A stretch of DNA of 64,000 nt from positions 372,001 through 436,000 of the forward strand of contig LYSZ01000001.1 in assembly GCA_001657385.1 (NCBI GenBank). Direction: 5' to 3'. The position numbers and the translations under genes are program-made. Origin of the DNA: Parvularcula sp. BBD 1991-13. GTDB taxonomy: Bacteria; Pseudomonadota; Alphaproteobacteria; Caulobacterales; Parvularculaceae. Below the pieces are notes generated by a model. It was not told the origin of the DNA and did not search any database. It saw only the letters and a program-made list of their open reading frames with translations. Positions 1-64,000 of this stretch are shown piece after piece. How positions within the stretch are numbered: the first letter of the stretch is position 1; every line of letters starts with the position of its first letter.

Positions 1-624
1 GCGATCGGCGCCCTCGCCGCGGGGATGGCGTTCTACGGCGATTTCGTCGGCAAGAAGTCCGAGGCGTTCTGGGACGGCGCGCTTTACTTCAGCGCCGCCG
101 GTCACGCGGCGGAAGAGGCCCATGGCGAGGCCGGATACGGCGCGGACGCTCACGGCGCGCCGGCGGCGGGGAGCGGCGAAAAACCGGCATATGCCGATGA
201 CAAGGCCTCGAAGGAAGAACACCACGTTCCCGGCTGGGTCCTGTGGGCGCCGTTCTGGGCGATGCTGGCGGGGCTTGTGGGCGCGTCCTGGCACTATATG
301 CGCGGCGATCCGCTGCGCCCGGGCCTGTTGCGCCCCGGCGGCATGATCTACGGCTTTCTGAAAAACGCCTGGTACTTCGACAGGATCTACGACGTCGTCA
401 TCGTCAAGCCGGCGCTCGCTTTCGGCCGCTTCCTGTGGAAGACCGGCGACGGCAAGACCATCGACGGGGTCGGCCCGGACGGCGTCGCCGCGATCGTGGC
501 CGCGGGCGCGCGCCGCATGGTCAAGCTGCAAAGCGGCTATGTCTATCACTACGCTTTCGCGATGCTGGTCGGCATCGCCATTTTCGTGACCTTTATCCTG
601 TTACGCGCCGGGGGCGGACAATAA
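1..624 (+). CDS. nuoL: NADH-quinone oxidoreductase subunit L, C-terminal part
   Basis: Partial gene: the window opens inside it and 207 codons are read in frame from base 1. NuoL is the most distal antiporter-like proton-pumping subunit in the membrane arm of respiratory complex I. The visible part holds a His/Glu/Ala-rich hydrophilic loop (about fragment residues 30-70), a membrane helix beginning [11 protein letters not shown], the conserved block [10 protein letters not shown], the IDGVGPDG turn, and a last hydrophobic helix ending in ILLRAGGGQ. The last A of its TAA is the first base of the nuoM ATG, so the two are translationally coupled. The order nuoL-nuoM-nuoN is that of the usual nuo operon, which makes the assignment secure despite truncation. 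Confidence 0.95.
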
Positions 625-2201
625 TGACCCAGACCTTCGCGGACCAGCCATGGCTGACCATGCTGACCTTCGCGCCGCTGATCGGCGTGATCGCCATCGT
701 CATCAGTCGGATGATTGCGCGCAAGGACGACGATGGCGCGATCGTCGCCGAGGAGCAGGCGCAGGTCGACAACGCTGCGCGCATCGCCGCGCTTGTCGTG
801 ACCTCGATCGTCTTTCTGTTCTCCCTCGGCGTTTACGCCCTCTATGATTCGTCCGTGGGCGGTTATCAGCTTGTCGAGGAAGTCGCCTGGCTGGGAGAGG
901 ACATCAAGTACAAGATGGGCGTTGACGGGATTTCCATCCTGTTCGTCCTGTTGACGACGTTTATCATGCCGATCTGCGTGCTGGCGTCGTGGCGCTCGAT
1001 CACGCATCGCGTCTCCGATTACATGATCGCGTTCCTGATCATGGAAACGCTGGTGATCGGCGTTTTCTGCGCGCTCGATCTTTTCCTGTTCTACTTCTTC
1101 TTCGAGGGCAGCCTCATTCCGATGTTCCTCATCATCGGCGTGTGGGGCTCGACGGGAACCAAGGAATTCGCCGGCGTCGTCATGCCGAGCCGGATCTACG
1201 CGGCGGTGAAGTTCTTTCTCTACACGCTGCTCGGCTCGCTCCTTTTGCTGATCGCGATGGCGTGGATGTACGCTGAAGCGGGCACCACGGACATTCCCGA
1301 GCTTCAGGCCTATCCCTTTGCGGCCGAGGCGCAGACATGGCTCTGGCTCGCCTTCTTCGCCTCCTTCGCCGTCAAGATGCCCATGTGGCCGGTGCACACC
1401 TGGCTTCCGGACGCGCATGTGCAGGCGCCGACGGCGGGCTCGGTCATTCTTGCGGCGATCCTGCTGAAAATGGGCGGCTACGGATTTTTACGCTTCTCCC
1501 TGCCCATGTTCCCGGCGGCGAGCCTCGATTTCGCGCCGCTCGTCTACGCCCTGTCGATCGTCGCGATTATCTACACCTCGCTGGTGGCGCTGGCGCAGGA
1601 GGACATGAAAAAGCTGATCGCCTATTCCTCGGTCGCCCATATGGGCTTCGTCACCATGGGGATCTTCACCGCGACGGAGCAGGGGATCGAGGGCGCGCTG
1701 TTCCAGATGGTTTCCCACGGGTTCATTTCCGGCGCGCTCTTTTTGTGCGTGGGCGTCGTTTACGACCGGATGCACACGCGCGAGATCGCCGCTTACGGCG
1801 GTCTGGTGCATCGCATGCCGCTTTACGCCTTTCTGTTTCTTTTCTTCACCATGGGCAATGTCGGCCTGCCGGGCACCAGCGGCTTCGTCGGCGAGATCCT
1901 GACGATGACCGGCGCGTTCAAGGTCAACTCGTGGATTGCGTTCTTCGCCGCTTTCGGCGTCATCCTGTCGGCGGCTTATGCGCTGAGGCTGTACCGTCAG
2001 GTGGTTTACGGCGCGCTGACCAAGGACGCGCTCATGGCGATCCCGGACGTGGATGCGCGCGAACTCGGCATGCTGGGGGTCCTTTTGGCGTTCGCCCTTT
2101 ATCTCGGTTTCAATCCGGGCCCGGCGCTCGCCGTCTTCAGCCCGTCCGTTGACATCCTGATGGAAACCTACAATGCCGGTCTTGCCGCGGGAGGGCGCTG
2201 A
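624..2201 (+). CDS. nuoM: NADH-quinone oxidoreductase subunit M
   Basis: 525-residue inner-membrane protein, one of the three antiporter-like proton channels of complex I. The ATG at 624 shares one base with the nuoL stop and gives the expected N-terminus; the open frame extends further upstream only because it overlaps nuoL. Hydrophobic helices fill the whole length. Family blocks seen include the conserved Glu in [13 protein letters not shown], the helix containing [19 protein letters not shown] (Lys and His on the proton path), and the [16 protein letters not shown] segment. The length is normal for NuoM. The terminal TGA overlaps the nuoN ATG, so translation is coupled again. No odd residues were noticed. 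Confidence 0.97.
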
Positions 2202-3646
2202 TGGGCGTTCTTGAGAGTCTTACCTACGCTTATCCGGAACTCCTGATCGCCATCGGCGCCATGACGCTGCTGATCGTCGGCGTTTTTCTCGGCGACAAGG
2301 CCGCGCCGAGGATCTCCGCCGCCGCGGTCGCGATCCTTGCGGGCGCGATCGCGCTCGTGATCTTCGGGCCGGAAGCGTCCGGGGTCAGCCTCTTCGACCG
2401 CGCCTTCCGGATCGACGCCTTCTCCAGTTTCGCCAAGGCAGTGATTTTCGCCGCCGCCGCCTTCGCCATCATGATGTCGGACCGTTTTCTCGCCGGCGAG
2501 AAACTCGGCCGGTTCGAGTATCCGGTGCTGATCCTGCTGGCGGCCTTCGGCATGGCGCTGATGGTCTCGGCGACGGATCTGATCGCGCTTTACATGGGGC
2601 TGGAGACGCAGAGCCTCGCGCTTTACATTCTCGCCGCCTTCAACCGCGACAGCCGGCGGTCGACCGAAGCGGGGCTGAAATACTTCGTGCTCGGCGCACT
2701 GGCGTCGGGACTGTTGCTGTACGGCGCGTCGCTGATCTACGGCTTCACCGGCTCGACCTCGTTCGAGGAGATCGCGCGCATCGCCGCGGCGAGCGAGAAC
2801 AACACCGGGCTCGTGATCGGCCTCGTTTTCCTGATCTGCGGGCTGGCGTTCAAGATTTCCGCCGCGCCGTTCCATATGTGGACGCCGGACGTTTACGAGG
2901 GCGCGCCCACCCCGGTGACGGCGTTTTTCGCCGCCGCGCCGAAATTCGCCGCCATGGCGCTGATCCTGCGCACGCTGGCGACCTCCTTCACCGGCGACAT
3001 GGTCGAGGAGTGGCGCCCGGTGATCGCCCTGATCGCCGTCTTCTCCATGGCGGTCGGCGCGTTTTCCGCGATCGCCCAAACCAATATCAAACGGCTGATG
3101 GCGTATTCCTCCATCGGCCATATGGGCTACGCGCTGATCGGCCTGTCCGCCGGCACGGCGGAGGGCGCCCGGGCGGTGCTGGTCTACATGGCGATTTACG
3201 TGATCATGACCATCGGAACCTTCGCCTGCATCCTGATGATGCGTCGGCGCGGCGGCATGACGGAAAACATCAGCGATCTCTCCGGATTGCTGAAGACCAA
3301 TACGCCGCTGGCGATCGTCCTCACCGCGCTGATGTTCTCGCTCGCCGGCGTGCCGCCGATGGCCGGGTTCTTCGGCAAGTATTTCGTCTTCCTGGCCGCT
3401 GTCGACGAGGGTATGATCTGGCTCGCCGTTGTCGGCGTCGTCGCAAGCGCGATCTCGGCCTTCTATTACCTGCGGATCGTCTGGTTCATCTGGTTCGAGG
3501 AGCCGGCGCCGGCCTTCGAGCGCGACGCGGGGCCTGCGCTGGGCGTCGCAGCGTGGGGATCGGCGATCCTGATGTTCCCGGTGCTGACCGTCTTCATGGG
3601 GCCGTTCCTGCAGATGGCCGGCCGCGCCGCCGCCTCGCTTTTCTAG
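2201..3646 (+). CDS. nuoN: NADH-quinone oxidoreductase subunit N
   Basis: 481-residue polytopic inner-membrane subunit of complex I, the antiporter-like channel closest to the peripheral arm. Recognisable family segments are YMGLETQSLALYILAAF (with the conserved Glu), FKISAAPFHMWTPDVYEGAP (Lys, His and the DVYEGAP signature) and IKRLMAYSSIGHMGYAL. The start overlaps the nuoM stop by one base (TGATG). It ends the nuo operon proper; only 3 bases separate its TAG from the GTG of birA, so birA, coaX and rnj are probably transcribed with it, an arrangement I recall as common in alphaproteobacteria. The length is typical. Confidence 0.97.
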   Translation: MGVLESLTYAYPELLIAIGAMTLLIVGVFLGDKAAPRISAAAVAILAGAIALVIFGPEASGVSLFDRAFRIDAFSSFAKAVIFAAAAFAIMMSDRFLAGEKLGRFEYPVLILLAAFGMALMVSATDLIALYMGLETQSLALYILAAFNRDSRRSTEAGLKYFVLGALASGLLLYGASLIYGFTGSTSFEEIARIAAASENNTGLVIGLVFLICGLAFKISAAPFHMWTPDVYEGAPTPVTAFFAAAPKFAAMALILRTLATSFTGDMVEEWRPVIALIAVFSMAVGAFSAIAQTNIKRLMAYSSIGHMGYALIGLSAGTAEGARAVLVYMAIYVIMTIGTFACILMMRRRGGMTENISDLSGLLKTNTPLAIVLTALMFSLAGVPPMAGFFGKYFVFLAAVDEGMIWLAVVGVVASAISAFYYLRIVWFIWFEEPAPAFERDAGPALGVAAWGSAILMFPVLTVFMGPFLQMAGRAAASLF

Positions 3647-3649
3647 CGC

Positions 3650-4420
3650 GTGGCGCGCCTTTCGACCCGCTCCACATGCACGGTGTTCGACACGCTCGAT
3701 TCAACGAGCGCCGAAGCCCGCCGCCGCGCCGGCGGGGCCGGGCGGGGTGAAGCGGTCGCGGGCCCGCACTGGTTCGTCGCCTTGCGTCAGACAGCCGGCT
3801 ATGGACGGCGCGGCCGGCCATGGACGCAGGCGGAAGGCGATTTCGCCGGCTCGCTGCTGTTCGCGCCTGCGGCGCCGCGCGAGCGGTTCGGCGAGTTGTC
3901 CTTCGCCGCCGCGCTGGCGGTTTATGACGCGCTCGCGCCCCTCGTTTCGAAAGGCGCGATGCGGATCAAGTGGCCTAACGACATCCTGATCGACGGCGCC
4001 AAGATTTCCGGGCTCTTGCTCGAAATGATCGAGACACAAGCCGGGCCGGCGCTGATCCTCGGCATCGGCGTCAATGTCGTATCGGCCCCTGCGGACGCGC
4101 CCTATCCGGCGACACGTCTTATCGACCACGCCGCCGCCGCGCCGCCCTCGCCGCGGGAAATCGCCCGCAGGCTCGACGCGGCGTTCTGGGTCCACTACGA
4201 TCGCTGGCTCGCAGAGGGGTTCGCCCCGTTGCGCGCGGCCTGGGTGGACCGGGCGGCGGGGATCGGCGGGAGCCTGACGGTGCGCATGCCGAATGAAACC
4301 CTGGAAGGGGTGTTCGCGGATCTCGACGAGGCCGGGCGGCTCGTCTTGCATATGGAGACGGAAACGCGGACGATCAGCGCCGGCGATGTATTTTTCGGCG
4401 TTGAGCGGCGGCCCGGTTGA
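3650..4420 (+). CDS. birA: Biotin--[acetyl-CoA-carboxylase] ligase
   Basis: 256-residue cytosolic enzyme that activates biotin as biotinyl-AMP and attaches it to the carrier Lys of acetyl-CoA carboxylase and other biotin enzymes. The nucleotide and biotin binding loop GYGRRGRPW lies near residue 45, followed by the family signature [19 protein letters not shown] and a GIGVNV strand. There is no N-terminal winged helix, so this is the monofunctional type and not a repressor. The start is a GTG, 3 bases after the nuoN stop; no closer ATG gives the conserved DTLDSTS N-terminal motif. The C-terminal SH3-like part (residues about 205-255) is intact. Confidence 0.93.
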
Positions 4421-4476
4421 GGCGAGCGGGTTCCGGCCGCCGGCGCCCGGGACGGACCTTGCGGACATGGGCTGAT

Positions 4477-4518
4477 GGGCAAGGCCTGACGGGCAAGGCC
4501 TGGATAGGCAAGTCCGGG
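4477..4518. repeat. 14-bp tandem repeat ahead of coaX
   Basis: Three head-to-tail units of 14 bp, the first two starting GGGCAAGGCCTG (4477-4490, 4491-4504) and a diverged third (4505-4518). They lie in the 131-base gap between the birA stop and the coaX start. No terminator-like hairpin with a T-run was seen here, so the two genes may still be co-transcribed. Confidence 0.7.
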
Positions 4519-4551
4519 GAAGGATACGGAGAAGTTTATGGGGACGCCCCC

Positions 4552-5355
4552 GTGTTAATCGCGATCGACGTCGGCAACACCAATTCCGTCATCGCCCTTT
4601 ACAAGGGCGACGCCGTCGCGGCCCAGTGGCGCGCCTCCACCTCGACCACGCGCACGGCGGATGAATACGCGGTCTGGCTGTCGCAGCTCATGGGGCTTGC
4701 CGGCTATCAGCTTGCCGACATTACCGAATGCGTCATTTCCACCGTGGTGCCGCAGTCGCTGTTCCATTTCCGCAACCTGTCGCGGCGGTATTTCGACTGC
4801 GAACCGTTCGTCATCGGCCATGACAACGTCCCCGGCGTCGAAGTCCGCATCGACAAGCCCTCCGAGGTCGGCGCGGATCGGCTCGTCAACGCCGTCGGCG
4901 CCTACGCCGCCCATGGCGGGCCGCTGATCGTTGTCGATTCCGGCACCGCCACCAATTTCGACATCGTCGGCGCCGATGGCGGCTTCGAAGGCGGGGTCAT
5001 CGCGCCGGGCATCAACCTTTCGATGCAGGCGCTGCACGACGCGGCGGCGCGGTTGCCGCGCATCGCCATCGAAAAGCCGGCGAAAGTCATCGGTACGGAT
5101 ACGGTCGGCGCCATGCAGGCCGGCGTCTTCTGGGGCTATGTGAGCCTCATTGAAGGGCTGATCGCGCGCATCAAGGCCGAATACGGCGCGCCGATGACGG
5201 TTGTCGCCACAGGCGGCATCGCATCGCTTTACGAAGGGGCGACGGGCGCGATCGACGTGTTCGACGCGGACCTGACCATAAGGGGACTGATGGAAATTCG
5301 AAAACGCGTCAACGCCGGCGCCGACGCGTGCCAGGCGTCGCGAGAGACAAGCTGA
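4552..5355 (+). CDS. coaX: Type III pantothenate kinase
   Basis: 267-residue ASKHA-fold kinase that phosphorylates pantothenate, the first step of coenzyme A synthesis. The GTG at 4552 is chosen because it puts the phosphate-binding motif AIDVGNTN at residues 4-11, as in the family; the frame is open further upstream but that part is repeat-derived sequence with no family likeness. Other signatures are [12 protein letters not shown] (about 107-118), the active-site strand [11 protein letters not shown] (127-137) and GGVIAPGI (147-154). A type III enzyme replaces the E. coli CoaA type. The stop overlaps the start of rnj by one base, and birA-coaX-rnj form a tight group. Confidence 0.93.
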
Positions 5356-7034
5356 TGACGACCGAGGACCTTGTCTTTCTGCCGCTCGGCGGATCTGGCG
5401 AAATCGGCATGAACATGAACCTTTACGGTGTCGGCGCGCCGGGCCGGCGCGACTGGGTCATGATCGATTGCGGCGTCATGTTCGGCGATCTTGCAACGCC
5501 GGGGATCGACCTGATCTGTCCGGACCCGTCCTATATCCTTGAACACAAGACCCGGCTGAAGGCGCTTTTGCTTACCCATGGGCATGAGGATCATATCGGC
5601 GCGGCGGCCCTGATGGCGCCGCGGCTCGGCTGCCCGGTCTATGCGACGCCGTTCACCGCCGCCCTGGTCAAACGCAAATTCGAGGAGTACGGCGCCCAGC
5701 ATGTGGAGCTGAACGTCATCGACATGAATGCGCGCTTTACGCTTGGGCCCTTCGACATCGAGTATGTGACGCTGACCCATTCGATCCCGGAGCCCAGCGG
5801 CGTCATCCTGCGCACGAAACTCGGGACCGTTCTCCACACCGGCGACTGGAAAATCGACCGTACGCCGACGCTAGGCCCCCTGACGGATGTGTCGACCATC
5901 AAAAAACTGGGCGATGACGGTCTTCTCGCCATGGTGTGCGATTCCACCAATGTCCTGTCGGCGGGCGAATCCGGGTCGGAAGCCGGGGTGCGCGAGGCGC
6001 TGACCAAACTGATCGCCGCCAAGAAGGGGCGGGTGGCGGTCACCACCTTCGCTTCAAATGTCAGCCGCGTCGTTTCGATCTGCGAGGCGGCGGCGGCGGC
6101 GGATCGCAGCGTGTGCCTGCTGGGGCGGTCCATGTTGAGGATCGTGGAGGCCGCCCGCGAGGTCGATCTTTTGCCGCAGGGACTGCAATTCGTGGACCCG
6201 CGCGACGCCGGATACCTGCCGCGCGCCAATGTGCTTTATCTGTGTACGGGCAGCCAGGGCGAGCCCCGCGCCGCGCTGGCCCGCATCGCGCGGGACGATC
6301 ATCGCGACTTGATCCTCAATGACGGCGATACGGTGATTTTCTCCTCCAAGATCATTCCCGGCAACGAGCGGGAGATTTTCAACCTTCAGAACGATCTCGT
6401 CGATCTCGGCGTAGAGGTCATCACCGAGAAGGACGCCGACATCCACGTTTCAGGCCATCCGTGTCAGGACGAACTGCGCGACATGTATGAATGGGCGCGG
6501 CCCGCGATCGCCATCCCGGTGCACGGCGAGGCGCGTCACCTGGAAGCGCATGCGGATCTCGCCGAGGCGCTGGGCGTGGGCGAGGCGCTGGCGCCGCGCA
6601 ACGGCGATCTCATCCGCATCGCGCCCGACGGGCCGGCGGTGATCGACGAGGTTCCCGCCGGCCGGCTTTATCTGGACGGGACGATCCTCACCCCCGACGG
6701 CGCGGCGCCGGTGCGCGAACGGCGCAAACTGTCCTATGGCGGCGCCATTACGGTGTCGCTGGTTTTTGACGGGCGCCCGGCGTTGGTGGGCGGGGTCGCG
6801 CTCGCCGTCTATGGCGCGCCGTTCGACGTCGCCTACGACCCGCGCCAGCCGAGCGGCGAAACCGGCGCCCTCGCGGTGGAGATCGAGGAGGCGCTTGACG
6901 ACCTCGCGCCGCCAAAGCGCAAGGACGACGAGGCGGTCGAGATCGTCGTCAAGCGCGCGGTGCGGCGATATTGCGACGAGATCTGGGGCAAGCGCCCGAT
7001 TATCCTGACGCTCATTCACCGTCTCCGGGCATGA
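5355..7034 (+). CDS. rnj: Ribonuclease J (metallo-beta-lactamase/beta-CASP)
   Basis: 559-residue zinc-dependent exo/endoribonuclease acting in mRNA decay and rRNA maturation. The N-terminus LVFLPLGGSGEIGMNMN and the metal-binding motif LTHGHEDHIG (HGHEDH at residues 75-80) are the RNase J hallmarks, followed by SIPEPSG, HTGDWKID and CDSTNV, the beta-CASP region, the ASG-like GSQGEP segment and IPVHGEARHLEAH. A less conserved C-terminal domain ends the protein. The ATG at 5355 (TGATG overlap with coaX) is preferred to an in-frame ATG nine codons upstream inside coaX because the family N-terminus begins right after it. Alphaproteobacteria use RNase J alongside RNase E. Confidence 0.95.
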   Translation: MTTEDLVFLPLGGSGEIGMNMNLYGVGAPGRRDWVMIDCGVMFGDLATPGIDLICPDPSYILEHKTRLKALLLTHGHEDHIGAAALMAPRLGCPVYATPFTAALVKRKFEEYGAQHVELNVIDMNARFTLGPFDIEYVTLTHSIPEPSGVILRTKLGTVLHTGDWKIDRTPTLGPLTDVSTIKKLGDDGLLAMVCDSTNVLSAGESGSEAGVREALTKLIAAKKGRVAVTTFASNVSRVVSICEAAAAADRSVCLLGRSMLRIVEAAREVDLLPQGLQFVDPRDAGYLPRANVLYLCTGSQGEPRAALARIARDDHRDLILNDGDTVIFSSKIIPGNEREIFNLQNDLVDLGVEVITEKDADIHVSGHPCQDELRDMYEWARPAIAIPVHGEARHLEAHADLAEALGVGEALAPRNGDLIRIAPDGPAVIDEVPAGRLYLDGTILTPDGAAPVRERRKLSYGGAITVSLVFDGRPALVGGVALAVYGAPFDVAYDPRQPSGETGALAVEIEEALDDLAPPKRKDDEAVEIVVKRAVRRYCDEIWGKRPIILTLIHRLRA

Positions 7035-7068
7035 CCGCCGGAGCGGAAACCGCAAAGGACGCGACCTC

Positions 7069-7314
7069 ATGAACATCGCCGGCGCCGTCGTCATCTTCAT
7101 CGTGTGGTGGTGGGTCGTCTTTCTCGCCGTTCTGCCGCGCGGCGTCCAGGGCCGATGGGAGGCGCCCGACGACGGCGTCGACGGCGCCGATCCGGGCGCG
7201 CCGGTCTCGCCGGATATCGGGAAAAAAGCATGGCTCGCCACCAAAATCGCCGCCGGGCTGTCGGCGGTGACCATCGCGCTCATCCTGAGCGGCCTCATCG
7301 ATTTTCGCGATTAG
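7069..7314 (+). CDS. DUF1467 family small membrane protein
   Basis: 81-residue inner-membrane protein of unknown function. The N-terminal helix IVWWWVVFLAVLPRGVQGRWE and a second helix near residues 57-75 (IAAGLSAVTIALILSGLI) with an acidic loop between them match the DUF1467 pattern, in which a Trp-rich first helix is followed by LP-G and a positively charged turn. It follows rnj by 34 bases and probably ends that operon; small DUF1467 genes next to rnj recur in alphaproteobacteria as far as I recall. Its TAG stop is also the first triplet of a dispersed repeat element. Confidence 0.85.
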   Translation: MNIAGAVVIFIVWWWVVFLAVLPRGVQGRWEAPDDGVDGADPGAPVSPDIGKKAWLATKIAAGLSAVTIALILSGLIDFRD

Positions 7315-7455
7315 AGCGTGTTGCAGCCTAAGCGGACTGCTGGTTTTTCGGTTCGCGGGCGCGCTCCGCTTAAGACCCTGGAACCAGCTTAAGACTCCAG
7401 AACCAATTTTGACTAGGACCAATTGTCAATCGCGTTGAACGCTATTGGCTCCGCA
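7312..7455. repeat. Dispersed palindromic repeat, copy A
   Basis: This stretch matches 61331-61455 over roughly 125-140 bp with scattered differences. It begins with TAGAGCG, where the TAG is the stop of the preceding gene. Inside are an inverted pair AAGCGGA (about 7330) and TCCGCTT (about 7365), and near the right end a perfect-stemmed hairpin at 7425-7449 built from GCGTT-G-AACGC extended outwards by CAAT/ATTG. The right half is less GC-rich than the surroundings. It looks like a non-coding intergenic repeat family (REP- or MITE-like). I see no transposase. Confidence 0.8.
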
Positions 7456-7965
7456 GCCGGTTGCATAAATCGCATGAACGGCATCCGGCTTTGGCGCATC
7501 CGGCTTTCGTGGATCGACCTGTCGGCGCGGTCTGTATGATGCCGGGGACCGGCGCCGGGACGAGGCAGGCTGGCGCCGTCTGACGGGCGCCAGCCTGGAA
7601 ATAATGCCTTCACCAGTAAGTCAAGCGACCGGAACGGGGTTTCCATAAAAACGCCGTGAGCCGATCAGTAAAGCTTGCGACGCTCAGGAGGACAACGCTG
7701 CCGCCTGGCGCAAGCCGGCGCGATTCGTTTCAGGCTCTCGCGATAGACGAACGCGATCCGGCGTAACGCCGTCTCGGTGGCGACATGGCCGCGGGGCGAC
7801 CATCCCGTGTCAGTCTTCCTGTTGTCAGTCTTCGCAATGCTGATGCAAATGATGCTTTGCTCAAATATGAACCGACGGTAGGGGACGGCGGCGTCTCACC
7901 GCAACGAAAATCAGCGTTGCCATCGCCCCCGCCATCATGGCGGCTATTTTTCGGACTGGCGCGGG
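7456..7965. other. Gene-free interval
   Basis: About 510 bases with only short open frames that lack ribosome sites and family likeness. An inverted repeat CCGCCAT-CATGGCGG followed by CTATTTTT at 7929-7951 could be a weak terminator read on the plus strand, but no plus-strand gene precedes it. Nothing else was seen. Confidence 0.5.
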
Positions 7966-8160
7966 TCAACCCCGGCAGTCGAAGCAGTCTTCATGCGAGC
8001 AGAGGATCGGATTGCCGCTGGCGTCGAAAATGCACTGGCAATAAGTCGGGCAGTAGCCGCCCGCGCAGGCCGGGGAAACGGCGCCGGGCGCGATTGCGGC
8101 GCCGCCGAGCGCCATGGCGCCGGCGAAAAGTCCGCAGAGTTTAACCCTGAGAGATTTCAT
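7966..8160 (-). CDS. Small exported Cys-rich protein, unknown
   Basis: 64 codons, not recognised. The first 33 or so residues form a classical signal peptide: MKSLRVK, a hydrophobic core LCGLFAGAMALGG, and an Ala-rich region with a likely cut after ...SPACA or just before. The mature part is about 30 residues with six cysteines arranged as C-PTY-C-Q-C, then C-SHED-C-FD-C, suggesting disulfides or metal binding in the periplasm. A good ribosome site, AAAGGGAG, sits about 8 bases before the ATG, and an AT-rich stretch lies upstream. These, rather than homology, are the reasons for calling it a gene. Composition of the coding part matches the host. Confidence 0.6.
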   Translation of the reverse strand: MKSLRVKLCGLFAGAMALGGAAIAPGAVSPACAGGYCPTYCQCIFDASGNPILCSHEDCFDCRG

Positions 8161-8260
8161 GAAATATACTCCCTTTCAATATTAATGAATGATTAAGTAA
8201 TATTACAGGGCGTCGTCATGTTCAAAAAATACTATATACTATTTTGACCGCGCTCCCGTC
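8161..8260 (-). promoter_or_regulatory. AT-rich putative promoter region
   Basis: A strikingly AT-rich stretch in an otherwise GC-rich window, directly upstream of the Cys-rich small gene. Reading the minus strand, TTGAAC followed 17 bases later by TATTAC resembles a sigma-70 promoter, and AAAGGGAG supplies the ribosome site. The assignment is by eye only. Confidence 0.35.
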
Positions 8261-8449
8261 TTCGCTTTCACCGCCGTCAAGCCGGCGCGTCAATCGGCCT
8301 TCCGGGGCGACCGCCGGACGCTCCCGTGACGGCGCGCCGCGGCGCTTTTCCTCCCGTCGGGCGCTTCGGGTTGTGAAACCGCGCGACGTGTCCTAGCTGT
8401 CTTTCCAGTTGTTTCACCTGCAAAAGGCCGCTTGCGGCGGGAGGGCGTG

Positions 8450-10021
8450 ATGACCGATGCAGCGCGCACCGACGGCGCCCCGTCCCCCCGCGACGGGGAC
8501 GAGCCGAAGCGCTACCCCGGCCTGGGAACGGGCGGCGATCCCCATGGCGGTCCTGACCCGGAACACCCGCAGGCGCGCGGGCCCGGCGGCGCTTATGACG
8601 GCCACCATGACGGTGAAGAGAGCCAGTTCGCGGACGACCAGACGCTGAGCGCGGAGTTTGTCGATTCCGTGTCGGAAGCGATCGCCGGCGGCGACATCGA
8701 GGTCTTCAATTACCTGACGAAGGAACTCCATCCCGCGGACATCGCCGACCTGCTCGGCCTTCTGCGCGAGGACGAGCGCATCGCGCTGATCGAGATGTCC
8801 GGCGGCGGCGTGTCGCCCGACGTCCTCGCCGAGCTTGACGAGGACCTGCGCGCCGAGATCGTCGATGCGATGGGCTCGGAAAAGGTCGCCGAAGCGGTCG
8901 CCGAACTCGACACCGACGACGCGGCGTTTGTCCTTGAAGACCTGGACGAAGAAAAACAGGCGGCGATTCTCGCCGAGGTCCCCCTCGAAGACCGGCTCGC
9001 CCTGCGCGCCGCGCTGGAATATGAGGAGGACAGCGCCGGGCGCCTGATGCAGCGGGAGTTCTTTGCCGCGCCCGCCTACTGGACGGTGGGGCAGATCATC
9101 GACCGGCTGCGCGGGGTGGAGGACCTGCCGGATCTTTTCTACGAGGTGTTCGTCGTCGACCCGTCCTTCAAGCCGGTCGGCGCGGTGCCGCTGTCGACGC
9201 TGCTGAAATCGACCCGCGAGACGGTGATCAAGGACATCATGTCGAGCCGCGACATGCGCCTCATTCCCCTGACCATGGACCAGGAGGAAGTCGCCTATCT
9301 CTTCGAGCAGTACAATCTGATTTCCGCGCCGGTGGTCGACGCGGGCGAACGTCTGGTGGGCATGATCACGGTGGACGACGTGGTCGAGATGGTCCGCGAG
9401 GAAAGCCAGGAAGACATGCTCGCGCTGGCCGGCGTCGAGGGCGACGCGGGGCTGTCCGACACGGTCCTCGAAACCGTGCGCTCGCGCTTTTCGTGGCTGG
9501 GCGTTAATTTGTGTACGGCCATTCTCGCCTCGCTGGTGATCGCCCTGTTCGACGCGGCCATCGGCCAGGTGGTGGCGCTCGCCGTGCTGATGCCGATCGT
9601 CGCGTCGATGGGCGGCAACGCCGGCACGCAGACGCTGACCGTGGTGGTGCGCGCCCTCGCCATGCGCGACCTCACCGCCTCGAACACCGCGCGCATCATC
9701 CTGCGCGAGGGGTTCGTGGGATTTCTCAACGGCGTTATCTTCGCCGCGATCATGGGAACCCTCGCGGCGCTCTGGTACGGGCTGAGCGGCTGGGGCGGAC
9801 AGGACGAGGCCCTGCGCCTCGGCGTCGTCGTGGGCGCGGCGATGATCGTAAACCTGTTCGCCGCGGGGCTCGCCGGCATCCTGATTCCAATCGGGTTGCA
9901 GCGCGCCGGCGCCGACCCGGCGGTTTCCTCGGCGGTGTTCGTCACCACGGTCACCGACATTGTGGGGTTTTTCGTCTTCCTCGGCCTCGCGGTGATCGTT
10001 CTGTTGCCCTACGCGGGATAA
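8450..10021 (+). CDS. mgtE: Magnesium transporter MgtE
   Basis: 523-residue inner-membrane Mg2+ channel. After a hydrophilic His/Asp/Gly-rich leader of about 60 residues come the MgtE N domain (ADIADLLGLL, DVLAELDEDLRAEIV, FVLEDLDEEKQAAIL), a pair of CBS domains (about 195-320, including the AGRLMQREFF entry and VDDVVEMV) that sense cytosolic Mg2+, and a C-terminal pore domain of five helices with the MGGNAGTQTLTVVVRALA signature that lines the pore. The ATG at 8450 has GGGAGG a few bases upstream; a TTG six codons earlier is less likely. No M-box-like leader was recognised. It stands alone, with no adjacent co-directional partner. Confidence 0.93.
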   Translation: MTDAARTDGAPSPRDGDEPKRYPGLGTGGDPHGGPDPEHPQARGPGGAYDGHHDGEESQFADDQTLSAEFVDSVSEAIAGGDIEVFNYLTKELHPADIADLLGLLREDERIALIEMSGGGVSPDVLAELDEDLRAEIVDAMGSEKVAEAVAELDTDDAAFVLEDLDEEKQAAILAEVPLEDRLALRAALEYEEDSAGRLMQREFFAAPAYWTVGQIIDRLRGVEDLPDLFYEVFVVDPSFKPVGAVPLSTLLKSTRETVIKDIMSSRDMRLIPLTMDQEEVAYLFEQYNLISAPVVDAGERLVGMITVDDVVEMVREESQEDMLALAGVEGDAGLSDTVLETVRSRFSWLGVNLCTAILASLVIALFDAAIGQVVALAVLMPIVASMGGNAGTQTLTVVVRALAMRDLTASNTARIILREGFVGFLNGVIFAAIMGTLAALWYGLSGWGGQDEALRLGVVVGAAMIVNLFAAGLAGILIPIGLQRAGADPAVSSAVFVTTVTDIVGFFVFLGLAVIVLLPYAG

Positions 10022-10363
10022 ACGCGGGCGCGAGAGGCGCCGCAGCGTTTTGAAAATGCGAGGAAATTCAAGGGCGCAGTCAGGTCGGCAAAAGTCCGGT
10101 CGGCCAAACTGGGGGCGGGCAGAAATCATGGCGGGCGGCGGCCGGCGCAAAACCGTCTCGGCCCGTTTCCGGCGCGCGCTGGCGCCTACCCATCGCGAAT
10201 GACCCGTGCTATTGATTGGTTAACGCGCCGCGCGGGGTTGCGCTTTGCGTCGACGCGCGCTGCGGGGGCGGCGCCGATGGGAAGGTGAAAACCGGAAATT
10301 GGGAACCGCACGTTGACGACGATGCGTCCCGTGGTTCCGGAAGTCGAGGGGTGAACGGGTCTG
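10022..10363. other. Intergenic region before lysozyme-like gene
   Basis: About 340 bases without a supportable gene. It holds GTCGGC-rich short repeats near 10080-10110 and a TTGATTGGTTAACG stretch near 10212 that may belong to a promoter. No hairpin with a T-run was seen after mgtE. Confidence 0.4.
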
Positions 10364-11335
10364 ATGCGGACGGGAGACACCGGTCTTAATCTGATCAAGG
10401 GCTATGAGGGCCTGCGCATGTCGGCGCAATATGCGCCGACGGAGCAGTGGACCGTCGGATACGGTCACGTCTCTTCGGCGCGCCACGGCATGAGCGTTAC
10501 CGAGGGCGACGCCGAGCGCCTGCTCAGGGACGACGTCAAGCCGATCGAGGAGCTGATCGCCGACACCGTGCGCGCGCCGCTCAACCAGAACGAACACGAC
10601 GCGCTCGTGTCGCTTATTTTCAATATCGGCGAGGAGAACTGGAAGCGCTCGACCGTCCTGCGCAAGCTCAACGCCGGCGACAAGCTGGGCGCCGCGAACG
10701 CCTTCGAAATGTGGTCGAAAGCCTTCGTCAACAACGAACTGGCGACGCTGGACGGACTGGTGCGCCGGCGTGCGGCGGAGAAATCCCTGTTCCTGATGCC
10801 GACCGACGCCTCCCTGGTGGTGCCGAGCGCGGATGTCAGCCCGGCGCCGGAATGCGAGCCCGAGTTCATTTCCGAACGGATCAGTCAGGCGAAATTCGCC
10901 GTCGACGTGAACGAGTTCAAGAAAACCCACAAGAAGACCCTTTCCGCCGAGGAGCAGGCGGCGCGCACCCGCGCGCTGTTCGCCGCGACGCAGGCGCTGT
11001 CGGGCGATCCGTCGAAGATGATCATCTCCAAGGCGGAGGAATATGCGGATATGGGCGTGACCGTTGGCGCCGCGCTGGCGGGTCTTCTCGCCCTGGCGCT
11101 GACCGGCCTCGGCGCGCTCCTGCTGCTCGGCCAGGAAGCGCCCGGCGTCGCCGAGGCGCTGGGGCTTTCCTACGACCGGTTCGCGGCGCTGTTCGAGAAC
11201 CTGCCGATCTGGCTTTCCGGCGTGGGCGCGGCCATGTGCTACTTCATCCTCTTTATCCTCGTGAAGCGCTCCGCCCGACACGATCTGAAGCGCCAGCGCG
11301 CGCAGGACGTGGCGCGCCTGCGGGTGGTGGAATAG
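10364..11335 (+). CDS. GH24 lysozyme-like protein with C-terminal membrane anchor
   Basis: 323 residues. The N-terminal 145 match the T4/endolysin-type lysozyme fold (GH24): catalytic-type Glu15 in IKGYEGLR, WTVGYGH with Thr30, LNQNEHDALVSLIFNIG, and LVRRRAAEKSLFL near the end. The Asp that usually sits between Glu and Thr is Ala24 when aligned. A charged linker (about 165-215) leads to two hydrophobic helices (AALAGLLALALTGLGALLLL and the helix at about 284-304), then a basic tail. There is no N-terminal signal peptide, so the lysozyme domain would stay cytosolic unless exported like an endolysin. No holin, spanin or phage genes lie nearby. It may be a domesticated phage enzyme or a peptidoglycan-binding relic. 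Confidence 0.8.
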   Translation: MRTGDTGLNLIKGYEGLRMSAQYAPTEQWTVGYGHVSSARHGMSVTEGDAERLLRDDVKPIEELIADTVRAPLNQNEHDALVSLIFNIGEENWKRSTVLRKLNAGDKLGAANAFEMWSKAFVNNELATLDGLVRRRAAEKSLFLMPTDASLVVPSADVSPAPECEPEFISERISQAKFAVDVNEFKKTHKKTLSAEEQAARTRALFAATQALSGDPSKMIISKAEEYADMGVTVGAALAGLLALALTGLGALLLLGQEAPGVAEALGLSYDRFAALFENLPIWLSGVGAAMCYFILFILVKRSARHDLKRQRAQDVARLRVVE

Positions 11336-11483
11336 GGCGCCCGCAGCACTCGCGCCGCCGGCCGGGAGCGCCGCGGTCCCGTTATCCGGGCGTCCGCGAT
11401 GGCGAACCAATGCATGCTCGGCGCTTACATGATTGGCGCCCGCAAGCTTGGCGAGTCGCCGCGCGCTCCTCTATAACCATGAC

Positions 11484-11915
11484 ATGACCGTGCATCTTGT
11501 AAAACTCAGCGTCGGCTCGGATTCCCTGGACTCGCTTTGCGCCTGGGTGAAAAAGCGCGTCGCCGCCAACCGCAAAGCGGGGCTCGGCGCCGTTCATGAC
11601 CATGTCACTCGGATGTTTCCCCGGCGCGAGGCGGAACTGCTTGACGGGGGCTCCATCTACTGGGTGATCAAGGGCGTGGTGCTGGCGCGTCAGAAACTTG
11701 TCGGGTTCGAAAAGCGCGTCGGCGCCGACGGGATCGAGCGCTGCGCCGTCCTGATGGAGCCGGCGCTGATTCCCACCGAGCCGCAGCCAAGGCGCGCGTT
11801 CCAGGGCTGGCGGTATCTGCCCGTCGAGGACGCGCCCGCTGATCTCGACAACCGCGCGCGCCGCGCGCCGCCGCCGGAACTGAGCATCGAACTCGCGGAG
11901 CTGGGCCTTCTGTGA
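11484..11915 (+). CDS. DUF1489 family protein
   Basis: 143-residue soluble protein of unknown function from a family found in alphaproteobacteria. It begins MTVHLVKLSVGSDSLDSL, contains the conserved TRMFPRREAELLDGGSIYWVIKG block, and ends with AFQGWRYLP and an acidic Leu-rich tail. The ATG at 11484 is preferred over an in-frame ATG 17 codons earlier because the family starts with this MxxHLxKL pattern. Its TGA overlaps the GTG of the following gene by four bases, so the two are probably made together. Confidence 0.88.
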   Translation: MTVHLVKLSVGSDSLDSLCAWVKKRVAANRKAGLGAVHDHVTRMFPRREAELLDGGSIYWVIKGVVLARQKLVGFEKRVGADGIERCAVLMEPALIPTEPQPRRAFQGWRYLPVEDAPADLDNRARRAPPPELSIELAELGLL

Positions 11916-12793
11916 AACCCGTCGACCCAAGACATATGATCGCGGGCTTCAGCGTCATCGGCGCCGTCGCCGGGATCGCTGTGCTCGCGAGCCTGCCGTT
12001 CGCCTGCGAGGATACGCCGCGCACGGATCAATCGGCCGGCGGCGATTACGAGCTTTGCCTCAGGACCGACATGCCGTTTTTCAACGGCGGTCCGGCGCGC
12101 TGCTACGACCGGGCGGCGCTGATGGCGCTGGCGGCGGCGCCGGTGCTGGACGGGGGCGGCGCGGCGGCGTCCGTCACGCTGACCCATCCGACGGACGCGA
12201 CGGCGCCGGACGCGGTCGTGCGCAACTGCGGCGTCTATGTCGATCTGAAACAGGACGGCTGGTTCGCGCTGACGTCCCGCGACCAGCGCCGCGAAGCGTT
12301 TTTCATCCGCGCGTGCGGCGCGCTGTCCCTGATGCTGGAGGCGCGCGCGCCTGGCGTCGTCTATTTCGCCGACGGATCGCCAGGGCCCGAGGACATGGCC
12401 GCGTTCCTGAAAAGCGCGCCTTTCGGTCTCGTTTCGGCCAGGGAGACGCCGCTCGCCGAGAAGCCGGGGGAGGGGGCTAAAATCGCGCTGACCCTTGAGA
12501 GCGAAAGCCGTGCGTCCGGAAAGATCGCGGCCGGCCCTGATGACGGCGCCGGCGCGGCCGACGAGGCGGTCGAGGCCGGACCGGCGATGTGGCGCTTCCG
12601 GCGCGGCGACCGCCTGGTGGTGATCCAGGAACTCGCCCTCGCCGATTTCGACCGCGACGGCGTCGGCGAGCTGTTGACCTTTGTCCGCGCCGGGCCTGTT
12701 GACGGAACAGCGGTTTTCTACGCCGTCGGGCTTTTGGAAAAGGACAGCCCCGAGAGCGGTCTTTCCTTCCGGCCCTCGGACGCGGCCAGCTAG
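11912..12793 (+). CDS. Hypothetical exported protein
   Basis: 293 residues, not recognised. A hydrophobic N-terminal helix (residues 10-31) acts as signal or anchor. Cys32 follows it, but the preceding LPFA is not a standard lipobox, so lipidation is doubtful. The mature part has further cysteines (49, 64, 106, 135), a middle region resembling a beta-rich extracytoplasmic domain, and DFDRDGVGE at 245-253, which looks like a calcium-binding loop of the EF-hand/FG-GAP kind. The GTG start is coupled to DUF1489 by a four-base overlap. Coding use is like its neighbours. The real role is unknown; a periplasmic repeat-type or sensor domain is only a guess. Confidence 0.7.
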   Translation: MKPVDPRHMIAGFSVIGAVAGIAVLASLPFACEDTPRTDQSAGGDYELCLRTDMPFFNGGPARCYDRAALMALAAAPVLDGGGAAASVTLTHPTDATAPDAVVRNCGVYVDLKQDGWFALTSRDQRREAFFIRACGALSLMLEARAPGVVYFADGSPGPEDMAAFLKSAPFGLVSARETPLAEKPGEGAKIALTLESESRASGKIAAGPDDGAGAADEAVEAGPAMWRFRRGDRLVVIQELALADFDRDGVGELLTFVRAGPVDGTAVFYAVGLLEKDSPESGLSFRPSDAAS

Positions 12794-13134
12794 GCGAAGC
12801 TTCCGGGGCTCCCGGCGGCGCGCTCTCGACTTCCGCCGCGAGTCTGCCATACCGTATCTGGATGTGGTATCAAATCCTATTGCCGCCCGGATCTTCATGT
12901 TGAAGCCCCCCGGGCCGAAGGAGCTTTTGGCTAGTGACGCCGACCGGAAATGCTGAGGTGAAGCCGTTCGCGGCGTTTCGCGCGACCGACCCCGACACAT
13001 GCCTGAACAGGCTTGAGAAAATGCGTTCCGCGCCGCGCCCGAATGCGCGCCCGAGACAGTCCCCGAAAACGCTTTTGTTGTTCGCCAAGCTGTTGCTTCG
13101 CGCGAAGGCGTTCCCGAATAGCGCCGCGGCCCGC
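12794..13134. other. Intergenic region before SPOR lipoprotein gene
   Basis: About 340 bases. The frame of the next gene stays open back to a GTG at 12934, but that 67-codon extension lacks family likeness and would bury the lipoprotein signal. A short AT-richer stretch at 12848-12885 may hold the promoter. Confidence 0.4.
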
Positions 13135-13899
13135 ATGCGCGACTCCCTGGCGGGGGCGCTGCGGCTGTTTACGGCGCTGGCGGGCGCAAGCCTGATCAGC
13201 GGTTGCGCGACGCTGTTCGGCGGCGCCGAGGCGCCGGCCGTCGACGAGGCGGCGGTGGAGGCGGCGCAGACCCGCGTGACGGCGCTCCAGGTGGAAGTCT
13301 CCCGACTGAAAAACGAGAACGCCCGGCTCGCGAACGAGCTGCTCGCGATTCAGCGCGAACGCGCCCGGGCCGAGCGCGCCGCCGCCGAGGCGGGCGTCGC
13401 CGACGCGGCCGCCGCTGAAGCGCAGCAGCAACAGCTTGCCGTTCCCGATCCGCAGCCCCTGGCCAACGCGGTTGTCGACGCCGCCGACGATCCGGCCATC
13501 GCCACCACCGACGTGCCCGTGGAGACGGCGCCGCGGCTTGTGCAGCCGGCCTTTGCTTCGAATGAAACCGTGTTCGAGAACGAGGCCGACGAAAACGCCA
13601 TCGAGACGACGAGCGTCCTGTTCGGGGTGCATCTTGCCTCTTACCGCGCGCAGGACGAGGCGCGCGAGGGCTGGCGCAAGTTGCAGCGGGAAAATCCCGA
13701 CGAGCTTGGGTTGCTGGAGCCGCGGGTGGAAACCGTCGTGATTGAAGACAAGGGCGTTTTCCTGCGGCTCATCGGCGGCGGCTTCTCCTCGCGGGAGCGC
13801 GCGAGCGCGTTGTGCGACGTGTTGAAACGCAAGGCCCAGTTCTGCGACGTTGTCGGTTTCGCCGGGCAACGGCTTTCCCTCGCCGGCGAGACCGGCTGA
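13135..13899 (+). CDS. SPOR-domain lipoprotein
   Basis: 254 residues. The ATG at 13135 yields a lipoprotein signal ending LISGC with lipidated Cys24, which decides the start. Residues about 38-100 form a Glu/Ala/Arg-rich coiled coil (heptad-like VTALQVEVSRLKNENARL), followed by an Ala/Asp-rich linker and a C-terminal domain (about 165-250) with the SPOR pattern: FGVHLASYRAQDEAREGW, a short basic strand, then LRLIGGGFSSRERASALCDVLK. SPOR domains bind denuded septal peptidoglycan, so a role in division or envelope remodelling is likely. The gene is convergent with the PapD-like chaperone gene, and mipZ is 1 kb away. The domain call rests on pattern only. Confidence 0.75.
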   Translation: MRDSLAGALRLFTALAGASLISGCATLFGGAEAPAVDEAAVEAAQTRVTALQVEVSRLKNENARLANELLAIQRERARAERAAAEAGVADAAAAEAQQQQLAVPDPQPLANAVVDAADDPAIATTDVPVETAPRLVQPAFASNETVFENEADENAIETTSVLFGVHLASYRAQDEAREGWRKLQRENPDELGLLEPRVETVVIEDKGVFLRLIGGGFSSRERASALCDVLKRKAQFCDVVGFAGQRLSLAGETG

Positions 13900-13935
13900 T
13901 TCGCCCGCCGCCCGCCGCCTGCGTCGCCCTCCGGT

Positions 13936-13985
13936 GCGCTGGCGGTCAGGGCGCTGGCGGTCGGGGCGCTGGCGGTCGGGGCGCT
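13936..13985. repeat. 15-bp tandem repeat between convergent genes
   Basis: Three full units of GCGCTGGCGGTC(A/G)GG at 13936-13950, 13951-13965 and 13966-13980, with a partial fourth reaching the last codon of the minus-strand gene. It fills the gap between two convergent genes; no T-run follows. Confidence 0.85.
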
Positions 13986-14820
13986 ATTGCGTAGGCGGTT
14001 CAATGTCGTAGCTGCGGCGGTCGAAGACGCGGCCGGAGAATTCTCCCTCGCCCTCATAGGCGACGGTCAGCCGGCCCCGGCCGAGCGTCGTTCGGCCCAG
14101 CGGGATTTCTATTCGTCTCCTCGGCGCGTCTGTGAAGCCATTGACGTTTCTGCGCATGCCGAGGGTCATGGCGCTTGTCGCCGCCGCCTGAACGATGTCC
14201 GTTGCGCCGCCGGCCGCGCCGTCCGGCGAGAAGCGCGCGACGATCCTGCCGTAGCTGGAGAGCGAGCCTTTCGGAATGATGTCGACGCTCAGCATCAATA
14301 GGCCGTCCGCGTCGCGCAGGAGCTTGACGTCTTCAAGGGCGGCGCGCGCCTCGCCGCCATTGCGCAGGAGCACCGGCGCCGAAACGCCAAGGGCTGCGTC
14401 CACCGGCAGGCCGCCGCCCGCTTTGCGGATCGGGCTGCGCGCCGCGTCTGCCTCGATGAGCAGATGCGAGCGCCGCTCGCCCCGCGGCGGCGTCGCGCCG
14501 TCCCGGATGCGCACGGTCACGGTGGCGCGGTCGCCCGGCTTCAGCCGGAAATGCGCCGGCGACACCACGAGATAGGGCGCCGCGCTGACGCTCGCCCGCG
14601 CTTCGCCGGACGCCGGGGCGTAGCCGGTTTCCGTCGCCTGCAGGTCGATCCAGGAGGCGCGGCCGTCGAAAATGCGCCGCGACGGGTTGGATATCTCGAA
14701 TTCGGCGAGCGGCGCCTGCGGCGTCAGCACCAGCCGCAGGGGGCTGATCCTGATGTCCGCCGCGGCGGCGAGGGGGCTGGCGAGCCAGCAGAATAGGATC
14801 AAAAAAAGCGGTTTCAACAT
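13984..14820 (-). CDS. PapD-like periplasmic chaperone
   Basis: 278 residues with a signal peptide (MLKPLFLILFCWLASPLAA, cut before ADIRISP). The mature N-terminus has the immunoglobulin-like pattern of pilus-assembly chaperones: IRISPLRLVLTPQAPLAEFEISN, then YLVVSPAHFRLKPGD with an R-V-T-V-R-I strand, and RRSHLLIEA. Family members donate a strand to fold fimbrial subunits. No usher (FimD) or pilin gene is near, so this is an orphan and may serve another exported client. It is divergent from mipZ with 164 bases between. The second domain is weakly conserved, so the exact subfamily is uncertain. Confidence 0.75.
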   Translation of the reverse strand: MLKPLFLILFCWLASPLAAAADIRISPLRLVLTPQAPLAEFEISNPSRRIFDGRASWIDLQATETGYAPASGEARASVSAAPYLVVSPAHFRLKPGDRATVTVRIRDGATPPRGERRSHLLIEADAARSPIRKAGGGLPVDAALGVSAPVLLRNGGEARAALEDVKLLRDADGLLMLSVDIIPKGSLSSYGRIVARFSPDGAAGGATDIVQAAATSAMTLGMRRNVNGFTDAPRRRIEIPLGRTTLGRGRLTVAYEGEGEFSGRVFDRRSYDIEPPTQ

Positions 14821-14984
14821 CGGCTCTGTCGTGTGACCATCGGCGCAGAATCAATCTTAAATGCGTCACCGTTTCCGTTGCGTAAGCAAAATGGGACAAA
14901 TCCGGCGGGTCCTCGCGCCGACCGTCTCCCATGCGCGTCCGGTCGCCGCGAGGAAATCTGGCGTGGTGAAGGAAAAGCCCTGAA

Positions 14985-15839
14985 ATGACCCATGTGATCG
15001 TCCTCGGGAATGAAAAAGGCGGCTCCGGCAAGTCGACGACGGCGATGCATCTCATCGTTGCGTTGATGAAGTCCGGCTGGAAAGTAGGGGCGATGGATCT
15101 GGACTTGCGCCAGAAAAGCCTCATGCGGTACATTGAAAACCGCCGCAAGTTCTCTGAAATCAACGGAAAAGACCTGCTTTTTCCGGTGGTTTCCCAAGTC
15201 GAGGCGTCGGCGCTGGACAGCCGGTCCGAGTCCCAGGCGCAGGAAACGGACAACCTGAAATCGGCGCTGATGAGCCTGGAGGGCTGCGACTTCGCCATCA
15301 TTGATTGCCCCGGCGCCAACACCCATCTGTCGCGTCTTGCTCATCTTCACGCGGACACTATCGTCACGCCCCTCAACGACAGCTTCGTCGATTTCGATCT
15401 GCTCGCCCGGCTCGATCCGGAAACCGGAAAAGTGTCCGGGCCGAGCCTCTACAGCGAAATGGTCTGGGAGGCGCGTAAGCGGCGGGCCATGGCCGGCGCG
15501 CCCGGCGGCATCGACTGGGTGGTGATGCGCAACCGGCTTTCGGCGACCCGCGCGCGCAACAAGAAGATGATGGGCGACAAGCTGGACGATCTGTCCAGCC
15601 GGATCGGTTTCAGACTGGCCCGCGGCTTCGGCGACCGCGTGATCTATCGCGAGCTGTTTCCCATGGGCCTGACGCTGCTCGATCTTGGCGGGGTGAATTC
15701 GCCGATCCGGCTTTCGACCATGAGCCACGTCACGGCGCGGCTTGAAATCCGCTCGCTGGTTGCGTCGCTGAAGCTGCCCGAACCCGGCGAAGGCGAAAAC
15801 GGGGGCAAGGAAGCGGCGGCGCCTCAGCAGGCGGCGTAG
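14985..15839 (+). CDS. mipZ: Division-plane regulator MipZ (ParA-like ATPase)
   Basis: 284-residue ParA/MinD-family ATPase that forms a gradient from the poles with ParB and inhibits FtsZ, placing the division site at midcell in many alphaproteobacteria. The deviant Walker A GGSGKST (residues 12-18, preceded by Lys11) opens the protein after the MTHVIVLGNEK strand. AMDLDLRQKSLMRYIENR and AIIDCPGAN follow; the latter is the Walker B/switch II region. The distinctive MipZ features DWVVMRNRLS and ELFPMGLTLLDL near the C-terminus separate it from chromosomal ParA. The start at 14985 is the first ATG in frame. A J-domain gene lies 344 bases downstream. Confidence 0.93.
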   Translation: MTHVIVLGNEKGGSGKSTTAMHLIVALMKSGWKVGAMDLDLRQKSLMRYIENRRKFSEINGKDLLFPVVSQVEASALDSRSESQAQETDNLKSALMSLEGCDFAIIDCPGANTHLSRLAHLHADTIVTPLNDSFVDFDLLARLDPETGKVSGPSLYSEMVWEARKRRAMAGAPGGIDWVVMRNRLSATRARNKKMMGDKLDDLSSRIGFRLARGFGDRVIYRELFPMGLTLLDLGGVNSPIRLSTMSHVTARLEIRSLVASLKLPEPGEGENGGKEAAAPQQAA

Positions 15840-16183
15840 GCGCGCCCGCCCATCCAGTCAGCGCATCCTGTCGGCGCATTCCGTAGGCGAGAAGTTCACA
15901 CCGAGCGGGCTCGGCGCTATCTGCAAAAGACCAGGCGGGACGGTGATCCGGCGGCCGTTTTCGCCGCGCGCGACGCGGGGCCGCGGTCCTGCTATAATCG
16001 CGCCCGCATCACTGGCTTTGCGCGCGCCGCGCTTTAGGATCGTCGTCCTGCCGTTGAAAGCTTTCCTGGAGGCTTGCGGCGAAGTCTTTGTGGGCGGCGT
16101 CGCTGCAAAGTCACGGTGCGCAAATCCGGGGCGCAAATCCGGGGCGCGATTTCGAGCGCAGTTTTCAGGAGCCGTCGATCATC
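15840..16183. other. Intergenic region with 13-bp repeat
   Basis: About 344 bases with no supportable gene. Two exact tandem units of GCGCAAATCCGGG lie at 16118-16130 and 16131-16143. No terminator or promoter stood out. Confidence 0.45.
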
Positions 16184-16672
16184 ATGGGCCTTGCCGCGAT
16201 CTTTCTGCTTATCGCCGTTCTCTCCGCCGGCTGGCTGGTGACGCAGGCCGCCCGCGGCGTCGGAGCGGGCGGCGTCGGGGAGGGCGGCGAAGGGCGCATG
16301 ATGACGATCCTCAAAATCGTGATCTGGCTCGGCCTGGCGGCGGTTCTTTTCGCCGCGCGGTTATGGCCCCTGGCTTTCATGGTGCTGCTCGCCGCGGTCG
16401 CGGTCACCGCCATCGAACAATGGCGCGCGCGCACGGTTCAGTTGCGCGAAAACGCCAATCCCGTGGCGCCGGCCCCGCGCCGAGAGATGACCGCGGAGGA
16501 GGCGGCCTCTATCCTCGGCGTGCCGGTCGACGCGGACGCCGGCGCGGTGCGCGCCGCCCACCGCAAGCTGATCGGGCAGATCCATCCCGACAAGGGAGGA
16601 ACGGATTATCTCGCCGCGAAGATCAACGAGGCGCGGGATTTTCTGCTCGCGCGCGGCGCCGCCGGCGGCTAG
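16184..16672 (+). CDS. Membrane-anchored J-domain protein
   Basis: 162 residues. Two N-terminal hydrophobic helices (about 1-20 and 43-75) are followed by a J domain at the C-terminus: MTAEEAASILGVPVDADAG, AHRKLIGQIHPDKGG with the diagnostic HPD, and AAKINEARDFLL. This Tim14/Pam18-like layout, with a membrane anchor and short C-terminal J domain, is common in alphaproteobacteria and would stimulate DnaK at the inner face of the membrane. The ATG at 16184 is chosen because the first helix starts there and AGGAG lies about 12 bases upstream; an in-frame GTG further back adds only unrelated sequence. Confidence 0.85.
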   Translation: MGLAAIFLLIAVLSAGWLVTQAARGVGAGGVGEGGEGRMMTILKIVIWLGLAAVLFAARLWPLAFMVLLAAVAVTAIEQWRARTVQLRENANPVAPAPRREMTAEEAASILGVPVDADAGAVRAAHRKLIGQIHPDKGGTDYLAAKINEARDFLLARGAAGG

Positions 16673-16826
16673 CGTCTGACTGACGGCCCCGTTGAAACAT
16701 GATGCGCCTCAGGACGAGGCGGCTCAGGTTGGTGGTTCGGCGCTTTAAGAGCGGGTTTCCGGCGGCGCGGTTCACATGCGCCCGCCTGCCGGTTCAGCCA
16801 TGTGGTTCGCTTGCCGTCCCCCGGTC

Positions 16827-17543
16827 TCAGATGAGCGTTTCTTCGAGGAAATTCGTCATCGCCCGCCATGAGCGCGTGTCGGCTTGTTCGCTGTAGACCG
16901 TGCCGAAACCGGGATCGTTCGCCGCCGGATTCGTAAAGGCGTGCATGGTCTTTCCGTAGGCGTGCAATTGCCAGTCGGCGCCGGCCTCCGTCATCTCCTT
17001 GCCGAAGGCTTCCACATCCGCAGGCGGCGCCATCGGGTCGTCCCAGCCGTGCAGGGCGAGCACCGACGCCTTGACCGGTCCGCCGGCGTTCCCCGGCGCG
17101 CCAAGGAGGCCGTGAAAGCTGACCACGCTCCTGATGTCCGCGCCCGCCCGCGCGAGGTCGAGGACGCAAAGACCGCCGAAGCAATAGCCGATCGCGGCGA
17201 CCCTGGAGGCGTCCGCCTCCGGCTGGCTCTTGACGAGGTCGACGATGTGCATGAGCCGCGATTGCAGCATCGCCCGGTCCTCGATGAACGGCGTCATCAG
17301 CGCCTGGTTTTCCTCCGTGGACGATCCAAGCACGCCCTTGCCGTAAAGGTCGATGGCGAAGCCCGCATATCCAAGCGCCGCCAGCGCTTTGGCTCTGTCC
17401 ACTTCGAAATCCGCGCGGCCCGCCCAGGCATGGGCGACCAGCACCGCCGGGCGTTCGCCCGCCTGGGAGGAATTCACGGCAAAAACGCCCTCAAAGGTTT
17501 TTCCGTCGATCTCGTAGTCAATTGCGCGCGTCTCAATGCTCAT
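16827..17543 (-). CDS. Dienelactone hydrolase family protein
   Basis: 238-residue cytosolic alpha/beta hydrolase. The triad can be read as Cys121 in IGYCFGG, Asp168 in LHGWDDP and His201 in KTMHAFTNP, the Cys-nucleophile arrangement of dienelactone hydrolases. The start MSIETRAIDYEIDGK has AAAGGA seven bases upstream; the frame stays open much further but only as antisense of the pyruvate kinase gene. No aromatic ring-cleavage genes are nearby, so the real substrate is unknown, and many family members act on other lactones or esters. It lies 56 bases downstream of pyk in the same direction and may share its transcript. Confidence 0.88.
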   Translation of the reverse strand: MSIETRAIDYEIDGKTFEGVFAVNSSQAGERPAVLVAHAWAGRADFEVDRAKALAALGYAGFAIDLYGKGVLGSSTEENQALMTPFIEDRAMLQSRLMHIVDLVKSQPEADASRVAAIGYCFGGLCVLDLARAGADIRSVVSFHGLLGAPGNAGGPVKASVLALHGWDDPMAPPADVEAFGKEMTEAGADWQLHAYGKTMHAFTNPAANDPGFGTVYSEQADTRSWRAMTNFLEETLI

Positions 17544-17599
17544 GGTCGTCCTTTCTTGCATCGTCGGTCCGCGCCGCCGCTGTGGCGCGTCTTGAAGGG

Positions 17600-19024
17600 C
17601 TATGAGTGAATATTCCCGATACGGCTGATTTTCAACGTATTCGTCTTGCCCGGCCGCCCGAAGGGATAGCCGGCGAGAATGATGATGCGCTCGCCTTCCT
17701 CGCCGCCATGGGCCTTGGCCAGAATGTCCGCTTTTTCGAGCATGTCGTGGAAATGGGTGATGTCCTCCGTCTCCACCGGCCTGACGCCCCAGTAAAGGGC
17801 GAGCTGGCGCGCCACGCTTTCGTCCGGCGTCGCGGCGATAATCGGCGTATGCGGACGGTCGCGGGAGAGCCGGCGGGCGGTGGAGCCGGTCTTCGTATAG
17901 GCGACGGCGAACTTGCAGTCCAGCACCTCGGCGATCCGGCGCGCCGAGAGGGTGATCGCGTCGGCGGTGGTGTAGGCGTCGTCCGCCGCGTGTTCGCCCA
18001 TGGCGTAGCCTTCGGACGCCTCGTCCGCCTCGGTCGCCTTGATGATCCGGTCCATGATGGCGACGGCCGCGGGGGGGTGACGGCCGACGGCGGTCTCCGC
18101 GGACAGCATCACCGCGTCCGCCCCCTGGTAGACGGCGGTCGACACGTCCGACGCCTCGGCCCGGGTCGGCGAGATCGACTCCACCATCGATTCCAGCATG
18201 TGCGTTGCGACGATGACCGGCTTGCCGGCCTTGCGGCAGGTGCGCACGATCCGCCGCTGGAGAAGCGGCACGTCCTCCGGCGCGCATTCGACGCCGAGAT
18301 CGCCCCGCGCCACCATCACCGCGTCGGAAAGCGCGATGATGTCGTCGAGACAGTCCACGGCGGAGGGTTTTTCGATCTTGGAAATGATCCGCGCCCGGCC
18401 GCCGATCAGGTCTTTCGCCTCCTTCACATCGTCCGGGTGCTGAACGAAAGACAGGGCGATGTAATCGACGCCGATGTCGAGGGCGAAAGCGAGGTCCTCC
18501 CGGTCTTTTTCCGTCAGCGCCGAAATGGGCAGGCGCCGGCCGGGAACGTTGATCCCCTTGCGGTCTTTCAGCACGCCGGGGGTGTCGGCCCTGGCGACGA
18601 TGCGCGCCCCGTCGCGTTCGGCGACCGTGATCTGCAGCTTGCCGTCGTCGAGTTTCAGGACGTCGCCGGGCGTCAGAATGTCGACCAGTTCCGGATGCGG
18701 GATGGGGATCGCGTCGTCGCGGTCGGTCTCGCGCGCCGTCAGGAGGCGATACTCGGCCCCGTAGGCCAGCCTGATCTCGCCGCCGGCGAAGGCGCCGGTG
18801 CGGATCTTCGGTCCCTGAAGGTCGGCGAAAACGGCGAGCGGCGTTTTCACCGCCTCCTCGATCTCCCGGATCGACGTCATCACCGCGCGCAGCTTGTCGT
18901 GCTGGCCGTGGCTCATATTGAGTCGGAAGACGTCGACGCCGGCGTCATGGATAAGGCGCAGCATCGAGGGCGACGCGCTCGCCGGGCCGATGGTGGCGAC
19001 GATCTTGCAGAACCGGTTTCTCAT
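17600..19024 (-). CDS. pyk: Pyruvate kinase
   Basis: 474-residue glycolytic enzyme converting phosphoenolpyruvate and ADP to pyruvate and ATP. The N-terminus CKIVATIGPAS is the family start; RLNMSHG, FADLQGPKIRTG (substrate and K+/Mg2+ region), ISKIEKP with the catalytic Lys, and MVARGDLGVE follow, with the mobile B domain between about residues 70 and 165 and the C-terminal regulatory domain from about 340. The length is normal for a bacterial enzyme. creA lies 186 bases upstream in the same direction. The long plus-strand open frame across this gene is an antisense shadow. Confidence 0.96.
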   Translation of the reverse strand: MRNRFCKIVATIGPASASPSMLRLIHDAGVDVFRLNMSHGQHDKLRAVMTSIREIEEAVKTPLAVFADLQGPKIRTGAFAGGEIRLAYGAEYRLLTARETDRDDAIPIPHPELVDILTPGDVLKLDDGKLQITVAERDGARIVARADTPGVLKDRKGINVPGRRLPISALTEKDREDLAFALDIGVDYIALSFVQHPDDVKEAKDLIGGRARIISKIEKPSAVDCLDDIIALSDAVMVARGDLGVECAPEDVPLLQRRIVRTCRKAGKPVIVATHMLESMVESISPTRAEASDVSTAVYQGADAVMLSAETAVGRHPPAAVAIMDRIIKATEADEASEGYAMGEHAADDAYTTADAITLSARRIAEVLDCKFAVAYTKTGSTARRLSRDRPHTPIIAATPDESVARQLALYWGVRPVETEDITHFHDMLEKADILAKAHGGEEGERIIILAGYPFGRPGKTNTLKISRIGNIHS

Positions 19025-19210
19025 CGCGCGCCCGCATGCGGCGCGACTGGGGGAAAAGGCGTAAATAAAAAGGACATGAAGACGGGACGATGTTGCTCCG
19101 CAGCGAGGTTACATCCATTCCCGGCCCTTGAGAACCGGGCGCCTTTCCCTCCGACACTTTTCCGTTCGGCGCTTTCGCCAGGAGCGGCTGGACGGAGCCC
19201 CGCGCGCGGC

Positions 19211-19699
19211 TTAACGCACGGTCGGCGCGCCCGCGTCCTGGCCGTAAAGCGCGATGGTCGAGACCGCCATCTTCGCCGACCCTTCGATCGGACGGCGCGA
19301 ATACACGACGTAAATGAGCGTTTTGTTGTCCGCGTCGTAAATCCGCCGCACGGCGAGGGACTTGAACACAAGGCTCATGCGCTGGGAGAACACTTCCTCG
19401 CCGCTTTTGTCGAAATCGATGTCGCCGATGACGATCGGCCCGGTCTGGCGGCAGGCGATGGATGCGTTGGACGGGTTCTCGAACCAGTTGCCTTTCGCCA
19501 TGCGGTCCCAGAAACCGCGGTCGAAATGGGTGAGGTGACAGGTGACGCCCTCGACCTTGGGGTCGGCCAGCGCCTCCACCTTGATCTCGTTGCCGGCGAA
19601 GTCGTTCTTGAACTCCCCGACCTCGTTTTCCCCGCCGCCGCAGGCGGCGAGGGAGAGAAGGGCGAGGGCGGATAGGACGGTGTTGACGGTAGGGCGCAT
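19211..19699 (-). CDS. creA: CreA family lipoprotein
   Basis: 162 residues. The start MRPTVNTVLSALALLSLAAC gives a lipoprotein signal with lipobox LAAC, and a CAGGA ribosome site fits this ATG better than the one five codons upstream. The mature part carries the CreA pattern: VEGVTCHLTHFDRG, ENPSNASIACRQTGPI, a FSQRMSLVFKSL strand and KTLIYVVYSRR. CreA proteins are small periplasmic or lipid-anchored proteins of unknown function; the old link to catabolite regulation rests on gene position in E. coli. Here it sits between pyk and a nitronate monooxygenase gene on the same strand, 98 bases after the latter. Confidence 0.88.
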   Translation of the reverse strand: MRPTVNTVLSALALLSLAACGGGENEVGEFKNDFAGNEIKVEALADPKVEGVTCHLTHFDRGFWDRMAKGNWFENPSNASIACRQTGPIVIGDIDFDKSGEEVFSQRMSLVFKSLAVRRIYDADNKTLIYVVYSRRPIEGSAKMAVSTIALYGQDAGAPTVR

Positions 19700-19797
19700 C
19701 GGGGTCCTGAACATGTCGGTTGGTTGCGCCGGCTGTATAGCCGTCGGCGCGGCCGGAGGAAACAGGGCGGCGCCAATCAGGCGCCTGGCGCCCCTCC

Positions 19798-20760
19798 CTA
19801 GCCGCAGATCCTCGCCTTCGCCGCCTCGTATTCGCGGACGAGCTGGTCGACGAAGGCGCCGGCCGATCCCCGGCTCTTGACGGCGCCGATGCCTTGGCCG
19901 CAGCCCCAGATGTCTTTCCACGCCTTCGCGTCGGTGTTGCCGCCCGAGCCGAAGTTCATTTGCGACGGGTCGCTTTCCGGCAGGTTGTCCGGGTCGAGCC
20001 CGGCCGCCTCGATCGAGGGGCGCAGATAGTTGCCGTGCACCCCGGTGAAAAGGTTCGTATACACAATGTCGTCGGCGGTATAATCGACGATCGCCTGCTT
20101 ATAGGCTTGCGTCGCATTGGCCTCGTCCGTGGCGATGAAGGCCGAACCGATATAGCCGAAATCCGCGCCCATGGCCTCGGCCGCCAGCACCGCGCCCCCG
20201 GTGGCGATGGAGCCCGACAGCGCCACCGGGCCGTCGAACCATTCGCGGATTTCCTGGATAAGGGCGAAGGGCGAGATCACCCCCGCATGGCCGCCTGCGC
20301 CCGCCGCGACCGGGATGAGGCCGTCGGCGCCCTTGGAAATCGCCTTCCTGGCGAAGGTGTTGTTGATGACGTCGTGAAAAGCGACGCCGCCATAGGAGTG
20401 CACCGCCTGATAGATTTCCTCGCGCGCGCCGAGGGAGCAGATGGTGATCGGCACTTCGTGCTTCACGCAGACTTCCATGTCGTGCATCAGCCGGTCGTTG
20501 GAGCGGTGCACGATCTGGTTCACCGCGAAGGGCGCGGACGGACTGTCCGGGTTTTCGTCGTCATGGCGGGCGAGGGCGTCCTTGATCTCGATCAGCCATT
20601 CCTCCAGCTTTTCCGCCGGGCGCGCGTTGAGCGCCGGGAACGAGCCGACAACCCCCGCCTTGCACTGGGCGATCACGAGCTGCGGGTTCGATACGATAAA
20701 CAGCGGCGCCCCGATGACCGGGATGCGCAGGCGCGATTTGATCTCTTGAAGGGTCGGCAT
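19798..20760 (-). CDS. Nitronate monooxygenase (2-nitropropane dioxygenase-like)
   Basis: 320-residue FMN-dependent TIM-barrel flavoenzyme, likely oxidising alkyl nitronates such as propionate 3-nitronate. It opens with the family pattern RLRIPVIGAPLFIVSNPQLV. FMN phosphate binding is suggested by GADGLIPVAAGAGGHAG, with the conserved HAG, and by PVALSGSIATGGAVLAAEAMGADFGYIGSAF. Cytosolic, with no signal peptide. It is divergent from the acyl-CoA ligase gene with 263 bases between. Related enzymes can also act as enoyl reductases in lipid synthesis, so the substrate is not certain. Confidence 0.88.
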   Translation of the reverse strand: MPTLQEIKSRLRIPVIGAPLFIVSNPQLVIAQCKAGVVGSFPALNARPAEKLEEWLIEIKDALARHDDENPDSPSAPFAVNQIVHRSNDRLMHDMEVCVKHEVPITICSLGAREEIYQAVHSYGGVAFHDVINNTFARKAISKGADGLIPVAAGAGGHAGVISPFALIQEIREWFDGPVALSGSIATGGAVLAAEAMGADFGYIGSAFIATDEANATQAYKQAIVDYTADDIVYTNLFTGVHGNYLRPSIEAAGLDPDNLPESDPSQMNFGSGGNTDAKAWKDIWGCGQGIGAVKSRGSAGAFVDQLVREYEAAKARICG

Positions 20761-21023
20761 GGAACGGGCTCCCTGGAGGACGGATTTACGCCGAAGCTAG
20801 CCCCCTCCCGCCGGCTTCCGCAACCGCGCAGCGCAGCGGCGCATGCATCCGGCCAAAAGCCCCGGCGCCGTGCCGGCGATAGGATTTCGTTATCCTTGTC
20901 GCTATCTTGTTCGCCAGCCTCTGCAAGGCGGCGCTGCGGCCGGCGCCGCCGGTCATTGCCTTTCACCGTGATCCCATCATACTTTCTTCCAAAAACAAAA
21001 GCTTACACAGGAGGAAATCGCCG

Positions 21024-22574
21024 ATGCCGCGTCCGGATCTGATCAACACGCCTCTCGTCGCCGACATGCTGCGCGCGCGCGCCGAGCGCCACCCCGACCA
21101 TGTCGCCCTTGAATTCGAGGGCAAGCGCTTTTCCTACGACGACATGAACGCGCGCGCGAACCGCGCGGCGCAGGCGTTTTTGTCCCTCGGCCTGAAACCC
21201 GGCGACCGGGTCGCCTGGCTCGCCCGCAACGTGGCGACGTTCTGGGACGCCCTGTTCGGCGCGGCCCGGATCGGGGTCGTCATCACGCCGATCAACTGGC
21301 GCCTCGCCCCGCCGGAAGTGGTGCAGATCATGAACGACGCCGCGCCGGCCCTGTTCGTCGGCGAGGCCGCGTTCATCGAACCGCTCAAGGCCGTCGACGC
21401 CTACGCCCCGCCGAGGACTTTCACCCTCGAAACCATGGACGAGGCCTGCTTCGATTGTCTCATCGACCGGCAGGACGCTGTCGAACCGGATTATCAGCCT
21501 AGGGAAGATGACGTGGTGGTGCAGCTTTACACCAGCGGCACGACCGGGCTGCCCAAGGGCGTTGTCCTGACCAACCGCACTTATTACGAAGTCGGCGAGG
21601 CCGGGCTGGAAGCGGGCGTCGTCATGCCCCAGACAGATGACGAGACCATCGTCCACGCCATTCCGCATTTTCACGTCGCGGGAGTCAATTTCGGCCTGAT
21701 GGGCGTGCAGCGGGGCATGACCGTCATCCAGCATCGCCAGTTCGATCCGGCCGCGATCGTCGAAGCGGCGCAGGCCGGCCCGCCGCTCAATTCATTCCTG
21801 GTGCCGGCGATGATCATGATGATCCTTGAAGCGGCCAAGGCCCTCGGAAAGCCGCTGATCAATTTCGCCGCCATTCATTACGGCGCCGCGCCGATGCCCG
21901 AGCCGCTTCTGAACGCGGCCATGGCCGCCATGCCCAATGCGAAATTCACCCAGTTTTACGGCGCGACGGAGACCACCGGCGGTGTGACGACCCTTCAGCA
22001 CCGCGATCATGCGGACGGGCTGAAGCAGCGGGTTTCCGCGGGCCTGCCGCTGCCCGGCTGCGAGGTGAAAATCTGCGACCCGGCGAGCGGCGACGAACTC
22101 GCCGAAGGCGAGACCGGCGAGATCGTCACGCGCTCGAAGTTCATCATGAAAGGCTACTGGAACCGTCCCGACGCGACCGCCGCGGCGATTCGGGACGGCT
22201 GGTACTGGACCGGCGATGCAGGGTACAGGGACGAAAACGGTTATGTCTATGTCGTCGACCGCATCAAGGACATGATCATTTCCGGCGGGGAGAACATCTA
22301 TCCGGCGGAACTGGAAAACGTCCTGGCGACCCATCCCGATATCGCCGACGTCGCCGTCATCGGCGCGCCCGATGAAAAGTGGGGCGAGGTCGTCAAGGTG
22401 GTGGCCGTCAGGCGGATCGGCGTCGATCTCGACGAGGAGGGGGTCATCGAGTATCTCCGCGACAGGATCGCAAGCTTCAAGCTTCCGAAATATGTCGAGT
22501 TCATCGACATGCTGCCGCGCAACCCTTCGGGCAAGATCCTGAAAACGGCGTTGCGCAAGCGCCGCGCGCCCTGA
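21024..22574 (+). CDS. Long-chain acyl-CoA ligase (AMP-binding)
   Basis: 516-residue ANL-superfamily enzyme that adenylates a carboxylic acid and transfers it to CoA. Motifs: the P-loop [16 protein letters not shown] near residue 170, [11 protein letters not shown], the [20 protein letters not shown] region with the AMP-binding Asp, [17 protein letters not shown], and the catalytic Lys in [14 protein letters not shown] near the C-terminus. The ATG at 21024 has AGGAGG about ten bases upstream. The fatty acid or aryl acid specificity cannot be read. With the facing acyl-CoA dehydrogenase gene 520 bases beyond its end, it probably serves fatty acid activation and degradation. Confidence 0.9.
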
Positions 22575-22668
22575 TCCCGGGCGAGCAGGGACGCGCCGCC
22601 TTTTTTCGGGTGAAGATCCGACCCGCGCCCCGGCGCGTATCCTGTTCCAATCCAAGGAGAACGCACAA

Positions 22669-23055
22669 ATGGCGTCAGGTCTTTACGCAGCCCTATGCGG
22701 GCTGTTTCTCGTCTACTTATCGGTGCGCGTTATTGCGCAGCGGCGCAGCAAGAGGATTTCGGTTGGGCCGGCGGGCGACGCCGAGCTTGAACGCGCCATG
22801 CGCGTGCAGGGCAATTTCACCGAATATGCGCCGATCGCCCTCCTGCTGCTCGTCGTCGCGGAACTGAACGGACTGCCCGAGGCGGCGGTGCATGCTTTCG
22901 GCCTGTCGCTGCTCGCCGGGCGCGTGATCCATTTTCTCGGCTTTCGCGCCGCCGACGCGCCGGGGATCCTGCGCGTGACGGGCATGGCGGTGACGTTCAC
23001 GGTGATCGCGACCCTTGCCGTCGCGGCGGCGTATCAGTATGCGGCCGGCGCCTGA
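22669..23055 (+). CDS. MAPEG family membrane protein
   Basis: 128-residue protein with four hydrophobic helices, matching the MAPEG family (membrane proteins in eicosanoid and glutathione metabolism; YecN-like bacterial branch). The diagnostic stretch is AMRVQGNFTEYAPIALLLL, followed by the GRVIHFLGFR loop. Bacterial members probably have glutathione-dependent transferase or peroxidase activity, but this one is unproven. AAGGAG lies about ten bases before the ATG. It follows the acyl-CoA ligase gene by 94 bases and may share its transcript. It is convergent with the acyl-CoA dehydrogenase gene. Confidence 0.85.
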   Translation: MASGLYAALCGLFLVYLSVRVIAQRRSKRISVGPAGDAELERAMRVQGNFTEYAPIALLLLVVAELNGLPEAAVHAFGLSLLAGRVIHFLGFRAADAPGILRVTGMAVTFTVIATLAVAAAYQYAAGA

Positions 23056-23093
23056 CCGCGCTGTTGCGCGCGCGTTTTCTGTCTGCGTTTACG

Positions 23094-24260
23094 TTACAGT
23101 CCCAACTGTCGCGCGGCGAGATCGTTCATGATTTCCTCCGACCCGCCGCCGATCGCCATCACGCGCACTTCGCGGTAGATGCGTTCGACGCGGCACCCGC
23201 GCATGTAGCTCGCCCCGCCGATGATCTGCATCGCCTCGCGGGCGCAGAACTCCATGGTCCGCGTCGCCTGGACCTTCAGCAGGGAGAGGTCTGCGACCGG
23301 CGCCGCGCCCTCCCGCACCCGCCAGGCGCAATGGTCCAGATAGGTCGTCGCCGCCTTCACCATACGGATCATGTCGGCGAATTTGTGCCGGATCGCCTGG
23401 TGCTTCGACAGCGGCTTGCCGAAAGCGTTGCGCTCGCGCGCCCAGGCCGCGGCGTCCTCGACGCAGGCGCGGGAAAAGGCGAGGGACTGGGCCGCCATGT
23501 TGAGGCGCTCCATATTGAAATTCGCGACGATGCCGGCGAAGCCGGCGTTCTCCTCGCCGATCAGGTTTTCCGCCGGAACCTCGACATCGTCGAAATGGAT
23601 GCTCGCCGTGTCGGACATCCACCACCCCATCTTTTTCAGCCCCGTGCGCGAGACGCCCTCGCGATCCGCCTCCACAAGCAGAAAGGAAAGCCCGCCCGCT
23701 CCTTCGGCCCCGGTGCGCACGGCCACGGTGAGGTAATCCGCGCGGAGCCCCGTGGTGATGTAGGTTTTTTCTCCGTTCACGATGTAACGGTCTCCCTTGC
23801 GCGTCGCCCGGGTGCGGAGATTCGCCACGTCCGAGCCGCCCGAAGGCTCGGTCACGCACAACGCGATCAGTTTCTCGCCCGCCAGCACCGGCGGCGCGAT
23901 GCGTTGCTTCAAGACCTCAGAGCCGAGCGCGATCACCGGCGGCAGGCCGATGCCGTGGGTCATCAGCCCGGCGGGCAGGCCGCCCGCGCCGGGCCGCGAC
24001 AGCTCCTCCATGGCGATGATGGAATGGAAGACGTCCGTACCCTCTTTCACGCCGCCATAGGCTTCCGGGAAGCCGAGGCCGATCAGCCCTGTCTCGGCCG
24101 CCTTGCGGTGCAGCTCGCGGGGGAACGCGCCGGCCTCGTCCCACGCGTCGACGAACGGGGCGATCTCCCGGTCGACGAAGCCGCGCACGGTCCGTCGCCA
24201 TGTATCGTGGCTTTCATTTGTGTGCGGAGAGGGCGCTCGCAATGCGTCAAAATCCAGCAT
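23094..24260 (-). CDS. Acyl-CoA dehydrogenase
   Basis: 388-residue FAD enzyme introducing the alpha-beta double bond in acyl-CoA thioesters, passing electrons to ETF. N-terminal helical domain (LIGLGFPEAYGG), middle beta domain with the flavin motif CVTEPSGGSDVANL and KTYITTG, and C-terminal helical domain with RERNAFGKPLSKHQAIRHKF and IIGGASYMRG. At the usual catalytic Glu position near the C-terminus it reads IGGGSEEIM instead of YEGT, as in isovaleryl-type enzymes that place the base in an ERL motif; NMERLNMAA here fits that. So a branched or short-chain substrate is plausible. Confidence 0.9.
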   Translation of the reverse strand: MLDFDALRAPSPHTNESHDTWRRTVRGFVDREIAPFVDAWDEAGAFPRELHRKAAETGLIGLGFPEAYGGVKEGTDVFHSIIAMEELSRPGAGGLPAGLMTHGIGLPPVIALGSEVLKQRIAPPVLAGEKLIALCVTEPSGGSDVANLRTRATRKGDRYIVNGEKTYITTGLRADYLTVAVRTGAEGAGGLSFLLVEADREGVSRTGLKKMGWWMSDTASIHFDDVEVPAENLIGEENAGFAGIVANFNMERLNMAAQSLAFSRACVEDAAAWARERNAFGKPLSKHQAIRHKFADMIRMVKAATTYLDHCAWRVREGAAPVADLSLLKVQATRTMEFCAREAMQIIGGASYMRGCRVERIYREVRVMAIGGGSEEIMNDLAARQLGL

Positions 24261-24574
24261 GGTTTCCTTTCATCGCCGTCTACCGGCGGGACCCTGCGCC
24301 CGGGTGCGCCGTCGCCCCTCGGTCGCGGCGCCGAGAAAGCCGGACTCTCTCGCCGGCCCGTTCCCGCCGGCCCTGTTACCGCCGGCCCTCTGAGCCTATG
24401 TTGTTCCTGGAAATCGGGTTCATGCAGCCGCTCGTCGCCCACGCGCCGGCAATTCGTCCGCGCCGGCGAAGGATAGCGCCCGCCGTTACGCGATCGCAAT
24501 CGCGCTGCGCAGTTTAAAATCATCTGCGCTGCATGCTATGGAAGCGGCGTTACGGATGTTTCGGGAGCCTTTTG
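24261..24574. other. Divergent intergenic region
   Basis: About 314 bases between the acyl-CoA dehydrogenase start and a cytochrome c gene. A CGGCCC/GCCGGC-rich stretch at 24345-24390 can fold in several ways. Promoters for both genes should be here, but no clear boxes stood out. Confidence 0.4.
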
Positions 24575-25186
24575 ATGCAAGCAGATCTCCTTCGCCCGCT
24601 TTTGCTGGCCGCGCTGTGCGGCGCCGCCGCGGCGTGCGGTTCGAGCGAGGAGGGCGGCGAGGCGCGCCCGGCGCCGGATCTCGATCCGCCCGCGCTCGAA
24701 GAAACCGCGATTCGCGAAACCGACCCCGTGCGCGCCGCGCTCGCCTCGCCGCCGGCCGCCGTCGAGGCGGCGCTGCCGGAGATGAACGCGCGCCGGGGCC
24801 GCATCCTGTTCATCGCCAATGGCTGCGTCATCTGTCACCGGGTCAACGGCGTCGGCGGCCGCGCCGCGCCGGACCTTTCCGCCGATGCGGCGCCGCCATC
24901 CGTCAATCCGCTGGACTTCTCCGCCCGGATCTGGCGCGGGGCGCCGGCGATGACCGCGCTTCAGGCGATCGAACTCGGCTATGTCATCGACCTCGACGCG
25001 CAGGACCTCGCCGATCTCGCCGCCTTCGCCGCGAGCCCGCAAGAGCAGGCGCTGCTCACCCTCGAATCGACCCCGGCGGGCATGCGCGACTGGTTCCTTG
25101 ACGAGCCGCACTGGCGCAGCGACGACTGGACGGAATACCTGCAACGGGGCGAGCGCATTCCCGGCGTCGGCGGTGAGGAAAACTGA
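24575..25186 (+). CDS. Cytochrome c-type lipoprotein
   Basis: 203 residues. The N-terminus MQADLLRPLLLAALCGAAAACGSS is a lipoprotein signal with lipobox AAAC. A single heme-binding CVICH lies in RGRILFIANGCVICHRVNGVGGRAAPDLS, typical of small class I cytochromes c, and a likely distal Met ligand follows in RGAPAMTALQAIELG. The C-terminal 60 residues, rich in Trp, Asp and Glu, are outside the heme domain. GGGAG precedes the ATG at 24575 by about 9 bases, better than an earlier ATG 14 codons upstream. It would be an outer-leaf or periplasm-facing electron carrier. A strong terminator follows. Confidence 0.82.
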   Translation: MQADLLRPLLLAALCGAAAACGSSEEGGEARPAPDLDPPALEETAIRETDPVRAALASPPAAVEAALPEMNARRGRILFIANGCVICHRVNGVGGRAAPDLSADAAPPSVNPLDFSARIWRGAPAMTALQAIELGYVIDLDAQDLADLAAFAASPQEQALLTLESTPAGMRDWFLDEPHWRSDDWTEYLQRGERIPGVGGEEN

Positions 25187-25355
25187 CGCGGACGCGGGCG
25201 GAAGACGGCGTCCGCGATTCTTCAAAAACCGATCGCGCACTTTCATGATTTGATCCCTATACGATGGTTTTTCCGAAAAGCGTGATGCGAAAATCCGATG
25301 AGCGCGGCGCGCCGGGATTTCATCACAAAGATGTTATGTGGCGGTCGATCTGCGC

Positions 25356-25390
25356 AAAACCCTTGTTCCTATTGGGAACAAGGGTTTTTT
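25356..25390 (+). terminator. Rho-independent terminator
   Basis: A 14-bp perfect stem, AAAACCCTTGTTCC against GGAACAAGGGTTTT, with a 5-base loop and a T-run, 170 bases after the cytochrome gene. The A-run on the left makes it usable in both directions. Confidence 0.9.
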
Positions 25391-25514
25391 AAAAATGCGT
25401 AATGGAAATCCCGCCGCCGGGGGGTGAACTGTTTTCACAATGACGTCGTTATATAGGGCGTCTGTTGAACGAAAAAACGCGCGGCGACCGCGCGTCAAAC
25501 CCCTGGAGTATATG

Positions 25515-26297
25515 ATGGCTTTGCAAAGAGCTTTGATCGCGTCTTTATGCGCCGCAACGGCGCTCAGCGGCGCCGCCGCCGCTAACGACTACTACGTCTC
25601 GCTGTCCGGCGGCGTATCGTTGTTGTCCGACTCCGAAAACGACGGCCGGTTCGACGGCGACTTCACGACCGGCCAGGGAACGACGATCCCGCTCGGCACG
25701 CCGCTGCCGGACGGAACGAGCGTCGGCTGGGACACCGAGTTCGACACCGGCTACGCCATTAGCGGCGCCCTTGGCCGCCGTTTCGACTTCTTCCGCGCCG
25801 AACTGGAAGTCGCGTATCAGGCGAACGACGTCGACACGCATACGGGCGTCAACGTCGCGGACGGTCTCGCGCTGGGCGCTGAGGATGCCGGCGTCCTCAT
25901 CTCCGGTCTCGACACCAATCTCGGCGTTACGGTCAGCGACCTTGTCGCCGATGGACAGGGCCAGATCGACACGATTTTCGTGATGGCCAATCTTTACTAC
26001 GATTTCGATCTCGGCGGCCCGCTGAAGCCGTATGTGGGCGGCGGCGCCGGCGTCGGCTTCGTTGACGTGGACTACTCCCCGTCGGCGACCGCGATCATTC
26101 AGGACGACGCCACGGCCTTCGCCTACCAGGCAATGGCGGGCGTGACGTACGAAGTCGGTCCGGCCACGGAGCTGTTCGCGGGCTATCGCTTCCGCAGCAC
26201 GACCGACGTCGAGGTCGAGGCGACGCTGTTCCCGGCCGATTTCGACATCGAGAACTCATCGAACATCGTTGAAGCCGGCCTGCGCTTCACGTTCTAA
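25515..26297 (+). CDS. Outer-membrane beta-barrel protein
   Basis: 260 residues. MALQRALIASLCAATALSGAAAA is a signal peptide, cut before NDYYVSLSGGVSLL. The rest alternates hydrophobic and polar residues in strands with Asp/Thr/Gly-rich loops (ISGALGRRFDFFRAELEVAY, VMANLYYDFDL, LKPYVGGGAGVGFVDVDY, ATELFAGYRFRSTTDVEV) and ends in LRFTF, the C-terminal Phe that barrels need for the Bam machinery. It resembles the 8-stranded OmpW/Omp25-like class. GGAG lies 6 bases before this ATG; the ATG one codon upstream is too close to it. The gene is bounded by terminators on both sides, so it is expressed alone. Confidence 0.85.
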   Translation: MALQRALIASLCAATALSGAAAANDYYVSLSGGVSLLSDSENDGRFDGDFTTGQGTTIPLGTPLPDGTSVGWDTEFDTGYAISGALGRRFDFFRAELEVAYQANDVDTHTGVNVADGLALGAEDAGVLISGLDTNLGVTVSDLVADGQGQIDTIFVMANLYYDFDLGGPLKPYVGGGAGVGFVDVDYSPSATAIIQDDATAFAYQAMAGVTYEVGPATELFAGYRFRSTTDVEVEATLFPADFDIENSSNIVEAGLRFTF

Positions 26298-26310
26298 CCC
26301 CCTCCAGGGG

Positions 26311-26391
26311 CCGCGCGTTTCGACTTGTCCCCCTTCCGCGAAACGCGCTCACAAGAACCGTCGCCGACCCTCCCTCGGCGACGGTTTTTTC
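26311..26391 (+). terminator. Tandem hairpins ending the barrel gene
   Basis: Two stem-loops in a row: GCGCGTTTCG paired with CGAAACGCGC (26311-26347), then ACCGTCGCCGA with TCGGCGACGGT around a 7-base loop, followed by six T (26357-26391). The second is a standard intrinsic terminator. Confidence 0.88.
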
Positions 26392-26600
26392 GTTTTTCAT
26401 CCTCACAGCGCCCCGCCGCCGGGCGCATGGCGTCTGCCAACCATATCTTCTGTTCGCGTTTGCAGGCGCTTGTCCTTGCGCCGCGACCGGATCGAGCGGC
26501 GGATTAACGTCTGGATTGAGCGGCGCGCGCCGCCTGCGCCGAGACGCCTTCCGCCCCTGAGACGTTCCTTGCGCCTGGACGCCTCCCGCGAATTCCGAGG

Positions 26601-27314
26601 TTAGAGCTTGGCGCCGATCGCTTCCAGTTGCGCGATGGCGCAGGCTTCGGAAAGCCCGTCCGCGCCGTCGGCGACGAGGAGTTTTTCCTCCATGATGTCG
26701 AGGGCCGCGCGGGCGAACTTGCGCACGTCGTCCGGGTCCTGCGTATGGCCGGCGCAGATCCAGAGGCCGAGCGAGGCCGTGGTCAGAAACGTCGACAGGC
26801 GCCGCACCGGCGCGTCGTCCCGTTCGCGAAGACGCGCCTCCCGCGAGAGGGCGTTTTCGAAACCGCGCCGCAGTCGGATCACGCAGGCGTCTGAAACATC
26901 GCGGATGGCGCGGTTGTTCGGCGTCGTCCGTACGATCGTGTTGGTGATGAAGCAGCCCGGTCCCGGCAGGCCGTGATCGATCGCCGCGTCGGCCTGCGCG
27001 TCGAAATAGGCGGCGACGGCGCGCGCGTCGGCGAGGGGGCCTTCTAGGCGTTGAAACCCGTACATCGGAATCTCGCTCACATAACGTTTGAACGCCGCCA
27101 GGAAAAGCCCTTGCCGGCCGCCGAAATCAGTGTAGAGACGATTCTGGGCGATGCCGACTTCCGCCGCGAGGTCGTTGACGGCGCTTGCATAATACCCCTC
27201 GCGCCAGAAATACGTCATGGCGCGGCGGACAACCGCGTCGGCGTCGGCGGAGCGGGCGGCGGCGGAACAGGCGGCGGCGGGAGCGCGATACGCTGTCGAA
27301 TTCGGTCTTTGCAT
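26601..27314 (-). CDS. TetR family transcriptional regulator
   Basis: 237 residues. After an Ala/Arg-rich leader of about 25 residues comes the TetR helix-turn-helix domain: VVRRAMTYFWREGYYASAVNDLAAEVGIAQNRLYTDFGGRQGLFLAAF spans about residues 28-76. The C-terminal ligand domain contains GLPGPGCFITNTIV, the AcrR/NemR-like TetR_C pattern. It may repress a gene responding to small organic compounds. It is divergent from radA with 96 bases between, and faces the barrel gene; its own operator is not clear, though a TTAACTTAA stretch at about 27340 is a candidate. The exact start is uncertain because several codons would do. Confidence 0.85.
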   Translation of the reverse strand: MQRPNSTAYRAPAAACSAAARSADADAVVRRAMTYFWREGYYASAVNDLAAEVGIAQNRLYTDFGGRQGLFLAAFKRYVSEIPMYGFQRLEGPLADARAVAAYFDAQADAAIDHGLPGPGCFITNTIVRTTPNNRAIRDVSDACVIRLRRGFENALSREARLRERDDAPVRRLSTFLTTASLGLWICAGHTQDPDDVRKFARAALDIMEEKLLVADGADGLSEACAIAQLEAIGAKL

Positions 27315-27410
27315 GAGCGCGACCTTACATGAATAAGGGGTTAACTTAAATCCGTCCGCAGGATTGCTTTCTCAATCTGCGATTGTAAAAGAACATTAGG
27401 AGAACAAAAT

Positions 27411-28778
27411 TTGCCGCGCAATAGCGAGACCTACATTTGCCAGTCCTGTGGCGCAGTTTCCGCCAAATGGACGGGGCGCTGCGAAGCCTGCGGCGAATGG
27501 AACACCATCGAGCTTGAAGCCGCGGAGGCGGGGCCGCCGGGATCCCTTGGCGGCGGGGGCGGCGCGAAAGCCAAGGGCAAGCGGCTCGACTTCACCTCGC
27601 TCGCCGGCGGGGCGGAGCAGACCCCGCGCATCCTCACCGGCAACGCCGAGTTCGACCGCGCCTGCGGCGGCGGACTGGCGCACGGCTCGGCGCTGCTGAT
27701 CGGCGGCGATCCGGGCGTCGGCAAGTCCACGCTGCTGTTGCAGATCGCGGCGGGTCTCGCCCGCGGCGGCTCTTCCGTCGCCTACATCTCCGGCGAGGAG
27801 GCGACGGCGCAGATCCGCCTGCGCGCGACGCGCCTCAAGGCCCAGGACGCGCCGGTGTCGCTCGCCTCGGCGACGGCGCTGCGCGACATCATGGCGACCC
27901 TGAAGGCGGCGAAGCCGGACGTCGTCATCATCGACTCGATCCAGACCATGTGGTCGGACGCCCTGCCGGCCGCGCCGGGCACGGTGACCCAGGTGCGCGC
28001 CTGCGCGCATGAACTGGTGCGCTTCGCCAAGCAGAGCGGCGCGGTTCTCCTGCTGGTCGGCCACGTCACCAAGGACGGCCAGATCGCCGGCCCCCGCGTG
28101 GTCGAGCACCTGGTCGACGCGGTGATGTATTTCGAGAGCGAGCAGGGGCGCGACTTCCGCATCCTGCGGGCGGTGAAGAACCGTTTCGGCCCGGCGCAGG
28201 AAATCGGCGTCTTCGAGATGACCTCCGCCGGCCTGCGCGAAGTGGCGAATCCGTCGGAGCTGTTTCTGAGCGGCGCGGACGCGCCCGCCTCCGGCGCGGC
28301 GGTGTTCGCCGGGATCGAGGGTACGCGGCCCGTGCTGGTCGAGATTCAGGCGCTGGTCTCGCCATCGACGCTGGCGGCGCCGCGGCGGGCGGTGGTCGGC
28401 TGGGACGGGGCGCGGCTCTCCATGCTGCTTGCGGTGCTCGACGCGCGCGCCGGGCTCGATTTCGGCCGTCACGACGTCTTCCTCAACGTCGCCGGCGGCT
28501 TGCGCATCGGCGAGCCGGCGGCCGATCTCGCCGCGGCGGCCGCGCTGTGTTCGTCCCTGTTCGACGCGCCCCTCGCGCCGGGCCGCGTCGCCTTCGGCGA
28601 AGTCGCGCTGTCGGGCGCCGTGCGCCCGGTCAACCAGAGCGAGGCGCGTCTCAAGGAAGCAGTGAAGCTGGGCTTTAGCGGCGCGTTAACGCCCTCGGGC
28701 GCAAAGCATGCCGGGCTCGCCCTGACCGAGGCGGCGACTCTGGCGGATTTGGCGGCGTGGGTGCGCGCGGGCGGTTGA
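27411..28778 (+). CDS. radA: DNA repair protein RadA (Sms)
   Basis: 455-residue RecA-like ATPase that helps branch migration and processing of recombination intermediates. Zinc finger C10-x2-C13...C24-x2-C27, Walker A GDPGVGKST at 99-107, the RadA-specific KNRFG motif at 256-260, and a C-terminal Lon-like domain (DVFLNVAGGLRIGEPAADLA, GEVALSGAVRPV). The start is TTG: AGGAGAAC lies six bases upstream and the family N-terminus PRNSETYICQSCG follows directly. The rare start codon may limit its level. The gene leads an operon-like run with cvpA and purF. Confidence 0.95.
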   Translation: MPRNSETYICQSCGAVSAKWTGRCEACGEWNTIELEAAEAGPPGSLGGGGGAKAKGKRLDFTSLAGGAEQTPRILTGNAEFDRACGGGLAHGSALLIGGDPGVGKSTLLLQIAAGLARGGSSVAYISGEEATAQIRLRATRLKAQDAPVSLASATALRDIMATLKAAKPDVVIIDSIQTMWSDALPAAPGTVTQVRACAHELVRFAKQSGAVLLLVGHVTKDGQIAGPRVVEHLVDAVMYFESEQGRDFRILRAVKNRFGPAQEIGVFEMTSAGLREVANPSELFLSGADAPASGAAVFAGIEGTRPVLVEIQALVSPSTLAAPRRAVVGWDGARLSMLLAVLDARAGLDFGRHDVFLNVAGGLRIGEPAADLAAAAALCSSLFDAPLAPGRVAFGEVALSGAVRPVNQSEARLKEAVKLGFSGALTPSGAKHAGLALTEAATLADLAAWVRAGG

Positions 28779-28863
28779 GCTTGGGCGGCATCGCCGCTAT
28801 GGAGAAATGGCAAGAGCTGTGGGCGAGTCGCTCCATCATGGAGCAGCTAAGGCGGTTTCGAAC

Positions 28864-29577
28864 ATGTTTGATTTCCTCGTGGTGCTCGTGATCGGACTAT
28901 CCACCGCGTTTGCGGCGCTGCGCGGCGGCCTGCGCGAGGCGTCGACGCTTCTGGCGCTCGCCGTCGGCGGCGGGCTGACGCTGGCGATCATCGAACCCGT
29001 GCTCGGCGCGACCGGCGTCGCGGGCAGCTTCTTCGGTTCCATCGGCGTCGCCGTCGTGCTTGTCGCCGTGTTTTTCGTCATCGCCCATATCGGCCTGCAT
29101 TTCGCCCTCGAACGCGCGCCCCTGCGCGGGCGCGCCCGGCTTTACGACCGCATCGGCGGCGGCGCCTTCGGCTTCTTGCGCGGGCTCGTGCTGATCGGCC
29201 TCGGCTATCTCGGCTACACCTACTATCTCGACGAGGCCCGCCATCCGGACGACGTGCGCAACGCGGTCACGCGCCCGGTGGCGCAGGGCATGGCGGAATG
29301 GTTCGAAGGCTTTGCGCCCGCCGCCGCGGGGATCGAGGTTCCGCCGGAAACGGCCGGCGACGGGGAGGAGGAAACCGTCGACGCCTCGGTGCGCGGATAC
29401 GGCCGGGGCGAGCGCAACACGCTGTCGGAAATCGTTACGACCGTGACGACGACGGATCAGCCGGCGACCGGGGCCGTCTCCGGCGGGGCCGGCGTTCCGG
29501 AACGCGCCTTGCAGGGATCGTCGAAGGGGGAAGACGATCCCATCGCAGAGATCTTGCAAGAGGAAAATCCGCAATGA
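28864..29577 (+). CDS. cvpA: CvpA family membrane protein
   Basis: 237 residues with four hydrophobic helices in the first 155, beginning MFDFLVVLVIGLSTAFAALRGGLREA, the CvpA pattern with a Gly-Arg turn after the first helix. The C-terminal 80 residues are hydrophilic, acidic and Thr-rich, and longer than in E. coli. CvpA is needed for colicin V production in E. coli and is usually next to purF, as here: its TGA overlaps the purF ATG (ATGA). The ATG at 28864 is preferred over one 19 codons upstream because the first helix begins there. Confidence 0.88.
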   Translation: MFDFLVVLVIGLSTAFAALRGGLREASTLLALAVGGGLTLAIIEPVLGATGVAGSFFGSIGVAVVLVAVFFVIAHIGLHFALERAPLRGRARLYDRIGGGAFGFLRGLVLIGLGYLGYTYYLDEARHPDDVRNAVTRPVAQGMAEWFEGFAPAAAGIEVPPETAGDGEEETVDASVRGYGRGERNTLSEIVTTVTTTDQPATGAVSGGAGVPERALQGSSKGEDDPIAEILQEENPQ

Positions 29578-31190
29578 CGCAGGCCGCCCCCAAGGCGCAA
29601 CAGTCCCTCCCGGTTTTCTTTCCGGCTCCTCCTGACACAGCATCCCCGGCGACAAAACCTCTCCACGAACAGGCTGCCGCCTACCTGAAAAGCGTCGGGC
29701 CGGATTATCGCCGCCGGCATAGCGATGGAGACGCGCTTTTCGGCGGTCGGATGCTCAAGGAAGAATGCGGCGTTTTCGGCGTCATCGGCGTGGCGGACGC
29801 GGCGGCGCTGACGGTGCTCGGGCTTCATGCGCTGCAGCATCGCGGCCAGGAGGCGGCGGGCGTGGCCACTTATGACGGCGAGCGCTTCCACACCGAGCGG
29901 CAAATGGGCCTTGTCTCCGACAATTTTTCCGATGCAAAGACGCTGGCGCGGCTGACGGGCGAGGCGGCTATCGGCCATACCCGGTATTCCACCCAGGGCG
30001 AGACGGTGTTGCGCAACGTCCAGCCGCTTTACGCCGATCTCGATCAGACCGGGGTCGCCATCGCCCATAACGGCAACCTGACCAACGCCAAGACGCTGCG
30101 CGCGGACATGGTCAGGCGCGGCTGTATCTTTCAGTCCACGTCGGATTCGGAAATTTTCCTGCAACTGATGGCCCGCTCGCAGTATCTTTCCGCCGTCGAC
30201 CGCCTGATCGAGGCGCTGAAGCAGGTGGAGGGCGCTTACGCCCTCGCCGTGCTGACGCCGGAGGGGCTGATCGGGGCGCGCGATCCGGTGGGCATCAGGC
30301 CGCTGATCCTGGGCGATCTGGACGGCGCGCCAATCCTGGCCTCGGAAACCTGCGCGCTCGACATCATCGGCGCGCGGTTCGTGCGCGACGTCAAACCCGG
30401 CGAGGTGGTGATCTGCCGCGCCGACGGATCGATCGAAAGCCGCCAGGCGTTTCCCGAGCCGCCCGAGGCGCGTCCCTGCATCTTCGAGCTGATCTATTTC
30501 GCCAAGCCCAATTCCATCGTGGACGGACAAAGCGTTTACGAACTGCGCAAACGCCTGGGCGAACGCCTCGCCAAGGAAGCGCCGTGCGAGGCCGATCTCG
30601 TCTCGCCGATCCCGGATTCGGGCGTGCCGGCGGCGATCGGGTATGCCCAGAAGACAAAGCTTCCCTACGAAATGGCGTTGATCCGCTCGCACTTCATCGG
30701 CCGCACCTTTATCGAGCCGTCGCAGAAGATCCGCGAGGCCGGGGTGGCGCGCAAGCACTCGCCCAATCGCGGCCTGATCGAAGGCAAGCGGGTGGTGCTG
30801 ATCGACGATTCCGTCGTGCGCGGCACGACCTCGCGCAAGATCTCGGAAATGCTCCGCGCCGCCGGCGCGAAGGAAGTGCACATGCGGGTCGCCTGTCCGC
30901 CGATCCTGCATCCCGACTTTTACGGCATCAACACGCCGTCTTACGACGAACTGCTCGGCGTCGGGCGCAGCATCGAGGAGATGCGCGAGATCATCGGCGT
31001 CGACAGCCTGGCCTTTTTGTCCCTGGACGGACTTTACAAGGCGTTCCGCAAGGGGCGCCGCGACGACGCCGCCCCCGCCTTTACCGATCACTGTTTCACC
31101 GGCGATTATCCGACGCGGCTCGTCGACCGCGACGAAGCGGAACGCAACGCCATGATCACGCAACTCTCCTTCCTGGCGGAATCGAGCTAA
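29574..31190 (+). CDS. purF: Amidophosphoribosyltransferase
   Basis: 538 residues; first committed step of purine synthesis, PRPP plus glutamine to phosphoribosylamine. The N-terminal nucleophile glutaminase begins at Cys65 (ECGVFGVIG), with LQHRGQEAAG, GHTRYSTQG and the IAHNGNLTN loop; the PRTase domain has the PRPP motif VVLIDDSVVRGTTS. Cys65 must be exposed by removing a 64-residue leader, much longer than the usual propeptide of about 10. The ATG at 29574 overlaps the cvpA stop; ATG 29751 (MLKEECG) would give the short leader instead but is not coupled. Four Cys that would bind an iron-sulfur cluster were not checked. Confidence 0.95.
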   Translation: MTQAAPKAQQSLPVFFPAPPDTASPATKPLHEQAAAYLKSVGPDYRRRHSDGDALFGGRMLKEECGVFGVIGVADAAALTVLGLHALQHRGQEAAGVATYDGERFHTERQMGLVSDNFSDAKTLARLTGEAAIGHTRYSTQGETVLRNVQPLYADLDQTGVAIAHNGNLTNAKTLRADMVRRGCIFQSTSDSEIFLQLMARSQYLSAVDRLIEALKQVEGAYALAVLTPEGLIGARDPVGIRPLILGDLDGAPILASETCALDIIGARFVRDVKPGEVVICRADGSIESRQAFPEPPEARPCIFELIYFAKPNSIVDGQSVYELRKRLGERLAKEAPCEADLVSPIPDSGVPAAIGYAQKTKLPYEMALIRSHFIGRTFIEPSQKIREAGVARKHSPNRGLIEGKRVVLIDDSVVRGTTSRKISEMLRAAGAKEVHMRVACPPILHPDFYGINTPSYDELLGVGRSIEEMREIIGVDSLAFLSLDGLYKAFRKGRRDDAAPAFTDHCFTGDYPTRLVDRDEAERNAMITQLSFLAESS

Positions 31191-31196
31191 TATGCT

Positions 31197-32333
31197 CTAC
31201 GCACGGCGCGGCGAAATGCGCGTAACATGCCCCATCTTGCGCCCGGGCCGCGCGTCTTTCTTGCCGTAAAGATGCACGCAGGTCCGTGCTTCTGCGGCGA
31301 ACGCGCGCCAGGCGCCGACTTCCTCGCCGATGAGATTTTCCATCACCGCGTCGGCATGGCGCGCCGGGTCGCCCAGCGGCCAGCCCGCGACGGCGCGGAT
31401 ATGCTGTTCGAACTGCGATACGGCGCAGACGTCGAGGGTCCAGTGCCCGGAATTGTGAACCCTCGGCGCGAATTCGTTGACGATCACGGCGCCGTCCTTC
31501 AGGACAAAGAATTCAACCCCGATCACGCCGACATAGTCGAGCGCCCTCAGGAGGTCGGCCGTCACCGCCCGCGCCGCGTCGAGGGCGCCGGGCGCGGCCG
31601 CCGCCGGCGCGGCGGAGGTTTTCAGGATGCCGTCGCGATGAACGTTTTCCGCCGGATCGTAGAGCGCGACGGCGCCGTCCGCCCCGCGCGCGCCGATGAC
31701 CGAGATTTCCCGCTCGAAGGGCACGAACCCTTCCAGGATCGACGGCGCGGCGCCGACCTCGGCCCAGGCGTGCTCGATGGCCTTGCGATAGGCGCCCGGC
31801 AGGTCGCGCTCGTCGTCGGCAAGGCGGGTCTGTCCCTTGCCGTCATAGCCGAGGCGGCGGGTTTTCAGGATCGCCGGGCGGCCGACCGCGGCGAGGCCCG
31901 CTTCCAGCGAAGCGAGGTCGTCGACCGCGTGATAGGCCGCCGTGCGCGCCCCGACGGCGTTGATGAAGTCCTTCTCGTGCAGGCGGTCCTGCGCTTTTTC
32001 CAGCGCCTTCGCACCGGGGCGCACCAGGGCCCCGGCCCGGCCGAGGAGGGCCGCCGCCTCCACCGGCACGTTCTCGAACTCATAGGTGACGACGTCGACC
32101 GCCGCGGCGAAGCGGGCGAGCGCGTCTTCGTCCGTATAGGATGCAATCGTCGTCGCCGCGGCGACGTCGCGCGCGGGCGCGTCTTCCTGCGGGCAGTAGA
32201 TATGCGTTCTGAGACCGAGCCGGGCGGCGGCGACGGCGAGCATGCGCCCGAGCTGTCCCCCGCCGAGCACGCCGACGGTTCCCCCCGGTTCGACCGCGGC
32301 CGGCGCAACGGGCAAAGGGGCGTCCGCCGCCAT
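31197..32333 (-). CDS. purK: N5-carboxyaminoimidazole ribonucleotide synthase
   Basis: 378-residue ATP-grasp enzyme that converts AIR, bicarbonate and ATP to N5-CAIR in purine synthesis, feeding PurE. The start region GGTVGVLGGGQLGRMLAVAAARLG is the family signature, followed by the ATP-grasp features KTRRLGYDGKGQ, ILEGFVPFEREISV and IVNEFAPRVHNSGHWTLD. It ends just 6 bases from the convergent purF stop, so a transcript could interfere. It is 6 bases downstream of purE and clearly co-transcribed with it. Length normal. Confidence 0.95.
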   Translation of the reverse strand: MAADAPLPVAPAAVEPGGTVGVLGGGQLGRMLAVAAARLGLRTHIYCPQEDAPARDVAAATTIASYTDEDALARFAAAVDVVTYEFENVPVEAAALLGRAGALVRPGAKALEKAQDRLHEKDFINAVGARTAAYHAVDDLASLEAGLAAVGRPAILKTRRLGYDGKGQTRLADDERDLPGAYRKAIEHAWAEVGAAPSILEGFVPFEREISVIGARGADGAVALYDPAENVHRDGILKTSAAPAAAAPGALDAARAVTADLLRALDYVGVIGVEFFVLKDGAVIVNEFAPRVHNSGHWTLDVCAVSQFEQHIRAVAGWPLGDPARHADAVMENLIGEEVGAWRAFAAEARTCVHLYGKKDARPGRKMGHVTRISPRRA

Positions 32334-32339
32334 CGCGTC

Positions 32340-32834
32340 CTAATCCTCGACCGTTTCGGCGACGCCGTCCGACTGTTCCTTTCGCCAGGCGTCAAGCCGC
32401 CCGGCGAGCGCGTTGTCCGCCGTCGCCAGCATGGCCGCGGCGAGGAGCCCGGCATTGGCGGCGCCGGCCTCGCCGATGGCGACGGTCGCCACGGGCACGC
32501 CCTTGGGCATCTGCACGATCGAAAGCAGGCTGTCGAGGCCCTTGAGGGTCCGCGACTGCACCGGCACGCCGATCACCGGCAGCGGCGTCATCGCCGCGGC
32601 CATGCCGGGCAGGTGGGCCGCGCCGCCGGCCCCGGCGATGATCACCTTCAGGCCCCGGCCTTTCGCGGCGTCGGCGTAGTCGTAGAGGCGCTTCGGCGTG
32701 CGATGGGCCGAGACGATGCGCGCCTCGTAGGCGACGCCCAGCGCGTCCAGCGTCTCGGCCGCGCGGCGCATGGTCGGCCAGTCCGAGCGCGAGCCCATGA
32801 TGATGCCGACGGACGGAGGTGCGGCGTTCGCCAT
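32340..32834 (-). CDS. purE: N5-CAIR mutase (class I PurE)
   Basis: 164-residue mutase turning N5-CAIR into CAIR. Motifs: [14 protein letters not shown] at the start, [13 protein letters not shown] with the catalytic His, [12 protein letters not shown], and GVPVQS. The ATG at 32834 is preferred over one seven codons upstream because AAAGGA lies 6 bases before it. purE-purK form a two-gene operon transcribed away from the GGDEF gene. The class I type works with PurK, consistent with its neighbour. Confidence 0.95.
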
Positions 32835-33282
32835 AGCCTGTCCTTTCACGGTCAAAGGAAACGCGGCTTATAGCGAGCGCTGCGGCCGGCGGCAAGGCGA
32901 TGAGGAAACCGGGGTCGGAACGAGGAGACGTCAGCCTAACAGACGGGGGCGCAGAACCGACGCCTCCTCTACCGGACGCGAAATGCGGTCACGCATCAGA
33001 AGGGGACTCCGGCGCGACCTTTCCGCGAGACTGAATTTGGGCGGGCTCGGGCGCCGTCACAAGCGCGAAGCGGCGAGGCGAGCGGCAATTGCGCCGAGTC
33101 GAGGCCGCGCGATTTTCTGCTCAATCGATGGGGCGTCAGCGGCGATAAAAAGGGCTCCAAGGGGTGGGGCATGCATTGCGCATGAATACTGATAAAGTGA
33201 CGGGCGCGAACCCGGACAGAGGATAACCCCGGGTAAAGACAGGCCGCGCCCGGCGGGGCGGCGCGCGCCGCAGGAGACGAAG
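32835..33282. other. Intergenic region before the GGDEF gene
   Basis: About 450 bases between two divergent genes. Only short open frames without ribosome sites or family likeness. A CAGGAG ribosome site for the next gene is at its right end. No operator or repeat was seen. Confidence 0.4.
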
Positions 33283-33954
33283 GTGGACGAAGGGGCGGAG
33301 ACGAAAAGGGCCGCGGCCGACCGCACAGGCGTTCCGGCCGGGGGCGACGCCGGCGCCGACATTCCCGAGGCGGACCTGACGCCGGCGGTGCGCGCGGTGC
33401 TTTATCCGCTTCGCGCCGAAGCCGAAAGGCTGCGCGCGGCGCTCGACGCCGCGCATCGCCGCATCGAGACGCTGGAAAGCCTTGCCTATCGCGACCCGCT
33501 GCTCGGGCTGTTCAACCGGCGCGCGTTCATGCGCGAGTTGGAGCGGGCCGTTGCGATGGCCGACCGCCACGGGGTCAAGGCGTCGCTGGTGTTCATCGAC
33601 GTTGACGACATGAAGGCGATCAACGATGCGCACGGCCACCGGGCCGGCGACGCCGCGCTGCAGCGGGTGGCGCGCATCCTCTCCGACAATGTGCGCCAGA
33701 CTGACGCCGCGGGCCGGCTCGGCGGCGACGAATTCGGCCTTGTTTTAACGCATACGGATCAGCCGTCGGCGGAAGCCAAGGCCGTCCGCCTTGCCGCGAT
33801 GATCGCGGCGGCGCCCGCGCACACGCAGGCCGGCCCGGTTGCGGTGCGGGTGTCCCACGGCGCGGCGGCGATCGAACCGGGCGTCACGGTCGGGTCGCTG
33901 ATGGAGGCCGCGGACAGCGCCATGTACGCGCGCAAGCGGAAAAAAACCGGGTAA
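33283..33954 (+). CDS. Diguanylate cyclase (GGDEF domain)
   Basis: 223 residues; would make cyclic di-GMP from two GTP. After a hydrophilic N-terminal part with a coiled-coil stretch (about 40-68, RAEAERLRAALDAAHRRIE) comes one GGDEF domain: DPLLGLFNRRAF, FIDVDDMKAIND, and the active-site LGGDEFG (GGDEF at 147-151). The inhibitory I-site RxxD is present as RQTD at 138-141, five residues before GGDEF, so product inhibition is expected. No transmembrane or sensor domain is attached, so it is probably cytosolic and regulated through dimerisation or partners. Start is GTG with CAGGAG upstream. Confidence 0.9.
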   Translation: MDEGAETKRAAADRTGVPAGGDAGADIPEADLTPAVRAVLYPLRAEAERLRAALDAAHRRIETLESLAYRDPLLGLFNRRAFMRELERAVAMADRHGVKASLVFIDVDDMKAINDAHGHRAGDAALQRVARILSDNVRQTDAAGRLGGDEFGLVLTHTDQPSAEAKAVRLAAMIAAAPAHTQAGPVAVRVSHGAAAIEPGVTVGSLMEAADSAMYARKRKKTG

Positions 33955-34018
33955 GGACTATCCGTATGGGAATCCGTTTGAGGAATTCGGGCGGCGCGCC
34001 GCGTTGCGCTTCGGGACC

Positions 34019-34312
34019 CTAGGCGATGATGTCAGGCAAGAGGGAGTCCTTGAGCGTCTGGATCTCGTCTTTCAGGCTGAGCTTTTTCTTTTTCAGCCGG
34101 GCGATCGCGAGGCGTTCATAGGGCGCGCGCTCCTCAAGCGCGCGGATGGCGGCGTCGAGGTCGCGGTGTTCTTCCTCCAGCGTCGCGACGCGCAGGATGA
34201 CGGCTTCGTCGTTGGCGCCTTTGAAATCGCTTTCCTCGGCGGTGAAGCGCGTTTCCGCCGGGTGCGCGGCGTCCGGGTCGTCGGCCGGCGGGTCGCCGTC
34301 TGTGGTCATCAC
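34019..34312 (-). CDS. YdcH-like (DUF465) small protein
   Basis: 97 residues. An acidic, Asp/Glu/Pro-rich N-terminus is followed by a helical coiled-coil unit with the DUF465 pattern: LEEEHRDLDAAI, then AIARLKKKKLSLKDEIQTLK. Members are short proteins of unknown function; SlyX-like roles have been suggested. A second member of the same family is encoded 1.4 kb away (35730). It is the last of a minus-strand run with the TIGR02444 gene and ubiX upstream. The start could be either of two adjacent ATGs. Confidence 0.82.
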   Translation of the reverse strand: MMTTDGDPPADDPDAAHPAETRFTAEESDFKGANDEAVILRVATLEEEHRDLDAAIRALEERAPYERLAIARLKKKKLSLKDEIQTLKDSLLPDIIA

Positions 34313-34357
34313 ATGAAATCCTTTACCGGCCTTTGACCGCGGCGACGAGGCGCCCGC

Positions 34358-34873
34358 CTAAGGCGTTTCAGCCAACAGTTTGCGCACGAGATCCGAAAGC
34401 AGGGGCGTTACCCCCTCCCTGTTCGCAAGCCCGGCCTGTTCGACGTAAGCGCGCAGGTTTTTCTCGGCGCGTTCGGCGCCGCCCAGCCGGTCGGCGGCGG
34501 GCGCGAGCGCGCGCGCCGCAACGGCCTCAAGGCGCGCCTGTTCGACTTTTTCCGCGGCCAGCTCCGCGTCCTTGATGCTCTTGCGCAGGGCCTTGCGCTG
34601 TTTTTTCTCTCCGTCCTCGCCCTGTTTGAGATGGCGGCGGACGCTGCGCAGGGGGGCGGTGACGCGGGCGTTCCAGTCCCTTGTCGTGTTTTCCGCCTCG
34701 CGCACGAGCGCCGGCGGCGCGGCTTCGAAATATTCCGCACACCAGCAGCACCATAAAAGAAGATTGACGTTGAGGCCGTATTCGTCCTGCAGCCGGAGCA
34801 GGATCTCCGCGGCGCCGCTGCGTTCGTAACGGTCCAGCGACCATGTCCAGAAGTCGGTATGCGGAAGGGACAT
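34358..34873 (-). CDS. TIGR02444 family protein
   Basis: 171-residue soluble protein of unknown function. The N-terminus FWTWSLDRYERSGAAEILLRLQDEYGLNVNLLLWCCW matches the TIGR02444 family pattern (W.xS...LQ.xxGxNVNLLL.CxW), and the rest is predicted alpha-helical and charged, with a Lys-rich stretch near residues 83-104. It ends 6 bases before the next gene start order, being 6 bases downstream of ubiX, so the two are co-transcribed. No catalytic motif can be read. Confidence 0.82.
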   Translation of the reverse strand: MSLPHTDFWTWSLDRYERSGAAEILLRLQDEYGLNVNLLLWCCWCAEYFEAAPPALVREAENTTRDWNARVTAPLRSVRRHLKQGEDGEKKQRKALRKSIKDAELAAEKVEQARLEAVAARALAPAADRLGGAERAEKNLRAYVEQAGLANREGVTPLLSDLVRKLLAETP

Positions 34874-34879
34874 GGCGGT

Positions 34880-35470
34880 TCAGCTCCTGCGGCCTTTTTC
34901 GAGGTCCTCGCCCCAGCGTTTCGCCAGCGCCGTGTCGACGCCGAGGAGGTCGAGCGCCCGGCCGACGGAATGGTTGACGATGTCGTCGACGGTCTGCGGC
35001 TCGGCGTAAAACGCGGGCAGGGGCGGCGCGATGATCGCCCCCATTTCCGCAAGCTGCGTCATGGTTCGCAGGTGCCCCAGATGAAGCGGCGTTTCGCGCA
35101 CCATCACGATCAGGCGCCGCCGCTCCTTCAAAACCACGTCCGCCGCGCGGGAGATCAGCCCGCCGGTGACGCCGGTGGCGATTTCCGACATGGTCTTCAC
35201 CGAGCACGGCGCGATCAGCATCCCCTCGGTGATGAAGGAGCCGGAGGAAATCGGCGCGCCGACATCGGCGACCGCATAGCGCGCCGCCGCGGGTTCGGCG
35301 AATTCTCGGGCGGACAGGCCAAGCTCATAGCGGATGGTCATTTCCCCGGCCTTGCTGATCACCAGGTGGGTTTCCACCCCGGCCGCCGCGAGCGCCTCCA
35401 GGGCGCGGCGGGCATAGGCCGAGCCGGATGCGCCGGTGACGCCGAGAATAACCCGTTTTCTTTTTTCCAT
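34880..35470 (-). CDS. ubiX: Flavin prenyltransferase UbiX
   Basis: 196-residue enzyme that prenylates FMN, making the cofactor for UbiD decarboxylases such as the ubiquinone pathway enzyme. Start MEKRKRVILGVTGASGSAYA with the GVTGASGS flavin-binding turn; ISKAGEMTIRYE, the ITEGMLIAPCSVKTMSEIATGV block, and LIVMVRETPLHLGHLRTM with the conserved Arg-Glu follow. The ATG at 35470 is preferred over a GTG ten codons upstream with no ribosome site. No UbiD is encoded nearby. It heads the ubiX-TIGR02444-DUF465 run. Confidence 0.92.
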   Translation of the reverse strand: MEKRKRVILGVTGASGSAYARRALEALAAAGVETHLVISKAGEMTIRYELGLSAREFAEPAAARYAVADVGAPISSGSFITEGMLIAPCSVKTMSEIATGVTGGLISRAADVVLKERRRLIVMVRETPLHLGHLRTMTQLAEMGAIIAPPLPAFYAEPQTVDDIVNHSVGRALDLLGVDTALAKRWGEDLEKGRRS

Positions 35471-35548
35471 AATAAACTCAATGGTTTGTAGCGCAGCCAC
35501 CGGAGCGAGCGGGTACTATGCCCCAGTTCTGCGCGAAGGCAAGATGTC

Positions 35549-35579
35549 GTGACAACCGCCCCCCTGTCATGGTTATATA
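35549..35579 (+). promoter_or_regulatory. Putative promoter of the small YdcH-like gene
   Basis: GTGACA followed 18-19 bases later by TTATATA, in the only AT-rich part of this gap, 150 bases upstream of the small gene. The palindrome TGTCGTGACA overlaps the first box and might be an operator. By eye only. Confidence 0.3.
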
Positions 35580-35729
35580 AAATCGCCGGGCCTGTTTTGC
35601 AGTCCCGCGCGGCGCGGTTCCGCGCATCGTAGCGGCCCGGCGGCTCTGACCCGGCGCTGTTCACAGAACGGGTAACCGCGGTTTTTCGGCCCGTTCGGGA
35701 AGCGCCAAACGCATAAAAGGAGGCCGAAT

Positions 35730-35909
35730 ATGGCGATACAAGCTCACATGAAAACGCTCAACAAGCGCCACCAGGAGCTGGAGGCGAAAATCGAACGTGA
35801 AGCCAAGCGCGCCGCCAGCGACGATCTCCGCATCCTCGAGCTGAAACGCCAGAAACTGCGCATCAAGGACCAGTTGGCGGAACTCCGATCACAAACGAAT
35901 TCGTCCTGA
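35730..35909 (+). CDS. Short YdcH-like (DUF465) protein
   Basis: 59 codons, easily missed for its size. It translates as MAIQAHMKTLNKRHQELEAK and continues as a Lys/Arg/Glu-rich helical protein with LKRQKLRIKDQLAEL, the DUF465 pattern seen in YdcH-like proteins, ending TNSS. AAGGAGG lies 6-7 bases before the ATG, a strong site. A GC hairpin follows, so it is likely a single-gene unit. It is a paralogue of the 97-residue protein encoded at 34019-34312 on the other strand; this one lacks the acidic N-terminus. Function unknown. Confidence 0.82.
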   Translation: MAIQAHMKTLNKRHQELEAKIEREAKRAASDDLRILELKRQKLRIKDQLAELRSQTNSS

Positions 35910-35959
35910 AACCCTGGTCGATCGCCGGTATTTTCATCATACAATCCGTAAGCTACAGC

Positions 35960-35993
35960 GCGGCGCACGCTCCCTTGTGCGCCGCCGTTATTT
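35960..35993 (+). terminator. Hairpin between the small gene and the SDR gene
   Basis: A perfect 9-bp stem GCGGCGCAC / GTGCGCCGC with an 8-base loop (35960-35985) followed by CGTTATTT. It ends just before AGGAGG, the ribosome site of the SDR gene, so it could terminate transcription or act on SDR expression. Confidence 0.6.
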
Positions 35994-36005
35994 AGGAGGT
36001 TCTCC

Positions 36006-36791
36006 ATGCCAGGCCGTTCCGTCATCGTAACAAGCGCCGCCCGCGGCGTGGGAGAAGCCTGCGCGCGGCGATTTGCGCAAAACGGCGACCGGCTGATTCT
36101 CGCCGATGAGGACGAGGAAGCCGGGCAGGCGCTGCTCGACGATCTGCGAGGCGGCGGCGCCGAAGCGGCGTTCGTGCATGCGGACGTCTCCAACAGGCTC
36201 GACGTGCACAACATCATCGCCGAGGCCCTCGACGCCTATAACCGGATCGACGTCCTCGCCCACACCATGATGGCGCAGTTTTCCGCCCCTTTCCTGGAGA
36301 CCAGCGAGGAAGATTTTCAGGCGATCATCGCCGCCAACCTGCACGGCGCGTTCCTGATCAATCAGGCCACGGCGAAACATTTCGTCAAGCGGCGCGAGGA
36401 AAATGACGGGGGCGGACGGCCCGGCGCGATCATCAATGTCGGCTCGGTGGAGGCGGTCACGCCATCGCCTGACCGCGTCGCCTTCGCCGCCTCGCAAGGG
36501 GGCGTGCACCAGTTGACCAAGGCGGTGGCGCTCGCCCTGTCGCAATACGGCGTGCGCGTGAACATGGTCGGCGTCGGCGCCATCAAGGGCGAGCTTGCAA
36601 AAGGCGCGGCGCGCGATCAGGAGCGCGAGGCGACCCCCTTAAACCGCATCGGCGATCCCGAGGAAGCCGCCGAAGTCGTCTTCTTCCTGGCGAGCGAGGC
36701 GGCGTCCTACGTCACCGGGCAATGCGTCTATGTGGACGGCGGACGTCTCGCCTTTAACGGCGTTCAGGCTTCGGAAACCGACGGCGCGTGA
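36006..36791 (+). CDS. Degenerate short-chain dehydrogenase (likely pseudoenzyme)
   Basis: 261-residue Rossmann-fold SDR resembling FabG-type oxidoreductases in length and layout. The cofactor loop reads TSAARGVGEA where TGxxxGIG is usual, and the strand that normally ends NNAG reads LAHTMMA. At the active site Ser147 is kept (INVGSVEA) but the expected Tyr and Lys are Phe160 and Gln164 (AFAASQGG). AGGAGG precedes the ATG by six bases, so it is well translated. It cannot use the normal SDR mechanism; a binding or regulatory role is inferred. C-terminal VTGQCVYVDGG is family-like. Coding looks healthy, not decayed. Confidence 0.85.
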   Translation: MPGRSVIVTSAARGVGEACARRFAQNGDRLILADEDEEAGQALLDDLRGGGAEAAFVHADVSNRLDVHNIIAEALDAYNRIDVLAHTMMAQFSAPFLETSEEDFQAIIAANLHGAFLINQATAKHFVKRREENDGGGRPGAIINVGSVEAVTPSPDRVAFAASQGGVHQLTKAVALALSQYGVRVNMVGVGAIKGELAKGAARDQEREATPLNRIGDPEEAAEVVFFLASEAASYVTGQCVYVDGGRLAFNGVQASETDGA

Positions 36792-36868
36792 GCGCTCCGC
36801 GCCCTCGGGCGCGTGGTCCGGCGCATGCGGCGCCATGCCGTCCGAAGAAAGAGAAAGAGTGGAAGGCC

Positions 36869-36942
36869 TGGAGCGGGTAGCGGGAATCGAACCCGCATCT
36901 TCAGCTTGGAAGGCTGCGGCTCTACCATTGAGCTATACCCGC
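36869..36942 (-). tRNA. tRNA-Gly (UCC)
   Basis: Reading the minus strand, 74 bases including an encoded CCA: a 7-bp acceptor stem GCGGGTA/TACCCGC, D arm GCTCAATGGTAGAGC, anticodon loop CTTCCAA with anticodon TCC, and T arm GCGGGTTCGATTCCCGC. It reads GGA glycine codons. It lies alone between the SDR gene and the lytic transglycosylase gene. One anticodon-stem pair near base 27 is mismatched as aligned by eye. Confidence 0.95.
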
Positions 36943-37081
36943 ATCCGAGCCGTTGTTGATAAACCATTTTACGGCGCGCGCAAGGGGGCGCAGGGGGCGC
37001 AGGCGGCGCGGCGACGACGGCAATGGCGCGCGGCCATCTCCGTCTGGCTGACCGCGTTCCGGCCGTCGGCGTTGCGGCTCT

Positions 37082-40000
37082 TTAGCGGCAGGCGCCGGCG
37101 CGAAGCTCCGACAGCATGGTGGCGTTGAGATCCGCCGCGCCCATTTCGTCCTCGGCGTTGCTGGCGAGGAAATCGCGATAGGCAAGGCACGGATCGGTCT
37201 GCGCCTCAGCCGTCTCGCCCGTTTCGACGGCCGCGTCGAGAACCGTGGAGGCGTCTATGGCCGAGGGGGCGTCGATGGCGGCTTCTTCCTGCATCGCCTG
37301 AGCGGCGTCTTCACTACCGCCAGCCGGGTCGCTTGCCCCGCCGGCGATCTGGTTTCCGTCCTCACTGTCGTTCGCCTGGCCATCGTCCGCCTGGCCGTCG
37401 TCCGCTTGGCCCTCGTCCGTCTGGCTGACGTCCGTGCTAGTACCGTCCGTGCGGTTATCGTCTGTTTCGGCGGGCGGGCTCCATGCCGGCAGGAAATCAT
37501 AGGCCGTGACGATTCCCGACGCGGCCCCCGCAGCTTCGTTTGCGTCGCGCGCCGCCATGCTGTCCTGCGCCGCGTCGGCCCGGTCGTCTGCGTTGTTGTC
37601 GGCCTCGTCGTTTGCGCCGGCGCCCACATTGTCGCCCGCATTGTCGCCCGCGTCTTCGGGCGCCGGCCGCGGGCTTGCCGCTGCGGCGAGGGCCGTCGGG
37701 GATCCCTGCGGCGTCGGCGCGGCGTCGCTTTCCGCAGCCGGCTCGGCCGGTCCTTCCGGTTCGGCCTCGACCGGCGGCGACGCCGGTTGCTTCGTCGAGA
37801 CTGGTTGCTTCGGCGATGCCGGGGCGCTGGTCTGGGCGGTTGCGGCGACCACCAGGCTCTTCGTTCCCGTCGCGGCGGCTTTTTCGCTCGGCGCCGATGA
37901 CGGGGCGAGGGCGGTCCCGCCGGTCACGCCGGCCGGCGTCATCGCCTGGGCGTAGCGCAGGGCCTTCTGCACCGTGCGCGCCGGCGCCGGCGGCAGGCGC
38001 GTCTCGTCCAGGCTGGCGCTGACGAGCATCACGCGCGACGGGGCCGCGCCGCCGGCGCTGCGGTTGCGCGGTCCGCCGCGTTCCAGATCCGCGGCGAGCT
38101 GGCCCGGAATGGCGGCGTTATTCAGGATGCCGCGATAGACCTGTACGTTTTCCAGCACCCGCTGGACATAGTTTCTGGTCTCCGAGAACGGAATATGCTC
38201 GACCCAGTCGATAGGATCGACGGCGGGACTGCGCGGGTCGCCATACTGATCGACCCAGCGCGTCACCCGCGACGCCCCGGCGTTGTACGCGGCGAGAGTC
38301 ATCACCAGCGAGCCGTCGTAACGCTCCAGCAGGTGCGACAGGTGCGCCGAGCCGAGGGTCATGTTGTAGACCGGATCGTCAAGCAGCGCCGCGCGCGAAT
38401 ACCGCAGCCCCTCCTTGCGCGCGGTCAGTTGCGCCGTGGACGGAATAAGCTGCATCACCCCGCGCGCGCCGGCCCGCGAAAAGGCGCGGGGGTTGAACTC
38501 GCTTTCCTGACGCGACAGGCCGAGAATGATTTCGGGGGCGACAAAAGCCTGCGCCTCCTCCGGCACGAACACCGTCGGATAAGCGACGTCCGGCGCGAAT
38601 GCGTTGCGGTGCACCGCGACCTTGCCCGCGCGCACGGTCAGGTGGGGCGCGCCCTCGCCATTGGCGAGCTTGGCGAGTTCGATATATTCGCCGGGGCGTT
38701 CAAGCTGTCCGTCCACGTGATAACAGAACACCATGAATTCGTAGTCGAGATCGAGGTCGGACAGGATGCGCAACGCCGCCACGGTCGGACGCGAGGAGAA
38801 AAGCGCCCTGTCCTCCGGGGTCGAGACGACTGTCGGCGCAAACCGCTGGGAGACCGCGGGCGCGCCGAGCTTTTCGGCCGCCAGTTGTCCGTAATAGGAA
38901 TAGTAATGCCGGGCGGCGCGGGCGTAATAGGCGGTCGCGGCGGCTTCGTTGTCCGCGGCCATGGCGGCCCGGCCGAGCCAGTAATAGGCGCGTGACCGCG
39001 AAATCGGCGATTTGACGGCGGACGCCAGCGCCAGGAAATGCATCTTCGCGCGTTCGGCGTCGTTGAAAAAGCGCAGAGCGATCCAGCCGGCGTAAAACTC
39101 CGCCTCCGCATAATCGCCGCCGCCGTCGAGACCGTGTTCCGCCGCCGCGCGATACGCCTCGGCGAAGCGCCCCTCGCGCAGGGCCCAGCGCATCAGGAGC
39201 TGGCGCTCGTCCCACCAGCGCTCGGGGGCCGTCCACGCCTTCGGGTCCTGCGGCGCCTCGGCGGCGATCTCCAGGGCGCGCATCTCCTCGCCGCTGCGCC
39301 GGTAATAGCGCACCGCCGCGTGGATGACCGCCGGCGCCGCGCGCTGGTCGCGGGAAAGGCGCTGGTACAGGCTGGGCGCGGTGGCGGCCCCCAGGAGCAG
39401 GGCGGCGCGCGCCTCCGCCATGCGCCGGTCGGCGGCGCCGAGGCGCGAGAAAAGGCGCCGCGCGTTTGTCACCTGACGCGCCCAGAGCAGCCGGTCGACC
39501 CGGGCGGCGTGATCGGCCCTGGTGAGGCGGTTCGAATAGACTTTCAGGAGCCGGCGCTCTTCGGCGAGGCTGAAATTGTGATTGATCCAGGCGTCGCGCA
39601 GTTGCGCTTCGCCTTCCTCGCGGCGGCCGGCCGCGAACAGGGCGCGCGCGTAGTGCACCTTGCCTTCGCCGCTGACGGGATCGCGGGAGTCGTAAAGGGC
39701 GAGAACGGTTTCCGCCGGCATGTCGTCGGTGAGGCGCTGTTCTATCGCCGCAAGAATGCGCGACTGCGCCGGCCAGTCCTCATGGGCGTCGAGAAAGACG
39801 TCCGCCTCGCTGACGGTGATCGTCGGATCCTCCGCCATCAGGCGCATCCACTCGCCAAGGCTGCGGGCGATCGGATCGGAAACCGTCGCCAGCGCCATGC
39901 GCGCATTGGTGAATTCGCGTTTCCTGAGCGCGTCGGCGGCGTCGAGCATCCGGTCGCGGTCGCTGACCGTCAGATAGGCCGGGCCCGGCGCAGGCGGCTT

Positions 40001-40102
40001 GAGCCGCGGCGCGACGGCCGACCATGCGACCGCCGGAACGAAAAGCGCCGCCAACCCGGTCAACATCGCTGATCTCAGACGCCGAGGCGCTGATTTGGTC
40101 AT
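37082..40102 (-). CDS. Soluble lytic murein transglycosylase (Slt70-like) with disordered tail
   Basis: 1006 residues. A signal-type N-terminus (residues 13-31) is followed by a long alpha-superhelical region of TPR-like repeats (about 45-515) and the lytic transglycosylase domain: LGLSRQESEFNPRAFSRAGA with catalytic Glu near 533, GVMQLIPSTA and AAYNAGASRV. It cleaves peptidoglycan glycan strands between MurNAc and GlcNAc in the periplasm. Beyond about residue 690 a Pro/Ala-rich then Asp/Asn/Gly/Gln-rich low-complexity tail of some 300 residues is unusual for the family and contains a 15-bp in-frame repeat. The ATG at 40102 has GGGAG seven bases upstream; an earlier ATG has a poorly spaced site. 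Confidence 0.9.
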   Translation of the reverse strand: MTKSAPRRLRSAMLTGLAALFVPAVAWSAVAPRLKPPAPGPAYLTVSDRDRMLDAADALRKREFTNARMALATVSDPIARSLGEWMRLMAEDPTITVSEADVFLDAHEDWPAQSRILAAIEQRLTDDMPAETVLALYDSRDPVSGEGKVHYARALFAAGRREEGEAQLRDAWINHNFSLAEERRLLKVYSNRLTRADHAARVDRLLWARQVTNARRLFSRLGAADRRMAEARAALLLGAATAPSLYQRLSRDQRAAPAVIHAAVRYYRRSGEEMRALEIAAEAPQDPKAWTAPERWWDERQLLMRWALREGRFAEAYRAAAEHGLDGGGDYAEAEFYAGWIALRFFNDAERAKMHFLALASAVKSPISRSRAYYWLGRAAMAADNEAAATAYYARAARHYYSYYGQLAAEKLGAPAVSQRFAPTVVSTPEDRALFSSRPTVAALRILSDLDLDYEFMVFCYHVDGQLERPGEYIELAKLANGEGAPHLTVRAGKVAVHRNAFAPDVAYPTVFVPEEAQAFVAPEIILGLSRQESEFNPRAFSRAGARGVMQLIPSTAQLTARKEGLRYSRAALLDDPVYNMTLGSAHLSHLLERYDGSLVMTLAAYNAGASRVTRWVDQYGDPRSPAVDPIDWVEHIPFSETRNYVQRVLENVQVYRGILNNAAIPGQLAADLERGGPRNRSAGGAAPSRVMLVSASLDETRLPPAPARTVQKALRYAQAMTPAGVTGGTALAPSSAPSEKAAATGTKSLVVAATAQTSAPASPKQPVSTKQPASPPVEAEPEGPAEPAAESDAAPTPQGSPTALAAAASPRPAPEDAGDNAGDNVGAGANDEADNNADDRADAAQDSMAARDANEAAGAASGIVTAYDFLPAWSPPAETDDNRTDGTSTDVSQTDEGQADDGQADDGQANDSEDGNQIAGGASDPAGGSEDAAQAMQEEAAIDAPSAIDASTVLDAAVETGETAEAQTDPCLAYRDFLASNAEDEMGAADLNATMLSELRAGACR
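37371..37430. repeat. 15-bp in-frame repeat in transglycosylase tail
   Basis: Four units of 15 bp (37371-37385, 37386-37400, 37401-37415, 37416-37430) sharing CTGGCC-TCG-TCCG, coding on the minus strand for a run of the pentapeptide type DEGQA/DDGQA. The period is a multiple of three, so gain or loss of units would lengthen or shorten the tail without a frameshift. Confidence 0.85.
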
Positions 40103-40257
40103 TCTGTAGCTCCCGAACATGCCTCCACGCCCGCGTCAAACAATAGCCCAATCTTGCTGCTTTAAAAACAGGCGCCGGCGCGCGAAAACACGGGCCGGCT
40201 TGCTGAATGACCGCGACAGGAGTATCGATCGCCCTTCGCGAGCAAAGAAAAAGTCAC

Positions 40258-41142
40258 ATGATGAAAAGACTTACAGGATCCATCACCGCGCTGGTGACGC
40301 CGTTTCGCAACGGCGCCGTCGACGACCTGGCCTTTCAAAATCTGGTCGAGCGCCAGATTGCCGAGGGAACCCATGGGCTTGTGCCGGTCGGCACCACCGG
40401 CGAATCGGCGACCCTGACCGACGCCGAGCACGAACGGGTCATCCGCCTGTGCGTCGAGGCCGCCGCGGGGCGCGCGCCGGTGATCGCGGGGGCCGGCTCG
40501 AACGACACCGCCTATGCGGTGTCCATGGCCAAGCGGGTCGAGGGCTTCGGCGCCGACGCGGTGCTGGCCCTGACCGGATACTACAACCGGCCGAGCCAGC
40601 CCGGGCTGATCGCCCATTTCACGGCGCTGAACGACGCGATCGGCCTGCCGATCATCGTCTACAACGTTCCAGCGCGAACCGCCTCGGACATCGCGGTTGC
40701 GACCCTGGCGCAGATCGCCAAACTGCCGCGCATCGTCGGCGTCAAGGACGCGACCGGCGACCTTGCCCGCGTCGCGTTGCACCGGCGCGTGTGCGGGCCG
40801 GATTTCATCCAGCTTTCCGGCGAGGACATGACCGCGGTGGGCTTCAACGCCATGGGCGGCGAGGGGTGCATCTCCGTGACCTCCAACATCGCCCCGGGGC
40901 TTTGCGCCGACATGCAGGAAGCCACCCGCGACAAGGATTACGACAAGGCGCGCGCGTTGCAGGACCGGCTGGCGCCGCTGCATGACGCGCTGTTCGCGGA
41001 TACGAGCCCCGGCCCGGCGAAATACGCCCTCTCGCTTCTTGGTCTTTGCACGGACGAAGTGCGCCTGCCGCTGGTCCGCGCGTCCGAGCCCGCGAGGCAG
41101 AAAGTGCGCGCCGCCCTTGACGAGCTCGGCCTCGTCGGCTGA
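40258..41142 (+). CDS. dapA: 4-Hydroxy-tetrahydrodipicolinate synthase
   Basis: 294-residue lyase of lysine and meso-diaminopimelate synthesis, joining pyruvate and aspartate semialdehyde. The Schiff-base Lys163 sits in GVKDATGD, with Tyr135 in IVYNVPART and GTTGES near residue 46. The ATG at 40258 or the next codon 40261 both fit the family N-terminus (KRLTGSITALVTPF); an earlier in-frame ATG adds 17 unlikely residues. It is divergent from the lytic transglycosylase gene, so both peptidoglycan precursor supply and turnover meet here. smpB follows 24 bases later. Confidence 0.95.
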   Translation: MMKRLTGSITALVTPFRNGAVDDLAFQNLVERQIAEGTHGLVPVGTTGESATLTDAEHERVIRLCVEAAAGRAPVIAGAGSNDTAYAVSMAKRVEGFGADAVLALTGYYNRPSQPGLIAHFTALNDAIGLPIIVYNVPARTASDIAVATLAQIAKLPRIVGVKDATGDLARVALHRRVCGPDFIQLSGEDMTAVGFNAMGGEGCISVTSNIAPGLCADMQEATRDKDYDKARALQDRLAPLHDALFADTSPGPAKYALSLLGLCTDEVRLPLVRASEPARQKVRAALDELGLVG

Positions 41143-41166
41143 CGGGAGCGCGAACGGGAGCGGGCG

Positions 41167-41640
41167 ATGGCGGGCAAAGCGAAAGACGGACGCAAAATCG
41201 TGGCCGAGAACCGCCGCGCGCGGCGCGATTACTTCATCGAGGAGGTGATCGAGGCGGGCATCATGCTGACCGGCACGGAGGTCAAGGCCCTGCGCGAGGG
41301 CAAGGCCAATATCGCCGAGAGCTACGCCGCGCCGGAGGATGACGGGATCTGGCTCGTCAACGCCAATATCCCGGAATACTCCGCCGGCAACCGCGAGAAC
41401 CACGAACCGAAACGCAAGCGCAAGCTGCTCCTGCACAGGCGCGAGATTGCGAGGCTGACCCAGGCCGTCGAGCGCAAGGGGTTCACCCTCGCGCCGCTGA
41501 AGCTCTACTTCAACGAACGCGGGATGGCCAAGCTGGAGCTGGGGCTGGCGCAAGGCAAGAAACTTCACGATAAACGCGATACAGTGAAAGAGCGCGACTG
41601 GTCGCGCCAGCAGCAGCGGCTGTTGCGCGACCGCGGATAG
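41167..41640 (+). CDS. smpB: SsrA-binding protein SmpB
   Basis: 157-residue partner of tmRNA in rescue of stalled ribosomes. The family N-terminus [15 protein letters not shown], then [76 protein letters not shown], and a basic C-terminal tail [11 protein letters not shown] that mimics the anticodon stem. It is 24 bases after dapA, a common alphaproteobacterial pairing as I recall. The tmRNA gene itself was not seen in this window. Confidence 0.96.
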
Positions 41641-41674
41641 CGGCCGCGCGCCGCCGGCAGAGAAGGCCCGCACC

Positions 41675-42136
41675 ATGGAAGACCGCCCGGACGTCTCGCT
41701 TCATCCGCCCACGATCTTCATCGCCGGGCTCCTTGTCGGGTTCCTGGTGCGCGCCTTTGTCGGCGGCTGGCTCCCCTTGCCGCGTGTCGCGGCGGAGGCG
41801 GCCGGCGGGCTCATCCTCATGGGCGCCGTCATGATCGCCGTCGCCGCCGTTTCCGCCTTCACGGAGGCCGGCGAGAAACTGCCGCCTGCAACGCCCTCCG
41901 GCGCGCTCCTGACCCATGGCGTCTTCCGGCGGACGCGCAATCCGATCTACCTCGCCATGACGCTGATCGGCGTCGGCTTCGGCCTTGCGACCCTCAATCT
42001 GTGGATGATCCTGACCTCGCTCGCGACGGGGGCCATTCTCAATTTCTTCGTTATTCCGCAGGAGGAAGATTACCTGATGCGCCGGTTCGGCCCGGAATAC
42101 GCCGCCTATCGCGCCAGGGTGCGGCGCTGGCTGTGA
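41675..42136 (+). CDS. Membrane methyltransferase-like protein (ICMT/PEMT family)
   Basis: 153 residues with four hydrophobic helices and the characteristic C-terminal cofactor region of isoprenylcysteine carboxyl methyltransferase-like proteins: GVFRRTRNPIYLAMTL, then IPQEEDYLMRRFGPEYAAYRARVRRWL. Members use S-adenosylmethionine in the membrane; bacterial substrates are mostly unknown, some methylate lipids. It follows smpB by 34 bases and probably shares its transcript. Length is typical. Confidence 0.85.
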   Translation: MEDRPDVSLHPPTIFIAGLLVGFLVRAFVGGWLPLPRVAAEAAGGLILMGAVMIAVAAVSAFTEAGEKLPPATPSGALLTHGVFRRTRNPIYLAMTLIGVGFGLATLNLWMILTSLATGAILNFFVIPQEEDYLMRRFGPEYAAYRARVRRWL

Positions 42137-42244
42137 TCCGTCTCTCCCCGGAACGGGGGGTGGCGACGGCGCGCCGTCATGCTGCGTTGCAAGCTCCTGC
42201 GCAGAGTAAAAGTCCGGCGCTGCAAACGTCCTGCGCCGCAAAGC

Positions 42245-42835
42245 TCAGGCGTCGCGCCGGTCCGGATCGCCGGCCGGTCCCGACCCGGCGAGCGTTTCGG
42301 GGCCGGCGGTCGGGCCGGGTCCCGCATGGCCGCGCGCGCCTGGCGCGGCGCTGTTTTCCGGGGGCGGGTCGTAATACGGAACGAACGCCAGCACCGTCTG
42401 GAACGCCGCCGCCGCCGCGGCCCCGCCGGCCATGCACAACAACGCCGCGCCGAACAGCTTCGACGTCAACAGCCCGCCCGCCGCCAGGCCCGCCGCCAGA
42501 ACCAGCCCCAGGCCCGCCGCGGCGCGGCTGTAAAACCGGATGAGATTGGAAAAAGCGTCCCTTTTGCCCGCGAAGGTCGCGGCGAAGCGCGGTCTCGCCA
42601 GCCAGATATAGACCCAGCAGCCGAAGCCCGCGGCGACAACGGCGGCGACAAGGCTGCCGCCGTGGAACAGCCCGGCGAGGGCGTCGCGCGCCGCGCCGAA
42701 GCTGATCGCGGCGACGGCGGCGCCGAAGACGCCGAACACCGCGCTGACGAGCAGGGTCAGCATGGGCTTTGCGGTTTTGGCGTCGTGAAACGCCCTGGCG
42801 TCGGCTTTGTTCGGCAAGCCCCAGTTGCGGCTCAT
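42245..42835 (-). CDS. Hypothetical membrane protein
   Basis: 196 residues, not recognised. Four hydrophobic helices (about 24-45, 60-75, 98-118, 122-145) are followed by a Pro/Gly/Ala-rich C-terminal tail of 45 residues. The start MSRNWGLPNKADARAFHDAK has GGGAGA about 9 bases upstream; longer frames start without a site. The gene is convergent with the methyltransferase gene. Its coding bias matches neighbours. A role in envelope or lipid handling is only a guess. Confidence 0.65.
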   Translation of the reverse strand: MSRNWGLPNKADARAFHDAKTAKPMLTLLVSAVFGVFGAAVAAISFGAARDALAGLFHGGSLVAAVVAAGFGCWVYIWLARPRFAATFAGKRDAFSNLIRFYSRAAAGLGLVLAAGLAAGGLLTSKLFGAALLCMAGGAAAAAAFQTVLAFVPYYDPPPENSAAPGARGHAGPGPTAGPETLAGSGPAGDPDRRDA

Positions 42836-43180
42836 TCGCGAAGTCTCCCGAGTTGCGCGCAGCGGAAAGAAAGGAGGGAAACGGCGCTGCGGCGGCGAAG
42901 TGTTTGCCCCTTCTGAATTCGGCCCCCTTATCACGTCAGGCGTTGCGTCAGGTCTCCGCAAGATCTCGCGTCAGGCGGTCGCACCGGGCGCGGCGCAGCG
43001 GGCGTCGGCCTCTCCCGAGGCATCTCCGTCCGGCGTCGGTCAAGATAAGGCTCGTCAAGGCGCCCACCCGTTCCAGACTATGTTCCAGCTCCCGTTCCAG
43101 CTCCCGTCCCAGACCCGTCAAGCCACCGGACAAGACCTTGTCACAGCTCTTGTTTTGGCCTTGTTTTGGCCTTCGTCGTT
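42836..43180. other. Intergenic region with short repeats
   Basis: About 345 bases. Near 43080-43110 a 12-bp unit TTCCAGCTCCCG is repeated, and near 43150-43175 the 11-bp unit TTGTTTTGGCC is repeated. No open frame with a ribosome site was found. Confidence 0.45.
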
Positions 43181-43870
43181 TCAGCCTTCGTCGACATGGC
43201 GCCGGATGCCGGCGAATACATCCTCGAACATCTCCGGCGTCAGCCGCCGCGTGTTCGTGTTGTAGCGCGAGCAGTGATAGCTGTCGAACACTCTTACGCG
43301 ACGTCCCCCGGCCAGGGCCGCGTCATGTGCGGCGCCGTGGGAGAAAGGCGCGTCCTTCGCCTTCAGCCCGAGCGCGGCGAGGGTCGAATCATGGGCGATG
43401 CGTCCGAGACACAGGATCGCCCGCAGCGCCGGCAGGGCCTCGATGCGGGCCTTCAGGAAGGGGCGGCAGGCGCGGATTTCCGCGCCCACGGGCTTGTTCT
43501 GGGGCGGCGCGCAGCGCACCGCGTTGGTGATCATCGCGCCGCGCAGGACGAGCCCGTCATCGGGGGCGGCCTTGTAGGCGCCTTCGGAAAAGCCGAACCT
43601 GGCGAGGGTTGCGTACAGAAGGTCGCCGGCGTAATCGCCGGTGAACGGGCGCGCGGTCTTGTTCGCGCCGTGAAGGCCGGGCGCGAGGCCGACGATCAGC
43701 AGCGCCGCGTCGTCCTCGCCGAAGGACGGCACCGCGCCGTTGAAATAATCCGGGTGCGCTTGTTCGTTCGCCTCGCGATAGGCGACCAGGCGAGGACAGA
43801 GGGGACAGTCGGCCGGCGGCTCGGAACCGGACGCCGCGACGCCGGCAATGTCAGCAGCCCGCACGGGCAT
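43181..43870 (-). CDS. Uracil-DNA glycosylase, family 5 (UdgB-like)
   Basis: 229-residue repair enzyme removing uracil and related bases from DNA. Motif 1 region GLAPGLHGANKTARPFTGD, VRCAPPQNKP, motif with HDSTLAALGL, and DSYHCSRYNTN near the C-terminus are the family 5 pattern. Four cysteines Cys22, Cys25, Cys120 and Cys135 fit a 4Fe-4S cluster, as in the family 4/5 enzymes. The protein is intact and of normal length. It is 14 bases downstream of the NYN-domain gene in the same direction. Confidence 0.9.
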   Translation of the reverse strand: MPVRAADIAGVAASGSEPPADCPLCPRLVAYREANEQAHPDYFNGAVPSFGEDDAALLIVGLAPGLHGANKTARPFTGDYAGDLLYATLARFGFSEGAYKAAPDDGLVLRGAMITNAVRCAPPQNKPVGAEIRACRPFLKARIEALPALRAILCLGRIAHDSTLAALGLKAKDAPFSHGAAHDAALAGGRRVRVFDSYHCSRYNTNTRRLTPEMFEDVFAGIRRHVDEG

Positions 43871-43884
43871 GCGACGCGACGCGG

Positions 43885-44520
43885 TTAAAGGTCTTCGTAC
43901 TGCTCGTCGAATTCTTCTTCATACTCGTCTTCGAAATCCGTTTCTTCCGTGCGCGCGCGTTTGGAGGCCGGACCGCCGCTGCGGCCGATGAACTTTTCCA
44001 GATCGGCGAGATCGATAAAGTTATCCGCCTGCCGGCGCAACTCGTCCGAGGCCATGGGCGGGGATGACTTGACGGTTGAAACGGCGGTCACGCGCACCCC
44101 CTTGGCTTGTATCGCCTCGATCGCCCGCTTGAAATCGCCGTTGCCCGAGAACAGCACCAGGTGGTCCAGCCGGTCGGCCATCAGCATCATGTCGACCACC
44201 AGCTCGACGTCGGTGGAGCCCTTGTAGCGCTTGCGCCCCTGCTGGTCGACGAATTCGCGGGTGGTTTTCGTGATCATCGAGTAGCCGTTGTAGTCGAGCC
44301 AGTCGACGAGCGGGCGCAACGGCGAATAGTCCTGGTCGCGATCTTCCTGGATCGCCGTATAATAAGACGCGCGGACAAGCTGGCAGGCTTTCTGGGCTTT
44401 GGCGAGCAGGCTCTTGTAATCGATGTCGAACCCGAGATTGCGGGCGGCTTTGTAAAGGTTGGCTCCGTCGATGAAAAATGCGGTTTTCTCGGTTTCGCGG
44501 AGACCTAAAAGCGTATTCAT
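43885..44520 (-). CDS. NYN domain (LabA/DUF88) protein
   Basis: 211 residues. The PIN-like NYN fold is shown by ETEKTAFFIDGANLYKAARN with the metal-binding Asp, STDVELVVDMMLMAD, and VLFSGNGDFKRAIEAIQAKGVRV. Such proteins are predicted ribonucleases; the LabA branch includes regulators. After about residue 175 comes an acidic Glu/Asp/Tyr tail. The ATG at 44520 has AGAGGA six bases upstream, better than one 13 codons earlier. It is divergent from folK and followed by udg, probably as an operon. Confidence 0.88.
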   Translation of the reverse strand: MNTLLGLRETEKTAFFIDGANLYKAARNLGFDIDYKSLLAKAQKACQLVRASYYTAIQEDRDQDYSPLRPLVDWLDYNGYSMITKTTREFVDQQGRKRYKGSTDVELVVDMMLMADRLDHLVLFSGNGDFKRAIEAIQAKGVRVTAVSTVKSSPPMASDELRRQADNFIDLADLEKFIGRSGGPASKRARTEETDFEDEYEEEFDEQYEDL

Positions 44521-44587
44521 ATGGTCCTCTTCACAATACAGGTTCATGTAACAGTTCAATCACGACGCGACATCATGTTGGGATGAA

Positions 44588-45088
44588 ATGATTTTTATCG
44601 CCGCAGGATCGAATTTGCCGTTCGGCGAAGCCCCTTCGCAACATCTGGTCAACCGCGCTTTTGCAGTGCTTGACAGAATTGTTCAAGTAAAAGCTGTTTC
44701 TCCTCTTTATCGGTCGCCGGCCTGGCCCGATCCCGCCGATCCGCCCTATGTCAATGCGGCGGCGCTGGTGGAAACCGCCATGGGCCCGCATGCGCTCCTG
44801 GCGGCGCTGCACGCGGTCGAGGCGGGGTTCGGCCGTCGCCGGGGCGCGCCCAACGCGCCGCGCACCCTCGATCTCGACCTGATCGCTTACGGCGACGCGC
44901 GTTGCGACGAGGCGGCGGGAACGCTCCCGGGCGGGTTGCGCCTGCCGCATCCGCGTTTCGCCGAACGCGACTTCGTGCTGGCGCCCATCTGCGACATTGC
45001 GCCGGACTGGTGCGATCCGGAAACCGGAAGATCCGTTCGCGCGCTGCTGGCGGGGCTGCCTGTGCGTTCGGCGCGCCGGATTTCCTGA
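44588..45088 (+). CDS. folK: 2-Amino-4-hydroxy-6-hydroxymethyldihydropteridine pyrophosphokinase
   Basis: 166-residue folate-pathway enzyme transferring pyrophosphate from ATP to hydroxymethyldihydropterin. The family N-terminus [34 protein letters not shown], and the signature [14 protein letters not shown] with Asp pair for Mg2+, then [17 protein letters not shown]. The length is normal. The gene is followed by a possible terminator and then rpoZ. Confidence 0.95.
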
Positions 45089-45089
45089 A

Positions 45090-45118
45090 CGAAAAACGCC
45101 CTTTTGCCGGGTTTTTCG
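45090..45118 (+). terminator. Possible terminator after folK
   Basis: CGAAAAAC pairs with GTTTTTCG around a 13-base loop, right after the folK stop; the right arm contains five T. It is a weak candidate since the loop is long. Confidence 0.35.
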
Positions 45119-45203
45119 CCGATTTCCGCGTTGCAACGCTTGTGTTGCGCCGCCCCGGGGGTTATTTCAGCCGACCGGATCAAGACCTGCGAGGAGACAT
45201 CCC

Positions 45204-45569
45204 ATGGCGCGCGTGACCGTCGAAGACTGCGTAGACAAGGTGCAAAACCGTTTCGACCTGGTGCTGCTCGCCGCCCACCGGGCGCGCGTGTTGTCTTCCG
45301 GCGCGGAGCTGATGGTCGATCGCGACAACGACAAGAACCCCGTGGTCGCGTTGCGCGAAATCGCCGACGACCAGCTGAAGCCCGAGGAGCTTGAGGAAGA
45401 CCTGGTGCAGTCGCTGCAGAAACAGATCGAGACCGACGACGCCGAAGACGCCGAGGCCGCGCCGGAAAAAGCCGATGCGCCGGAGTTCGACACCATGACC
45501 GAGGAGGATTACCTCAAGGCGATCCAGGCGGCCGGCATGACCACGCAACAAACGCTGCCCAAGGGGTAA
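45204..45569 (+). CDS. rpoZ: RNA polymerase omega subunit
   Basis: 121 residues; small RNA polymerase subunit that stabilises beta-prime and forms part of a ppGpp binding site. The family N-terminus [20 protein letters not shown] and [22 protein letters not shown] are clear. The acidic C-terminal extension is of the alphaproteobacterial kind. GAGGAG lies about 8 bases before the ATG; the frame is open upstream but belongs to folK noise. rsh follows, the usual pairing that links ppGpp synthesis with its polymerase target. Confidence 0.95.
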
Positions 45570-45675
45570 CCGCCGCCGGTTCGCCGCATCGTCGTCATCC
45601 CGCGCCCCGGCGGTCCGGCTTTTCGATCCGGGCGGGCTTTGAACAGGAGTTGACGACGCATTATCATGGCTGCCG

Positions 45676-48231
45676 ATGACAATGGCTGACGACACGACGG
45701 CGGCTGACCACAGGACGGCTGAAACCACAGCGGCCGCGCCCGCGGGCGGCGATCCGATAAGCGAAACCAGCCCGGCAGGCGAAACCGACCATGCGGAAAA
45801 ACCGCCTTCGACTGATGCGCCGCAACCACCGCAAGCGAATAGCGGCGCGGCGCGCCCTGAGCCTGATGGACAGGCGGCGGAAAACCACCCGTTTGCGCCT
45901 GTGGCGCGCCCTGCGCCGGCAGGTGATGCGGCGGGCGCGGGCGAATCTGCGGCGCCGGCGGCGGGCGCGAACCGGTCAAGGCAGGCGCTAGGCCAGCCGG
46001 TCGGGTTTATCCGCCAGGTCGAACTGGTCGACCGCATCAGGGCTTATGATCCGAATGCGGACGAAGATCTCCTCAACCGGGCCTATGTCTACGCCATGAA
46101 GGCCCATGGCGGGCAGACGCGCGCGTCCGGCGATCCGTATTTCAGCCATCCCCTCGCCGTCGCCGCCATCCTGACCGAGCTGCGCGCCGATCCCGCGAGC
46201 ATCGCAACCGCGTTGTTGCACGACGTCGTTGAGGACACGGACGCGGAAATCGCCGATATCGAAAGGATATTCGGCGCCGAGATCGCCTCGCTGGTCGACG
46301 GCGTGACCAAGCTTTCCCAGATCGAGCTGCGCGGCGACGCCAGCAAGCAGGCGGAAAACTTCCGCAAGCTGGTCATCGCCATGGCCCATGACGTGCGCGT
46401 GCTTCTGGTCAAGCTCGCCGACCGGCTGCACAACATGCGCACGCTGCACCATCTGGCCAGGCCGGAAAAGCGCCAGCGCATCGCCCACGAGACCATGGAG
46501 ATCTACGCGCCCCTGGCGGGCCGCATCGGCGTGCAGCGCATTCGCGAGGAACTGGAGGACATTTCCTTCCGCGAGCTGAGCCCCGACGCCCATGAGACCA
46601 TCGCGGCGCGGCTTCTGGACCTGCAGCGCGATTCGCTCAGTTCGGTCCTGGAACTCGCCAACGTTCTGCGCGCCCGGCTCAAGGCCGAGGGCATCGCCGC
46701 CCAGGTGATGAGCCGGGAAAAGCGCGCCTATTCGATCTGGCGCAAGATGTCGCAGAAGAACGTCTCGTTCGACGAACTGGCGGATATCTACGCCTTCAGG
46801 GTGCTGGTCGACCGGGAGGAGGAGTGTTACCGCGCGCTTGGCGTCATTCACCGCAACTGGCGGATGATCCCGGAGGAGTTCGACGACTACATCTCCGCGC
46901 CGAAGCCGAACAACTATCGCTCGATCCATACCGCGGTGATCGGCCCGCCGGGCGCGGGCGCCCGCCGCCAGCGCATCGAGATCCAGATCCGCACTTTCGA
47001 GATGCACGAGACCGCTGAGCGCGGCGTCGCCGCCCACTGGCAGTACAAGGACCCCGGCGCCGACCCGGGCCGCAGCGTGGAGATCGTCGCGCCGGGACAA
47101 TACGATCCCTATGAGACGCCGCGCCGGCTGGTCGAGATGTTCCAGGCCGGCGAAGACCCGGACGAGGCGCTGCGCTACGCCAAGCTGGAGCTGTTCCAGG
47201 ATCAGGTGTTCTGCTTCACCCCGAAAAGCCGGGTGATCGCCCTGCCCAAGGGCTCGACGCCGCTCGACTTCGCCTATGCGGTCCACACCGATGTCGGCGA
47301 TCAGTGCATCGGCGCGAAGATCAACGGCGTGCAGCGGCCCCTGCGCACGCCGCTTCAGACCGGCGACGTCGTCTTCGTGCTGCGCTCGGAAAACGCGCCG
47401 GTGCCCGCGGAGTGGGAAAGCATCGCCGTCACCGGCAAGGCGCGCGGCGCGATCCGCAGGCGGATCAAGAAAATGCAGTATGACGAGCATGTCGCGCTGG
47501 GCCGGTCGATCGCCGAGAGCGTCTTTACCGGCGCCAATCTGCAATTCTCCGTCAAGGGCGTGCGCGCCGCGCTCAAGCAACTGGGCAAGACGTCCGTCGA
47601 GGACGTGCTGGTCAGCATCGGGCGGGGCGAATTGCCTGTGCACACCGTTATTGAAGCGGTCTATCCCGGCGCCTCCCATGCCAGCGACGGGGAAATCCAC
47701 GCCGCGTCCCTGCGCGAATTCAAGCCGCGCGTCGCCATCGCCGGGCTCACCCCCGGAGTGTCGGTGGTGATGGCGCGATGCTGTTCGCCGCTGCCGGGCG
47801 AGCGTATTGTCGGCATCCGCGGCGAGGACGGCGCGATTGCGGTGCATACGATCTATTGCGAGAAACTGGCCCGCGACGACCCGCCCCAGCACCGCTGGCT
47901 TGACCTGAAATGGCGCGAGCAGGAAGACGAGGACGCCACGGCGTTCGCACAGATCCGGATCACCGTGCGCAACGGCGTCGGCGTCTTGAGCGAGGTGGCG
48001 GGCGTGATCGCGCGCTACAGCGTGTCGATCGCGAATATCAGGCTGGAAAACCGGTCGAAGGAATTCATCGACTTCCTCGTCGACGTGGAGGTCAAGGACG
48101 CGAAGCATCTCGCCCACGCGCTTGCCGGCCTGCGCGCCTCGGCGAGCGTGATCGCCGCCGACCGGATCGGCGACCGCACCGGCGAGCCGGGGCGTGCAAC
48201 AGCGGAGACGACAGACCATGGACGCCAGTGA
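45676..48231 (+). CDS. rsh: Bifunctional (p)ppGpp synthase/hydrolase
   Basis: 851 residues; makes and degrades (p)ppGpp, the stringent-response alarmone. After a 110-residue Ala/Pro/Thr-rich low-complexity leader come the HD hydrolase domain (LHDVVEDT near 181-188), the synthetase domain with PKPNNYRSIHTAV, the TGS domain (FCFTPKSRVIALPKGSTPLDFAY), and a C-terminal ACT domain (FAQIRITVRNGVGVLSEVAGVIA). Most family members start near VELVDRIRAYDPN, so the leader is extra. The hydrolase HD pair is intact, so it is bifunctional. A short reading frame of 7 codons overlaps the start (45666-45689), a possible uORF. It overlaps pyrE by 14 bases. Confidence 0.95.
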   Translation: MTMADDTTAADHRTAETTAAAPAGGDPISETSPAGETDHAEKPPSTDAPQPPQANSGAARPEPDGQAAENHPFAPVARPAPAGDAAGAGESAAPAAGANRSRQALGQPVGFIRQVELVDRIRAYDPNADEDLLNRAYVYAMKAHGGQTRASGDPYFSHPLAVAAILTELRADPASIATALLHDVVEDTDAEIADIERIFGAEIASLVDGVTKLSQIELRGDASKQAENFRKLVIAMAHDVRVLLVKLADRLHNMRTLHHLARPEKRQRIAHETMEIYAPLAGRIGVQRIREELEDISFRELSPDAHETIAARLLDLQRDSLSSVLELANVLRARLKAEGIAAQVMSREKRAYSIWRKMSQKNVSFDELADIYAFRVLVDREEECYRALGVIHRNWRMIPEEFDDYISAPKPNNYRSIHTAVIGPPGAGARRQRIEIQIRTFEMHETAERGVAAHWQYKDPGADPGRSVEIVAPGQYDPYETPRRLVEMFQAGEDPDEALRYAKLELFQDQVFCFTPKSRVIALPKGSTPLDFAYAVHTDVGDQCIGAKINGVQRPLRTPLQTGDVVFVLRSENAPVPAEWESIAVTGKARGAIRRRIKKMQYDEHVALGRSIAESVFTGANLQFSVKGVRAALKQLGKTSVEDVLVSIGRGELPVHTVIEAVYPGASHASDGEIHAASLREFKPRVAIAGLTPGVSVVMARCCSPLPGERIVGIRGEDGAIAVHTIYCEKLARDDPPQHRWLDLKWREQEDEDATAFAQIRITVRNGVGVLSEVAGVIARYSVSIANIRLENRSKEFIDFLVDVEVKDAKHLAHALAGLRASASVIAADRIGDRTGEPGRATAETTDHGRQ

Positions 48232-48802
48232 AGCGCTGAAAGAATTCGAGGAGGCGGGCGCGCTGCTCAAGGGGCACTTCGTCCTTTCCTCGGGCCTGCA
48301 CAGCGACACCTATCTCAACAAGTCCATCGTATCGATGTATCCCGACCGCACGGCGCGGCTCTGCGCCGGCCTCGCGGAAAAGGCGCTGGCGGCGGTGGGC
48401 CGGGTCGACTGCGTCATCTCGCCGGCCATGGGCGCGATCATCTACGGCTATGAAACCGCGCGCCATATAGGCTGTCCGTTCATGTTTCTGGAGCGGGTTG
48501 ACGGCGCGTTCCGTCTGCGCCGGGGGTTCGCGGTCGAGCCGGGGGCGAGGGTGCTGGTGGTGGAGGACATCGTCTCCACCGGGCTTTCCGCGCGAGAGGC
48601 GATCGCCGCGGTGCGCGAGGCGGGGGGCGAGGTCGCCGCGCTCGCCTGCCTGGTGGACCGTTCCGACGGCGAGGCCGATGTCGGCGCGCCGATCATTCCG
48701 CTGGCGGCGCTGAAGGTTGACGCCTGGCCGGCGGACCGGTTGCCCGACCATCTCAGGGACATTCCGGCCGTGAAGCCGGGCAGCCGGGGGATCAGCCAGT
48801 GA
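48218..48802 (+). CDS. pyrE: Orotate phosphoribosyltransferase
   Basis: 194-residue pyrimidine enzyme forming OMP from orotate and [39 protein letters not shown] is the N-terminal pattern, and the PRPP motif is [14 protein letters not shown]. The ATG at 48218 overlaps the end of rsh by 14 bases; an in-frame ATG eight codons earlier lies deeper in rsh and is less family-like. Its TGA overlaps the pdxJ GTG by four bases, so rsh, pyrE and pdxJ are translationally linked. Confidence 0.95.
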
Positions 48803-49569
48803 CGGCGCCGGGATCGCAGGACAGCCTTCGCCTCGGCGTCAACATCGATCACGTGGCGACGATCCGCAACGCTCGCGGCGGGCCGCATCCGGACCCGGTT
48901 CGGGCGGCGCATCTCGTCGCCACCGCGGGGGCGGACGGGATCACCGCGCATTTGCGCGAGGATCGCCGGCATATTGTCGACGAGGACATGCGCCGCCTGA
49001 AGCGGGAAATCAGCCTGCCGCTCAATTTCGAAATGGCCGCCACGGCGGAGATGCTGAAGCTCTGCCTTGAAGTCGGCCCCCACGCCTGTTGCCTCGTGCC
49101 GGAGAACCGCAACGAGCGCACCACCGAAGGCGGGCTCGACGTCGCGGGACAACAGACGTTCCTCGTTCCGTTCGTGCGCGAATTGAAGGACGCGGGGGTG
49201 CGCGTCTCGCTCTTCGTCGATCCTGACCCGGCGCAGATCGAGGCGGCGGCGGCGACCGGCGCGCCGGTGATCGAAATCCACACCGGCGCCTATTACGAGG
49301 CGACGGCGGCGACCGAGCCGGCGCGGATCAAATCCGAACTCGAAAAGATCCGCGCCGGGGCCGAGTTCGGCGCCCGTCTCGGTCTTGAAATTCACGCCGG
49401 GCACGGGCTGACCTTTCTCAACGTGCAGCCCGTGGCGGCGGTACCCGAAATCAGGGAGCTGAATATCGGCCACTTCATGATCGGCGAGGCGGTGTTCATG
49501 GGCCTTGCCGAGGTCGTCAGGGAAATGAAGCGGCTGATGCAGGACGCGAGGACCGGCGGGCTGTATTAG
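48799..49569 (+). CDS. pdxJ: Pyridoxine 5'-phosphate synthase
   Basis: 256-residue TIM-barrel enzyme that condenses 3-amino-2-oxopropyl phosphate with deoxyxylulose phosphate to give vitamin B6 phosphate. [19 protein letters not shown] is the family start with the phosphate-loop His, followed by [39 protein letters not shown] and [10 protein letters not shown] with the conserved His. The GTG start is coupled to pyrE. It is followed by 185 bases and acpS, the same order as in other alphaproteobacteria and E. coli (pdxJ-acpS). Confidence 0.95.
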
Positions 49570-49754
49570 CGCCATGCCGGCCATGCCTGCCGGGCGTCGC
49601 GGGCGCGGGCCGTGACGCGGTCATGAAGCGTGCGGTAGAGGACCCCGCGCAGCCGCGCAGCCTCGAAGCCGCGCCGGCGGGCGCAGCGGGCCGGGCGCGG
49701 ATTTTCCACCTTGCCGATTGAGTCCTGGCCGCGGGGCGTTTAGACGATCTGCCC

Positions 49755-50153
49755 ATGATCATCGGCATCGGCAACGACCTCATCGACATTCGGCGGGTGG
49801 AAAAGACCCTTGAGCGCCACGGGGAGCGGTTCACGACCCGCATCTTCACCGAGATCGAGCGGGCGAAGTCCGATCGCCGGCATAACCGGGCGGCCTCCTA
49901 CGCCAAGCGGTTCGCGGCCAAGGAGGCGTGCTCCAAGGCCCTGGGGACCGGTCTGTCGCGCGGCGTGTTCTGGCGCGACATGGGCGTGGTGAACCTGCCG
50001 GGCGGCAAGCCGACCCTGGCGCTGACGGGCGGGGCGGCGCGCCGGCTCGCGGAAATCACTCCGAACGGCCATGACGCGGACATCCATCTGACCATCACCG
50101 ACGATTTCCCCCTCGCGCAGGCCATTGTCATTATCTATGCTCGGGCTAAATAG
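49755..50153 (+). CDS. acpS: Holo-[acyl-carrier-protein] synthase
   Basis: 132-residue phosphopantetheinyl transferase that activates acyl carrier protein. [26 protein letters not shown] with Asp8 for Mg2+, then the second signature [18 protein letters not shown] with the conserved Glu and Lys. Length is normal for AcpS. The gap to lepB is 66 bases. Function is cytosolic, in fatty acid synthesis. Confidence 0.95.
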
Positions 50154-50219
50154 AAGAGGGCTCCGCTTGCGACACCGGCGGGACCGAGGGCGGCGAAGCT
50201 AGGCAAAGGACCCGACAGT

Positions 50220-51032
50220 ATGGCGTTTTCCCTGAAAAATCTGGGCGGTAAGAAGGGCGTGGAGGGCGAGGTGATCGCCTCCGAGAAGCCGAAAATGACG
50301 CCGGCCGAGGAGGCTTGGGACCTCGCCAAGACCGTTCTGATCGCCGTCGCCATCGCTCTTGTGCTGCGCATCGTGATTTTTCAGCCCTTCAACATCCCGT
50401 CCGGCTCAATGAAGCCGAACCTCCTGATCGGCGATTTTCTCATCGTCTCCAAGCCAACCTTCGGCTATTCGCGCGCCTCCCTGGTTTATCCGCTGACCCG
50501 CCTGCCGCTGGACGGGCGTATTTTCTCCGGCGAGCCCGAGCGCGGCGACGTCGTCGTTTTCAAGAACCGCAAGCACGGCAATCGCGACTACATCAAGCGC
50601 GTCGTCGGCCTGCCGGGCGACGAGATCCACATGATCGGCGGGCGCCTGCATATCAACGGCAAGCCGGTTCAAAAAGACCTCGTCGGCATGGTCGACGGCG
50701 TCTGCGACGGCCGTCCGGGGCCGACCTACGTCGAAACGATGGAGAACGGCGTGTCCTACCGGGTGCAGGAGTGCTTCGGCGACGAAGGGCCGCTCGACAA
50801 CAAGGGGCCGTATGTGGTGCCGGCCGAGCACTATTTCATGATGGGCGACAACCGCGACCAGTCGCAGGACAGCCGCGTCATCTCCCAGGTCGGCTACGTG
50901 CACAAGGACGACATCGTCGGCCGCGCCGAACGGCTTTTCTTCTCCGTGGACGGAGCGAAAGCGAAATTCTGGCAGGTCTGGAACTGGCCGTTCGCCGTTC
51001 GCTATGGGCGCCTGCTCGATCCGGTTGAATGA
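50220..51032 (+). CDS. lepB: Signal peptidase I
   Basis: 270-residue inner-membrane protease that cuts signal peptides. One N-terminal membrane helix (about 34-54), catalytic Ser63 in NIPSGSMKPNL, catalytic Lys126 in RDYIKRVVGLPGD, and the C-terminal box MGDNRDQSQDSR. There is a single anchor, not two as in E. coli. Its last bases overlap the rnc start by 4 (ATGA), so lepB-rnc are coupled, a widely conserved pair that is also followed by era. Confidence 0.96.
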   Translation: MAFSLKNLGGKKGVEGEVIASEKPKMTPAEEAWDLAKTVLIAVAIALVLRIVIFQPFNIPSGSMKPNLLIGDFLIVSKPTFGYSRASLVYPLTRLPLDGRIFSGEPERGDVVVFKNRKHGNRDYIKRVVGLPGDEIHMIGGRLHINGKPVQKDLVGMVDGVCDGRPGPTYVETMENGVSYRVQECFGDEGPLDNKGPYVVPAEHYFMMGDNRDQSQDSRVISQVGYVHKDDIVGRAERLFFSVDGAKAKFWQVWNWPFAVRYGRLLDPVE

Positions 51033-51739
51033 GCGATCACGATTTTAGCGAGCTTGAAACGCGGCTGGGGCGAGGGTTCGACAACCCGTCCCTGCTTTTG
51101 CGCGCGCTGACCCATTCCAGCCTGTCCGGCGGCGCCGGCGAGGGCGACGCGCCGGTGCGCGATCTTGAGCGGCTGGAGTTTCTGGGCGACCGCGTCCTCG
51201 GCCTTCTGACGGCGGAGGAATTGTTCCGGCGTTATCCCGACTTCGAGGAGGGCGATCTCGCCCCGCGGCTGAACGCGCTGGTGCGCAAGGAGACCTGCGC
51301 CAAGGCCGCGCTCTACTTTGGCGTCGACCGGTTCATTCTGATGTCGGAATGGGAGGAGGGCGCGGGCGGCCGGAAAAAGACGGCGATCCTCGGCGACGTC
51401 ATGGAGGCGCTGCTGGGCGCGTTGTTCATCGATGGCGGCCTGGACGCGGCGCGCCGCGTTTACGAGCGGTACTGGACGCCGAACCTGGAAGCGCTCGCCC
51501 GCGTTCATCGCGATCCGAAAACCGAATTGCAGGAATGGAGCCAGCGCCGCAAGCTGGGCGCTCCTGACTACGAGGTTATCGACGCCGAGGGCCCGGCTCA
51601 CGCGCCCGCCTTTACGGTGGAGGCGCGAATCAAGGGCTTTCGGCCCGCCGCAGGGGAAGGGCGGTCCAAGCGGGCCGCGCAGATGGCCGCCGCGCGCGCG
51701 TTTCTGGTGCGCGAGAACATATGGACCGACAATGACTGA
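51029..51739 (+). CDS. rnc: Ribonuclease III
   Basis: 236-residue dsRNA-specific endonuclease for rRNA and mRNA processing. The signature ERLEFLGDRVLGL with catalytic Glu/Asp, then GDVMEALLGALFIDGG with the second acidic pair, and a C-terminal dsRNA-binding domain (PKTELQEWSQRR, AEGRSKRAAQMAAARAFL). The start overlaps the lepB stop. Its final codons overlap the old start of era (51732), as expected for rnc-era coupling; but that era start now belongs to a broken duplicate. Confidence 0.95.
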   Translation: MSDHDFSELETRLGRGFDNPSLLLRALTHSSLSGGAGEGDAPVRDLERLEFLGDRVLGLLTAEELFRRYPDFEEGDLAPRLNALVRKETCAKAALYFGVDRFILMSEWEEGAGGRKKTAILGDVMEALLGALFIDGGLDAARRVYERYWTPNLEALARVHRDPKTELQEWSQRRKLGAPDYEVIDAEGPAHAPAFTVEARIKGFRPAAGEGRSKRAAQMAAARAFLVRENIWTDND

Positions 51740-51854
51740 CGCGCCCGCCCCGACCGGGTCTTCACGAGAGACGCGCTGCGCCGTCATCGCCGTGATCGGC
51801 GCGCCCCCCGACTGCGAAGGCAGTCAATTTATCCGGCATTGGGGGGCGTTCTGA
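51732..51854 (+). pseudogene. Broken duplicate of the era 5' end (40-codon leader frame)
   Basis: The ATG at 51732 overlaps rnc by 8 bases and opens a 40-codon frame: MTDAPAPTGSSRETRCAVIA... which contains the same TRCAVIAVIGAP as intact era, but runs into PDCEGSQFIRHWGAF and stops at TGA 51852-51854, overlapping the era ATG as TGATG. So the old translation start of era now makes a short peptide ended next to the new start. Translational coupling from rnc to era may therefore pass through this minicistron. It is read as a remnant or leader, not a functional protein. Assembly error is the main alternative. Confidence 0.75.
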
Positions 51855-51903
51855 TGGAGGTTTCACAGGCGACGCGCTGCGCCGTCATCGCCGTGATCGG
51901 CGC
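51761..51903. repeat. Direct duplication with internal hairpin at era start
   Basis: Bases 51770-51802 and 51871-51903 are identical over 33 bp; with a short mismatched stretch the likeness extends left to 51761 and 51862 (about 42 bp), offset 101 bp. Between the copies is a GC hairpin: CGCCCCCC (51802-51809) pairs with GGGGGGCG (51841-51848), and inside it ACTGC-GAAG-GCAGT (51811-51824). It looks like a small palindromic element with flanking duplication. Confidence 0.88.
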
Positions 51904-52792
51904 CCCTAATGCCGGCAAGTCGACGCTGGTGAACGCGGCGGTGGGGGCGAAAGTCTCGATCGTCACGCAGAAGGTTCAGACCACGCGCGCGCGGGTGCGC
52001 GGCATCGCCGTCGAGGGGGACGCGCAGCTTGTGTTCATCGACACGCCCGGCATTTTCGCGCCGCGCCGCCGGCTCGACCGGGCGATGGTCGCCGCCGCGT
52101 GGGACGGGCTCGACGGCGCCGACGTCACGGTGATGGTGATCGACGCGCCTGCTTATCTCGCCGGACAGACCGAGCGCGGCGCGGCGGGCAAGTCGCGCGC
52201 CGACGCGGACCGTATTCTCGAGGGCCTGCAACGGGCCGGCCGCAAGGCGATCCTGGCGCTGAACAAGATCGATCAACTGGACCGGCCGAAGCTTCTGGGA
52301 CTGGCGCAGGCGCTGAACGAGACCGGGATTTTCATGGATATCTTCATGATCTCGGCGGAGAAGGGATACGGCCTCGCCGACCTGAAGGCCCGTCTCGTCG
52401 AGGCCGCGCCGCCCGGCCCCTGGCTCTATCCGGAAGACCAGCTCTCGGATATCTCCGACAGGCTCATGGCCGCCGAGGTCACCCGCGAAAAGCTTTTCCT
52501 GCGCCTGCACGAGGAGCTTCCCTACGACTCCACGGTGGAGACCGACGACTGGAAGGAAACGAAGTCCGGCGTGCGGATCGAGCAGACGATCTATGTCGCG
52601 CGCGAGGGGCAGAAGGGCATCGTCCTGGGGCGGAACGGTCAGACGCTGAAGGCGATCGGCAAGGCTGCGCGTGAGGATCTGACCGAGATTCTGGGCGTTC
52701 CCGCGCATCTTTTCCTGCATGTGAAGGTCCGCGCGGGATGGGCGGACGAGGCCGCGCGGCTCCGGAATATCGGCCTCGACGCGGTGGAGTGA
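51854..52792 (+). CDS. era: GTPase Era
   Basis: 312-residue GTPase binding 16S rRNA and the 30S subunit during ribosome maturation. G1 GAPNAGKST at residues 17-24, G3 DTPG, G4 NKID, and a C-terminal KH domain with GIVLGRNGQTLKAIGKAAR. The N-terminus is altered: the present ATG gives MEVSQATRCAVIAV, where the first copy upstream reads SSRETRCAVIAV. The G-run of the hairpin arm (GGGGGG, 7 bases before the ATG) may act as ribosome site, and the leader stop overlaps the ATG. All GTPase motifs are intact, so function is expected. Confidence 0.94.
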   Translation: MEVSQATRCAVIAVIGAPNAGKSTLVNAAVGAKVSIVTQKVQTTRARVRGIAVEGDAQLVFIDTPGIFAPRRRLDRAMVAAAWDGLDGADVTVMVIDAPAYLAGQTERGAAGKSRADADRILEGLQRAGRKAILALNKIDQLDRPKLLGLAQALNETGIFMDIFMISAEKGYGLADLKARLVEAAPPGPWLYPEDQLSDISDRLMAAEVTREKLFLRLHEELPYDSTVETDDWKETKSGVRIEQTIYVAREGQKGIVLGRNGQTLKAIGKAAREDLTEILGVPAHLFLHVKVRAGWADEAARLRNIGLDAVE

Positions 52793-52831
52793 GCGCCCGC
52801 CTGCGGGGACGGACTGGACGCGCGGACGGGC

Positions 52832-53698
52832 TTAAAGCGCGAACGGGTTGATCGGATCGAGCCCGAACGGTCCCGCGCCGTCGTTCCACTCTCCCGAGAG
52901 CACTTCCCAGTGGAGATGCTTGACGCTCGACGCGCCGCTGGCGCCGATGGGGCCGAGGCGCTGGCCGCGCGAAACGGAGACGCCCCTGCGCACGCCGCCG
53001 TTGAAGCGGGAAAGGTGCGCATAAAGCGTGTAGACGCCGTTCCCGTGGTCGATCACCAGCATGTTGCCGTAGTCCCGGCGCGAGACCGCCTGGATGACGA
53101 CCCCGTCCCCCGCGGCGAGGACGTCGCCTTCGCCGCCGCGCGGGTAATAATCGACGCCCTTGTGCAGTCGGCCGTTGCGGCTTCCGTAACCGGATGAAAG
53201 ACACGAGCCGGTGGCGGGCATCAATAAAAGGTCCACGCCCCGGTAGGAGACGCTCGCCCCCGCGCCGGCGACGATGCGGTCGCGGTCCGCGCGCGGCGCG
53301 TTGCTGACCGCCATGCGGGGACACAGAACGATGTCTCGCGCGCCGGCTGTTGATGAGGCGGGCTCATCCGCCGCCGGCTCCCTTTCCGGCGCGTCGTCGC
53401 CGTCCGGATCGTCCGTATCCGTTGGTTCGCCGAGGTCCCTGATCATCTGCTCGACGGTGCCGACCACATATTCGCCCCCCTGCGAGGCGATATCGCCGGC
53501 GACCTCCGCGCCGCGCCCGAGCAGCGGCGCCAGCATGGTCTTCGCGCCGGCGATGACGCTGTCCGCGGCGCGCAACACCGGGTCCGGCGCGCCGAATGTC
53601 GCGCCGCCGTACCATCCCGCGGCCAGCAACAGCGCGGGCAGGAACAACCGCCGCGCGGCCCCTAAAAGAACCCGGAAGATGAACCGCAACAGCCCCAT
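52832..53698 (-). CDS. M23 family peptidase (peptidoglycan hydrolase or regulator)
   Basis: 288 residues. One N-terminal hydrophobic segment (about 5-35) anchors it; a Pro/Asp/Glu-rich linker (about 88-118) follows, then an LysM-free LytM/M23 domain: SSGYGSRNGRLHKGVDYYPRGG with the zinc ligands His and Asp, YAHLSRF, and KHLHWEVL with the HxH pair. All metal ligands are present, so an active endopeptidase on stem-peptide crosslinks is likely. It is reverse-oriented, inserted between era and recO, which are usually adjacent or near. Convergent with era with a 39-base gap. Confidence 0.88.
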   Translation of the reverse strand: MGLLRFIFRVLLGAARRLFLPALLLAAGWYGGATFGAPDPVLRAADSVIAGAKTMLAPLLGRGAEVAGDIASQGGEYVVGTVEQMIRDLGEPTDTDDPDGDDAPEREPAADEPASSTAGARDIVLCPRMAVSNAPRADRDRIVAGAGASVSYRGVDLLLMPATGSCLSSGYGSRNGRLHKGVDYYPRGGEGDVLAAGDGVVIQAVSRRDYGNMLVIDHGNGVYTLYAHLSRFNGGVRRGVSVSRGQRLGPIGASGASSVKHLHWEVLSGEWNDGAGPFGLDPINPFAL

Positions 53699-53871
53699 GA
53701 CGCCCCCCGCCGACCCAACCCTCTTTTTTTAGATGATTTAGACTAACAGCCGGGGCGCGGGAGGTCACCTCGGCGCCCTTCGCGGCAAGGTTGCAGCGGT
53801 GGTCCCGCTCCAGCCCGGGCGGGAGGCGGGCGGCGCTTGACAAGGAAGCCGATCGGCCGAAGCCTGCGGTG

Positions 53872-54624
53872 ATGAGCTTTACCGATCACGGGGTTGTCCT
53901 GGATGCGCGCGCCCACGGCGAAACGGCGGCGGTGGCGCATGTCTTCACCGCCCGCAACGGCCGGCGCGCGGGGCTCGTCTATGGCGGTCAGGGGCGGCGG
54001 ATGCGTCCCGTGCTGCAACCCGGCAATGAGGTGTCGCTGGAGTGGAAGGGCCGGGGGGAGGACAGTCTCGGCCATTTCTCGCTGGAGCTGATCCGCGCCC
54101 GCGCCGCCGAGGCGATGGCGGACCGGCTGTCGCTGGCGGGGCTGTCGGCGGCGTGCGCGGTGGCGCTCGCCTGTCTGCCGGAGCGCGAGACGCATTTTCC
54201 CTCCTACCAGGCGATGACCGTCCTGCTCGACGCTCTTGACGACATCGATATCTGGCCCGCGCTGATGGCGCGCTGGGAACTCGGTCTCCTGGCCGAACTC
54301 GGCTTCGGCCTGACGCTTGACCGTTGCGCGGCGACAGGGGGGAGGGACAACCTGATTTACGTCTCCCCTCGCTCGGCCTGCGCCGTGTCCGCGGAAGCCG
54401 GCGCGCCCTACAGGGACAAGCTGCTGCCCCTGCCGGCCTTTCTGCGCGGCGCCGCCGGGGCGAGCCTGGAAGAGGCGGGCGACGCGCTGAAGACCACCGG
54501 TCACTTCATCGAGACCCGCATCCTTCATCCCGCCGACCGGCAACTGCCGGAAGCGCGTCTGCGCGTCGCGGCGCTGTTGTCGGAACGCGCCCAGACAGAA
54601 CGCGCCCCCTCGCAACGCGCCTAG
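53872..54624 (+). CDS. recO: DNA repair protein RecO
   Basis: 250 residues; RecFOR pathway mediator that helps load RecA on SSB-coated DNA. The N-terminal OB fold reads DHGVVLDARAHGETAAVAHVFT and RAGLVYGGQGRRMRP, then the helical domain and GLTLDRCAATG...YVSPRSACAVS. The Cys pair of the zinc finger is reduced here, as in many alphaproteobacteria. The ATG at 53872 begins the family match. The last 14 residues ERAQTERAPSQRA are encoded by a 15-bp tandem repeat that continues past the stop, so the C-terminus is set by repeat drift. Confidence 0.9.
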   Translation: MSFTDHGVVLDARAHGETAAVAHVFTARNGRRAGLVYGGQGRRMRPVLQPGNEVSLEWKGRGEDSLGHFSLELIRARAAEAMADRLSLAGLSAACAVALACLPERETHFPSYQAMTVLLDALDDIDIWPALMARWELGLLAELGFGLTLDRCAATGGRDNLIYVSPRSACAVSAEAGAPYRDKLLPLPAFLRGAAGASLEEAGDALKTTGHFIETRILHPADRQLPEARLRVAALLSERAQTERAPSQRA

Positions 54625-54657
54625 ACGCAACGCGCCCCCTCGCAACGCGCCTGGGCC
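54584..54657. repeat. 15-bp tandem repeat across the recO stop
   Basis: Units starting AACGCGCC at 54584, 54599, 54614, 54629 and 54644; alternate units are most alike (30-bp higher order). The first two and a half units code for the recO C-terminus and the stop falls in the third, so unit number could change the tail. Confidence 0.88.
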
Positions 54658-54667
54658 GGGCGGGCCT

Positions 54668-55642
54668 TCACGGCTCGCGCCGGGGCTCGATAATCCCCAC
54701 GACCGTCTCCAGGGTGCGCCGGGCGTTGGCGACGCCGTTGACGCTGGGCAGGCCGAAATACCCGCGCGGGCCGGCGTGGATCATCCCGTCCATCCGCATC
54801 ATGACGATCCGTCCCTCGCGTTTCGCGCGGTTCCATTCCGAGTGGGCCATCGCGGTCCAGCGCTCGGGAAAGATGACCTTGCCGATCCGCTGCACGTTGT
54901 CGCCGCCGCCGTAAAGGTGATAGAGCCGGCGCACGAAGTGGAGCCCCGGATCGGACGCCATGACCCCGCCGATGGAGACGACCTCCGGCGCGACGCCGAG
55001 ACGGGCTTTCAAAAACCCCGCCGCGCCGACGGCGACCTGCGCGCCGCCGCTATAGCCGATAATGACGATTCGCGCGCCGGACCGGCGCCGGTAGCCGGCG
55101 CGCAACAGCGCGTCCTCGATGACGCCGGCCGCGCCCTGATTGAAGATCGGGCCGTAGCGGTGATCCGCGGAGACCATCACCTGAAAGATATTCCGTATAT
55201 TGATGAAAAAGGACAGGAACGCCCGGCGGCCTTTCAGCTTGCTCGCCTGGATGCGCCGCCACAGCCATTCGAAGACGCGCGGGCTTTCCAGCAGGGGAAG
55301 ACCCGCCGGGGAGTACGGAAAGACGTCGTCGACTAACCGCGCATGCGGCAGCGCCTTGCGCAGGGCGGCGAGGAAGCGCTGTTCGCGCGGGATGGCGACG
55401 CGGCCCGTCAGGGAGGCGACGCCGGAGAGATAGACGATATAGGCCCTGTCCGGCGGTTCGGGCGGGCCGTCCCCCGCGCCTGTATCGTCGTCCTCGGGGC
55501 CGGCGGGCGGGGCTTCGTCCTCCAGTTCCCGGTCGGTCCAGCCCGCCCACCAGCTCAGGGTCTCCACCGGCGACAGGGCCGCGGTGACCACCAGCGCCGC
55601 CGCGGCGAGGAGCGCCAGGAAAAAAATCAGCGAAGAAATCAT
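54668..55642 (-). CDS. Membrane-anchored alpha/beta-hydrolase-like protein
   Basis: 324 residues. One N-terminal membrane helix (residues 4-26), an acidic Pro/Gly linker (40-65), and a soluble domain with the nucleophile elbow GYSGG (Ser198), preceded by the strand RIVIIGYS, plus a C-terminal [11 protein letters not shown] that places His289 as a possible triad member. No family I can name. It overlaps the next gene by four bases (ATGA), so the two are co-translated and probably work as a pair at the membrane. The substrate is unknown; a lipase or esterase is possible. Confidence 0.72.
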
Positions 55643-56337
55643 CGCCCGTCCGTCCGCTCACGGACCGCGGCGACAAGGTCGTCGATGATCATTTGCGGCG
55701 ACTTGTCGAGAGGCGAGCCGATGACGGCGAGCTTCAGCCGGCCGAGGGGCCTGGCCAGCGCGCGGCCGAGAAAGCTGCGCAACGCATAGGACATGATCCA
55801 TCCGGCGCCGCCGCAGGCAACGCTTGCCCCCAGCGGCAGGCCCATCGCCATGTGCAGCCCGAAGATCGCCAGCGCCATGGCCCAGACTTCGAGCGCGTGG
55901 CCGAGGGCGATCCCGAAATAGGGGGCGATGGACAGCGCCCCCAGCAGGCGCGGCGCGAAGGCGAGGCAGACGACGCTGAACACCCCCGCCGCCTCGCCGG
56001 GCGAGAACGCCCCCGCCGGCGTCAGCGGAGCGAGCGCCAGCGCGCTCGCGGCCCAGGTGAGCGCCGTCGCCACATAGGTCGCGCCGGTGAACAGAAGGCT
56101 CGCGATGAAGCGGTAAAGGGCGATGCGGTTCACCACCAGGATGACGCTCTGGCCGAGCATCTCCGACATGCCGGCGAGGAAGGCGACAGCCGCCGCCGCG
56201 CCCCCCGCATCGGCGCCGGTCGCCGACCGCCGGAAGGCGTCGGCGGAAAATCGCAGCGCCCCGACGGCGAGGTCCGCCGTCATGAGCGGAAACAGCAGGA
56301 TATCCCCGATGATGGACGCCATGGCCTGACCGTGCAT
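55639..56337 (-). CDS. Polytopic membrane protein of unknown function
   Basis: 232 residues, not recognised. About five hydrophobic helices (including [20 protein letters not shown] and [19 protein letters not shown]) between residues 44 and 195 and a hydrophilic C-terminus. The N-terminus [17 protein letters not shown] could also start five codons later; GGGGG lies 8 bases before the first. It is the first gene of a two-gene operon with the hydrolase-like gene (4-base overlap) and is divergent from parC with 117 bases between. Confidence 0.65.
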
Positions 56338-56454
56338 AGCTCAAGCCCCCGATGTGAGCAAAGGCGTGGGGGCGCGCCGGATAGGCGCGGCGCGACGAGG
56401 GACGGCGAACTGGGGCTGGCGCGAGCCCGAGACTCTGCTACACACGCGCGCGTT

Positions 56455-58713
56455 ATGGCCCGAACGAAAAAACCCGCCCCGCCGCCGCCGTCGAAGCCCG
56501 AAGACATCTTTCTTGAGCCCTTCGACGAGGCGCTGTCCCAGCGTTATCTCGCCTATGCGCTCTCCACCATCACCTCCCGGGCCCTGCCCGACGTGCGCGA
56601 CGGGTTGAAGCCGGTCCACCGCCGCATCCTCTACGCCATGCGCCAGATGAAGCTAACCCCCGGCGGCGGCTACAAAAAATCCGCCAAGGTCGTCGGCGAG
56701 GTGATGGGCAACTTTCACCCCCACGGGGACCAGGCAATCTACGACGCCATGGTGCGGCTGGTGCAGGACTTTTCCGTGCGCGTCCCCCTCGTCGACGGAC
56801 AGGGGAACTTCGGCAATATCGACGGCGACAACGCCGCGGCCATGCGCTACACCGAGAGCCGGCTGACCGAAGCGGCGCAGCTCCTCCTCGACGGCATCGA
56901 CGAGGACACGGTCGATTTTCGCGAGACCTATGACGGGGAAGGCAAGGAGCCGGCGGTCCTGCCGGCGGCGTTCCCGAACCTGCTCGCCAACGGCGCCAGC
57001 GGCATTGCGGTGGGCATGGCGACCTCGATCCCGCCCCACAACGTCGCCGAATTGATCGATGCGTCCCTGCATCTCATCAAGTCGCCGAACGCGCGCACCG
57101 AGACGCTCCTGAAATACGTGAAGGGACCCGACTTCCCCACCGGCGGCGTGTGTATCGAGGGCGCGGCGTCGATGGAGGAAGCCTACGCCACCGGGCGCGG
57201 CGGATTTCGTCTGCGGGCAAGGTGGGAGACGGAGGATCTGGGGCGCGGGCGGTACCAGATCGTCGTGACGGAAATCCCCTACCAGGTGCAGAAGTCCCGC
57301 CTGATCGAGAAGATCGCCGAGTTGATCCAGACCAAGAAACTGCCGGCGGTTTCCGACATCCGCGATGAAAGCGCGGAAGACATCCGGCTGATCCTCGAAC
57401 CGCGCTCGGGCAATGTCGACCCGGCGGCGATGATGGAAACCGTCTTCAAGCTGACGGATCTCGAAGCGCGCTTCCCGCTCAACCTCAATGTCCTGGACGC
57501 CGGCGGATCGCCCCGCGTGATGGGGCTGCGCGACGCGCTGCAATCCTATCTCGACCATCGCAAGGAGGTCCTGGTCCGGCGCACCAAACACCGGCTCGAA
57601 AAGATCGCCCGGCGGCTGGAGATCCTTGACGGTTTCCTCATCGCCTATCTCAATCTTGACGAGGTGATCCGCATCATCCGCTACGAGGACGAGCCCAAGG
57701 CGGAACTGATGAAGGCGTTCGGCCTTACCGATGTCCAGGCCGAGGCGATCTTGAACATGCGCCTGCGCTCCTTGCGCAAGTTGGAGGAGATGGAGATCAA
57801 GGCCGAGCACAAGGCCCTCAAAGCGGAGCAGAAATCGCTCCGGGCGCTGCTCAAGTCCGACGAGGCGCAGTGGAAGAAAATCAGCGACGAGCTGCGCGAG
57901 GTGCGCAAGGCGTTCGATCCGAAGTCGGATCTCGGTCGCCGTCGGACCGACATCGCGGATGCGCCGGAGATCGAGGATATCGACCTTGAGGTGCTGGTGG
58001 AAAAAGAGCCCGTCACCGTCGTTCTGTCCGAAAAGGGCTGGATACGGACGATGAAGGGGCATGTGGAGGACGTCAAGTCCGTCAAATACAAGGACGGCGA
58101 CGGCCAGGGCTTCGTCGTGCACGCCCAGACTAACGACAAGCTGATGCTGTTCGCCACCAGCGGCAAGTTTTACGCCCTCGACGTCAGCGCGCTGCCCGGC
58201 GGTCGCGGTCATGGCGAGCCGATCAAGCTGCTTGTCGACATGGGCAATGACGACGCGGTGGCGACGGCTTTTCTCTATCAGGGGGGGCGCAAGCTTCTGC
58301 TCGCCTCGACATCCGGACACGGATTTATCGTGCGGGAGGAAGACTGCCTCTCCAACACGCGCAAGGGCAAACAGGTGCTGAACGTCGCCGCCGGCGCGGA
58401 GGCCGCGGTCTGCCGGCCCGCGGAGGGCGACATGGTGGCCGCGGTCGGGGACAATAAGAGATTCCTCGTCTTCCCGGCCGCGGAACTGCCGGAAATGACC
58501 CGCGGCAAGGGCGTCGTGTTGCAGAAGTTCCAGAAGGGCGGCCTCTCCGACGCGAAGGTGTTCGCGCGCAAGGACGGGCTGACCTGGATCGACCGGTCGG
58601 GCCGCGTCCAGACCGTCGACGACTGGAAATCCTTTATCGGCAAGCGCGCCCAGGCCGGCCGCGTCGCCCCGAAAGGCTTCCCGTCCTCAAGGAAATTCGG
58701 ACCGGCGTTTTAG
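56455..58713 (+). CDS. parC: DNA topoisomerase IV subunit A
   Basis: 752-residue decatenating topoisomerase subunit that separates daughter chromosomes with Par[25 protein letters not shown] at the start, the winged-helix active site with Tyr132 in [10 protein letters not shown], the QRDR segment [13 protein letters not shown], and [18 protein letters not shown]. The Ser usually contacted by quinolones in E. coli (Ser80) is Gln93 here and Glu84 is Asp97; this could be normal for the lineage. C-terminal beta-pinwheel repeats follow. The ATG at 56455 starts the family match; the longer frame upstream is antisense of the minus-strand genes. Confidence 0.95.
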
Positions 58714-58930
58714 CCCCTGACTTTTGCCCGGATCGTTGCCCGCGATCGCTGGCCGCGATCATTGCCCATCGCGAGCTTTTCGGCTCGGCCCCCTGCGCGG
58801 GTCCTGTGTTTCGCGCCGGCGGTCCTGCCTGGTCGGGCTCGCCTGGTCCGGGCCCGCCCGTAGCATAAGCTTTACCTTTAGGCTTTACTAATGGCCGAGG
58901 GGCATGGACAGTTACGGTGATGGCGGTCAA

Positions 58931-61333
58931 ATGATTGATTTTAATAAATCTCTTTGCGTTCTGATCCTGGCCGTCGCGCTTGCCGGCTGCGGCGGCAACA
59001 GCGGCGGGTCGACCAGCGGCATGGTTCCCGCGCCGCAACCGGCCCCCGCCCCAGATCCCGCGCCGGACCCGGCTCCCGATCCCGATCCGGCCCCGCCGCC
59101 GAATTTCGACACCGCAGAGTTTCAGGCGCAGTTCGGGCTCGACGACATCAACGCGCTGCCGGCCTATGAAGCGGGCGCCGACGGCGCCGGCGCCATCGTC
59201 ACCATCATCGACACCGGCATCGATGTGGACAATCCGGAGTTCGCCGGGCGCATTCATCCGGAGAGCGCCGACCTCATCGTCAGTTCAACCGCCGGCGTCG
59301 ATCCGGCCGATGCGCGCCCGGGCGACGGCAGTCTCCAGGACGAGGACGATCACGGCACGCCCATCGCCAGCATCATCGGCGCGGCCCGAAACGGCGTCGC
59401 GGTTCACGGCGTCGCGCCCGAGGCCGAGCTGTTGATCTACCGCGTGGACGACAATACGAGCAACGAAGCGGGACTTCTCGGCGCCGGCATCGCCGAGGCG
59501 GTCGAGCGCTCGGCCATGCTCGGCGCCGGCGTCATCAACATGTCCTTCGGTTCCGACGAGCCGGGCACGCGCGACGCTTTTCGCGAGGTCTTCGAATTCA
59601 CGCAGGCCAACGACATCGTCGTCGCCATCGCCGCCGGCAACACCTCCCCTACGGGAGCCGCCAGTCCCGACGAGTCGGCCCTCGGCGCCCTTGACGTCGC
59701 GGGCGCGCCGACGGTGATCGTCGTCGGCGCCTACGATACGTTCCTGTCGACCCCTTTCGATACGGAGGATATCGCAAGTTTTTCCGACCGCGCCGGGGAG
59801 GCGCAGGACATCTACCTTCTGGCGCCGGGGGTGAACATCCCGACCACGCGGGTCGACACGCCCGCCGGCGAAACCGAGCCGTTTTCCGGCACCAGCGCGG
59901 CCGCCCCCCATGTGGCGGGCGCCGCGGCGCTGCTGCGCGGGCTGTGGCCGCAACTGAGCGCGGCGGAGGTGGTGGAAATCCTCCTCGACAGCGCCACCGA
60001 CCTCGGCGCGCCGGGGACCGACCCGATCTACGGGCGGGGCCTTCTGAATGTCGGCGCTGCGGTCAGCCCGCTCGGCGCGGTCAGCGTGACGAGCGCCGAC
60101 GGGCTTTCGGCGGCGGCGTCGAGCCTTCGCGCGACGCTGTCCGGCCCGTTCGGCGCGGCGAGCCTGTCGGGGCTCGGCGATGTCGTCGTGTTCGATTCCT
60201 ACAACCGCAACTTTACCCAATCCCTCGACGGCGCGGTGCGCCACGCGGGGCCGCAGCGCTTTGACCTGACGACGGCGTTCAATCCGTTCGAGACGCGCGC
60301 CCTGTCGGCGCGACGCCTCTCCGCGGGCGTGACGGCCCGCATGCAGCTCACATCCGTCAATCGTTCCCTGACGGATTTTTCAAGCAATCAGGCGTCGTCT
60401 TTTTCAGGGGCCGATATCGACAACGACGTCAGCGACGACCGCCTGGCGTTCGCCCTGACCACGGATCTCGGCGCCGGGCGACGCCTTTCCGTTTCGCAGG
60501 GCTTCGCGCCAACGGCGATCGACAGCGAGGCGCAGGCGCTGCGCCGCACTCCGTTCGTGACGCAAAGCGCCTTTACCGACGCCTACCTGCCGCAGACAGA
60601 GGGCGCGCTCGCGACCGCCATGCAAACGCCGCTCGCAAAGAACCTCTCTTTCGACGTCCTGGCGGCGCACGCATATGATTTCTATACGGATGAAGCGCCG
60701 CTACTCGATCTCGATCCCGCCGGCGAAGCGGCGCGCGAGGCGTCGGTGTTCCGCGCCGGGCTCAACCTTGCGGCGGGGCGCGCGCTTTTGCGGGTGGAGC
60801 AGGGGCTGCTCCAGGAACGGGGAACGGTGCTCGGCGCCTCTTTTGAGGGCGACGCCGCCGCGTCGACCGTCTACGGCGCGGTCGAAGGCGACTGGGCGTT
60901 CGCGCCCTACTGGCGCCTCAAAGGGCGTTACGCGCTTGGCCGCACCGACGCCGACATCAGGGGGTTCGGCGGTCTTATCGACGATTTCTCCGGCGTCGTC
61001 TCGTCACAGTTTTCGCTCTCGCTCAGCCGGGCGCGGCTCTTCGGCGACGCCGACAGCCTGTGGTTCGGCGTCAGCCAGCCGCTGCTGGTGACGTCGGGGA
61101 CCGCCCTTATCACCATGCCGACCGCTTACGATCCGTTTTCCGATCGGCTCACCTTCACGACGACCCGCGCCTCGCTGGCGCAGGAGGGGCGTCAATACGA
61201 CCTCGAAGCAGGGTACCGGCTGTTCCTCGGACCGCTCGGCGCAGTGGACGTGAACCTCGTGCACCAGCGTTTCGCGCAGGACGTGCTGCCGCCTGCGACG
61301 ACGGTGCTCCTGCGCAGCGGGTTCGATTTCTAG
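58931..61333 (+). CDS. Lipoprotein autotransporter serine protease (S8)
   Basis: 800 residues. The signal MIDFNKSLCVLILAVALAGC has lipobox LAGC (Cys20), then a Pro/Ala/Asp stalk of DPAP repeats (33-57). The subtilisin domain has Asp94 (TIIDTGID), His141 (DDHGTPIAS), oxyanion Asn237 and Ser322 (FSGTSAAAPH). VVFDSYNRNF near residue 425 resembles the linker of NalP/SphB1-type autotransporters, and about 400 C-terminal residues are strand-like, ending in RSGFDF as barrels do. It would be secreted through its own barrel and held by lipid. Start MIDF is chosen over an ATG nine codons earlier for the lipobox. Substrate unknown. Confidence 0.88.
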   Translation: MIDFNKSLCVLILAVALAGCGGNSGGSTSGMVPAPQPAPAPDPAPDPAPDPDPAPPPNFDTAEFQAQFGLDDINALPAYEAGADGAGAIVTIIDTGIDVDNPEFAGRIHPESADLIVSSTAGVDPADARPGDGSLQDEDDHGTPIASIIGAARNGVAVHGVAPEAELLIYRVDDNTSNEAGLLGAGIAEAVERSAMLGAGVINMSFGSDEPGTRDAFREVFEFTQANDIVVAIAAGNTSPTGAASPDESALGALDVAGAPTVIVVGAYDTFLSTPFDTEDIASFSDRAGEAQDIYLLAPGVNIPTTRVDTPAGETEPFSGTSAAAPHVAGAAALLRGLWPQLSAAEVVEILLDSATDLGAPGTDPIYGRGLLNVGAAVSPLGAVSVTSADGLSAAASSLRATLSGPFGAASLSGLGDVVVFDSYNRNFTQSLDGAVRHAGPQRFDLTTAFNPFETRALSARRLSAGVTARMQLTSVNRSLTDFSSNQASSFSGADIDNDVSDDRLAFALTTDLGAGRRLSVSQGFAPTAIDSEAQALRRTPFVTQSAFTDAYLPQTEGALATAMQTPLAKNLSFDVLAAHAYDFYTDEAPLLDLDPAGEAAREASVFRAGLNLAAGRALLRVEQGLLQERGTVLGASFEGDAAASTVYGAVEGDWAFAPYWRLKGRYALGRTDADIRGFGGLIDDFSGVVSSQFSLSLSRARLFGDADSLWFGVSQPLLVTSGTALITMPTAYDPFSDRLTFTTTRASLAQEGRQYDLEAGYRLFLGPLGAVDVNLVHQRFAQDVLPPATTVLLRSGFDF

Positions 61334-61455
61334 AGCGCATTGCAGCAAAAGCGGGGCGTCGGTTTTGCGGCTCGCGAGCGCGCTCCGCTTAAGAATCCAG
61401 AGTCAATTGTGACCAGAGGCGATAGCCAATCGCGTTGAACGCAATTGGCTCCAGA
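61331..61455. repeat. Dispersed palindromic repeat, copy B
   Basis: Second copy of the element at 7312-7455. It too begins TAGAGCG with TAG as the stop of the upstream protease gene. It has the inverted pair AAGCGG (about 61349) and CCGCTT (about 61385), and a near-perfect hairpin at 61425-61449, GCCAAT-C-GCGTT-G-AACGC-A-ATTGGC. Compared with copy A it is about 20 bases shorter in the middle. Confidence 0.8.
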
Positions 61456-61468
61456 ACCGTTCGCGCGC

Positions 61469-62968
61469 TCAGATCTTCTGGTTGTACGCGCCGACCTGCG
61501 GATGTTCGCTCAGCACCGCGTCGAGTTCGGCGAACATGGCTTTCATGTTCTCTTCCGAGGTCGGACTTTCCACCACCACCACCAGTTCCGGCTTGTTGGA
61601 GGAGGCGCGCACGAGCCCCCAGGTGCCGTCCTCGGCGGTGATCCGCACGCCGTTGACAGTGACGATGTCGCGGATGGGCTGGCCGATGACGGTCCCGCCC
61701 GCGTCGCCGCGCGCGACGATGGTCTCGACGACTTTATCCACCACGGCGTATTTCTCCTCGTCCGGGCAGTGGGGCGACATGGTCGGGGACTGCCAGGTTT
61801 TCGGCAGCGACTTGCGCAGGTCCGAGAGCTTTTTATCCGGATTGTGATCGAGCATCTGCAACAGCGCGATGGCGGCGACGAGCCCGTCGTCATAGCCGCG
61901 CCCCAGCGGCTCGTTGAAAAAGAAGTGCCCTGACTTTTCAAACCCGGCGATGGCCCCCATCTCGTGGCTCTTGCGCTTGATGTAGGAATGGCCGGTCTTC
62001 CAGTACTCGGTTTTTGCGCCGTTCGCCTGAAGCTCCGGGTCGGTCATGAAAAGGCCCGTCGATTTGACGTCCACGACGAACTGCGCGCCTGGATGTCGTG
62101 CGGACAGGTCGCGGGCGATCAGGACGCCGATCTTGTCGGCGAAGATTTCCTCGCCTTCATCGTCGACGACGCCGCAGCGGTCGCCGTCGCCGTCGAAACC
62201 GAGAGCGACGTCCGCGCCATGTTCCCTCACCGCGTCCTGCATGGCGTGCAGCATTTGCATGTCTTCCGGGTTGGGGTTGTATTTCGGAAATGTGTGATCG
62301 AGATCGGCGTCCATGGGGATCACGTCGAGCCCCATGCGCGACAGGGTTTCAGGAGCGTAAGCGCCGGCCGTGCCGTTGCCGCAGGCGGCGACGACCTTCA
62401 TTTTGCGCTTGAACGCGACGCCGTTCGCAAGGTCGTCGATATAGCGCTCGCGCATGCCTTCGATGAAGGCGTACGCCCCGCCGGGGGCCGCCTTGCCGGC
62501 GCCGGAAAGCACGATCTCCTTCAGGCGGCCCATTTCGTCCGGGCCGAAGGTGAGGGGGCGCGCCGCGCCCATTTTCACCCCGGTCCAGCCGTTTTCATTG
62601 TGGCTCGCCGTCACCATGGCGACGCAGGGGATGTCCAGCGCGAACTGCGCGAAATACGCGACCGGCGACAGGGCGAGACCGATGTCGTTGACCTCGATCC
62701 CGGCCGTCATCAGGCCGACGCTCAGCGCCTGTTTGATCGACGTGGAATAGCTGCGGAAATCGTGACCGACGACGATGCGCGGCTCCCGGCCCATCTCGCG
62801 GATCAGCGTCCCCAGGCCCAGGCCCAGCGCCTGAACGCCGAGAAGGTTGATTTCCTGGCCGAACAGCCAGCGCGCGTCATACTCGCGAAACCCCGTGGGC
62901 TTGACCAGCGGGATGGTTTCGTACTCCAGCGTGTTGGCGTTGAGATCCGGGCGCGGCGCAGGCAGCAT
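61469..62968 (-). CDS. Phosphomannomutase/phosphoglucomutase
   Basis: 499-residue alpha-D-phosphohexomutase interconverting hexose 1- and 6-phosphates for envelope polysaccharide precursors. The phosphoserine loop is MVTASHNENGWTGVKMG, the metal loop LGFDGDGDRCGVVD, then KSTGLF, and GFEKSGHFFFNE for sugar binding, with a C-terminal phosphate-binding region RASSNKPELVVVVES. The longer form here resembles the alphaproteobacterial type of AlgC-like enzymes. The gene faces the protease gene across the repeat element. Whether it prefers mannose or glucose phosphate cannot be read. Confidence 0.92.
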   Translation of the reverse strand: MLPAPRPDLNANTLEYETIPLVKPTGFREYDARWLFGQEINLLGVQALGLGLGTLIREMGREPRIVVGHDFRSYSTSIKQALSVGLMTAGIEVNDIGLALSPVAYFAQFALDIPCVAMVTASHNENGWTGVKMGAARPLTFGPDEMGRLKEIVLSGAGKAAPGGAYAFIEGMRERYIDDLANGVAFKRKMKVVAACGNGTAGAYAPETLSRMGLDVIPMDADLDHTFPKYNPNPEDMQMLHAMQDAVREHGADVALGFDGDGDRCGVVDDEGEEIFADKIGVLIARDLSARHPGAQFVVDVKSTGLFMTDPELQANGAKTEYWKTGHSYIKRKSHEMGAIAGFEKSGHFFFNEPLGRGYDDGLVAAIALLQMLDHNPDKKLSDLRKSLPKTWQSPTMSPHCPDEEKYAVVDKVVETIVARGDAGGTVIGQPIRDIVTVNGVRITAEDGTWGLVRASSNKPELVVVVESPTSEENMKAMFAELDAVLSEHPQVGAYNQKI

Positions 62969-63491
62969 AACGGCGGTCCTTGTTTGTCCGTCGGCGACTC
63001 TATCCGATAATGAACTTTATCCGGTTAATGATCGGGGTTGTTATAGCGATGTTTTCCGCTTCCGCCAGCGCCGCGGTGCGCTGCTTGCTGGCGGGGCGCC
63101 GCCAACGCTGTTAAGGATGTCAGCCCGTTGGTCGTCGCGCCCCGTTCCGGACATAAAGATCCGCAGGCGCGCGGTCCGGACGGCGTCGGGACGGCGGGGA
63201 CGCCGGTATGGGAAACCGCCGGTATGGGAAACCGCCGGTATGGGAAACCGTCGGTATGGGAAACCGTCGGCATGAGAAACGGCCGGAACACGAAGCTGTC
63301 GGCGGAGAAGGGCCGGGAAGGGCAGGGATGATGAGGAACAAGGCGGCATGCGCCGCGCGCCGGGCGCCGGCGCGCGCAGCGATGAGGGGACGTGAACATT
63401 CTGCGCGCGAATGCCGGGCGCGCCAGTACTGGGAACGCCGGGGCGGCGGGACCGCGCCGACGGGACTTGCTTCCCGTCTGGAACCGCGTTG
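62969..63491. other. Long divergent intergenic region
   Basis: About 520 bases with no supportable gene. The left end (63000-63060) is AT-richer, with TATCCG...TTATCCGG, and probably holds the mutase promoter. The right half carries the 16-bp tandem repeat listed separately. Open frames crossing the repeat on either strand are repeat artefacts. Confidence 0.5.
63205..63300. repeat. 16-bp tandem repeat array
   Basis: Units of 16 bp, consensus GGTATGGGAAACCG(C/T)C: exact copies at 63205-63220 and 63221-63236, one-base variants at 63237-63252 and 63253-63268, a diverged copy at 63269-63284 and a further decayed one to 63300. It lies about 200 bases before the transporter start. The period is not a multiple of three, so it is non-coding. 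Confidence 0.92.
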
Positions 63492-64000
63492 ATGACGGGT
63501 CTGGAGGCGCAGGCGGGCGAGGCGGCGCTTCGCATACAGAGCGCGGCCGGCCTTGTCATATTTGTACTGATCGCCTGGGCGCTCTCGGAGCGCCGGCTTC
63601 AGTTCCCCTTGTTCAGCGCGGCCTGGACCATCGCCGCGCAGATCGCCATCGCCGGCCTGTTGCTCTACACGCCCGGCGCGCGTGACGCGCTGGCGTTTCT
63701 CAATGTCGTGGTCGCCGCCCTCCAGGATGCGACGCGGGCCGGCACGTCCTTCGTCTTCGGCCATCTCGGCGGCGGCGCGGCGCCCTTTGCGGTAACCGAC
63801 GAGGGCGCGATGTTCAATTTCGCTTTCGGCGCCCTGCCGCTGGTGATTTTCTTTTCCGGCCTGTCCGCGCTGTTATGGCATGTGGGGGTGTTGAAGCTGT
63901 TCGTCCGCGCGCTGGCATTCCTCCTGACGCGGATCTTTAACGTCGGCGGCGCCGTCGGCCTCGCCGCCGCGGCGAACACGTTTCTCGGCCAGACCGAGGC
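63492..64000 (+). CDS. NupC-type concentrative nucleoside transporter, N-terminal part
   Basis: Partial: 169 codons visible and still open at the window end. Three or four hydrophobic helices, with LQDATRAGTSFVFGHLGGG, FNFAFGALPLVIFFSGLSALLWHVGV and AANTFLGQTEA, which match the concentrative nucleoside transporter family (NupC/CNT). The FLGQTE segment is part of the substrate-binding region. It would import nucleosides with H+ or Na+. The ATG at 63492 has no strong ribosome site; the 16-bp array lies upstream. Confidence 0.85.
   Translation, partial: MTGLEAQAGEAALRIQSAAGLVIFVLIAWALSERRLQFPLFSAAWTIAAQIAIAGLLLYTPGARDALAFLNVVVAALQDATRAGTSFVFGHLGGGAAPFAVTDEGAMFNFAFGALPLVIFFSGLSALLWHVGVLKLFVRALAFLLTRIFNVGGAVGLAAAANTFLGQTE

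Follow-up and report, generated by a model that had tools for sequence, protein, structure and literature searches.

The window, i.e. the whole stretch of 64,000 nucleotides analysed here, belongs to a genome of 4.24 Mb and carries, downstream of a gene encoding signal peptidase I (NCBIfam TIGR02227), the genes rnc and era (Table 1). At this locus, the 5' coding segment of era is present twice. The two copies are identical across 33 nucleotides (51770-51802 and 51871-51903), and the full repeat extends to 45 nucleotides at 91% identity with a start-to-start spacing of 101. Between the copies lies a hairpin enclosed by two complementary 8-nucleotide arms, CGCCCCCC and GGGGGGCG (51841-51848), the latter forming the end of a G-rich tail situated 6-21 nucleotides upstream of the era start. 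The first part of this tail, CCGGCATTGGGG (51833-51844), is complementary, with one G.U pair, to the P-loop codons of era. An ATG overlapping the end of rnc opens a reading frame of 40 codons, the TGA of which ends on the first base of the era ATG (TGATG, a 1-nucleotide overlap). The encoded peptide begins like Era (RCAVIAVIGAP), then diverges, crosses the hairpin and stops at the era ATG. The 33-base identity, the palindromes between the copies and the 40-codon frame had all been pointed out in a preliminary description of this DNA and each was recovered here.

The leader peptide has no match in NCBIfam. A search of the whole window against Rfam at gathering scores returned a single tRNA and nothing at the rnc-era junction, and the hairpin core has no second match with up to two mismatches within the 64-kb window. 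An exact direct repeat of 33 bp at a single place, together with the recurrence of this layout in six further genomes of the genus, is more than chance would give.

Table 1 Sequence features at the junction of rnc and era in the window
Feature	Position	Strand	Basis or remark
rnc (RNase III)	51029..51739	+	NCBIfam TIGR02191, E 1.6e-62
Last 8 nucleotides of rnc, ATGACTGA	51732..51739	+	Overlap the leader start ATG at 51732
Bridging leader ORF, 40 codons, peptide MTDAPAPTGSSRETRCAVIAVIGAPPDCEGSQFIRHWGAF	51732..51854	+	Remnant era start read across hairpin and tail
Copy 1 of the duplicated era 5' coding segment	51761..51805	+	Repeat comparison
Left arm, CGCCCCCC	51802..51809	+	Complement of 51841-51848
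Hairpin GACTGC-GAAG-GCAGTC	51810..51825	+	Core of dispersed repeat; compensatory stem variants in relatives
G-rich tail, CCGGCATTGGGGGGCG	51833..51848	+	Complements P-loop codons and left arm
Present era, 312 aa	51854..52792	+	NCBIfam TIGR00436, NF000908
Copy 2 of the duplicated segment, within era	51862..51906	+	Repeat comparison
P-loop codons (A-P-N-A-G region), partner of the tail	51903..51915	+	Complementarity

Recurrence and anatomy of the module

Judged by Era, most of the closest named relatives are labelled Marinicaulis or Parvularculaceae. Using an era criterion of E <= 1e-60, the gene was found in 26 of the 28 genomes of the genus and was not found in G009 and G027. The genus set comprises 27 resolved rnc-era junctions, namely those of the 26 genomes plus the second era locus of G006; the second era locus of G001 (L091), the junction of which did not resolve, was left out. 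Thirteen junctions are plain, with an overlap of 8 nucleotides in 12 of them and of 1 nucleotide in G017. Seven contain the module seen in the window (the window's own genome, G006, G026, G021, G010, G003 and G004) and the other seven contain different inserts, mostly repeat-like by eye and gene-sized in G025. In G025 (L095, the same locus as L011), the rnc stop and the era start are 555 nucleotides apart, with a 171-codon ORF between them that looks like an HNH endonuclease by eye. The G006 assembly has two rnc-era loci (L006 and L090), of which only one contains the module, the other being plain; the bin may comprise two strains. The other genera of the family contributed 31 loci: 24 are plain (G063 and G065 being classed by eye, and G077 because a GTG in the era frame overlaps its rnc stop), six have inserts, and G076 was left out as rnc was not found. 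Two of these 30 resolved loci, G064 and G066 of genus g6, contain the module, each with two hairpin units. A screen of 80 named loci detected a start duplication of at least 22/30 nucleotides in four (L098, L105, L115 and L117); L099 scored 21/30 and L102 was too short for scoring. All six come from genomes already in the count.

The arrangement is genuine and recurrent. Many of the relatives are metagenome assemblies, as an assembly artefact might lead one to expect, but the same layout occurs in G003, a single 3.47-Mb contig, and in other assemblies, with copies that have diverged, and we give this explanation practically no credence. The preliminary description saw here a palindromic element that had entered the start of era once, duplicating its target. 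A repeat family is indeed involved and the start is duplicated. There is more to it, however, than a one-off simple target duplication: six further species of the genus, and two of another genus, have nearly the same module at these codons or close to them. That description also considered a layout common to all relatives, which would count against it; the relatives are mixed, the 7/27 genus loci that share the layout being scattered on the tree.

The order of elements in the module is a start of era running up to about the P-loop codons, a hairpin, a linker of 10-12 nucleotides, a G-rich tail and a second start of era. The linker measures 10 nucleotides in 6/7 Marinicaulis modules and 12 nucleotides in the four units of G064 and G066. 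The hairpin consensus across modules is GAYYGC-GAAG-GCRRTC, with a G.U pair in one stem (first unit of G064). Stem changes are compensated (GACTGC/GCAGTC in the window and GATCGC/GCGATC in G064 versus GACCGC/GCGGTC elsewhere) and the loop GAAG is kept. The tail follows the consensus GCRTTNGG, shifted by one in G004. Two additional 45-nucleotide repeat units are present in G026 and an additional half hairpin in G021, and in G064 the first unit is located at the rnc stop, its start being a GTG in the leader frame. With 33 identical nucleotides on either side of a hairpin, one could imagine ribosomes leaving copy 1 and landing on the matching codons of copy 2, yielding one fused Era. We consider such bypassing extremely unlikely: the second era copy has its own in-frame start in 9/9 module genomes, the G021 copies are alike at only 21/30 positions, and the jump would bring no gain.

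The hairpin core is dispersed in the relatives, its exact 18-nucleotide form being present in 18/28 genomes of the genus, 19/62 of the family and 20/398 of the order. A looser 16-nucleotide form occurs in 34/62 family genomes, with 50 matches in G009, 21 in G026, 14 in G006, 6 in G021, 2 in the window's genome and one each in G003, G004 and G010. Outside era we count 46 repeat copies (48 minus two, at L232, that belong to the era of G066). A second hairpin is present in 40 of them, and the unit, sometimes in tandem, is 42-46 nucleotides long in the 37 copies listed. The longest exact word common to both flanks of a non-era copy is 15 nucleotides (a tandem repeat unit) versus 33 in the window, in a weak test that misses short or diverged duplications, including those of the G006 and G021 era modules. 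Two-hairpin units form head-to-tail arrays with a period of 45-46 bp at L079, L084 and L088, and also in G009, G016 and G026. The dispersed copies at L051 and L059 are bordered by 10-12 bp of inverted sequence, an arrangement that insertion into the tip of a palindrome would give. Around position 1500 of L048 (G015:C2:21899), the repeat has its first hairpin, as read by eye, in frame near the start of a gene (MPDDASPDREGGQDENKADYRDTLFLPQTDFPMRAG) which we take to be that of isoleucyl-tRNA synthetase; this hairpin resembles an in-frame insertion of the Rickettsia palindromic element (RPE) type.

On a four-gene tree, the scattered module requires 7 changes by the Fitch method, or one gain and 13 losses. 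Losses may be easy, since a deletion running from one direct repeat to the other would bring back a plain start. Copy 1 and copy 2 agree at 29/30 positions in the window and in G004; in G006, G021 and G003, copy 1 is closer to the start of another genome than to its own copy 2. Horizontal transfer of whole era genes is not favoured: six of the seven genus module genomes keep their neighbours between the Rnc+Era and the four-gene trees, in a comparison where the Rnc+Era data are a subset of the four-gene data, some supports are low and G000 changes place.

The scatter on the tree would also suit a purely mutational origin, in which the inverted tail arose, and continues to be corrected, by template switching at the GC-rich palindrome of the P-loop, with no selection at the RNA level, possibly through independent events in each lineage. 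Copies within a genome are more alike than copies across genomes (permutation P 0.002) and some dispersed copies have inverted flanks (mean 4.6 bp versus 3.5 bp for mispaired flanks, 37 copies), both of which point the same way. However, the constant hairpin-to-tail spacing and the partly shared linker letters within each genus suggest common descent, and template switching leaves unexplained the reading-frame bias described below. We judge this origin to be quite unlikely. The genome-specific tail in itself fits either compensatory change or repeated inverted copying, and the module may result either from one old gain with many losses or from repeated gain.

Bridging reading frames across inserts

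We defined a bridging ORF as one running from an ATG that overlaps rnc through the insert and ending between -5 and +4 nucleotides from a start of era. Such an ORF is present in 15 of the 20 insert-bearing junctions of the family (14 in the genus, six in other genera). It overlaps the rnc stop by 8 nucleotides in 14/15 cases and by 11 nucleotides in G064. At the other end, leader and era truly overlap in 12 of the 15, the leaders of G019, G003 and G012 ending 3, 5 and 0 nucleotides ahead of the era start, respectively. The era start of G016 was picked among several ATGs for its ATGA overlap, and without G016 the count is 14/19. G066 was counted as bridged to the start of its first era copy, from which two more ATGA-linked ORFs reach era; its complete chain consists of rnc, ORFs of 37, 30 and 28 aa, and era, each leader being joined to the next start by ATGA.

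When the insert letters and the phase of the insert lengths are randomised, 2.6 of the 20 junctions are expected to be bridged (P 2e-11, with independence assumed; P values that include modules overstate independence because modules share ancestry). For the 12 non-module junctions, including the first of G066, the comparison is 7 bridged versus 1.3 expected (P 3e-5), and with one module kept per genus it is 9/14 versus 1.7 (P 8e-7). Within the genus only and at fixed insert lengths, 12/14 junctions are bridged. The unbridged inserts are those of G022, G025, G031, G079 and G081, and several Caulobacter-type loci with long rnc-era gaps were also seen to have no bridging ORF. Thus, coupling is not indispensable. 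In the Caulobacter records L146 and L155, where other repeat-like sequence fills a gap of ~149 nucleotides and a bridging ORF was not seen, rnc-era coupling appears to be dispensable.

In many gamma-proteobacteria, rnc and era are translationally coupled via overlapping codons and reinitiation, according to the passages on this gene pair in PMC10582724. The corresponding passages of PMC10666635 give -4, -1 and -8 as the commonest cistron overlaps and report that, in six tested E. coli and Haloferax pairs, a spacing of ~20-38 nucleotides nearly abolished coupling. The bridged inserts separate the rnc stop and the era start by 87-180 nucleotides and, therefore, era would be expected to uncouple from rnc without a bridge. 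The leader minicistron had been proposed in the preliminary description to keep the two genes coupled; the frequency of bridging among insert-bearing junctions speaks for this proposal, the coupling itself being read from sequence.

Complementarity between the tail and the P-loop codons

In each module genome, the tail complements the GAPNA codons of era from that same genome. In the window, GGCATTGGGG faces CCCCTAATGCC with one G.U pair; the equivalent matches are TGCGTTTGG with CCAAACGCA in G010, GCGTTGGGAGC with GCTCCCAACGC in G003, GCGTTCGGC with GCCGAACGC in G066 and GCGTTTGGCGCG with CGCGCCAAACGC in G064. The wobble base of the Pro codon pairs with the tail in 9/9 taxa through four pair types (G-C, G.U, U-A and C-G), and so does that of the Asn codon, through three (A-U, G-C and G.U). 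Fixed-register pair counts were used in place of duplex energies, which alone are indecisive because P-loops also pair with foreign tails. In this register, a genome's own tail fits its own P-loop better than permuted tails do (P 0.0014-0.0016, nine taxa); with the seven genus members alone the signal is weak (P 0.042). Out of 26 foreign P-loops, 18 fit the tail of G004 better than its own does, six those of G006 and G026, one those of G021 and G003, and none those of G000 and G010. The segment 51833-51848, regarded at first as the inverted arm of the element, does complement the left arm, but, judged by its pairing, this tail 'palindrome' also consists for the most part of era's P-loop codons in inverted copy, tracking the wobble bases of each genome.

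In the window, the predicted duplex energies are -23.1 kcal/mol for the tail with the left copy and -31.0 kcal/mol for the tail with the P-loop. Since the left copy is also able to pair with the tail, two stems compete on paper, and a strand predicted to pair with two alternative partners would be an attenuator-like feature. Predicted pairs between the upstream 32 nucleotides and the P-loop average 9.7 in the nine modules, 5.1 in 13 plain loci and 2.5 in seven other inserts; five plain loci likewise show 10-12 such pairs and, for three of the nine modules (G026, G004 and G066), 14-29% of upstream shuffles pair with the P-loop equally well. Modules bury the era start only a little more (mean unpaired 0.34 versus 0.44).

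The module might also be a neutral scar, i.e. a tolerated repeat insertion with start duplication, in which era initiates alone at the second ATG with the G-rich tail acting as its Shine-Dalgarno sequence, and the leader is a harmless leftover. The existence of sister genomes without the module, the 5/20 unbridged inserts, the invasion of the rnc-era junction by other repeats and the modest burial of the era start are all consistent with this. But bridging lies far above the randomised expectation, non-module inserts included, the wobble positions of tail and P-loop covary, and the hairpin stems are compensated. We regard such a scar as possible, if rather unlikely.

Proposed mechanism and relation to known systems

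The long bridged gaps and the predicted stem around the era start lead us to interpret the module as a bridge for coupling that also has a shielding stem. A copy of the palindromic repeat would have been fixed inside the first era codons, accompanied by a second era start and by the P-loop codons copied in reverse orientation, and the broken first era copy would persist as a short leader cistron. Ribosomes leaving rnc would restart at the overlapping ATG and read the leader through the hairpin and the tail; termination of the leader at the era start would lead to a restart there, keeping era coupled to rnc across the insert. The tail would pair with P-loop codons roughly 30-60 nucleotides downstream, enclosing the era start. 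This stem would disfavour free era initiation, and translation of the leader would open the start. We favour, with modest confidence, this combination of a bridging minicistron that keeps era translation coupled to rnc and a tail/P-loop stem that shields the start until a ribosome arrives. The coupling bridge is better supported than the shielding stem. From sequence comparison, we infer that the leader is translated, that reinitiation takes place, that the predicted stem exists in the cell, and that the match is maintained by selection and not by a mutation mechanism.

The stacked stems could instead be a processing or autoregulatory site, cut by RNase III and adjusting era relative to rnc. 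The relevant passages of PMC10582724 and PMC8708148 describe autoregulation of the E. coli rnc-era mRNA by RNase III via a 5'-UTR stem-loop, as well as cleavage by this enzyme between cistrons of other mRNAs, and the position of the hairpin is conserved. However, the perfect stems of the window are short (6 and 8 bp), the tail/P-loop stem comprises 12-13 bp with one G.U pair, and cleavage would leave the preservation of frame unexplained, making this a very improbable role. A doubtful and more tentative elaboration is that the module represents a duplicable start cassette (hairpin, anti-P-loop strand, start codon and first codons) working as a bistable translational switch. With the tail paired to the broken upstream copy, the start would be free; with the tail paired to the live P-loop, it would be shut, and Era would be made only behind a ribosome arriving from rnc. 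Such a cassette could form tandem arrays, as in G066, and still preserve coupling, because each unit ends in ATGA.

The coupling bridge has the same kinds of overlap as termination-reinitiation coupling (ATGA, TGATG and ATGNNTGA; 8 nucleotides between rnc and leader, mostly 4 or 1 between leader and era), and the same gene pair is coupled in gamma-proteobacteria too (relevant passages of PMC10582724 and PMC10666635). It differs in that an extra cistron made from a broken gene start bridges an inserted repeat, and in that G066 chains three leader cistrons ahead of era. Similarly to REP/MITE-type repeats, the element is short, dispersed, hairpin-forming and sometimes tandem (unit of about 45 bp), but in era the second hairpin is replaced by inverted host codons and the host start is duplicated. 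SXT-type integrative elements replace the 5' end of their target gene prfC, which, like era, acquires a new 5' end next to the disrupted original; unlike these, the era insert, at only 101 bp, could not accommodate an integrase or cargo. As with RPEs, a palindromic repeat is tolerated inside a conserved gene; whereas RPEs, as presented in the relevant passages of PMC10969869, are about 150 bp and fused in frame, here Era restarts downstream and the insert stays outside the protein. The layout at the era start was not described in the titles or abstract openings returned by our literature searches, although it may still be in print.

Different repeats have entered the same overlap, shared by two ribosome-biogenesis genes, and most of the inserts observed are bridged, which provides a natural test of the strength of selection on translational coupling. 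The junction also points to a route by which a repeat may break a highly conserved gene start, the start being rebuilt beside the break and a leader cistron being left. Such a leader cistron, derived from a broken start, is a possible origin of regulatory leader peptides.
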